Source of the DNA: Tabrizicola sp.
GTDB taxonomy: Bacteria; Pseudomonadota; Alphaproteobacteria; Rhodobacterales; Rhodobacteraceae
Reading direction: 5' to 3'
DNA length: 32,033 bases
Assembly: GCA_016792685.1 (NCBI GenBank)
Contig: JAEULQ010000075.1
Coordinates: 1-32,033, forward strand
The first letter of the stretch is position 1; each line of letters begins with the position of its first letter. The translations under genes were made by a program, and so were the position numbers. This document shows positions 1 to 32,033 of the stretch, one piece after another. A model generated the notes under the pieces. It made no database searches. It saw only the letters and a program-made list of their open reading frames with translations, and was not told the origin of the DNA.

Positions 1-245
1 ATCCCCGCGTCGCTGGCATAGTGCAGGTACCACAGCATGTGACAGGCCGAGAGCGCCGAAAGCAGCAGATCCTCTGGGTTCATCTTGCTCGGATCGCCGC
101 CGAGCAGTGGGTCGTTCGAGCAATGGACCGGTTCCTTCCCCGGCACCGCGATATCCCAGGTCCGGTCATAGGCCTTGTAATGCGCCGTGCCCTCGCCCCG
201 ATTGCCGGTCCAGAGGATGCGTGTGGTGTAGTCGTGGTTTGGCAT
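1..245 (-). CDS. OsmC family protein, 3' end cut off by the window edge
   Basis: The reading frame opens at the ATG at 245 and runs off the left edge, so only about 81 N-terminal residues are visible. It begins MPNHDYTTRILWTGNRGEG and contains NPEDLLLSALSACHMLWYL, which matches the OsmC/Ohr fold signature around the first redox cysteine (here in SACHM). Family members reduce organic hydroperoxides or are uncharacterised relatives; the second cysteine lies outside the window, so peroxidase activity cannot be judged. An AGGA Shine-Dalgarno sequence sits seven bases before the ATG. The gene follows the secreted-protein gene 284-928 on the same strand by 38 bp, so the two may be co-transcribed. 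Family assignment is firm, function is not. Confidence 0.85.
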   Translation of the reverse strand, partial: MPNHDYTTRILWTGNRGEGTAHYKAYDRTWDIAVPGKEPVHCSNDPLLGGDPSKMNPEDLLLSALSACHMLWYLHYASDAG

Positions 246-283
246 CGGACTATCCTACTGTCGGCGCGCAAGCGGGAGTGACT

Positions 284-928
284 TCATTGTCTAAGCTTTC
301 GATCGACCAATCCCAGTGCGCCGTTCTTAAAGAGAAAATCCGAAAGCACAGCCCACTCGGCGTCTTTGTCGCGGTCAGTCGTCAACCACTGCCGCAATGC
401 GATGGCAATCAGGCTGTCCATCTCAAAAATGAATGCCCCTGAACATGGTGCCTGCAGGACCGTGTAGTGTTCCGGCTCCGGTGTCGCCGCGATAAACCCG
501 CTGCCTGACCGAAGTGGTGGCAGATCAGAGGTCGGATCACGCAGCGCAATCAGATAACCGGAATGCCCCTCGCTCTTCAGGTCTTCTGGTTCACCAAACG
601 TCGAGTTGTCCCAAGTCACCGTAAGAAGGCCGGCACGTCCCCACTTTTCTCGTTCTGGGTCAGACCGAGTGGGAGGGGCAACACGTCCGGCCCCTTTTGG
701 GCGAAGGACTTCGTAAATGTGCACATTGAAACGAGCGTAATTCAGGAGGTCTCCCCGGTTCGGATCGGGATCAGGATCAACGATCTCATAACCTAGAATA
801 TCACCGACCACGACCGCGTCAGCGAGCAAGATATCGCGGTAGTCCATTTCCGCATACATTTCGCAGCCGTATGCCGTTGTTGTGGAAAACCAAAAGCAAA
901 GTGCCGACAGAACGCACCTTTTGCGCAT
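284..928 (-). CDS. secreted protein of unknown function, possibly NTR/TIMP-like
   Basis: Not recognised as a named family. The start at 928 is preferred over the upstream ATG at 973 because it gives a clean signal peptide (MRKRCVLSALCFWFSTTTAYG, then CEMYAEMDY), so the mature protein begins with or near a cysteine and is exported. The first mature part reads DYRDILLADAVVVGDILGYEI, followed by YARFNVHIYEVLR. The pattern of an N-terminal Cys, a 'VVVGxIxGYE' strand and an 'xxFxVxxYEVLR' strand resembles bacterial NTR/TIMP-like OB-fold proteins, but this is an inference from pattern only. Base composition is visibly less GC-rich than the neighbouring carnitine genes, which may mean a different origin. 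It sits 69 bp downstream of caiD on the same strand and could be read through from it. Confidence 0.65.
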   Translation of the reverse strand: MRKRCVLSALCFWFSTTTAYGCEMYAEMDYRDILLADAVVVGDILGYEIVDPDPDPNRGDLLNYARFNVHIYEVLRPKGAGRVAPPTRSDPEREKWGRAGLLTVTWDNSTFGEPEDLKSEGHSGYLIALRDPTSDLPPLRSGSGFIAATPEPEHYTVLQAPCSGAFIFEMDSLIAIALRQWLTTDRDKDAEWAVLSDFLFKNGALGLVDRKLRQ

Positions 929-997
929 TTCGATGCGCCTCACAAGAAAGCCGATTAATAGACTCATTTCCATTTTTCGTCGAAAGGCAAGTCAGGT

Positions 998-1801
998 CTA
1001 CCGCCCCTTCCACACCGGGTCCCGCTTCTCCGCAAAAGCCTTCGCGCCCTCCAGCTGATCCTCGCTGGAATAAAGCCGATCAACGGTAGGCATCTGCCGC
1101 TTGGTGATCCGGTTCAGCGCGTCCTGGAAGCGCATGTTCTCGGCCTCGCGCACCACTTCCTTGATCGCCGCATAGACCAACGGAGGGCCACTCTCCAAGA
1201 GGCGCGCCAGCTCCCAGGTCTTGGCCAGAAGCTCCTCGGGCTTGCAGATCTCCTTGATCAGGCCCCAGCGGAAGGCCTCTTCCGCGTCGAACCAGCGACC
1301 GGTCAGCAAGAGGTCCATCGCCACGTGATAGGGGATGCGTTTCGGGAGTTTGATCGAGGCCGCATCGGCCACCGTGCCGGACCGGATTTCAGGCAACGCA
1401 AAGGTCGCATTGGTCGAACACATGATGATGTCGGCCGACAACGCGAATTCGAGCCCCCCGCCGCAGCAGATGCCCTGCACCGCCGCAATCACCGGCTTGT
1501 TGAGGTTCGGAAGCTCCTGCAGCCCGGCAAAGCCACCAACCCCATAGTCGCCATCGACCGCATCGCCCTCGGCCGCAGCCTTCAGATCCCAGCCGGGGCA
1601 GAAGAACTTCTCCCCCGCGGCCCGGATGATGCAGACCCGCAAGCTGTCATCGTCCCGAAAATCCCGGAAGGTCAGCCCCATGACCCGACTTGTCGCAAGG
1701 CTGATCGCATTGGCCTTGGGCACGTCCAGCGTGACCTCAAGAATGGCCCCCTCGCGGCGCGTCTTGATCGGGCCTTCGACCCGCATCTGCATTTCCGGCA
1801 T
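998..1801 (-). CDS. caiD: carnitinyl-CoA dehydratase (crotonobetainyl-CoA hydratase)
   Basis: A crotonase-superfamily enzyme of about 267 residues that interconverts crotonobetainyl-CoA and L-carnitinyl-CoA in the cytoplasm. It resembles E. coli CaiD along its length as I recall that sequence: an early TLDVPKANAI, the block EKFFCPGWDLKAAAEG, the GFAGL segment, and an identical C-terminus FAEKRDPVWKGR. The two crotonase acid residues are retained (about E118 in GGGLEFAL and E138 in ALPEIRSG). The oxyanion-side segment GTVADAASIKLP differs from the IVPDSGG of the enteric protein. It is the last gene of the unit and overlaps the upstream synthetase stop. AGGAGG at 1805-1810 lies directly before a GTG (1804), an ATG (1801) and a further ATG (1792), so the exact start is uncertain. 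Another crotonase activity is possible but less likely in this setting. Confidence 0.88.
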   Translation of the reverse strand: MPEMQMRVEGPIKTRREGAILEVTLDVPKANAISLATSRVMGLTFRDFRDDDSLRVCIIRAAGEKFFCPGWDLKAAAEGDAVDGDYGVGGFAGLQELPNLNKPVIAAVQGICCGGGLEFALSADIIMCSTNATFALPEIRSGTVADAASIKLPKRIPYHVAMDLLLTGRWFDAEEAFRWGLIKEICKPEELLAKTWELARLLESGPPLVYAAIKEVVREAENMRFQDALNRITKRQMPTVDRLYSSEDQLEGAKAFAEKRDPVWKGR

Positions 1802-3789
1802 CACACCCTCCTGATCAGCGCATCCACCGCCACGGCACCGGACTGGCGCACGAGCACGGGGTTGATTTCAATTTCCTCAAGGCTTTCGTCGGCGAGCATC
1901 AAGGCCCCGAGCCGCACTGCGATTTCCGCGACGGCCGCCATGTCGGCCTTGGGCCTGCCCCGGTAGCCGTCCAAAAGCGGCCAAAGGCGAAGGCGCCTTG
2001 CGGCCTCCAGCACCTGAGCCTCCGTCGCGGGCAGGACCAGCGTCACCGTATCGGCCAGAACCTCGGCCGTCACGCCTCCCATCCCAAGCGTCAAGGTCAC
2101 GCCATAGACCGGGTCGCGCCGCAGCCCAAGCAGCACTTCCGCCACGGCCCCGGTCACCATTTCCTCGACCAGATAGCCGGTCGCTCCCGGCATTTCGGCC
2201 TGACCCTCAAGGGTCGACAGCCCCAGCCGCACTGCCCCGGCCTCGGTCTTGTGGGCAAAGCCAAGGCCCTTCAACACATAGGGTGCGCCAAAGCGTACCT
2301 TCCCCGCCACCTCGGCAATCGTCGCCCCGGTCACCGAGCCCGGCACCGGAACCCCTGCCTCGGCCAGCAGCGCCTTGCCTTCGGCCTCCGACAGCAACCG
2401 CACCTCACGTGGTGCCAGCGCCTTGGCAGGCCGCCATCCCGGAACCCCGGCCGGGGTCTGCGCCGCCTTGATCGCGGCGATCGCGGTTTCCAGACCCAGT
2501 AGCGTGCAGATGCCTTGATCCATCATCTCACGCACCCGGCCCTCGCCGAAGTTTTCGACCATCGAGGCGACCGGGAAGGCGATCTTGCCCGTGGCTTTCT
2601 GCGCCGCCACGATCGCGTCAAGTGCAGGCTGATAGCTGGACGGATCGCAGCGATCCGCTCGCGGCGTGTCGATGATGTACATCCCGGCGTCATAGGCCTC
2701 GAGCATGGCCGAGAAGACCTCGGTCGTCTTCGGCCCATTGCCCCAGATGAACGTGTGGTAATCCAACGGGTTGGAGATCGTCGGGATCTCCCCCAGCACC
2801 GCAAAGAGCCGGTCATGCGTGGCTTGCGGGACGGGCGGGAAGTCGATCCCGTAAGGCGCGGCCAGGTCCGCGGCCAACCCTGCCTCACCGCCCGAGCAGG
2901 AGAGCGAACAGATCCGCGTCCCGATCTGCGGCCCGTGGACGTGGAAGATCTTCAAGGTCTCGACCAACTCGCTGGGAGTATTGACCTCCGCCACCCCGAT
3001 CTGCCGCAGGAAGGCGCTGGAGGCAGCCCCCCCACCCGCCAACGACGCGGTGTGGCTGGCCGCAGCGGTCCGCGACAGTTCGGTCTTGCCCGACTTGATC
3101 GCGACCACGCCCTTGCCCATCGCTCGCGCCTTCTCGGCCAGCGCCGCAAAGGCCGGGGCATCGTCGATCCCTTCGATGTAGAGACCCACCGCCGTCACCC
3201 GCGGATCGTCAAGCAGTGCACCGGTCAACTCTGCCAGCCCGACGACCGCGGCATTCCCGAGGCAGGCGACATAGGCCACCGGCAGACCCCGGGCCTGCAT
3301 GCCAAGGTTGATGACAATGTTCGAAGATTGGCTGACCAGCGCCACGCCTTTCTCCACCCGGATCCCGCCATGCTGGTCTGGCCAGAGAAGCGCCCCGTCG
3401 AGGTAGTTGATCACCCCATAGCAGTTCGGCCCGAGGATCGGCATCTCCCCTGCCGCCTCGACCAGCTTCGCCTGCAGTCCGGGCTCCCCTGCCTCGGTCC
3501 AGCCGGAGGCAAAACAGATCGCGCCCCCCGCGCCCATCCGGGCAAGCTCGCCCACCACATCGACTGTGGCCATCCGGTTGACGCCGATGAAGGTCGCATC
3601 CGGGGCCGAAGGTAGGTCCGCCAGCGAGGCATAGGCCTTCAACCCGCCGATTTCGCTCTTGGTCGGATGCACGGGCCAGACCTGGCCCTTGAAGCCCATC
3701 TTCTGGCATTGCTCGATGACGTTCCGGGCCCAGCCGGCCCCCAGAACGGCGATGGTCTTGGGGCGAAGCAGACGGTCGAGGCGGCTCAT
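1801..3789 (-). CDS. ADP-forming-type acyl-CoA synthetase, fused alpha and beta subunits
   Basis: A 662-residue protein of the NDP-forming acyl-CoA synthetase superfamily (acetate-CoA ligase, ADP-forming, and relatives). Order of domains: CoA-binding Rossmann domain (residues about 1-125, with LLRPKTIAVLGA and GPNCYGVINY at 120-129), two succinyl-CoA-ligase-like domains (about 145-430), and a C-terminal ATP-grasp domain (about 445-655, with GAPYVLKGLGFAHKTEAGAV and EEIEINPVLV). The loop ASHTASLAGG carries H246, matching the phosphohistidine position of the family. It would activate an acid to its CoA ester. Its place directly before caiD (1 bp overlap at the preferred start) and after the acyl-CoA dehydrogenase suggests gamma-butyrobetaine, crotonobetaine or carnitine as substrate, replacing CaiC; that is inference. 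GGAGG precedes the ATG by six bases. It heads a second sub-unit behind a 305 bp gap. Confidence 0.85.
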   Translation of the reverse strand: MSRLDRLLRPKTIAVLGAGWARNVIEQCQKMGFKGQVWPVHPTKSEIGGLKAYASLADLPSAPDATFIGVNRMATVDVVGELARMGAGGAICFASGWTEAGEPGLQAKLVEAAGEMPILGPNCYGVINYLDGALLWPDQHGGIRVEKGVALVSQSSNIVINLGMQARGLPVAYVACLGNAAVVGLAELTGALLDDPRVTAVGLYIEGIDDAPAFAALAEKARAMGKGVVAIKSGKTELSRTAAASHTASLAGGGAASSAFLRQIGVAEVNTPSELVETLKIFHVHGPQIGTRICSLSCSGGEAGLAADLAAPYGIDFPPVPQATHDRLFAVLGEIPTISNPLDYHTFIWGNGPKTTEVFSAMLEAYDAGMYIIDTPRADRCDPSSYQPALDAIVAAQKATGKIAFPVASMVENFGEGRVREMMDQGICTLLGLETAIAAIKAAQTPAGVPGWRPAKALAPREVRLLSEAEGKALLAEAGVPVPGSVTGATIAEVAGKVRFGAPYVLKGLGFAHKTEAGAVRLGLSTLEGQAEMPGATGYLVEEMVTGAVAEVLLGLRRDPVYGVTLTLGMGGVTAEVLADTVTLVLPATEAQVLEAARRLRLWPLLDGYRGRPKADMAAVAEIAVRLGALMLADESLEEIEINPVLVRQSGAVAVDALIRRV

Positions 3790-3836
3790 GCCCGGCCTCC
3801 GTGTGCTGCATCAGCCCCGGGGCACAGTCCCCGCGT

Positions 3837-3868
3837 CCATTGGTACTCGGACCAATGGCGCACCAATG
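3837..3868. promoter_or_regulatory. operator-like inverted repeat upstream of the acyl-CoA synthetase gene
   Basis: CCATTGGT (3837-3844), six bases, then ACCAATGG (3851-3858) form a perfect 8 bp inverted repeat, and a third half-site ACCAATG follows at 3862-3868. The group lies 48-79 bp upstream of the synthetase start at 3789, where an operator or activator site would be expected. TGGT-N-ACCA symmetry is seen in sites of several regulators, including GntR types, but the protein is unknown. With the stem-loop at 4062-4084 it accounts for most of the 305 bp gap 3790-4094; no gene is seen in that gap. Confidence 0.5.
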
Positions 3869-4061
3869 AACGCACCCGGGATATCTGGGAACAGAAGAAA
3901 GGCCTAGAGAGTCCACGGGCAACGCCCCGCCCGGACCAGCCGAGCGAGGCGCCTTCTCCCGTTACGGTCATCGGCGTCCCCGCCTGTACCGTACTGCCAG
4001 CATGCAGATTCGCAGTTAACATTTCGTTGCTTCTTCTGTTCTCAAATATCCCACGGGGAGC

Positions 4062-4084
4062 GCGAGGGGTGTGAAACCCCTCGC
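4062..4084 (-). terminator. stem-loop after the acyl-CoA dehydrogenase gene
   Basis: GCGAGGGGT and ACCCCTCGC form a perfect 9 bp stem with a 5-base loop, 10 bases past the dehydrogenase stop codon (4095). Reading the minus strand, the stem is followed by GCTCCCCGTGGGATATTTGAG, the same kind of tail as the dispersed GGGGATATTTGG element at 12740 and 27981. It lacks a run of T, so it may be a Rho-independent terminator of the lineage's own style, or an mRNA 3'-end stabiliser that lowers read-through into the synthetase gene. Confidence 0.55.
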
Positions 4085-4094
4085 CCCTGACGCC

Positions 4095-5258
4095 TCAACC
4101 CCCAACCGCGCGCAGAAGTTCGCGGCTGATGATGTGGCGCTGGATCTCCGAGGTGCCTTCCCAGATCCGCTCCACGCGAGAATCCCGCCAGATGCGTTCC
4201 AGCGGCAGTTCGTCCATCAGCCCCATGCCGCCGTGAATCTGGATCGCCTCATCCGCCACCATCGCCAAGACTTCGGTCGCCTTCAGTTTCGCCATCGACA
4301 TGTCGGCCTCTGTCACCGTGCCCTGATCATATTTCCAGGCCGCCTCGCGGGTCAGAAGCTCGGCCGCTTTCAGCTCCATCGCCATGTCGGCAAGCTTGAA
4401 CGAAATCCCCTGGAACTTGCCGATCTGCTGGCCGAACTGCTTGCGCTCGGCGGAATAGGAAATCGCATGGCCCAGCGCGCGTTCCGCCCGGCCAAGGCAG
4501 GTCGAGGCGACTTGCAGGCGCGTTGCCCCCAGCCAGGAATTCGCCACTTCAAAGCCCTTGTGGACCTCGCCCAGGATCTGGCGTTTGTTGATCCGGCAAT
4601 CGTCGAATTCCAGCACCGCATTGGTGTAGCCCCGGTGGCTGACGTTGCGATAGCCGTCGCGCACCGAAAACCCCGGCGTGCCCTTGTCGACGAAGAAGGC
4701 GGTGATCAGCTTCTTCGGCCCGCGCGGGGTCTGTTCCTCGCCCGTCGCCATGAAGCAGATCGCAAAGCCTGCAAGGTCTGCGTGGGAAATGAAATGCTTG
4801 GTCCCGTTCAGGATCCAGTCATCGCCATCCTGCCGCGCGCTGGCCTTCATACCCCGCAGGTCCGACCCCGCGCCGGGCTCGGTCATCGCCAGGCAATCCC
4901 AGGTTTCACCCCGGATGCAGGGCATCAGGTATTGCTCGCGCTGTTCGGCATTCCCGGCCAGAAGGATGTTCGACGGCCGGGCCACGGTCGTCCAGTGCAG
5001 CGCATAATTCGCGCGGCCCAGTTCCTTTTCATAGAGCAGCCAGGACAGGGTATCGAGGCCGGCACCACCGACCTCGACCGGCATGTTGGCGGCGTAAAGC
5101 CCTGCCGCAATGGCCTTTTTCTGGATCTCCTTGATCAGGTCCAGAGGCAGATGGCCCGTGCGTTCGACCTCCAACTCGTGCGGATAAAGCTCCGCCTCGA
5201 CAAAGGCCCGCGTCGTGTCGACGATCATCTGTTGTTCTTCGTTCAGACCGAAATCCAT
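4095..5258 (-). CDS. acyl-CoA dehydrogenase, probable gamma-butyrobetainyl-CoA dehydrogenase
   Basis: A 387-residue, full-length FAD-dependent acyl-CoA dehydrogenase. Visible signatures are MDFGLNEEQ at the N-terminus, the flavin/substrate block AMTEPGAGSDLRGMKA, the SAERKQFGQQIGKFQGISFKL region, IHGGMGLMDELP, and the C-terminal RIWEGTSEIQR with E367 at the usual catalytic-base position. The enzyme removes hydrogens at C2-C3 of an acyl-CoA and passes electrons to ETF. Between carnitine dehydrogenase and a CaiD-type hydratase, the natural substrate would be gamma-butyrobetainyl-CoA, giving crotonobetainyl-CoA; the reverse, CaiA-like reduction is an alternative. It follows the SDR stop by 7 bp with GAGGG before the ATG, so it is in the same operon. 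Confidence 0.87.
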   Translation of the reverse strand: MDFGLNEEQQMIVDTTRAFVEAELYPHELEVERTGHLPLDLIKEIQKKAIAAGLYAANMPVEVGGAGLDTLSWLLYEKELGRANYALHWTTVARPSNILLAGNAEQREQYLMPCIRGETWDCLAMTEPGAGSDLRGMKASARQDGDDWILNGTKHFISHADLAGFAICFMATGEEQTPRGPKKLITAFFVDKGTPGFSVRDGYRNVSHRGYTNAVLEFDDCRINKRQILGEVHKGFEVANSWLGATRLQVASTCLGRAERALGHAISYSAERKQFGQQIGKFQGISFKLADMAMELKAAELLTREAAWKYDQGTVTEADMSMAKLKATEVLAMVADEAIQIHGGMGLMDELPLERIWRDSRVERIWEGTSEIQRHIISRELLRAVGG

Positions 5259-5265
5259 TGTGCCC

Positions 5266-6018
5266 TCACGGATCGGGATTGATGGTAAAGCCGTCTACGG
5301 TCAGTGCCTGGCCCGAAACCATGCGCGCCCCGTCAGAGGCCAGGAACAGCGCCATGTGCGCCACGTCTTCAGGATCAGAGAGCCGCTTCAGCGCGGTCCC
5401 CGAAGCATAACCCTGCCGAACCGCCTCCGGCGTCATGCCCTTGGCTTCGGCCTCGGCCTCGATCACCCGGTCGATCCGGGGGCCGTTGACCGAGCCCGGG
5501 CAGATCGCATTGGCCCGGATGCCAAACGGCCCCAGCTCCATTGCCACAGTCTTCATCAGCCCGATCACCGCCCATTTCGCCGCCACATAGGGCGCGCGGT
5601 AAGGCACGCCGTAGATCCCTGCGGTCGACGAGGTGAAGATCATCACGCCCCGCCCCGCCGGTTTCATCAACCGCGCGCCGTGCTTGGCCGCCAGCATCGC
5701 GCCATCAAGGTTCACCCCCAGACACTGGTGCCAGCCTTCCAGCGGCATGTCCTCGATCGCCGCTGTCGGCCCCTTGATCCCGGCATTGGCGCAAAGGACG
5801 TCGAGGCCGCCCCAATCCGCCGCGATCTCGGAAAACAGCAGCTCCATCGCAGGCTCGCTGGAGGTATCGCAGACCGTTCCCCGAATGCCCGCAGGCAGGG
5901 CCGCCACGGCAGAGGCATCGACATCCGTCACCCAGACTCGATAGCCCGCATCGGCAAAGGCCTTGGCCATCACCAGGCCAATGCCATTTGCCCCCGCCGT
6001 GATCAGGCAGCGTTTCAC
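5266..6018 (-). CDS. SDR-family oxidoreductase in the carnitine operon
   Basis: A 250-residue classical short-chain dehydrogenase/reductase. It has the cofactor motif TAGANGIG (7-14), an acidic D32/D34 after the second strand suggesting NAD preference, the NAG motif (78-80), the catalytic serine around S130-S131, Y144 and K148 (YVAAK), and PGSVNGPRI after the sixth strand. The start is GTG at 6018, overlapping the preceding stop as GTGA, so translation is probably coupled to the carnitine dehydrogenase. In this context it could be a D-carnitine dehydrogenase, letting D-carnitine enter the pathway, or a 3-hydroxybutyrate dehydrogenase acting on the acetoacetate made by the cleavage enzyme. The sequence alone does not decide between them. 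Confidence 0.85.
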   Translation of the reverse strand: MKRCLITAGANGIGLVMAKAFADAGYRVWVTDVDASAVAALPAGIRGTVCDTSSEPAMELLFSEIAADWGGLDVLCANAGIKGPTAAIEDMPLEGWHQCLGVNLDGAMLAAKHGARLMKPAGRGVMIFTSSTAGIYGVPYRAPYVAAKWAVIGLMKTVAMELGPFGIRANAICPGSVNGPRIDRVIEAEAEAKGMTPEAVRQGYASGTALKRLSDPEDVAHMALFLASDGARMVSGQALTVDGFTINPDP

Positions 6019-7490
6019 TTCTTCTGCCCCACCGCCCGGCCCGCGCCTTCCGGCAGGGGCAGGCCCTCATGCGCCTTGGCGATCGCCTGCAGCTTGGCCC
6101 AGACCTCGGGCGCCGCCGGAACCGACTTGCCCGCGCCCATGTCGACATGCAGGCAAAGCTGTTCGATGGTCGCGACACAGGTCTCGCCCACCATCACGCG
6201 GACAAAGCTGCGGAACCGCTTCTCGTCGGCGCTGATGATCTGCAACTCGCCCCGCACCTGATCGCCAAGCTTGGCCTCACCCAGATGCCGGATATGCGTC
6301 TCGGCCGAGTAGTAGCTGTGCCCAGCCGCCACATAATCCATCCCCGCGCCGATGGTGCGCAGCAAGTTGTCCACCGTCTCGGAGTTCACGAAGTAATAGC
6401 GGCTTTCGGTCATGTGACCGTTGTAGTCGATCCAGCCCGGCAGGACCTGGCCCTGGTACATGACCAGAGGCGCCGCCTTGGCCCCGGTATCCAGGCCCTT
6501 CTGCATCTCGGCATGGAAGACCGCCGCCCGCGCCTCGTCATGTTCGCGCAGGACCTTGCCAGCGCCCCAGTTGCGTTCCTTCAGGCTTCGCAGGAAACCC
6601 ACAAGGTTGCGGTCGCGGATGCGTTCAAGCTCACGGATGCCGTACATGCCGGACTGGGCGTCGGACTGGCTGGAGACAAGCTCGACCAGCTCGTCATTGA
6701 ACTCGGGCACATCCATCAGCTTGGTCCAGGGCCATTTCAGCGCCGGGCCAAACTGGGCCATGAAGTGCTTCATTCCCGCTTCGCCGCCCGCGATGCGGTA
6801 GGTCTCGAACAGACCCATCTGCCCCCAGCGCAGGCCAAAGCCCATGCGGATCGCCTCGTCGATCTCTTCGGTCGTGGCGATGCCGTCCTTCAGCATCCAC
6901 AGCGCCTCGCGCCAGACCGCCTCAAGGAAGCGGTTGCCGATGAAGGCGTCGATCTCGTGGCGGATCACCAGCGGGAACATCCCGATGGCCTTCATGATCT
7001 CGACCGTCTTTTCCACCACGGCGGGCGGGTTCGCCGGCGAACCCGACACTTCCGACAGCGGCAGGAGGTAGACCGGGTTGAACGGATGCGCGACGATGAT
7101 GTTTTCCGGCGCGGGCGAGCCCTTCTGCAGGTCACTCGCCTTGAACCCGCTGGTCGAGGACCCGATCAGCACGCCCGGATTGGCCTGTTGCAACTGGGCA
7201 TAGACCTTGTGCTTCAGCTCGATCCGCTCCGAGACCGACTCCTGCACATATTCCGCGCCCTCGACAGCCTCGCCGATGGTTCCGTGAAACGTAAGCTTGC
7301 CCTCCGGCGGCATCGGCACGTCCGAAAGCGCGGGCAGCGCCAGCCGGGCATTGGCCATGACGGCTGCAATCTTCCGCTCGGCCTCGGGATCAGGGTCGAA
7401 GACACCCACATCCCAGCCATTCAGAAGAAACCGCGCGGCCCAACCGCCACCGATAACCCCGCCCCCGATGATTGCTGCTTTTCTGGTCAT
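6015..7490 (-). CDS. lcdH: L-carnitine dehydrogenase fused to a betainyl-CoA thioesterase
   Basis: A 491-residue two-domain protein. Residues about 1-320 are a 3-hydroxyacyl-CoA-dehydrogenase-like enzyme: NAD motif IGGGVIGGGWAARF (7-21), SSTSGF (111-116), the HPFNP motif with catalytic-type H135, and NRFLEAVWREAL (186-197). This part oxidises L-carnitine to 3-dehydrocarnitine. Residues about 343-475 are a hot-dog thioesterase with DYNGHMTESRYY (355-366), equivalent to the DxNxH active-site region of 4HBT enzymes. From family knowledge, such fusions occur in alphaproteobacterial carnitine pathways, whereas Pseudomonas has separate CdhA and CdhB. The thioesterase would release glycine betaine from betainyl-CoA, and perhaps carnitine from carnitinyl-CoA. 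GAGGA precedes the ATG by seven bases. It lies 3 bp after a lipoprotein gene. Confidence 0.92.
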   Translation of the reverse strand: MTRKAAIIGGGVIGGGWAARFLLNGWDVGVFDPDPEAERKIAAVMANARLALPALSDVPMPPEGKLTFHGTIGEAVEGAEYVQESVSERIELKHKVYAQLQQANPGVLIGSSTSGFKASDLQKGSPAPENIIVAHPFNPVYLLPLSEVSGSPANPPAVVEKTVEIMKAIGMFPLVIRHEIDAFIGNRFLEAVWREALWMLKDGIATTEEIDEAIRMGFGLRWGQMGLFETYRIAGGEAGMKHFMAQFGPALKWPWTKLMDVPEFNDELVELVSSQSDAQSGMYGIRELERIRDRNLVGFLRSLKERNWGAGKVLREHDEARAAVFHAEMQKGLDTGAKAAPLVMYQGQVLPGWIDYNGHMTESRYYFVNSETVDNLLRTIGAGMDYVAAGHSYYSAETHIRHLGEAKLGDQVRGELQIISADEKRFRSFVRVMVGETCVATIEQLCLHVDMGAGKSVPAAPEVWAKLQAIAKAHEGLPLPEGAGRAVGQKK

Positions 7491-7493
7491 TCT

Positions 7494-7871
7494 TCATTCC
7501 TCAGTGTGTCGGCTGCCGGTCGCGTAAAAATCTAAGTTGTCATCGTCACTCGGCACTGCCTCGATATAACCGGCGGCGCAGGTATTGGTTGTAGGCAAGC
7601 AAACGGTCTCACATTGCGAAGAGTCGCTGCATGCCTTTCCTCCGTCAGAGGTGCGCTTGTCGCAGATCGGCAATCCGCGCTTTAGTGCTAGCAGCCCGCT
7701 TTGGAACTCCACGACTGGTTCCCGGCCAGATGCGCGGCAGGCCGCGACGGCTCGCTCCACATCAAGCTCCGTAGGAATTTCGACATCAGGCGCGGACTCT
7801 CTCTCCTGCTCGGTACAAGCCACGCACAACAGCGTGCCAAGCAAAACCACCGACGCCTTGCTGGCACGCAT
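7494..7871 (-). CDS. small cysteine-rich lipoprotein inside the carnitine operon
   Basis: The start at 7871 is chosen for its GGGGAG Shine-Dalgarno four bases upstream and because it gives a lipoprotein signal (MRASKASVVLLGTLLCVAC) with lipobox LCVAC; the mature 105 residues would be lipidated and sorted to the inner or outer membrane. The mature part has a Cys-rich stretch (GGKACSDSSQCETVC, then NTCAAGY) that could form disulfides, preceded by a region with PICDKR. No named family is recognised. GC content and codon choice look less biased than in the flanking enzymes, suggesting later insertion. It lies 3 bp before the carnitine dehydrogenase gene and 55 bp after another lipoprotein gene, so it is transcribed with the pathway. 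Confidence 0.72.
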   Translation of the reverse strand: MRASKASVVLLGTLLCVACTEQERESAPDVEIPTELDVERAVAACRASGREPVVEFQSGLLALKRGLPICDKRTSDGGKACSDSSQCETVCLPTTNTCAAGYIEAVPSDDDNLDFYATGSRHTEE

Positions 7872-7926
7872 GACGCTCCCCATTATTGTCGCCCTGCGTC
7901 TCATTCTTCTTATGCTGCCCCAGATT

Positions 7927-8238
7927 TCAATCCAGGCCCCCCGCCCGGCTACCCTCTCTGTATTTACAGGCAAAGCGGCGATCCACGACCGACACCGCAC
8001 CCACCTTTCCCCCATCCCGCTCGCAGCGCTGGATCTCCCCTGGCGTCTCCTCAATCACCCGGGCCAGACAGATCTCCCGCCCCGACGGACCGCTCAGCGG
8101 GGCCGGGCTGGTGCAGTCGATCTCGCCCAGCGGGACCCCGGCCGGGGTGTACCAGGCCCCGTCCTCGACACAGGCCGCAAGCATCAGCAGGCAGGCCGCC
8201 GCCGATCCAAGCCTAACCTGCATCGCACGGCGAGGCAT
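7927..8238 (-). CDS. small lipoprotein downstream of the cleavage enzyme
   Basis: A 103-residue protein with a lipoprotein signal (MQVRLGSAAACLLMLAAC, lipobox LAAC) and an 80-residue mature part containing EIDCTSP, REICLARV, IQRCERDGGK and RRFACKYR, so four cysteines that may pair in the periplasm. The ATG at 8238 is used here because it lies 4 bp past the upstream stop, allowing translational coupling; the ATG at 8223 (start of MQVRLG) is equally possible. The C-ERDGG-x-C spacing loosely echoes the cysteine-rich part of the next lipoprotein, and the two may be related or functional partners. Function unknown. A surface or periplasmic role in handling quaternary amines is only a guess from position. 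Confidence 0.65.
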   Translation of the reverse strand: MPRRAMQVRLGSAAACLLMLAACVEDGAWYTPAGVPLGEIDCTSPAPLSGPSGREICLARVIEETPGEIQRCERDGGKVGAVSVVDRRFACKYREGSRAGGLD

Positions 8239-8242
8239 GAGG

Positions 8243-9157
8243 CTAGCGGCCGACCGGTGCGCGTTTCTCCAGCTTCAGCCGCGCCCGCACTTCCGCCGGG
8301 GTGATGACCCGCGCGCCCATGTTCTCGATAATCGTCGCTGCCCGCTCCACCAGCTGAGCGTTGGTCGCGAGCACGCCCTTGTCGAGCCAGAGGTTGTCCT
8401 CAAGCCCCACCCGGACGTTCCCGCCCGCCAGCGTGGCCGCCGCGACATAGGCCATCTCGTTCCGGCCCAGACCGAAGGCGCTGAAATGCCAGCCCGCGGG
8501 GACGTTGTTCACCATCGCCATGAAGGTGTTGAGGTCATCCGGCGCCCCCCACGGAACGCCCATGCAGAGCTGCACCAGCACCGGCTCGGGGATCACGCCT
8601 TCCTTCACCAGCTCTTTCGCCAGCCACAGATGACCGGTGTCAAAGGCCTCGATCTCGATCCGCACGCCCGCCGCCGTCATCCGCTTGGCCATATCGCGGA
8701 GCATCCCCGGCGTGTTGACCATCACATAATCGGCCTCGTTGAAGTTCATCGTGCCGCAATCCAGCGTGCAGATCTCCGGCCGGCATTCGACGATATGGGC
8801 GACACGCTCTTCCGCGCCGCACATGTCCGACTTGGCGGCCATCGTCGTCATCGTCTCGGTGTCGTCGAAATACATGTCCCCGCCCATGCCGGCGGTCAGG
8901 TTCAGGACGACATCCGTGTCGCTGTCGCGGATCCGGTCAGTGACCTCGCGGTAGTATTCCAGCTTGCGGCTGGGCTTCCCGGTCTCGGGGTCACGCACAT
9001 GGCAATGCACCACTGCCGCCCCCGCCTTGGCCGCCGCAATCGCGGCATCGGCAATCTGCTTCGGCGAGCGTGGCACATGGGGCGAGCGGTCCTGCGTGCC
9101 GCCGGAACCGGTCACCGCGCAGGTGATGAAGACTTCCTTGTTCATGTTCAGCGGCAT
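8243..9157 (-). CDS. cdhC: 3-dehydrocarnitine cleavage enzyme (BKACE family)
   Basis: A 304-residue beta-keto acid cleavage enzyme (formerly DUF849). It shows the N-terminal KEVFITCAVTG, the metal-binding HCHVRD (H51, H53), a TIM-barrel pattern, and the conserved C-terminal GGNVRVGLEDN. Enzymes of this family use Zn2+ and acetyl-CoA to split a beta-keto acid into acetoacetate and an acyl-CoA. In a cluster with L-carnitine dehydrogenase the substrate should be 3-dehydrocarnitine, giving acetoacetate and betainyl-CoA. It is the first gene of the operon, divergent from the AraC-type regulator, with GGAGG eight bases before the ATG. The related 3-keto-5-aminohexanoate cleavage enzyme of lysine fermentation is the main alternative, but the context argues against it. 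Confidence 0.9.
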   Translation of the reverse strand: MPLNMNKEVFITCAVTGSGGTQDRSPHVPRSPKQIADAAIAAAKAGAAVVHCHVRDPETGKPSRKLEYYREVTDRIRDSDTDVVLNLTAGMGGDMYFDDTETMTTMAAKSDMCGAEERVAHIVECRPEICTLDCGTMNFNEADYVMVNTPGMLRDMAKRMTAAGVRIEIEAFDTGHLWLAKELVKEGVIPEPVLVQLCMGVPWGAPDDLNTFMAMVNNVPAGWHFSAFGLGRNEMAYVAAATLAGGNVRVGLEDNLWLDKGVLATNAQLVERAATIIENMGARVITPAEVRARLKLEKRAPVGR

Positions 9158-9230
9158 GTCATTCCCTCCAGAGGCTTTGTCCCACCATAGCCGTCTTGCG
9201 CAGCGCCGCTTTGCACTTTACGAAATCCGC
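9158..9230. promoter_or_regulatory. divergent promoter region of the carnitine operon and its regulator
   Basis: This 73 bp gap separates the ATG of the cleavage-enzyme gene (minus strand) from the ATG of the regulator gene (plus strand), so promoters for both directions and any regulator site must lie here or inside the gene ends. I see no convincing -35/-10 pair; TTGCGC at 9196-9201 is the best -35-like hexamer. The short length fits activator-dependent transcription. Confidence 0.5.
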
Positions 9231-10193
9231 ATGACGGAAAATGCCATTCTTCAGCCCTCGGACCAGCCGCTGACCATTTCGCTTCTGGTCCTGCCCCAGG
9301 CCTCGATCCTCGAGGTCGCCTCGGCGCTTGACCCTTTGCGCAATGCCAACCGTCAGCTCGGGCATGAGGCCTATCGCTGGCGCGTCGTCTCGCCCGATGG
9401 CGCGCCCGTCCCCCTGACCTGCGGCATCGAGCTGCCCTCCTCCGGGCCCCTTTCCCATGCGGTCGGTGCGGATGCCCTGATCGTGGTGGCGGGTTACCGG
9501 CTGGCCGAAGTCGCGACCCGCCCCCTGATCCGCGAGCTTCGCCGCATCGCCTCGCGCTTCCAACTGGTCGGCGGCATCGATGCCGGCCCCTGGGTCCTGG
9601 CACGCGCGGGCCTTCTGGACGGCCACCGCGCGACCGTGCATTGGGAGGATCTCGAAGACCTCGCCGCCGCGCATCCGCACATCGATGTAATCCCGGACCG
9701 CTTCGTGATCGACCGCAACCGCGTGACGATCTCGGGCGCCGCCCCCGCTGCCGACTTCATGCTGCATCTGATCCGCGCCCGCCACGGCGCGGCGCTGGCC
9801 CGTCAGGTCGCGATGAGCTTTCTGACCCAAGCTCGCCCCGGCCACGAACCCCAGACCGCCCCGCTTGAACCCGACCCAGCGCTTGACCCTCGCGTTGCGG
9901 CCGCGCTTGCCCGAATGGAAGCCCGAATCGACAGCCCGGAGACCGCCGCCGACACTGCCGTGGCTGTGGGCCTCTCCTGCCGCCGCCTCGAAACCCTGTT
10001 CCGCGAGGCCTTCGGCACCACCCCCGGCGCCCATGCGCTGGACCTGCGCCTGCAGGCGGCGCGACGGATGCTGACCGACACGCGCCACCCGCTAGCCGAA
10101 GTTGCCCTCAGGACCGGCTTTTCCAGCCCGTCCACGCTCTCCCGCGCCTTCAGGGCCAGGTTCGGCCATCCGCCCGGGGCACTGCGCGCCTGA
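9231..10193 (+). CDS. cdhR: GlxA/CdhR-type AraC-family transcriptional regulator
   Basis: A 320-residue regulator. Residues about 13-180 form a DJ-1/PfpI (class I glutamine amidotransferase-like) sensor domain (ISLLVLPQASILEVASALDPL, ALIVVAGY, GGIDAGPWVLARAGLLDGHRATVHWE), and residues about 225-318 a double AraC helix-turn-helix (VAVGLSCRRLETLFREAFG, LAEVALRTGFSSPSTLSRAF). The start at 9231 is taken because translation of the open frame upstream would lie inside the divergent gene. CdhR of Pseudomonas, the activator of carnitine dehydrogenase genes, has this architecture, as do GbdR and ArgR, so it probably senses carnitine or a derivative and activates the divergent operon. It ends four bases before the convergent mgtC-like gene. 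Ligand identity is inferred from context. Confidence 0.87.
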   Translation: MTENAILQPSDQPLTISLLVLPQASILEVASALDPLRNANRQLGHEAYRWRVVSPDGAPVPLTCGIELPSSGPLSHAVGADALIVVAGYRLAEVATRPLIRELRRIASRFQLVGGIDAGPWVLARAGLLDGHRATVHWEDLEDLAAAHPHIDVIPDRFVIDRNRVTISGAAPAADFMLHLIRARHGAALARQVAMSFLTQARPGHEPQTAPLEPDPALDPRVAAALARMEARIDSPETAADTAVAVGLSCRRLETLFREAFGTTPGAHALDLRLQAARRMLTDTRHPLAEVALRTGFSSPSTLSRAFRARFGHPPGALRA

Positions 10194-10196
10194 CGC

Positions 10197-10664
10197 TCAG
10201 ACGTCTTCCCTGTCCAGACCGCTCCGCTCCTCCGCCACCTTTCGCAGGGGCGCCAGCAAAGTCAGCGTCAGGAAGGTCACAAGGCTCAGGATCACCGCGA
10301 TGTCGAGCTGCCCATACCCCACCGCCGCCCCGATGGCCCCGGTCGCCCAGAGACTCGCCGCCGTCGCGGTGCCCGTCGCACGGTCGCCCTGCTTCAGGAT
10401 CGCACCGCCACCGATGAAGCCGATCCCGGTCATCAGGCCTTCCATGATGCGCGCCTGACCGTCGGAGGTCAGCCCGAGGACTTCGATGGCGATCATCACA
10501 AAGCCGCAAGCCGCCATTGCGACCAGTGGAAAGGTCCGAACACCGGCACTGCGCTCTTCCTGCTCGCGGTTCCAGCCGATCGGCAGCGCCAAGCCATAGG
10601 CAACGGCCAGCGAGACCAGATGTGACACCGCGTCATCCGTGTTCCAGCTCAGAAACAGGTCCAA
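10197..10664 (-). CDS. MgtC/SapB family inner-membrane protein
   Basis: A 155-residue membrane protein with about four hydrophobic helices and the family signatures LALPIGWNREQEERSAGVRTFPLVA and the GIGFIGGGAILKQGD motif, followed by ATAASLWATGAIGAAVGYGQ. MgtC proteins are linked to survival at low Mg2+ and, in pathogens, to inhibition of the F-ATPase; the chromosomal homologues of free-living bacteria mostly have no known role. The start codon is TTG at 10664, supported by a strong GAGGGGGA Shine-Dalgarno five bases upstream; there is no in-frame ATG close by. It lies 10 bp after the dcp stop, so it is co-transcribed with it, and it ends convergent with the carnitine regulator. Confidence 0.85.
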   Translation of the reverse strand: MDLFLSWNTDDAVSHLVSLAVAYGLALPIGWNREQEERSAGVRTFPLVAMAACGFVMIAIEVLGLTSDGQARIMEGLMTGIGFIGGGAILKQGDRATGTATAASLWATGAIGAAVGYGQLDIAVILSLVTFLTLTLLAPLRKVAEERSGLDREDV

Positions 10665-10674
10665 TGGTTCCCCC

Positions 10675-12684
10675 TCACGCCGCGTCCAAGAGACCGCGGC
10701 CTTTCAACAGTGCCTCGACCCCCGGCATCTTGCCCCGGAACTTGAGGTACAGCGCCTCGGCGTCCTCTGAACTCCCCGCAGACAGGATGAAGCGTTCCAG
10801 CTTCGCCGCCGTCGCCGGATCGAAAGCATCGCCTGCCTCCTCGAAGGCCGCAAAAGCATCGGCATCCATCACTTCCGACCACATGTAGCTGTAGTAGCCG
10901 CTGGAATAACCGTCGCCGCTGAAGACATGCGCGAAATGCGGGGTGGCGTGGCGCATCCTGATCGCCCGGGGCAGCCCCATTGCCTCCAGCACTTCGGCCT
11001 GTTTCTGCATCGGATCGGCCGGGGGCGTCCCGGTGTGAAACTCCAGGTCCACCATGGCCGAAGAGACGAACTCCACCGTGGCAAAGCCCTGGTCATAGGT
11101 CCCCGCCGCCAGCAGCCGTTCCAGCATGTCGGCGGGCATCGGCTCGCCGGTCTCATGGTGCCTGGCATGGGCTTCCAGCACCGAAGGCACCTCCAGCCAA
11201 TGCTCGTAAAGCTGGCTCGGCAGTTCCACGAAATCCCGAGCGACATTGGTGCCCGAAATGAAGCCGTAGGTCACATCCGACAGCATCTGGTGCAGCGCAT
11301 GGCCGAACTCGTGAAACAGCGTCCTAGCATCGTCATAGGACAGCAGACACGGGTTGCCCTTGGCAAAGTTGCAGACGTTCACGACGATCGGCCGCACCTC
11401 CCCGCCCAGCTTCCGCTGCCCCCGCATCGCCGAACACCAGGCGCCCGACCGTTTTGAGCCCCTTGCGAAGTAGTCCCCCAGGAACACCGCCACATGGTTG
11501 CCCCCACGGGTGACCTCCCAGCCCCGGACGTCTGGGTGATAGAACGGCCCCTCGATCTCGCGGAACTCCAGCCCGAAAAGCCTGGTCGCGCAGTCGAACA
11601 TCGCGCCCAGCATCGCCTCAAGCCCAAGGTAGGGCTTCAGCGCCGCCTCATCCAGATCATGCTCGGCCTTCCGCCGCTTCTCGGAATAATAGCGCCAGTC
11701 CCAGGCCTCCAGGGGCCCCGGGAATCCGTCGGCCTTCAGCATCGCCTCCAGCACCGCCGCATCCTCCAGGGACTTCGACCGCGCCGGGGCCCAGACCCGC
11801 ATCAGAAGGTCGCGCACCGCCTCCGGGGTCTTCGCCATTTCCGGCTCCAGCTTGAAGCTTGCGAAATCCGGGTAGCCCAAAAGCGCTGCCCGTTCCCCCC
11901 GAAGCGCCAAGATCTCTGCCGCGATCCCCCGGTTGTCGGTCTCGCCACCATTGGCACCGCGCGCGACCCAGGCCTCATAGGCCTTTTCCCGCAAGGCGCG
12001 GTTGGGCGAGAATTGCAGGAACGGCACCACCAGCGAACGGTTCAGGGTAACGACCGGCCCCGATCCCCGTTCCTCCCCCGCCGCCCGGGCGGCCGCCTGG
12101 ACGAACTCCGGCAGCGCCGCCAGATCGGCCTCGGGCAGTTCCATGAACCAGCCCCGCTCATCCGCCAGCAGGTTCTGACTGAACGCGGTCCCCAGCACCG
12201 CAAGCCGGGATTTCACTTGCGTCAGCCGCTCTGCCGCCGCGCCCTCCAGAGCCGCGCCTGAACGGACGAACATCTGCCGGTAAAGCTCCAACACCCGCAA
12301 TTGCTCGGGGCTCAGCCCCAGACCCTCGCGTCCTTGCCACAGCGCCTCGATCTTCGCCCACAAGGCCTTGTTGTTGGTGACCTCGGACGAGAACGCCGAC
12401 ATCTTCGGCGCCAGCTCCCGCATCAGCGCCTCGCGCGCTTCGGTGCTGTCCGCCCCCGCCAGATTGTAGAACACCCCCGACACCCGGTCGAGGTCGCCCT
12501 CCGCCAGCTCCAGCGCCTCGATCACCTCGGCAATGCCCGTCCCCGGCCCCTCGGCAATCGCCGCAATCGCTGCCCGCGCCCGCGTCAGCGCCTCATCGAA
12601 AGCCGGGCCGAAATCCTCATCCCGGATAGCGCCAAAGGGCGGCAGACCGAAGGGCGTATCCCAGGTTTCCAGAAGCACATTCAT
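10675..12684 (-). CDS. dcp: M3-family peptidyl-dipeptidase
   Basis: A 669-residue cytoplasmic zinc metallopeptidase, full length for the family (about 680). The zinc motif HEFGHALH is at 458-465 and the third ligand is E487 in ARDFVELPSQLYEHW; the 'SGTN-ARDFVELPSQ' form is the Dcp type, not the oligopeptidase A (PrlC) type. The C-terminal YSSGYYSYMWSEVMDADAF supplies the conserved substrate-binding tyrosines. It removes C-terminal dipeptides from oligopeptides. There is no signal peptide. AAAGGAG precedes the ATG. It follows the amino-acid ABC permease by 164 bp containing a stem-loop and a repeat element, and precedes the mgtC-like gene by 10 bp. Confidence 0.9.
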   Translation of the reverse strand: MNVLLETWDTPFGLPPFGAIRDEDFGPAFDEALTRARAAIAAIAEGPGTGIAEVIEALELAEGDLDRVSGVFYNLAGADSTEAREALMRELAPKMSAFSSEVTNNKALWAKIEALWQGREGLGLSPEQLRVLELYRQMFVRSGAALEGAAAERLTQVKSRLAVLGTAFSQNLLADERGWFMELPEADLAALPEFVQAAARAAGEERGSGPVVTLNRSLVVPFLQFSPNRALREKAYEAWVARGANGGETDNRGIAAEILALRGERAALLGYPDFASFKLEPEMAKTPEAVRDLLMRVWAPARSKSLEDAAVLEAMLKADGFPGPLEAWDWRYYSEKRRKAEHDLDEAALKPYLGLEAMLGAMFDCATRLFGLEFREIEGPFYHPDVRGWEVTRGGNHVAVFLGDYFARGSKRSGAWCSAMRGQRKLGGEVRPIVVNVCNFAKGNPCLLSYDDARTLFHEFGHALHQMLSDVTYGFISGTNVARDFVELPSQLYEHWLEVPSVLEAHARHHETGEPMPADMLERLLAAGTYDQGFATVEFVSSAMVDLEFHTGTPPADPMQKQAEVLEAMGLPRAIRMRHATPHFAHVFSGDGYSSGYYSYMWSEVMDADAFAAFEEAGDAFDPATAAKLERFILSAGSSEDAEALYLKFRGKMPGVEALLKGRGLLDAA

Positions 12685-12739
12685 CGCAAATCTCCTTTGT
12701 CCCGAAAGCTAGGCGCCGAACCCGGCAAGGTCCACCCGG

Positions 12740-12848
12740 CCTTTCATCTTTGTCCAAATATCCCCGCCGGAGGCACGCCCCGAGCCGGTTGCGCGTACTT
12801 CACGCGCAGAGGCGAGAGACAAGACTTGCGGCTGCCAAGCCGCTCAAT
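12740..12848. repeat. dispersed intergenic element, copy A
   Basis: About 105 bp shared with 27981-28084. CCAAATATCCCCGCCGGAGG (12754-12773), CCCGAGCCGGTTGCGCG and CGCGCAGAGGCGAGA occur in both copies in the same order, and both end in CGCTCAAT or GCGCTCAAT. Inside is a hairpin: TGCGCGT (12790-12796), loop ACTTC, ACGCGCA (12802-12808). The element fills the gap between the ABC permease stop (12849) and dcp. Its first 20 bases (12740-12759) are identical to 22730-22749. Confidence 0.8.
12828..12843 (-). terminator. stem-loop at the end of the amino-acid ABC genes
   Basis: Just past the permease stop the minus strand forms GCGGCT-TGGC-AGCCGC, a 6 bp GC-rich stem with a 4-base loop, followed by AAGTCTTGTCTC, which is moderately T-rich. 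This fits a weak Rho-independent terminator ending the binding protein-permease unit. It lies at the outer edge of repeat copy A. Confidence 0.5.
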
Positions 12849-13643
12849 TCACGAACCGTCCCGCCCGCGCGACCGCATCCGGGTCTCGAACCGCCGCAGC
12901 GCCAGCGAAAGCCCGATGGTCATCACCAGATAAAGGAAGGCCGCCACGTTATAGGTCTCGAAATAGCGGAAGTTCCCCGCCGCCGTGACCTTGGCCAGCT
13001 GCGCCACATCGGAGATCCCCAGGACCGCGACCAGCGAGCTGTCTTTCACCATTGCTACAAAATCATTGCCCAATGGCGGCAGGATCAGCCGGAAAGCTTG
13101 AGGAAATCGAACATGCCGAAAGCGCTGCCACCCATTCAGGCCCAACGCCTGCGCCGCCTCGATCTGGCCCTTGTCCACCGCCTGCAACCCGGCCCGGAAG
13201 ATCTCGGCCAGGAAGGCCGAATAGGCCAGCATCAGCGCAAAGACCGCCCGCCACAACAGCGGCACATCACGGGTCCGCAACACCTCGTCCCCGGCCACCC
13301 AGTTCAGCCCGGAAATCACCGCCGGAACCAACGCGAAGGCGACGTAGAGGAGAAGCACGATGATCGGCACACCGCGCATCACCTCGATGTACAGCCGCGC
13401 CGCCTGCCGCAGGACGATGCGCTTCGACATCCCCATGACCGCAAGCCCAAGGCCGATTCCGCAGGCGCCGACATAGGCCACCACCGCCACCGCAAGCGTG
13501 ATCCAAAGCCCCTTCGACAAGGCCCGCAGCGAGGCATTGTAGACCTCGTCCGACAGCATCTCGTACAAAAGCCAAAGGCCGGTGACCGCAAGGATCACCA
13601 GCCACCAGGGAAAGTCATTCTCCGGCTCGGCGTTCGGGGCCAT
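12849..13643 (-). CDS. amino-acid ABC transporter permease (HisM/GlnP type)
   Basis: A 264-residue inner-membrane permease of the polar amino acid family. It has an N-terminal helix (about 13-28), a second at 46-70, ARLYIEVMRGVPIIVLLLYV (82-101), LAEIFRAGLQAV (145-156), the ATPase-contact EAA loop IEAAQALGLNGWQRFRHVRFPQA (161-183), and VKDSSLVAVLGISDV. The start ATG at 13643 follows the binding-protein gene by 34 bp. That gap holds a strong hairpin whose G-rich arm overlaps the likely ribosome binding sequence. A second permease and an ATP-binding subunit are not present nearby, so the transporter must borrow or encode them elsewhere. Substrate is not predictable beyond polar amino acids or small peptides. 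Confidence 0.88.
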   Translation of the reverse strand: MAPNAEPENDFPWWLVILAVTGLWLLYEMLSDEVYNASLRALSKGLWITLAVAVVAYVGACGIGLGLAVMGMSKRIVLRQAARLYIEVMRGVPIIVLLLYVAFALVPAVISGLNWVAGDEVLRTRDVPLLWRAVFALMLAYSAFLAEIFRAGLQAVDKGQIEAAQALGLNGWQRFRHVRFPQAFRLILPPLGNDFVAMVKDSSLVAVLGISDVAQLAKVTAAGNFRYFETYNVAAFLYLVMTIGLSLALRRFETRMRSRGRDGS

Positions 13644-13651
13644 CAGCGCGC

Positions 13652-13669
13652 CCCCGGGCGTACCCGGGG
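13652..13669 (-). promoter_or_regulatory. GC hairpin between binding-protein and permease genes
   Basis: CCCCGGG (13652-13658), four bases, CCCGGGG (13663-13669) form a perfect 7 bp stem in the 34 bp gap. On the transcript it sits just past the binding-protein stop codon and includes the G-rich run before the permease ATG. Such hairpins between ABC binding-protein and permease genes commonly stabilise the upstream message or limit permease translation. Confidence 0.5.
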
Positions 13670-13677
13670 ACTGCCCT

Positions 13678-14463
13678 TCATTCGCCCATCTTGTACTCGA
13701 CGAACCACTTCTGGTTCAGCGCGTCCATCGTGCCATCGGCCTTCATCGAGGCAATCGCCGCGTTGATCGGCGCGACCAGGTCCGAGCCCTTGGGGAAGAT
13801 GAAGCCGAAATCCTCGGACGCCAGCGGCGCGCCGATGATCTTGAGGCCGCCGTTCGACGCCGTGACATAACCGTTCGCCGCGGTCGAATCCGACAGCGTC
13901 AGGTCCACGTCGCCCGCCTTCAGCGCTTCAAGCCCGGCCCCGAAGGTCTCGAACTTGATGATGCGCGGGTTCTCCTCGTTCCCGTCCAGGATCTCATAGA
14001 CCGCCGCATAGAAGGGCGAGGTGCCCGGCTGGGCCGAGACCAGCAGCTCCGGATTGGCCGCGAACGAGGCCGCATCGGTGAAGCGCTCCTCATCCCCGCG
14101 CACAATCATCAGCATCTCCGACCGCATGTAGGGGTCCGAGAAGTCGACCTTCTCCTTGCGCTCGTCCTTGATGGTGATCCCGGTCATGCCAAGGTCATAC
14201 TGGCCTTCCGAAACGGCGGGGATCATCGCGTCCCAGCTCGTGTTCTCGTACTTGACCGTGATGTTCAGCCGCTTGGCGATTTCCGCCATCGCGTCATATT
14301 CCCAGCCCACGGCCGCGCCCGACTTGTCCAGGAACTGCAGCGGCGGATAGGCGTTTTCGGTCACGACCACGACTTCCTTCCCGCCCAGATCGGGCAGGTC
14401 CTGCGCCAGCGCAGGCGCGGCAAGCATGGTAAGGCCCAGAAGGGCGGCAGCAGTCAGTTTCAT
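13678..14463 (-). CDS. periplasmic amino-acid-binding protein of an ABC transporter
   Basis: A 261-residue family 3 solute-binding protein. The signal peptide [20 protein letters not shown] is followed by a predicted cut before QDLP. The mature protein shows the family pattern: [51 protein letters not shown] with [15 protein letters not shown], and [16 protein letters not shown]. It captures a polar amino acid or small compound in the periplasm for the permease encoded 34 bp downstream. GGGAG precedes the ATG by eight bases. The ligand cannot be read from the sequence. It follows the GH3 gene by 72 bp. Confidence 0.9.
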
Positions 14464-14535
14464 GGGTCAGGCTCCCGTTGGATTATGGCCCGGGACTATG
14501 CCCAGCCTTCCGGGCCGATGCAAGCCGACAGCCTC

Positions 14536-16191
14536 TCAGTAACGCGCGTCCTCAAGCCCGCAGAACGGATCGACCGGCGAATTGCCCTGAAACGGTGCGC
14601 GTCCGACCAGGCAGTCGACCACCGCCGCCTGCATCGACGGCATCGAGGCATAGGCATTGACGTAGCACGGCGCGCGCGGCGCATCGTAAAGCAGGTAGGG
14701 ATAGCCAAAGCTGATCTGCAGCGTCGGCACCTCATGCCAGGTCCGCTGCATTGCTGCGCCGAAATCGCCAGTCAGCTTCAGCCAGTCCAGGAAGATGCGG
14801 CCCCGGGTCAGCAGCGTCTCCTCCGCAAGGGCATAGATCACCAGGTCCCAGTCTGCCGGGTCAATATGCTGGCCCTTCTGGTGCAAGTTCACCTCAAACC
14901 CCTCGGCCCGCAGAAGCTCGGGCAGATCCAGTGGCAGGGGCTCGGGCAGGAAGGGGAACACCACCCCGCCCGACACGACCAGCACCCGCCGGTGCCGTGC
15001 CGGCGACAGCGGCAACAGCCCCGCCACGTCCTTGACCAGCGTCGGCGCCCGCGCCGTCACCGCCCGCGCCACGGCCCGGTCTTCCGCCCGCCCGATCCGG
15101 TCGCGCTGGGCCTGCCGCACTCCCTGATGCAGGCCAAGCGAGGCCTTGAGGCCCAGAACCCGCCGCAACGCTGTCTCCAGTCGCGCCTGGCTGATCCGGC
15201 CATCGGCAATCGCCGCTTCGATCAGGGCAAGGTCGCCCTCCGGGTCGTCCGAGAACAGGATGAGGTCGCAGCCGTTCTCGATCACCTCCGGCAACATCTT
15301 CGACCGCGGCCCCCAGGCGCCGAACCCGGCCATCGGGGTCGCGTCCGACACGATCACCCCGTTGAAGCCCAACTTCTCGCGCAAGAGCCCTTCGTTCAGC
15401 TCCCGACTGACCGAGGCCGGGCGAAACGCCTCCACTCCCGCCTCGGGACGAAGCGACCGGATATAGGCCGGAAAGGCGATATGCGCCGACATCACCGACT
15501 TCACCCCCGCCGCGACTGCCGCCCGGTAAAGCCGCCCGTGGCTTGCTTCCCATTCCGCCACCGACAAGGGAATGATCGTCGTGACCAGATGCTGGTCGCG
15601 GTCGTCATGCCCCTCGCCCGGCCAGTGCTTGACCGTCGCCGCCACGCCCTCTGCCTGGAACTCGTCGATCTGCGCCAGCGCCTGGGCCTCGATCCGCCCG
15701 ATGTCCGAGCCGAAACCGCGGGTGGCGACGATCGGGCTGCGGAAAGCCGCGTTGATGTCGATGACCGGGGTAAAGGTCCAGTTGACCCCGATCGCCGCCG
15801 CCTCGCGCGCCATGATCCCGGCGATGCTGCGGCTGGCCTGCAGGTCGTCGACCGCCGCCAGCGCCAGCGGGTTTGGCACTTCGGTCCCGAAGGGCAGGCT
15901 CATGCGCGAGCCTTCAAGGTCCGAGGATACCAGAAGCGGCACCGCAGCCTGCGCCTGCGCCGCATCCAGGAAATCCGCCTCGGCCTCCAGCCCGCCAAAG
16001 AAGAAACGGGTGATCCCGGCCGGGGCAAGGGCCTTCAGCCGCGGCAGCTCTTCGGGGTCAAAGCCCCGCGACAGATGCACGAAAAGCTGCCCGGCCCGTT
16101 CGCGCGGCCCCATCGCCGCCAGGGTCCGCTCCACCCAGTCGATCCCCCGGTCATCCAGATCGAACGGCGCCTGCCGCAGAAACTCCGCCAT
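14536..16191 (-). CDS. glycoside hydrolase family 3 protein, beta-N-acetylhexosaminidase-like
   Basis: A 551-residue GH3 enzyme. The TIM barrel carries VSSDLEGSRMSL (88-99), the motif KHWPGEGHDDRDQHL (188-202) equivalent to KHFPGHG-DSH of NagZ, with the catalytic-type D199/H201 pair, and VSDATPMAGF with the nucleophile D283. This histidine-containing loop places it with the beta-N-acetylglucosaminidases (or phosphorylases) of GH3, not the beta-glucosidases. It is longer than NagZ (about 340 residues), having an extra alpha/beta C-terminal domain (about 385-551). No signal peptide is seen, so it is probably cytoplasmic. GGAGG lies eight bases before the ATG. Neighbours encode a LAS-type peptidase and an amino-acid transporter, which suggests breakdown of muropeptides or amino sugars. 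Confidence 0.85.
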   Translation of the reverse strand: MAEFLRQAPFDLDDRGIDWVERTLAAMGPRERAGQLFVHLSRGFDPEELPRLKALAPAGITRFFFGGLEAEADFLDAAQAQAAVPLLVSSDLEGSRMSLPFGTEVPNPLALAAVDDLQASRSIAGIMAREAAAIGVNWTFTPVIDINAAFRSPIVATRGFGSDIGRIEAQALAQIDEFQAEGVAATVKHWPGEGHDDRDQHLVTTIIPLSVAEWEASHGRLYRAAVAAGVKSVMSAHIAFPAYIRSLRPEAGVEAFRPASVSRELNEGLLREKLGFNGVIVSDATPMAGFGAWGPRSKMLPEVIENGCDLILFSDDPEGDLALIEAAIADGRISQARLETALRRVLGLKASLGLHQGVRQAQRDRIGRAEDRAVARAVTARAPTLVKDVAGLLPLSPARHRRVLVVSGGVVFPFLPEPLPLDLPELLRAEGFEVNLHQKGQHIDPADWDLVIYALAEETLLTRGRIFLDWLKLTGDFGAAMQRTWHEVPTLQISFGYPYLLYDAPRAPCYVNAYASMPSMQAAVVDCLVGRAPFQGNSPVDPFCGLEDARY

Positions 16192-16252
16192 GACCAGATC
16201 CTCCGCCTTCTCGCCCGACTATGGCGGCCACCAGATTGGGCCGCAAGCCGGG

Positions 16253-17005
16253 TCAAAGCTGGATATGGATATGGTCGTCATGCCGCGCCGCCCGGCAGCC
16301 CTGAAAGCGGATCTTGTCGCCCGATACGCCAAGAAGCTCCGCCACGGGCGGCTCGACAAATATCTTGCTGACCCGAGGGTCTTTGGCCAGCGCCCGGACC
16401 AGCGCCCCGGTACGCTTGGGCTCAAGTCCGACGAAAAGATGCAGCGGCTCAAGCCAGCGAAGCTCCCAGCGCAGCGTTGGCCATGCCGGGGGACAGGTTT
16501 CTTCGCCAAGCCGCAGGAATGAGAAATACCCAATCGGCGAATCCGTTATGCCGGGAAGGTAGTCTCCGTCGCCATAGAAGTCGTCCCGGTAGTAGAATGC
16601 AAAATCCAGCTTTTCACCGTCGTCGTGGCTTAGGTGCGGCACCAGGGGAAAGCCGTCACCAAAGGGAAAGCTTCCGTCCAGCGCCAGTGTGACCGTGCCC
16701 GGATAGGCGATGGCCACCCTCGCCGCTGCATCCTTGGCTACATCCAGAAGCTCCGGCGTCACGAAGTTCCGTAGCATCACGCAGTATAGCCGCGACTGTG
16801 TCCGCAACAACTCGCCCGAACAGGGCAAAGGCACCCGGCCAAAGACCGGAGCCACCACCTGCGCCCCGCCCCAAAGCGCCGCATAGGCCAGCAGGAACAC
16901 CGCCAGCCGCCTGCGAAACCGCAAGGCCACCAGCCAGGCCAGCCCGCCCAGCTGGGTCAGCGCAGTCAAGGCAAGGATGATCACAAGATGACCGATCTGG
17001 CGCAT
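16253..17005 (-). CDS. membrane-anchored LAS-type (M15/M74-like) metallopeptidase homologue
   Basis: The start at 17005 is chosen for its GGAGGGAG Shine-Dalgarno; the open frame extends to 17086. The 250-residue protein has two hydrophobic helices (about 5-27 and 32-52), placing the rest in the periplasm. The soluble part contains VPHLSHDDGEKLDFAFYY, giving H127 and D134 in the HxxGxxxD spacing of LAS peptidases, and ends in ARHDDHIHIQL with H245 and H247, matching the DHxH zinc motif. LAS enzymes (MepA, D-Ala-D-Ala peptidases) cut peptidoglycan cross-links. The overall fold assignment is inferred from these motifs only. It is divergent from the dioxygenase gene and 61 bp before the GH3 gene. 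Confidence 0.7.
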   Translation of the reverse strand: MRQIGHLVIILALTALTQLGGLAWLVALRFRRRLAVFLLAYAALWGGAQVVAPVFGRVPLPCSGELLRTQSRLYCVMLRNFVTPELLDVAKDAAARVAIAYPGTVTLALDGSFPFGDGFPLVPHLSHDDGEKLDFAFYYRDDFYGDGDYLPGITDSPIGYFSFLRLGEETCPPAWPTLRWELRWLEPLHLFVGLEPKRTGALVRALAKDPRVSKIFVEPPVAELLGVSGDKIRFQGCRAARHDDHIHIQL

Positions 17006-17150
17006 ACCCAACTCCCTCCGCCGCCGAGACTCGGTGATATTGATCCAGGGTGCAACCTGTGCGCCCCCGCACTTGAACCCGTCCACCTTGCAGAGTTGCG
17101 CAGAACCACTGGTCGCGCCATCTTCCCCTCAACCCGCATTGGAGACCGAC

Positions 17151-17945
17151 ATGACCCGCATGCCCACCTATTTCATCAGCCACGGCGGCGGCCCCTGGCC
17201 CTGGATGCCCGACTGGCGCGCGATGTTCGTGAACCTCGAGGCAAGCTTCGTCCAGATGGTCAAGGACTTGCCCGAACGCCCCAAGGCGATCCTGATGATC
17301 TCCGGCCACTGGGAGGACGAGAGCTTCGCCGTCATGTCCTCGGCCAATCCGCCGATGGTCTATGACTACCACGGCTTTCCGCCCCACACCTTCCAGATCA
17401 AGTACCTGGCCCCCGGCGCGCCTGACCTCGCTCAAAAGGCCGCCGACCTGATCAAGGCCGCTGGCCTGCCCGTCCGGCTGGACGCCAATCAGGGCTTCGA
17501 CCACGGCTGCTTTGTCCCCGCCTTCGTCATGTATCCTGACGCCTCGGTCCCGGTCTTCCAGGTCTCGCTCCGCAAGGGCTATTCCCCGGCCGAGCACTTC
17601 GCCCTGGGCCGCGCCCTTGCCCCCTTGCGCGACGAGGGCGTGCTGATTGTCGGCTCGGGCCTTTCCTATCACAACCTCCGGCTCTTCGGCCCCGGCGCCA
17701 AGGAACCGTCCGAGGCCTTCGACGCCTGGCTGGCCGAGACGATGGCCAAGCCCGCGCCCGAAAGGACCGACCGGCTGATCCACTGGGAACAGGCCCCTTA
17801 CGCCCGCGTCTGCCACAAGGAGGAAGACCACTTCGTCCCCCTCTTCGCCGCCCTGGGCGCTGCCGAAGGCGAAAAGGCCACGATGGTCTACCACGACAAG
17901 GGCCTCTTTGGCGGGGTCACAGCATCCAGCTACCGGATCGGATAG
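17151..17945 (+). CDS. DODA/LigB-type extradiol ring-cleavage dioxygenase
   Basis: A 264-residue member of the class III extradiol dioxygenase family (4,5-DOPA dioxygenase type, YgiD-like). Metal-ligand candidates are H11 in YFISHGGGPWPW, H53 in MISGHWED and H118 in GFDHGCFVP; later conserved blocks are FQVSLRKG and VLIVGSGLSYHNL. Such enzymes cleave catechols with O2 and Fe2+ or Zn2+; the true substrate of bacterial DODA homologues is usually unknown. The start ATG at 17151 has GGAG six bases upstream and is preferred to the longer open frame from 17034. The gene is alone on its strand, divergent from the LAS peptidase gene. Confidence 0.87.
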   Translation: MTRMPTYFISHGGGPWPWMPDWRAMFVNLEASFVQMVKDLPERPKAILMISGHWEDESFAVMSSANPPMVYDYHGFPPHTFQIKYLAPGAPDLAQKAADLIKAAGLPVRLDANQGFDHGCFVPAFVMYPDASVPVFQVSLRKGYSPAEHFALGRALAPLRDEGVLIVGSGLSYHNLRLFGPGAKEPSEAFDAWLAETMAKPAPERTDRLIHWEQAPYARVCHKEEDHFVPLFAALGAAEGEKATMVYHDKGLFGGVTASSYRIG

Positions 17946-18020
17946 ATCCCCGCGGCGCCCGGCAACTGTGTCGTCGGGATCACAACCCGGCGCGCTGGAC
18001 TTGGTCAGTCGCAACCCGAA

Positions 18021-18076
18021 TTGCGGCATTCATGTTCATAGATAATGATATGTCATGAGCCATCGACCTCATGACA
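18021..18076 (+). promoter_or_regulatory. promoter with operator-like palindrome for the outer-membrane protein gene
   Basis: TGTCATGAG (18051-18059), eight bases, CTCATGACA (18068-18076) is a perfect 9 bp inverted repeat ending 31 bp before the ATG at 18108. A weak promoter, TTGCGG (18021-18026), 16 bases, TAATGA (18043-18048), lies immediately upstream, so a protein on the palindrome would cover the start of transcription, as a repressor would. The surrounding bases are AT-rich compared with the rest of the window. The regulator is unknown. Confidence 0.5.
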
Positions 18077-18107
18077 CCAACCAGTGCGCGAAACCGGGAT
18101 CCCATTC

Positions 18108-18683
18108 ATGAAGCATCTTCTCCTGACGATGACCCTCATCAGTCTTGGAGGCGCAGCCGCCGCCCAGGACTGGAGCGGCGCCTACGTCGGCGCCCAGACC
18201 ACCAATTCCAGCTTTACCAACACATACTACTTGGCTAACGACACTCAGAACGGCCCTCCTATTGATGGTGGCGGCTCGATGAGCGGGCTTTTTGCAGGTT
18301 ACAACCATCAGATCGGCAATATCGTGGTTGGTGGCGAGCTGTCCTATCTCTCGGGCGACCCGGCCTTTGATCTCTTTCCGGGTTACTACTTTTCCGACAT
18401 GCTCGACCTCAAGGCCCGGGCGGGGTTCTCGCTTGGCCGGGTCATGCCCTATGCCGTTATCGGCTTGAGCAGGACGGAATGGACCAACGGGGCAGCAACT
18501 CCTGTGAACGGGACTGGCTTCGCTGTCGGAGCAGGCGCCGAAGTGCAGGTCACCGACCGGGTTCAGGTCGGTCTTGAATATCTGAAGCGTGACCTGACCA
18601 TGGACGATTTCGTCGAGTTTCCCGGAGAGTACATTGAAGGGGATTTCTCGACCGTCACCTTTCGGGTCGGCTACCAGTTCTGA
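18108..18683 (+). CDS. outer-membrane beta-barrel protein (Opa/OmpA-like porin fold)
   Basis: A 191-residue protein with a signal peptide (MKHLLLTMTLISLGGAAAA, then QDWSGAYVGAQ) and a mature part that alternates polar and hydrophobic residues: SGLFAGYNHQIGNIVVGGELSYL, LKARAGFSLGRVMPYAVIGL, VGAGAEVQVTDRVQVGLEYL and a terminal VTFRVGYQF ending in the aromatic residue needed for barrel assembly. About eight strands are likely. The start at 18108 is preferred over 18084 because it begins the signal peptide. Codon use and GC content are lower than in neighbouring housekeeping genes. It has its own palindrome-bearing promoter and a downstream terminator, so it is transcribed alone. Function in the outer membrane is unknown. 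Confidence 0.82.
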   Translation: MKHLLLTMTLISLGGAAAAQDWSGAYVGAQTTNSSFTNTYYLANDTQNGPPIDGGGSMSGLFAGYNHQIGNIVVGGELSYLSGDPAFDLFPGYYFSDMLDLKARAGFSLGRVMPYAVIGLSRTEWTNGAATPVNGTGFAVGAGAEVQVTDRVQVGLEYLKRDLTMDDFVEFPGEYIEGDFSTVTFRVGYQF

Positions 18684-18822
18684 CCAGGGATGATGGCCTG
18701 CGGGTTGCCCTGCACGGCACCCCGCGGCCTTCGATCAACCGCGCCTTGGGGCCCGCAGATCCGTGGCGGGCCGCGCGCGCCCGTCCTGCGCCGTGGACAT
18801 CTGCACCGATCTTTCCGGAAAG

Positions 18823-18850
18823 AACCGGCTTCGCGCCGGTTTTCTCTTTC
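18823..18850 (+). terminator. Rho-independent terminator
   Basis: AACCGGC (18823-18829), loop TTCGC, GCCGGTT (18835-18841), followed by TTCTCTTTC. This is the clearest intrinsic terminator in the window. It lies 140 bp past the outer-membrane protein gene and 48 bp before the amidase start, so it insulates the two. Confidence 0.8.
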
Positions 18851-18897
18851 CTGAGGCGCCCATCCGGGTCACCTTGTCCCAACCACAAGGAACAACC

Positions 18898-20268
18898 ATG
18901 GACCCTGCGACCCTCACCGCCTCGGCGCTTGGCCCGCTCATCCGCAGCCGCCAACTTTCCGCCGAAGAGGCGACCCGCGCCACGCTCGCCCGGATCGACC
19001 GGCTGAACCCCGACCTCAACGCCATCGTCCAGCGGATGGACGATCAGGCGCTTGCCGACGCCCGCGCCATCGACGCGCGGATGGCGCAAGGCGAATATCC
19101 CGGCCCGCTGGCGGGGGTGCCCGTCACGGTCAAGGTCAACATCGACCAGGCCGGTTTCGCCACGACGAACGGCCTGCGCATCCAGGCGAACCTCATCGCG
19201 GCCGAGGACAGCCCTCCCGTCACCAACCTTCGCCGCGCCGGGGCGATCATCGTCGGGCGCACCAACACGCCGGCCTTCAGCTTGCGCTGGTTCACCCGCA
19301 ATTCCCTGCACGGCGCCACGCAGAACCCTGCCTTCCCCGGCCTCACGCCTTGAGGCTCATCCGGTGGCGCGGCGTCAGCCGTCGCTGCGGGTCTCGGCCC
19401 GATCGGACATGGCACCGACATTGCCGGTTCCATCCGCTACCCGGCCTATGCCTGCGGCATCCATGGCCTGCGCCCCGGCCTCGGCCGCGTCCCGGCCTTC
19501 AACCCGACCGCGGGCGACCGGCTGATCGGCGGGCAACTGATGGCCGTTTCCGGGCCCCTTGCCCGGTCTGCCGCCGACCTGCGGCTTGGCCTCGCCGCCC
19601 TCTCCAGACCCGACCCGCGCGACCCCTTGTGGACGCAAGCCACGCCCGCGCCCTACGCCAAACGCGCGGCCCTCGCTCTCACTCCAGATGGCCTCGCAAC
19701 CGATCCCGCGATCCAGGACGCCCTCACCGCCGCCGCCAGAACCCTGGAAGCCCACGGCTGGGAGATCGGCACCCCGACCCTCCCGCCACTCCGCGAGGCG
19801 ATGGAGCTGCAACTTACCCTCTGGCTTGCCGAATTCGCCCTGGGCGGCACCGAGGCCCTCGCCCGCGAAGCCGACCCGGACGCGACCTTCGTCCACCGCG
19901 AGCTTTCGAAGCTCGCCCCGCTGCCCACGCTGGAAAGCTTCATGCGGGCGCTGCAGTCCCGCGCCCGCCTCGCCCGGCTCTGGCGCGGCTTCTTTGCCGA
20001 TTGGCCGGTCCTTCTGACCCCGGTCTCGGGCCAGCTTCCCTTCCCCGACCACTACGACACCAGATCTTCAGAAGCCTTTGCCGAGGTGATCGAGGCCCAG
20101 ATGCCCCAGATCGCCCCCCCGTTCATGGGCCTTCCCGGCCTGACCGTCACCACCGGCAGGACTGCCAAGCACCCGCTCGGCATCCAGGCCCTGGCTGACC
20201 GGGGATGCGAACACATCCTTCTCGACCTCGCCGACCTCCTCGCCCCGGACATCCCGGCGGTCTCGTAG
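18898..20268 (+). pseudogene. amidase (amidase signature family) interrupted by one in-frame TGA
   Basis: Read through the TGA at 19351-19353, the frame is continuous for 456 codons and gives a full amidase. The first part (151 residues) has the catalytic lysine block LAGVPVTVKVNIDQAGF and LHGATQNPAFPGLTP; then comes TGA; then GSSGGAASAVAAGLGPIGHGTDIAGSIRYPAYACGIHGLRP. The stop stands where the first glycine of the GGSSGG signature is expected (one base, GGA to TGA), just before the cis-serine. The nucleophile in TDIAGSIR and the whole C-terminus (…ADLLAPDIPAVS) are intact. As written, the protein would end before two of the three catalytic residues and be inactive. AAGGA lies before the ATG. 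Lack of other damage implies a very recent mutation or a sequencing error. Confidence 0.88.
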
Positions 20269-20350
20269 GGTGCCCTCCGGCGCACCAACCCGCGACTTGC
20301 CCGACTCGCCCTAACGGCTCATGATTTGCGTGCTTGCAAAGGGGTGACCG

Positions 20351-20995
20351 ATGTCAGCCACGTCCCAAGACCCCGAAGATGTGCTTGCCTTCTGGTTTCC
20401 CGACACCGGCTTCTGGACCGACCAGCAGGCCTTCGGCCGCTGGATCTTCGACCGGATGCAGGGCGGCATGGATCAGGCGATCTGCTCCCGCTTCGCCGAC
20501 TTGACCCGTGCCGGCGCAAGGGGAAAGCTCGATCACTGGGCCGAAACCTCGCGCGGTCGCCTTGCGCTGATCCTCGTGCTCGACCAGTTCCCCCGCTCGC
20601 TCTGGCGCGACACGCCCGCTGCCTTCGGGCAGGACATCAAGGCCACCCGCCTTGCGCTCGACGGGATACGCAACGGCCACGCCAAGGCCGCCGCCCCTTG
20701 GGAGCGGATGTTCTACGCTATTGCACTGGGCCATTGCGAAGGCCCCGACCATCTCGAGCGGCTCGCGCTGATGGAGGCGTTTTGCGAAGACCTCATCGCC
20801 GACCTGCCGCCCAGCCTGCCCGACACCGGCAACCGCATCCGCGCCCAGAATGCCCGCGTGCGTGAGGTGATCGAACGCTTCGGCCGCCATCCGCATCGAA
20901 ACCCGATCCTCGGCCGCATCTCGACGCCCGAGGAAGAGACCTACATCGCCACCGGCGACTTTCCCCACGTGGCAAAGGGGCCGCGGCCCTCCTGA
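20351..20995 (+). CDS. DUF924 family protein
   Basis: A 214-residue soluble protein of the DUF924 family, recognised from DPEDVLAFWFPD near the start, the central RLALILVLDQFPRSLWRDTPAAFGQD, MFYAIALGHCEG, and the C-terminal FGRHPHRNPILGRISTPEEETYI. The fold is alpha-helical and TPR-like as I recall; no biochemical role is established. No signal peptide or membrane segment is seen. AAAGGGG precedes the ATG at 20351. It follows the amidase pseudogene by 82 bp. A short hairpin (GGCCCT-N5-AGGGCC, 20985-21001) overlaps its stop codon but has no T run. The 192 bp to the convergent moeB gene contain only that hairpin and the stem-loop at 21168. Confidence 0.88.
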   Translation: MSATSQDPEDVLAFWFPDTGFWTDQQAFGRWIFDRMQGGMDQAICSRFADLTRAGARGKLDHWAETSRGRLALILVLDQFPRSLWRDTPAAFGQDIKATRLALDGIRNGHAKAAAPWERMFYAIALGHCEGPDHLERLALMEAFCEDLIADLPPSLPDTGNRIRAQNARVREVIERFGRHPHRNPILGRISTPEEETYIATGDFPHVAKGPRPS

Positions 20996-21167
20996 AGGGC
21001 CTGCAAGCCAGGCGGGGTACGGCTTACAGCTCACCGTTCCTTCGGTCAGCGGCTGGGAAAACGCCAGCAGGATGCTTGCCATGCCGATGGCGCGCGCGGC
21101 CCATATCAAGGCAAACGCAAGGTAAACGCCCGTACACAACCCACTGATTCAAAAGGACCCAAGAAAG

Positions 21168-21184
21168 CTGTCCACCGTGGACAG
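21168..21184 (-). terminator. stem-loop after the moeB-like gene
   Basis: CTGTCCAC-C-GTGGACAG is an almost perfect palindrome three bases past the stop codon. On the minus-strand transcript the practical form is CTGTCC, loop ACGGT, GGACAG followed by CTTTCTTGGG, a plausible weak intrinsic terminator for the coaBC-dut-moeB group. Confidence 0.55.
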
Positions 21185-21187
21185 ACC

Positions 21188-22258
21188 TCAGTGCCGCTCC
21201 CCGCAGACCTCGCAATCGGCCCGCATTTTCGCCCCGATCACCCGCGTTTCCATAAAGAGCGCATCGTGAATCATCAGCCGCCCCGCCAGCGTCTCCCCCG
21301 CCCCGGTGATCCACTTCACCGCCTCCATGGCCATCATGGACCCGATCACCCCCGGCAGGGGAGCCGCAACCCCCGCCTCGGCGCAGGTCGGCACCAGACC
21401 GGGGGCAGGCTTCACCGGGAAAATGCAGGCATAACAGGGGCCGCCCTTTGCCGGGTCAAAAAGGCTCACCTGCCCCTCCCACTGCGTGATCGCGCCGCTG
21501 ATCAGCGGCACCCCCGCAGCCACGCAGGCCCGGTTCACCAGATAGCGGGTATCAAAGTCATCGGTCCCGTCCAGCACCAGATCATACTCCCGGACCAGAT
21601 CAACCGCGATCTCCTCCGTCAGCCGCCGGTGGTAGGGCCGCACCTCGATGAACGGATTCAGCGCCTTCATCGCCACCTCGGCCGAGAAGACCTTCGGCAT
21701 CCCGATCCGGGCGTCTGTATGGATCACCTGCCGCTGCAGGTTCGATCCTTCCACGACATCCAGATCGATCACCCCGATGGTCCCCACCCCCGCGCCCGCC
21801 AGATAGAGGAGCACCGGCGACCCCAGCCCCCCGGCGCCCACGACAAGCACGCGCGCAGCCTTCAGCCGCTTCTGCCCCACCCCACCGATCTCGCGCAGCA
21901 GGATGTGCCGGGCATAGCGATCAAGTTCTGCGGCAGAGAAAGCCGAACGAGCTTCGGCGGTCGCCTCCGCCCGTGGACGGACCCGCGCTTTCAATGCCCG
22001 CAGCCCCTCCCCATAGCCGACCGCGAGGACAGCGATCAGACCGATGACCAGCCAGAAATGTGTCCAGCCAGAGAGTCCGGGGTCACTGCGGTCGTGTGTC
22101 GACAAAAGCAGCAACAAAAGCCAAACGCCGGTCAGCACGCCAAGAAGCTTCCCTCGCTTCCAGTCTCGCCACCAGCCCCAGATGGCGATCAGACCAAGGG
22201 CCGGAAGCCCGAAAAGCTTTGAAACCTCAAAGGCGAGGAAAAGAAGCTCCCCGTTCAT
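21188..22258 (-). CDS. moeB: MoeB/ThiF-family adenylyltransferase with membrane-spanning N-terminus
   Basis: A 356-residue protein. Residues 1-90 hold three hydrophobic helices (about 15-30, 38-53, 66-81); residues 107-356 are a complete E1-like adenylyltransferase: [19 protein letters not shown], nucleotide loop GAGGLGSP (141-148), [10 protein letters not shown] with the arginine finger, [13 protein letters not shown] (230-242), and the two zinc pairs C275/C278 and C349/C352. MoeB activates the C-terminal glycine of MoaD for molybdopterin synthesis; ThiF does the same for ThiS. Without a neighbouring moaD or thiS gene the partner is uncertain. The start at 22258 overlaps the dut stop (ATGA). 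No signal-peptide cleavage site is evident, so the domain is probably held at the inner face of the membrane. Confidence 0.85.
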
Positions 22259-22722
22259 GATCGGCCGGTGGACCCGAAGCCCCCCGTTCCCCGCGCGGTT
22301 TCGTCCAGCGCCTCGACCACCGCAAAGCCCGCCTGCAGGACCGGTGCCACCACGACCTGTGCCACCCGGTCGCCGTGGTGGATCGTGTAGGCTTCCGTCC
22401 CCAGATTGATCAGCGCCACCCCAAGCGGACCGCGATAGTCGCTGTCGATCGTCCCGGGCGTGTTCGGCACGCTGATCCCGTGTTTCGTCGCCAGACCAGA
22501 CCGCGGCCTTACCTGCATCTCGTAGCCTGCGGGGATCGCGACTCTGATCCCTGTCGGGCAGATTGCCCGCGCCATCGGGGCCAGCGTCAACCCTGCCGCA
22601 CGCGCCTCGGGCGGGAAGTTCGCGCAAAGGTCGGCCCCCGCCGCCCCTGCCGTCTGATAGGCGGGCAGCGGCAGGCTTCGGTCAGCCCAGTCTTCCCACA
22701 GAACGCTTACCACCGGACCCAT
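22255..22722 (-). CDS. dut: dUTP diphosphatase
   Basis: A trimeric dUTPase of about 155 residues that hydrolyses dUTP to dUMP and PPi, keeping uracil out of DNA. The five family motifs are present: [57 protein letters not shown], and the C-terminal arm [12 protein letters not shown]. The start is placed at 22722 ([12 protein letters not shown]) with AAAGG seven bases upstream; an in-frame ATG at 22737 also exists, but it lies inside the repeat sequence. The gene overlaps moeB by 4 bp and follows coaBC by about 50 bp, a coaBC-dut order that is common in bacteria. Confidence 0.93.
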
Positions 22723-22729
22723 CCGATGC

Positions 22730-22749
22730 CCTTTCATCTTTGTCCAAAT
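22730..22749. repeat. dispersed intergenic element, partial copy B
   Basis: These 20 bases (CCTTTCATCTTTGTCCAAAT) are identical to the start of copy A at 12740-12759; the following bases TGCCCGCCCGAGGC are a degenerate form of the next segment. The copy lies between coaBC and dut. On the minus strand it supplies the AAAGG that acts as the dut ribosome binding sequence. Confidence 0.75.
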
Positions 22750-22773
22750 TGCCCGCCCGAGGCCCCCGCGGCC

Positions 22774-23970
22774 TCAACCCGCGATGGCCTCGGCGATCCG
22801 TGCCGCCAGCCGCCTTGCGACCTCGTCCTTGCCCATCCGCGGCCAGGTCTCGGCCCCCGAAGCGGTGATCAAGGTCACCGCATTCTCGGTCCCGCCCATG
22901 ATGCCGGTGGCGGGCGAGACATCATTGGCCACGATCCAGTCACAGCCCTTCCGTTCCCGCTTGGCGGTCGCATGGGCCACGACATCCGTGGTCTCGGCGG
23001 CGAAACCCACCACCAGCCGCGGCCGCCCGGGCCCTTTCGAGACCGTGGCCAGAATGTCCGGGTTCTCGGCGAATTCCAGGGCCGGAGCCTTTCCCGACCC
23101 GTCCTTCTTCAGCTTCTGCCCGCTGGAATTGGCCACCCGCCAATCCGCCACGGCCGCCGCCATCACCGCCGCATCGGCTGGCAGGGCCGCCGCGACCGCC
23201 GCCGCCATGTCACGGGCGGTCTCGACCGGCACGACCGTCACACTGGCCGGCGGAGGCACCGCCGCGGGCCCGGTCACGAAGGTAACCTTTGCCCCAAGAT
23301 CGCGCAGAGCAGCCGCCAGCGCCGCGCCCTGTGCCCCGGAAGACCGGTTGGCGATGTAGCGTACCGGATCAATCGGTTCATGCGTCGGGCCGGAGGTCAC
23401 CACGACATGCTTGCCGGTAAGCGGCCCGCCGCCCAGCGCCGCACCGATGGCTTCGACGATTGCCGCGGGTTCCGCCATCCGGCCCGGCCCGTATTCGCCA
23501 CAGGCCATCTCGCCCTCATCCGGCCCGACGAAAAGCACCCCGTCGCCGCGCAAGACGTCCAGGTTCCGTTGGGTCGCAGGATGCTGCCACATCCGAACGT
23601 TCATGGCCGGAGCCACCAGGACCCGCTTGTCGGTCGCCAGAAGCAGGGTCGAGGCCAGATCATCCGCCCGCCCCCCGGCCATCTTCGCCAGAAGGTCCGC
23701 TGTCGCCGGGGCCACAACCAGAAGGTCGGCCGAACGGCTAAGCTCGATATGCCCCATCTCGGCTTCAGAGGTGAGATCGAACAGCGCCTCATGCACGCGT
23801 GACTTCGCCAGCGCGCCGACGCTTAGGGGCGTCACGAACTCGGACCCCGCCCGCGTCAGCACCGGAGTGACCGTGCCGCCAGCCTTCTGGATCAGCCGGA
23901 TCAGCTCGAGCGCCTTGTAGGCCGCGATCCCGCCGCCGATGATCAGCAGTATCCGCTTGCCCGAAAGCAT
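22774..23970 (-). CDS. coaBC: bifunctional phosphopantothenoylcysteine synthetase/decarboxylase
   Basis: A 398-residue fusion for two steps of coenzyme A synthesis. The N-terminal CoaC flavoprotein domain (1-180) shows ILLIIGGGIAAYKALELIR, H74 in GHIELSR, PAMNVRMW (121-128) and the substrate-flap segment GEMACGEYGPGRM with C157. The CoaB domain (about 187-398) begins LTGKHVVVTSGPTHEPIDPVRYIANRSSG and includes AAVADWRV, KLKK, NPDIL and VGFAAET. It joins cysteine to 4'-phosphopantothenate and then decarboxylates the product. The start at 23970 is preceded by GGAGG, and the longer open frame to 24135 has no family support. It is first in the coaBC-dut-moeB group. Assignment is firm. Confidence 0.95.
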   Translation of the reverse strand: MLSGKRILLIIGGGIAAYKALELIRLIQKAGGTVTPVLTRAGSEFVTPLSVGALAKSRVHEALFDLTSEAEMGHIELSRSADLLVVAPATADLLAKMAGGRADDLASTLLLATDKRVLVAPAMNVRMWQHPATQRNLDVLRGDGVLFVGPDEGEMACGEYGPGRMAEPAAIVEAIGAALGGGPLTGKHVVVTSGPTHEPIDPVRYIANRSSGAQGAALAAALRDLGAKVTFVTGPAAVPPPASVTVVPVETARDMAAAVAAALPADAAVMAAAVADWRVANSSGQKLKKDGSGKAPALEFAENPDILATVSKGPGRPRLVVGFAAETTDVVAHATAKRERKGCDWIVANDVSPATGIMGGTENAVTLITASGAETWPRMGKDEVARRLAARIAEAIAG

Positions 23971-24025
23971 GACGGCTCCTCCGTTCAGGGTCCGTCGACA
24001 GGTGTAGGGGTGGGGAGCGGCAAAC

Positions 24026-24754
24026 TCAACTCCTGTCGGGCAAAGGCAAGGGATCCGCGTCCGCGCGGTCAATGGCGGCGGCCACCAGCCGCTGCAACTG
24101 CCAAAGTCTGCCGTCGCGGATTCCCCGGGCCTCAAGCCCCCCCACCGTGTTCAGCAGATACTCGGCCCCGCTTCCCCAATGGCCACAGGCGCGCGCCAGC
24201 ACCTCTGCCACCTCGGCAAGCGCCATCCGGCCGGCATAATTCGGCGAGGCGCGGTTGATCACGAAACCAAGCGCCTGGGCGGGGCCCTGGTCGGTCTCGA
24301 CCCGAAGCCAGCGCGGCATGTTCGAAGTGGGTTTCACTGTGCATTCGCGCCGCAGGATCCGGTCAAGCTGGCCTTCGGGATCCTCGGGCGGCAGGTCGAG
24401 GAGGAGGCCCCGGCATTGCCCGCCGCGATCCAGCGCCATCATCAGCCCCGGCACTTCCGGCGTTCCGCGAAACCGGCTGATCCGCAAGCAGAACGATCGG
24501 TGCCAGCCCCGAGCCAGCGCAGGACATTCACGGTCATGCGCGATCTCGGGTTTCCAGATCAGTGAGCCATAGGCAAAGAGCCTGATCGGCCCGCGCCTCT
24601 CGTCCCGCTGGTCCAGAAGGCCGCGCGCCATCTGCGCATAATCGGCATCCGTCAAGATGCTCGCTCCGATCGCGGGGCCGGGATCGGGCAAGGGACGGTG
24701 AACCTTCGCGATATGCGCGGCGGTCAACGACAGCGCGTCCAAGGCTCCCTGCAT
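24026..24754 (-). CDS. ChaC-like gamma-glutamylcyclotransferase
   Basis: A 242-residue protein of the ChaC family, which cleaves glutathione to 5-oxoproline and Cys-Gly. The glycine-rich FAYGSLIWKP is at 60-69, followed by RGWHRSFCLRISRFRGTPEVPGLMMALDRGGQCRGL and LDRILRREC, where E137 is at the expected catalytic glutamate position; NYAGRMALAEVAEVLARACGHWGSGAEYLLNTV completes the family C-terminus. The start at 24754 is the most plausible ATG, though no strong Shine-Dalgarno is seen and the frame stays open to 24853. It is cytoplasmic, 123 bp downstream of rpoH2 and 55 bp upstream of coaBC on the same strand. Confidence 0.85.
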   Translation of the reverse strand: MQGALDALSLTAAHIAKVHRPLPDPGPAIGASILTDADYAQMARGLLDQRDERRGPIRLFAYGSLIWKPEIAHDRECPALARGWHRSFCLRISRFRGTPEVPGLMMALDRGGQCRGLLLDLPPEDPEGQLDRILRRECTVKPTSNMPRWLRVETDQGPAQALGFVINRASPNYAGRMALAEVAEVLARACGHWGSGAEYLLNTVGGLEARGIRDGRLWQLQRLVAAAIDRADADPLPLPDRS

Positions 24755-24877
24755 TGCCGCATCGCCCGTTCTGGTACGTCCCGGGTGACTATCGGCCAAG
24801 CGGGGCGAGGGGTCAATTCCCGCCGGTTTTGCCGTGCGAGGGCGCCGCGGCACCTGGACCCCTGACCCAGGCGTCCC

Positions 24878-25756
24878 TTAGTCCAGCAAGTGCCTGACTT
24901 CGCGCGACTGGCCTTCAAGGCTGCGGCGCATCTTGGCGAAGGCGGCGGCTTCCAGTTGGCGTACGCGTTCCTTGGACAGGCCAAGCTCTTCCCCCAGCGA
25001 TTCCAGGGTCCGGCCCTCGTCCTTCAGTTTCCGTTCCGCCACGATATAACGCTCCCGCGGGTTCAAACCCTGCAGGGCCCGCTGCAGCCAGCCGCGCAGA
25101 AGCTCGGCGTCGTGATTGGCCTCGACCATGTCCGCGGCCTGGACGCCATCATCTTCCAGGGCATCGATCCACTCCCGCCCGTCCTCGTCCGAGGACTGCG
25201 TGGCATTCAGCGAAAAGTCACTGCCGGACAGCCGTCCTTCCATCATTTCGACTTCCGCGACCGTCACACCCATCTCGGTCGCAACGCGGGCCCGCAATTC
25301 CAGCTGGTCCAGCACTTCGCCACATTGGGCGGCTTCCCGTTCCAGCTTTGCTTGAACCCGGCGGAGGTTGAAAAACAGCGCCTTCTGGCCCGACGTCGAT
25401 CCGGTCCGGACCATCGACCAGTTGCGCATCACATAGTCCTGGATCCCCGCCTTGATCCACCACACGGCATAAGTCGAGAACCGAACGCCCCGGTCCGGGT
25501 CGAACTTGTCGGCCGCCTTCATCAGGCCGAGCGATGCCTCCTGGATCAGATCGTTCATCGGCGCACCATAGCGGCGGAACCGCATCGCCATGCTGATCGC
25601 CAGTCGCATGTAGGCAGTGATCAACCGGTGCAGGGCCTGCTCGTCCCGCCGGTCCCGCCAGGCATAGGCCAGGCGCAACTCTGTCTCCGCATCCAGAAGC
25701 TCGGCCTTCATCGCTTGGCGGGACACGCTTCGGTCGATATATCCGTCAAGGGCCAT
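24878..25756 (-). CDS. rpoH2: RNA polymerase sigma factor RpoH, RpoHII type
   Basis: A 292-residue sigma-32-family factor. Region 2 reads LITAYMRLAISMAMRFRRYGAPMNDLIQEASLGLMKAADKFDPDRGVRFSTYAVWWIKAGIQDYV in pieces across residues 45-108; the RpoH box QKALFFNLRR is at 124-133; region 4.2 is RTLESLGEELGLSKERVRQLEAAAFAKMRR in parts near the C-terminus. The N-terminus MALDGYIDRSVSRQAM and these blocks match the RpoHII paralogue of Rhodobacter-type bacteria as I recall, which serves heat and singlet-oxygen responses under RpoE control, not the housekeeping RpoHI. GGAGG precedes the ATG at 25756. A matching RpoE-like promoter lies upstream. Confidence 0.9.
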   Translation of the reverse strand: MALDGYIDRSVSRQAMKAELLDAETELRLAYAWRDRRDEQALHRLITAYMRLAISMAMRFRRYGAPMNDLIQEASLGLMKAADKFDPDRGVRFSTYAVWWIKAGIQDYVMRNWSMVRTGSTSGQKALFFNLRRVQAKLEREAAQCGEVLDQLELRARVATEMGVTVAEVEMMEGRLSGSDFSLNATQSSDEDGREWIDALEDDGVQAADMVEANHDAELLRGWLQRALQGLNPRERYIVAERKLKDEGRTLESLGEELGLSKERVRQLEAAAFAKMRRSLEGQSREVRHLLD

Positions 25757-25803
25757 GACCACCTCCAGATCAGCCTGCCTCGGCGATGTCGCCTTATTTG
25801 TCC

Positions 25804-25833
25804 TTAATACGGAGCCCACGCTTGTCCGGATCA
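25804..25833 (-). promoter_or_regulatory. RpoE (ECF)-type promoter of rpoH2
   Basis: On the minus strand TGATCC (25833-25828), an 18-base spacer, then TATTAA (25809-25804). The TGATC -35 and the A/T-rich -10 at this spacing fit the consensus remembered for RpoE of Rhodobacter sphaeroides. Transcription would begin near 25797, about 40 bases before the rpoH2 ATG. The promoter overlaps the translation start of the divergent cobU gene. Confidence 0.68.
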
Positions 25834-26352
25834 CTCCCGCCCCTCACCTTGGTCATCGGCGGCGCGCGGTCGGGCAAGTCCAGCTTCGCCGAGCGTCTGA
25901 TCACCGCGACGGGCCGACCTCGCCGCTACATCGCCACGGCGCAGGCCTGGGACGATGAGATGCGCGACCGCATCGCGCAGCACCAGCGCGACAGGGGCGG
26001 CGACTGGGTGACAGTCGAAGCCCCGCTCGACCTTCCCACGGCCCTGACTTCGGCCAAGGGCGGCGAGACCGTCCTGATCGATTGCGCCACGCTCTGGCTC
26101 ACCAATCACCTCCTCGCCGACCACGACCTGCAGGGCGAAACCGAACGGCTGATCGCGGCCCTTGCCGCCTGCCCTGCACCTGTCATCGTGGTCAGCAACG
26201 AAACCGGCTGGGGAATAGTTCCCGAAAACGCGCTCGCCCGCCACTTTCGCGACGAACAGGGTCGCCTGAACCAGCGCCTCGCGGCCGAAGCCGCGCTGGT
26301 TGTGACCGTGATCGCGGGTCTGCCGATGGTGCTCAAGGGTCAGCTGCCGTGA
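25822..26352 (+). CDS. cobU: adenosylcobinamide kinase/adenosylcobinamide-phosphate guanylyltransferase
   Basis: A protein of about 176 residues (CobU/CobP) that phosphorylates adenosylcobinamide and transfers GMP, in late cobalamin assembly. The P-loop IGGARSGKSSFAERL is near the N-terminus, followed by RRYIATAQAWDDEMRDRIAQHQ, VLIDCATLWLTNHL, and VVSNETGWGIVPENALARHFRDEQGRLNQRLA. The best start is TTG at 25822, with GGAG seven bases upstream; the in-frame ATG at 25786 has no ribosome binding sequence and adds a tail not expected in the family. Its stop overlaps the next gene's GTG. No cobalamin riboswitch is seen, and the upstream space is only the 65 bp shared with rpoH2. Confidence 0.92.
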   Translation: MSGSLPPLTLVIGGARSGKSSFAERLITATGRPRRYIATAQAWDDEMRDRIAQHQRDRGGDWVTVEAPLDLPTALTSAKGGETVLIDCATLWLTNHLLADHDLQGETERLIAALAACPAPVIVVSNETGWGIVPENALARHFRDEQGRLNQRLAAEAALVVTVIAGLPMVLKGQLP

Positions 26353-26912
26353 CCCGCTTCTGGCTTGTCCGCCATGGGCCAACCCACGCGAAGACCATGA
26401 CCGGCTGGACCGACCTGCCCGCCGATCTCTCCGACACCGCCGCTCTTGCCCGCCTTTCGGAGCACCTGCCCGAAGGTGCCCCCGTCATCTCCTCCGACCT
26501 CTCCCGTGCCGTGGCGACCGCCGACGCGCTTGGCCGCCGACCGCGCCTGCCGCACGACCCCGCCCTGCGGGAAATCCACTTCGGCCAGTGGGAAACCCGC
26601 AGCTTTGCCGAGATCGAAACCGAGGCCCCCGACCACATCCGCGCCTTCTGGGAATCCCCCGGAGAGATTCGCCCGCCCGGCGGGGAAAGCTGGAACGACC
26701 TCACTGCGCGCACCTGGGCCGCGCTCGACCGGCTGCTGGGTCCGCCCGACCTGATCGTCGTTGCGCATTTCGGCCCGATCGTCGCCGCCCTGCAACGGGC
26801 AGAAGGTGTGTCCCCCGAATCCGCCTTTGGCCACCGGATCGACAACCTCTCCGTCACTTGTCTTACTTTCGGTCCGCCGCCCAGGGTTTTCGCGATCAAT
26901 CACCTTCCGTGA
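26349..26912 (+). CDS. cobC: histidine phosphatase, probable alpha-ribazole phosphatase
   Basis: A 187-residue histidine-phosphatase-superfamily protein. Catalytic blocks are FWLVRHGPTH (RHG motif near residues 8-10), SSDLSRAVATADAL, REIHFGQWETRSFAEIE with the acid residue, and VVAHFGPIVAAL with the second histidine. CobC-type enzymes dephosphorylate alpha-ribazole phosphate for the lower ligand of cobalamin. It starts at GTG 26349, overlapping the cobU stop by GTGA, so the pair is translationally coupled; this supports CobC over a general phosphoglycerate mutase. The frame is open much further upstream, but that part lies within cobU. Confidence 0.82.
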   Translation: MTRFWLVRHGPTHAKTMTGWTDLPADLSDTAALARLSEHLPEGAPVISSDLSRAVATADALGRRPRLPHDPALREIHFGQWETRSFAEIETEAPDHIRAFWESPGEIRPPGGESWNDLTARTWAALDRLLGPPDLIVVAHFGPIVAALQRAEGVSPESAFGHRIDNLSVTCLTFGPPPRVFAINHLP

Positions 26913-26985
26913 TTGTCCCCCGCACAAATCAGCGTTTCCCAATCCCGCCCGCCTGGGCTTCAATGCCGGGGAAAGGACAACAAAC

Positions 26986-27858
26986 ATGACCTATGATCTC
27001 GTGATCGGCGACCGCAGCTATTCCTCATGGAGCCTGCGCGGCTGGCTCCTCTTTGACGCTTTCGACCTGCCCGTGAAGACCCATTCGGCACGGCTTTACA
27101 CTGATGAGCTGCCAAACCTCCTCAAGGACTACTTCCCCGCCCGCACCGCCCCCACGATGCGCACGCCGGACGGGTCGGTCGTCCCCGAAACCATTGCGAT
27201 TGCCGAGGAGCTGGCCACCCGCCACCCCGAAGCCGGTATCTGGCCCAGTGACCCCCATGCCCGCGCCACAGCCCGGGTCCTCGCCGCCGAGATGCACGCG
27301 GGCTTCACCAGCCTGCGCAGCTATTGCCCGATGAACCTGCGCGTCAGCTACACCGACTGCCAGCCCCCGGCCGAGGTTCTGGCCGATCTGGCCCGGCTTG
27401 AAACCCTCTGGTCTTGGGCGCGGAAGACGACCGGCTCCTCCACGCCCTGGCTCTGCGGTGCCTATTCGGCGGCCGATGCCTTCTTTGCCCCGGTCGCGAC
27501 CCGCATCGCCACCTACAACCTGCCGGTCGGGCCAGAGGCGATGGTCTATGTCAACGCCAATCTCTCCCATCCCTCGTTCCGCCGCTGGCGGGCCATGGGA
27601 CTGATCGAAGGCGCGGATCAGGACTTCTACCGCCGGGACTATCCCCGTCGCGACTGGCCCGGTCCGGTGCCGCTGCCCGCCCGCGCCTGCGACTGCGCCG
27701 AGACCGTGAACCAGACCTGCCCCTATTCCGGCAAACCCGTAACCCACGCGCTCGAGCTTTACGGACGCCGCTTCGGCTTCTGCAACGCCTTCTGTCGGGA
27801 CAAGACGGTCGCCGATGCCGAGGCCTGGCCGAAATTCATGGCCCTTTACCACTCGTAA
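26986..27858 (+). CDS. glutathione S-transferase with a C-terminal YHS-like cysteine-rich domain
   Basis: A 290-residue protein. Residues 1-80 are a thioredoxin-fold GST N-domain (DLVIGDRSYSSWSLRGWLLF, AP-MRTPDGSVVPETIAIAEEL), and about 88-215 the helical C-domain (WLCGAYSAADAFFAPVATRI). Residues 230-290 are an addition: CDC (235-237), CPYSGKPVTHALELYGRRFGFCNAFCRDK (C245, C266, C270) and a tail AWPKFMALYHS. The CP-SGKPV…YGxxxGFCN..C layout matches YHS/TRASH-type metal-binding modules. The GST part most resembles members with a serine active site (S11/S13/S14). The fusion may couple glutathione chemistry to metal or [Fe-S] handling; function unknown. AGGA precedes the ATG. It stands 73 bp after cobC, on the same strand. 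Confidence 0.82.
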   Translation: MTYDLVIGDRSYSSWSLRGWLLFDAFDLPVKTHSARLYTDELPNLLKDYFPARTAPTMRTPDGSVVPETIAIAEELATRHPEAGIWPSDPHARATARVLAAEMHAGFTSLRSYCPMNLRVSYTDCQPPAEVLADLARLETLWSWARKTTGSSTPWLCGAYSAADAFFAPVATRIATYNLPVGPEAMVYVNANLSHPSFRRWRAMGLIEGADQDFYRRDYPRRDWPGPVPLPARACDCAETVNQTCPYSGKPVTHALELYGRRFGFCNAFCRDKTVADAEAWPKFMALYHS

Positions 27859-27865
27859 ACCATTC

Positions 27866-27902
27866 CGCCCTACCCGTTAACCAAGGTGAATCGGGCAGGG
27901 CG
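27866..27902. terminator. stem-loop downstream of the GST-YHS gene
   Basis: CGCCCTACCCG (27866-27876) and CGGGCAGGGCG (27892-27902) pair over 11 positions with one A-C mismatch, which would be a G-U pair on the minus-strand RNA. The loop is 15 bases. It begins 7 bp past the GST stop. No T run follows, so its role as terminator is uncertain. Confidence 0.4.
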
Positions 27903-27980
27903 AAATGCTTACGCGGGCAGAAAAGACAGACAGGGCAGCGGCTGATGGTCCATCGCGTCCCTCCCGCGCCTTCCACCAAG

Positions 27981-28084
27981 CCTTTCACCTGGCACCAAAT
28001 ATCCCCGCCGGAGGCATGTCCCGAGCCGGTTGCGCGCCCTTCGCGCGCAGAGGCGAGACAAAAGGAACGCGCGAAGCGCTCAAT
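27981..28084. repeat. dispersed intergenic element, copy C
   Basis: Second long copy of the element at 12740-12848. Shared blocks in order: CCAAATATCCCCGCCGGAGG (27995-28014), CCCGAGCCGGTTGCGCG, CGCGCAGAGGCGAGA. The inner hairpin is TGCGCGC (28031-28037), loop CCTTC, GCGCGCA (28043-28049). It lies between two plus-strand genes (GST and comM), so here it is not the terminator of any minus-strand gene. The 273 bp gap 27859-28131 holds this element and the stem-loop at 27866; nothing else is seen. Confidence 0.8.
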
Positions 28085-28131
28085 ATAGTAACCTCCCCAA
28101 CCCGCGATGCCGCCGGGGCAGGAGGCGCCGC

Positions 28132-29649
28132 ATGACCGCCCGCGCCTATACCGTCGCCTTCGAAGGCGTCGAGGCCCGCCTGGTCGAGGTGCAATGCGCC
28201 GTCTCCCCCGGTTCGCCTGCCTTCAACCTCGTGGGCCTGCCCGACAAGGCCGTGTCCGAGGCCAAGGAGCGGGTCCGCGCCTCGCTCCAGGCGCTCTCCA
28301 TCGCGCTTCCCGCCAAGCGGATCACCGTCAACCTCTCCCCCGCCGACCTGCCGAAGGAAGGTTCGCATTTCGACCTTCCCATCGCCGTGGCCCTCCTCGC
28401 CGCACTGGAAATCATCCCGCGCGAGGATGTCGAAGGCACCGTGGCCCTGGGCGAGCTTTCCCTCGACGGCCGCCTGATCCCCGTCGCGGGCGCCCTCCCC
28501 GCCGCCATGGCCGCCGCAGTCGAGGACCGCGCGCTTCTCTGCCCCAGGGCTTGCGGCGCCGAGGCCGCCTGGGTCGGCGCCACCCAAGTCCTCGCCGCCG
28601 CCTCGCTGGAAGAGGTCCTCCAACACTACACCGGCCGCGCGCCCCTGATCCCGGCCGAGGCCGGAGAAGTCATCCGCAGCCAAAACCCCCGCGACTTCCG
28701 CGAAGTGAAGGGACAGGAACGCGCCAAGCGGGCGCTGGAAATCGCCGCTGCCGGACGGCATCACCTCTTCATGGTCGGCACGCCGGGCAGCGGCAAATCC
28801 ATGCTCGCCGCCCGCCTCCCCGGCATCCTGCCGCCGCTTTCGGCGACGGAAGCGCTTGAGACGTCAATGATCCACTCCCTCGCTGGCCTTCTGACCGAGG
28901 GTGGCATCTCCCGCGACCGGCCCTTCCGCGAGCCACACCACACCGCCTCGATGGCCGCCATCGTCGGCGGGGGTCGCGGCGCGAAACCCGGAGAAATCAG
29001 CCTCGCCCATAACGGCGTCCTCTTCCTTGACGAATTCCCGGAATTCCCCCGCACCGTCCTCGACACGCTCCGCCAGCCGATCGAGACGGGCTCCGTGATG
29101 GTCGCCCGCGCCAATGCCCATATCCGCTACCCCTGCCGGTTCCTCCTGATCGCCGCCGCCAATCCCTGCAAATGCGGCTACCTGACCGACCCCTCCCGCG
29201 CCTGCGGCCGCGCGCCGAACTGCGGCGAGGATTATCTCGGCCGCATCTCCGGCCCGCTGATGGACCGCTTCGACCTCCGCGTCGAAGTCCCGCCCGTCGC
29301 CTTCGCCGATCTCGACCTGCCCGCCTCGGGCGACAGTTCCGCCACCATCGCCGCCCGCGTGACTGCCGCCCGCGCTCGCCAAAGTGCCCGCTTCACCGAC
29401 CACCCAGAGCTTCGGGTCAACGCCGACCTCGAAGGCAGGGCGCTTGAGGAACACGCCACCCCCGACACCGACGGCAAGGACCTGATCGCCCGCGTCGCCG
29501 AGCGCATGGGCCTTTCGGCCCGCGGCTATCACCGCGTCCTCCGCGTCGCCCGCACCATCGCGGATCTCGACGAAAGCCCCTTCGTCCGCAAACCTCATAT
29601 CGCCGAAGCAATCAGCTTCCGCCTCTCCTCGGCAGTGGGCGGTTTGTAA
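28132..29649 (+). CDS. comM: YifB/ComM family Mg-chelatase-like AAA+ ATPase
   Basis: A 505-residue, full-length ComM-type protein: N-terminal Lon-substrate-like domain (about 1-165, with FNLVGLPDKAVSEAKERVRASL and KRITVNLSPADLPKEGSHFDLPIA), Walker A GTPGSGKS (216-223), Walker B VLFLDE (296-301), ANPCKCGY and CGRAPNC (a cysteine cluster near 345-364), and a C-terminal Mg-chelatase helical domain with GLSARGYHRVLRVARTIADL. ComM is a hexameric helicase that promotes branch migration during natural transformation. Presence alone does not show competence. AGGAGG lies before the ATG at 28132. It follows repeat copy C by 47 bp and precedes the leuA leader. Confidence 0.9.
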   Translation: MTARAYTVAFEGVEARLVEVQCAVSPGSPAFNLVGLPDKAVSEAKERVRASLQALSIALPAKRITVNLSPADLPKEGSHFDLPIAVALLAALEIIPREDVEGTVALGELSLDGRLIPVAGALPAAMAAAVEDRALLCPRACGAEAAWVGATQVLAAASLEEVLQHYTGRAPLIPAEAGEVIRSQNPRDFREVKGQERAKRALEIAAAGRHHLFMVGTPGSGKSMLAARLPGILPPLSATEALETSMIHSLAGLLTEGGISRDRPFREPHHTASMAAIVGGGRGAKPGEISLAHNGVLFLDEFPEFPRTVLDTLRQPIETGSVMVARANAHIRYPCRFLLIAAANPCKCGYLTDPSRACGRAPNCGEDYLGRISGPLMDRFDLRVEVPPVAFADLDLPASGDSSATIAARVTAARARQSARFTDHPELRVNADLEGRALEEHATPDTDGKDLIARVAERMGLSARGYHRVLRVARTIADLDESPFVRKPHIAEAISFRLSSAVGGL

Positions 29650-29727
29650 GGTGGGCGATACGGCCCAAGCCGCACTTGCGCAGAAATCCCCTTTCCTTCC
29701 GGAATTTCCTCCGTATAGTCCCGGCCC

Positions 29728-29814
29728 ATGACCAAGGGCCACCATATCCACGCCGCTTCCGGAGCCTCCTGCTCCCTGCTGCCCCTTGGGCTTCTCCTTC
29801 TTAGCCGCCTCTGA
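29728..29814 (+). CDS. leuL: leucine-rich leader peptide of leuA
   Basis: A 28-residue peptide, MTKGHHIHAASGASCSLLPL then GLLLLSRL, with eight leucines in its last twelve residues, followed by TGA at 29812 and a stable hairpin at once. This is the standard layout of a leucine attenuator: ribosome stalling at Leu codons (CTG, CTT, CTC) when leucyl-tRNA is scarce changes the downstream RNA fold and raises leuA expression. No Shine-Dalgarno precedes the ATG; instead TATAGT at 29714-29719 is placed so that transcription would begin at or just before the ATG, so the mRNA may be leaderless. Confidence 0.8.
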   Translation: MTKGHHIHAASGASCSLLPLGLLLLSRL

Positions 29815-29855
29815 GCGTGCCCCCGGGCGCGACCGCTCAGAGGTGACCAGCGCCC
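29808..29855 (+). promoter_or_regulatory. leucine attenuator structures before leuA
   Basis: CCTCTGAGCG (29808-29817) and CGCTCAGAGG (29834-29843) form a perfect 10 bp stem that starts within the last Leu codon region of the leader. A competing stem, GGGCGC (29825-29830) with GCGCCC (29850-29855), cannot form at the same time. GGAGC (29761-29765) with GCTCC (29771-29775) is a possible pause hairpin. No U-run follows, so termination may be Rho-assisted or the switch may act on translation. Confidence 0.65.
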
Positions 29856-29889
29856 ACCGGACCGCAGCTAAGAGAACAGGACCACAGCC

Positions 29890-31461
29890 ATGACCAAATC
29901 CGCCCAAGATCGCGTCGTCATCTTCGACACGACCCTCCGCGACGGCGAGCAATCGCCCGGCGCGACCATGACCCACGAAGAGAAGCTGGAGATCGCCACG
30001 CTTCTGGATGAAATGGGCGTCGACATCATCGAGGCGGGCTTCCCCATCGCCTCGGAAGGCGACTTTGCCGCCGTCTCCGAAATCGCCCGGCGTGCGAAGA
30101 ACTCCACGATCTGCGGCCTGGCACGGGCGAATTTCAAGGACATCGACCGCTGCTGGGAGGCGGTGAAACACGCCAAGTCCCCACGTATCCATACCTTTAT
30201 CGGCACGTCGCCCCTTCACCGGGCGATCCCGAACCTCGACATGGACCAGATGGCCGAGCGGATCCATGAAACCGTGACCCATGCCCGCAACCTCTGCGAC
30301 AATGTCCAGTGGTCGCCGATGGACGCGACGCGGACCGAGCATGACTATCTCTGCCGCGTGGTCGAGATCGCGATCAAGGCGGGGGCCACGACCATCAACA
30401 TCCCCGATACCGTCGGTTATACCTATCCGATGGAAAGCGCCAAGATCATCCAGATGCTGCTGGAGCGGGTGCCGGGTGCCGACCAGATCATCTTCGCGAC
30501 GCACTGCCACAACGACCTGGGCATGGCGACCGCAAACGCCCTGGCCGCAGTGGAGGCGGGGGCCCGGCAGATCGAATGCACGATCAACGGCTTGGGCGAG
30601 CGGGCCGGGAATACCGCGCTGGAAGAAGTCGTGATGGCGATGCGGGTCCGCAACGACATCCTGCCCTTCCGGACCGGGATCGACACGACCAAGATCATGA
30701 ACCTGAGCCGCCGCGTCAGCCAGGTTTCCGGCTTCCCGGTCCAGTTCAACAAGGCCATCGTCGGCAAGAACGCCTTCCTGCATGAATCCGGCATCCACCA
30801 GGATGGCGTCCTGAAGAATGTCCAGACCTTCGAGATCATGCGGCCCGAGGATATCGGGCTGACCCAGAAGAACATCGCGATGGGCAAGCATTCCGGCCGC
30901 GCGGCGCTGCGGGCGAAGCTCAAGGAGCTGGGCTTCGATCTGGCGGACAACCAGCTGAACGACGTCTTCGTCCGGTTCAAGGCGCTCGCCGACCGCAAGA
31001 AGGAGGTCTATGACGACGACCTCATCGCGCTGGTTTCGGACGAGCAGACCAACGATGCCTATGAATTCCTGCAGCTCAAGAAGCTGCGGGTGATCTGCGG
31101 GACCGAAGGGCCGCAAGAGGCTGACATGATCCTGACCATCGACGGGGTCGACCACCATATCGACGCCACTGGCGACGGGCCGGTGGATGCAGCCTTCAAC
31201 TGCGTGAAGATGCTTTTCCCCCACAAGGCGCGGCTGCAGGTCTATCAGGTCCACGCAGTGACCGAGGGCACCGACGCCCAGGCAACGGTCAGCGTGCGGC
31301 TTGAGGAGGACGGACGGATCGTGACCGGGTCTTCGGCCGATACCGACACGATCGTCGCCTCGACCCGAGCCTATATCAACGCCCTCAACCGGCTGATCAT
31401 CCGGCGGCAGAAGACAGCCCCGGGCGAGGATGTGAAGACCGTCTCTTATCACGGAGAGTAA
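29890..31461 (+). CDS. leuA: 2-isopropylmalate synthase
   Basis: A 523-residue enzyme that condenses acetyl-CoA and 2-oxoisovalerate, the first committed step of leucine synthesis. The catalytic motif FDTTLRDGEQSPG is at 12-24, then GVDIIEAGFPIASEGD, the metal-binding THCHNDLGMATANALAAVEAGARQIECTINGLGERAGNTALEE, and KHSGRAALRAKL. The C-terminal regulatory domain (about 395-523, from LKKLRVICGTEGPQEADM) binds leucine for feedback inhibition. Length is typical of the long, leucine-sensitive form. AGGA lies before the ATG at 29890, 75 bp after the leader peptide stop. Expression is probably set by the leader attenuator. Assignment is firm. Confidence 0.96.
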   Translation: MTKSAQDRVVIFDTTLRDGEQSPGATMTHEEKLEIATLLDEMGVDIIEAGFPIASEGDFAAVSEIARRAKNSTICGLARANFKDIDRCWEAVKHAKSPRIHTFIGTSPLHRAIPNLDMDQMAERIHETVTHARNLCDNVQWSPMDATRTEHDYLCRVVEIAIKAGATTINIPDTVGYTYPMESAKIIQMLLERVPGADQIIFATHCHNDLGMATANALAAVEAGARQIECTINGLGERAGNTALEEVVMAMRVRNDILPFRTGIDTTKIMNLSRRVSQVSGFPVQFNKAIVGKNAFLHESGIHQDGVLKNVQTFEIMRPEDIGLTQKNIAMGKHSGRAALRAKLKELGFDLADNQLNDVFVRFKALADRKKEVYDDDLIALVSDEQTNDAYEFLQLKKLRVICGTEGPQEADMILTIDGVDHHIDATGDGPVDAAFNCVKMLFPHKARLQVYQVHAVTEGTDAQATVSVRLEEDGRIVTGSSADTDTIVASTRAYINALNRLIIRRQKTAPGEDVKTVSYHGE

Positions 31462-31466
31462 GGTAC

Positions 31467-31497
31467 GGCCCCGTTGTCCATGGTGAACTGCGGGGCC
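31467..31497 (+). terminator. possible terminator after leuA
   Basis: GGCCCCG (31467-31473) and CGGGGCC (31491-31497) form a 7 bp stem with a 17-base loop, five bases past the leuA stop, followed by AGCTCCTTTCTAG. The loop is long and the T tract poor, so this is only a candidate. The rest of 31498-31645 shows nothing recognisable. Confidence 0.4.
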
Positions 31498-31645
31498 AGC
31501 TCCTTTCTAGTCAATGGCTTAACTGCGGAAGTTCAGGATTCTTCAATATTGCCTGCGGAAGATGAAGCCTAGCGGCAGCGGAAGCCGCACCAGGGATCAC
31601 CAACAGGCGGCGAAGGCCGCACCCTTTCAGACAGATGCTTTGATC

Positions 31646-32033
31646 TCACTTGCCAGGCTTGGTGGAATAGGCGCCTTTCGAACCCGGATAGGGCTCCTCA
31701 CAGACAGCATGGCGAATTCCTGGCGCTTGACCATACCAGCGATACTTGCGGTCAGCGATCTGCTTCAGCGCTGCAGCTGCATGATCTGCCCCCGGAGGTC
31801 TTCCCTGCCGCAAAAGTACGACGTTTCGGCGGAACCACGACAGGGTGGCCAGTCCGCGAAAGCCTAGCGTGGCCGTAAGGTCCGGCCACCAGCCGCGGTC
31901 CTGCCAAAGGGTCAACACCTCTTCCATCGGCAGGCAGTTGATATGTCCGTGACCCGGCTGACCAGGCTCCGCCATCGAGAACAGGATCGCACCTTCGGCA
32001 TGTGCCGCCAGAAAATCGAATAGTGTGGCGGTT
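31646..32033 (-). CDS. class I SAM-dependent methyltransferase, C-terminal part (5' end outside window)
   Basis: The frame enters from the right edge, so 128 C-terminal residues are visible, without a start. It reads LFDFLAAHAEGAILFSMAEP, then GQPGHGHINCLPMEEVLTLW, and LGFRGLATLSWFRRNVVLLR, ending in YSTKPGK before the stop. The 'ILFSMAEPGQPGHGHINC' strand and the following 'LATLSWFRRNVVLLR' strand fit the last strands of a Rossmann-like class I methyltransferase, but the SAM-binding motif is outside the window. Substrate unknown. Its base composition is somewhat lower in GC than leuA, with which it is convergent. Confidence 0.68.
   Translation of the reverse strand, partial: TATLFDFLAAHAEGAILFSMAEPGQPGHGHINCLPMEEVLTLWQDRGWWPDLTATLGFRGLATLSWFRRNVVLLRQGRPPGADHAAAALKQIADRKYRWYGQAPGIRHAVCEEPYPGSKGAYSTKPGK

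Follow-up and report, generated by a model that had tools for sequence, protein, structure and literature searches.

The gene cluster in the stretch of Tabrizicola sp. DNA analysed here (32,033 nucleotides, contig JAEULQ010000075.1; referred to as the window) was assigned, with a probability of roughly 0.85 and from sequence comparison, to a Rhodobacteraceae version of the bco/carnitine route, by which gamma-butyrobetaine would be converted into glycine betaine. An earlier note on this DNA had proposed that a fused acyl-CoA synthetase, an acyl-CoA dehydrogenase and a CaiD-type enzyme take gamma-butyrobetaine or crotonobetaine to carnitinyl-CoA. This metabolic reading is very probably right, being well supported by context and homology (the S. 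meliloti gene set, BcoAB and the kept linkage), and is already known in kind. The further claim that a ligase of this type acting on a betaine was undescribed was not upheld, because the entry route has already been described in outline, and gene position links it to the NDP-forming ligase type: BcoAB of S. meliloti is already named gamma-butyrobetaine:CoA ligase in the available part of PMC8364193, and a synthetase 51%/48% identical to that of the window occupies the corresponding slot. The novelty had been argued from a comparison with enteric CaiB and CaiC, in which the aerobic rhizobial bco route was missed. The result would extend to many Rhodobacteraceae a route already known, with a betaine:CoA ligase of the ADP-forming type, and would help in naming genes that are now listed as "acetate--CoA ligase family protein".

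Open reading frames and Pfam matches agreed in placing the three genes of the note on the minus strand, clustered with the genes for carnitine dehydrogenase and BKACE (Table 1). The carnitine dehydrogenase-thioesterase and BKACE genes lie upstream of the dehydrogenase, synthetase and hydratase genes and are co-oriented with them. Since the open frame of the GlxA-type regulator overlaps BKACE, its true start lies further in. The intergenic gap between dehydrogenase and synthetase comprises 305 bases (3790-4094) and contains a conserved structured element; neither this gap nor the SDR gene figures in the note. The SDR gene also adjoins lcdH in some other genomes; its assignment as a D-carnitine dehydrogenase would be a guess. 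Between carnitine dehydrogenase and BKACE (7494-8242, minus strand) the window has a small lipoprotein-like, cysteine-bearing frame with no Pfam match; the length of this gap differs widely among relatives, and in one of them (L010) it holds a Tsi3-type immunity domain.

Table 1. Positions (window numbering) and strands of the cluster genes and of the intergenic element.
Feature	Position	Strand	Basis or remark
CaiD-type crotonobetainyl-CoA hydratase, bcoC-like (putative)	998..1804	(-)	ECH_1 Pfam domain; 52% identity to E. coli CaiD
Fused NDP-forming acyl-CoA synthetase, putative BcoAB-like gamma-butyrobetaine:CoA ligase, H246	1801..3789	(-)	CoA_binding_2, Succ_CoA_lig and ATP-grasp_5 in a single chain (Pfam)
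Conserved structured RNA-like element	3875..4055	(-)	outer arms ~3878-3899 and ~4031-4052; core 3966-3990
Acyl-CoA dehydrogenase, putative gamma-butyrobetainyl-CoA dehydrogenase, bcoD-like	4095..5258	(-)	three acyl-CoA dehydrogenase Pfam domains, complete
SDR family oxidoreductase	5266..6018	(-)	between carnitine dehydrogenase and acyl-CoA dehydrogenase genes
L-carnitine 3-dehydrogenase fused to 4HBT thioesterase domain	6015..7490	(-)	3HCDH_N, 3HCDH, 4HBT_2; NF005716 735.5 bits, cut-off 592
BKACE (3-dehydrocarnitine cleavage)	8243..9157	(-)	PF05853
GlxA-type regulator (DJ-1/PfpI and AraC HTH), divergent	8964..10193	(+)	open frame

The following reactions are proposed. The synthetase would join CoA to gamma-butyrobetaine, and probably to crotonobetaine as well, with ATP and by way of phosphohistidine 246 and an acyl phosphate. 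The acyl-CoA dehydrogenase would form crotonobetainyl-CoA, which the CaiD-type hydratase would convert into carnitinyl-CoA. From the latter, L-carnitine would be freed by a thioesterase, probably the domain fused to the carnitine dehydrogenase, and would be turned into 3-dehydrocarnitine by the carnitine dehydrogenase domain. BKACE would split 3-dehydrocarnitine to betainyl-CoA, and the thioesterase would release glycine betaine. Established in support of this scheme are the identity and order of the genes, the conserved catalytic residues and the gene set of S. meliloti. The substrate of the window's own synthetase copy, the double role of the thioesterase and the direction of flow we infer, and the fold and the histidine suggest ADP, not AMP, as the product.

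The closest described system is that of S. meliloti. The five genes were found in identical order in S. meliloti Ak57, Sinorhizobium sp. K101 (unannotated) and Rhizobium sp. Kim5, where they are annotated as BKACE, carnitine 3-dehydrogenase, acyl-CoA dehydrogenase, acetate--CoA ligase family protein and carnitinyl-CoA dehydratase; in Thioclava the set is present in a different order. Five enzymes that carry out the seven steps from gamma-butyrobetaine to glycine betaine were reportedly described by Bazire et al. in 2019 (J Bacteriol). In the excerpts of PMC8364193, S. meliloti BcoAB, obtained as a plasmid given by A. Perret (a co-author of Bazire et al.), is called gamma-butyrobetaine:CoA ligase and served, together with ATP and CoA, for the preparation of gamma-butyrobetainyl-CoA. 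Carnitine oxidation and the conversion of betainyl-CoA into glycine betaine are attributed to SM2011_c01638 in the available text of PMC12482172. PMC12542648 gives SMc01639 as an acyl-CoA dehydrogenase, and PMC3596328 assigns SMc01642/3/4 to proline-betaine transport; both assignments fit the gene order at the Ak57 locus (L144). A route via CoA ester, dehydrogenation and hydration is also described for strain HK4 in the accessible portion of PMC3546705.

Locus L144, which was found by a DNA search with the K101 sequence, reads ABC transporter, SDR, GlxA regulator, BKACE, carnitine 3-dehydrogenase, acyl-CoA dehydrogenase, an unlisted stretch, caiD, ABC transporter. By tblastn the unlisted stretch contains the fused synthetase in two frames, with 51% identity over 437 residues and 48% over 207 residues to that of the window; identity and slot together identify the window's synthetase as the orthologue of the S. 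meliloti carnitine-cluster synthetase. In K101 the synthetase is a single open frame with 96% and 91% identity to the two L144 pieces. No protein is listed for the two-frame stretch (10192-12239 of L144), though its neighbours are listed, and the 3.7-Mb record is labelled pSymB. By gene position in L144, L083 and L082, BcoAB is taken to be a fused NDP-forming enzyme.

The S. meliloti cluster resembles that of the window in the five-gene order, the divergent GlxA-type regulator (GlxA-family regulators also adjoin the cluster in Kim5) and the fused synthetase in the ligase slot. It differs in its flanking ABC transporters, in its SDR, which has another location and is 28% identical to that of the window, and in the lack of a long element between dehydrogenase and synthetase, the gap of the nearest kin (L083) being 89 bases. 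The corresponding gaps of L082, L083 and L084 (10, 89 and 3 bases) are too short to hold the element. The enteric cai pathway (E. coli caiTABCDE) uses the same CoA esters, and its CaiD is the relative of the hydratase given in Table 1 (52%), but activation proceeds via CaiC and CaiB, neither of which was found in the window's genome. When this genome (88.9% complete) was searched with the E. coli proteins, the best matches had 29% (CaiC) and 31% (CaiB) identity; no clear orthologue was thus found, and enteric-type activation was rejected. A hydroxylase route was set aside because no TauD-family (PF02668) match was obtained in the same 88.9% complete genome. The bbu cluster of Emergencia timonensis likewise starts from gamma-butyrobetainyl-CoA but is anaerobic, with the CoA-transferases BbuB/C for activation and with elimination of trimethylamine by BbuA (PMC8364193, in the part available).

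A genome scan returned 332 relatives, of which the best 80 (73-91% identity) were retained; these loci are named as members of Rhodobacteraceae or Rhodobacterales or by a higher group only. The complete five-gene set, ordered BKACE, LcdH, dehydrogenase, synthetase, caiD, was present in 61 of these 80 loci at identity thresholds set by us, and the 19 loci with fewer genes are mostly cut by contig ends. Two of the 80 (L062 and L074), not cut by a contig end, keep dehydrogenase, synthetase and caiD but have no lcdH or BKACE within reach. The SDR gene takes the position that it has in the window in 33 of the 80. Of 278 genomes sampled across the class, 57 had a synthetase match at E <=1e-60, many of these being paralogues near 34% identity. 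At the next-best class loci (L115-L130), both dehydrogenase and caiD lie beside the synthetase in 13 of 16, and a carnitine-dehydrogenase-family match lies at most 10 kb away in six of the 16 (places compared by hand). Linkage of the synthetase with carnitine genes recurs in several families besides Rhodobacteraceae.

The synthetase has the CoA-binding, succinyl-CoA-ligase-like and ATP-grasp domains and the phosphorylated-type histidine of the NDP-forming acyl-CoA synthetase superfamily. Its description in the note as a fused enzyme of this kind was borne out by the Pfam domain order and by H246, which lies within the motif SRTAAASHTASLAGG. Both H246 and a second histidine, H513, are H in all 110 aligned rows (the window plus those extracted homologues that reach 600 residues and contain no stop). 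The predicted structure (mean pLDDT 79, below 50 at 234-245 and 247-250, a swinging loop from which H246 is excepted, and at 380-383) gave fold matches to 7cm9, 8wzu and 4xyl. That the synthetase acts on an ordinary short or branched acid, its place among carnitine genes being an accident of operon structure, is improbable. The superfamily is broad, paralogues of about 34% identity are common in the class, and an NCBIfam search of the synthetase gave no match above any cut-off; against this stand the linkage that recurs across families and a 48-row tree with unsettled bootstrap, on which 6 changes account for the label "lcdH within 10 kb" as opposed to 16.4 in shuffles.

Among solved structures, DddX (PDB 7cm9) comes nearest in sequence, profile and fold; this ATP-dependent DMSP lyase ligates CoA to the onium acid DMSP, has 26-27% identity to the synthetase and shares its superfamily and full-length domain order. 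In the excerpts of PMC8163506, His292 of DddX is phosphorylated, Trp391 and Phe435 are thought to hold the sulfonium group, and a change of Glu432 abolishes activity. The counterparts of His292, Trp391 and Phe435, counted by hand on two printed alignments, are H246, W349 and Y386, and these fail to separate DddX from betaine ligases. W349 is no mark of betaine ligases, since all 110 rows, even those of distant paralogues, have W in its column; at position 386 every one of the 77 Rhodobacteraceae-type rows has Y or F, and 22 of the other 32 rows have W. Glu432 aligns with P383 in both alignments, a column with P in 70, D in five and T in two of the 77 Rhodobacteraceae-type rows. A DddX-like lyase, which would turn CoA and DMSP into DMS and acryloyl-CoA, is very unlikely in spite of the best structural match and the aligned sulfonium-holding residues, because the essential glutamate is not kept, the surrounding genes are carnitine genes and the invariant tryptophan is no special sign. 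We infer that the synthetase would be a ligase that binds an onium acid without cleaving it.

The best NCBIfam match of the hydratase was NF002936 (crotonobetainyl-CoA hydratase) with 299.9 bits, under the cut-off of 500; its residues E119 and E139 are kept in 81 of 83 loci, the remaining two having no match. The dehydrogenase scored 184 bits against a cut-off of 540 for the curated NCBIfam crotonobetainyl-CoA enzyme. These two sub-threshold scores, like the loci L062 and L074 and the two-frame synthetase of L144, count against the proposed assignment of the cluster. Its E367 (RIWEGTSEIQ) is E in 75 and D in three of 83 loci, with no match in five. E. coli CaiA, with 32% identity to the dehydrogenase, differs in having G in the E367 column and hence lacks the catalytic Glu.

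The 305-base gap holds a 22-base inverted repeat as the outer arms of an element of about 180 nt, which may be the part of the locus that a specialist would not expect. Gaps of more than 60 bases were compared in the window and in 75 of the best 80 loci; in 65 of these 76 gaps both arms are within 7 mismatches of those of the window. An alignment of 59 rows was prepared, from which L018, L029, L031, L043 and L048 (short, replaced or enlarged interior) and L035 (a near copy) were left out. In L043 (9841-9960), L048 (9829-9948) and L018 (871-937) the outer arms are kept and the interior is different or very short. RNAalifold gave 37 pairs for the 59 rows, 27 of them with two-sided changes in at least one row. 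Of 2183 cells, 97.5% pair, compared with 88.5% after shuffling and 41-51% in a slid control, and none of 500 shuffles reached the value of the element on any of five measures; the shuffles ignore the kinship of the rows, for which the slid control allows. Helix 1 is favoured because the rows were picked by likeness of the outer arms, whereas in helices 2-4, which were not used for the choice, 13 of 18 pairs have two-sided changes. The core has the pattern GCGGUACAGGCN-loop-N'GCCGAUGACCGC, with N and N' covarying, and is enclosed by the long outer helix.

Searches for a known counterpart were negative within their scope. Rfam 15 gave no match to the element at gathering score (the sole match being Scr2736 with 17.1 bits as against 43, E 3) and nothing at E 10 or better in the region of a distant copy; a further Rfam search gave three matches under the gathering score, none of them at a copy. 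A literature search by topic and by sequence strings of the element found nothing that could be connected with it. A small protein encoded in the gap was considered and set aside. A frame with a conserved VQAGTPMT-like stretch runs open through the entire element in 28 of the 59 rows; for frames 0-2, numbered from the start of each row, the figure is nine to 12. This counts against a purely non-coding reading; the element was nonetheless read as probably non-coding, because the codons over the covarying hairpin change regardless of the residue encoded (T to K, I, M or E).

With a 172-position model at E <=0.01, matches were obtained in 38 of 61 genomes, among them 36 of the 37 from Rhodobacteraceae, counts that include reverse-strand echoes and short matches to the outer helix only (one genome, G308, has weak matches only). 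In a sample of the class, 10 of 240 genomes had matches at E 1e-4. The core pattern was found in 109 of 149 Rhodobacteraceae genomes, each representing one genus, and in 10 of 385 genomes of the class, three of the 10 being Rhodobacteraceae; a reversed control pattern gave none among the rows listed. A second copy in the window's genome (L191, 6016-6192, minus strand, 96 bits) lies on another contig, between genes of the ILVD/EDD dehydratase and KDPG-aldolase types. Genomes carry between one and four copies of the core, and the intergenic sites of these differ. Neighbours of copies were picked by hand and not from a systematic sample, and orientation was judged only at neighbours identified by Pfam, since strand calls of flanking genes are unreliable in GC-rich DNA (in the window itself a shadow frame was chosen). 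Under these conditions, same-strand copies were seen 3' of cobB-type, DNA polymerase III, PfkB kinase, FAD-oxidase and LuxR-type genes, and one copy was seen between an FAD-binding gene and glyQ. The element is often located 3' of a gene on the same strand and in some cases separates two genes of one operon. A betaine riboswitch is argued against by the varying neighbours.

The odds are about even that the element represents a class of structured Rhodobacteraceae RNA not described before, which may set the ratio of the flanking messages by processing or stabilisation or may be cut out as a small RNA. The alternative, a palindromic DNA sequence that is dispersed as a miniature mobile or repeat element and has no function as RNA, is doubtful yet has to be taken seriously: the copies are scattered over varied sites, forms of 64-70 nt exist with little beyond the outer helix, and two copies (L236 and L201) are antisense to both neighbours, genes for a GST and an acyl-CoA dehydrogenase. 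It accords poorly with the site being kept in 65 of 76 gaps with compensatory changes, and with a core that is almost invariant between paralogous copies. On the operon sense strand, G-T pairs outnumber A-C pairs by 157 to 29, as expected if this strand, which is therefore the likelier to fold, were the one folded; the model likewise scores 156 bits on the sense strand as against 36 on the opposite one. An intercistronic or 3' RNA element is accordingly considered somewhat more likely than a dispersed DNA repeat. If functional as RNA, the element would be a candidate regulatory or processing class in the 109 of 149 sampled family genomes, and the bco operon would offer a concrete place for a test of its role.

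Elsewhere in the window, an amidase-type frame (18763-20268, plus strand) has a single in-frame stop at 19351-19353 and is either a pseudogene or the result of a sequencing error.
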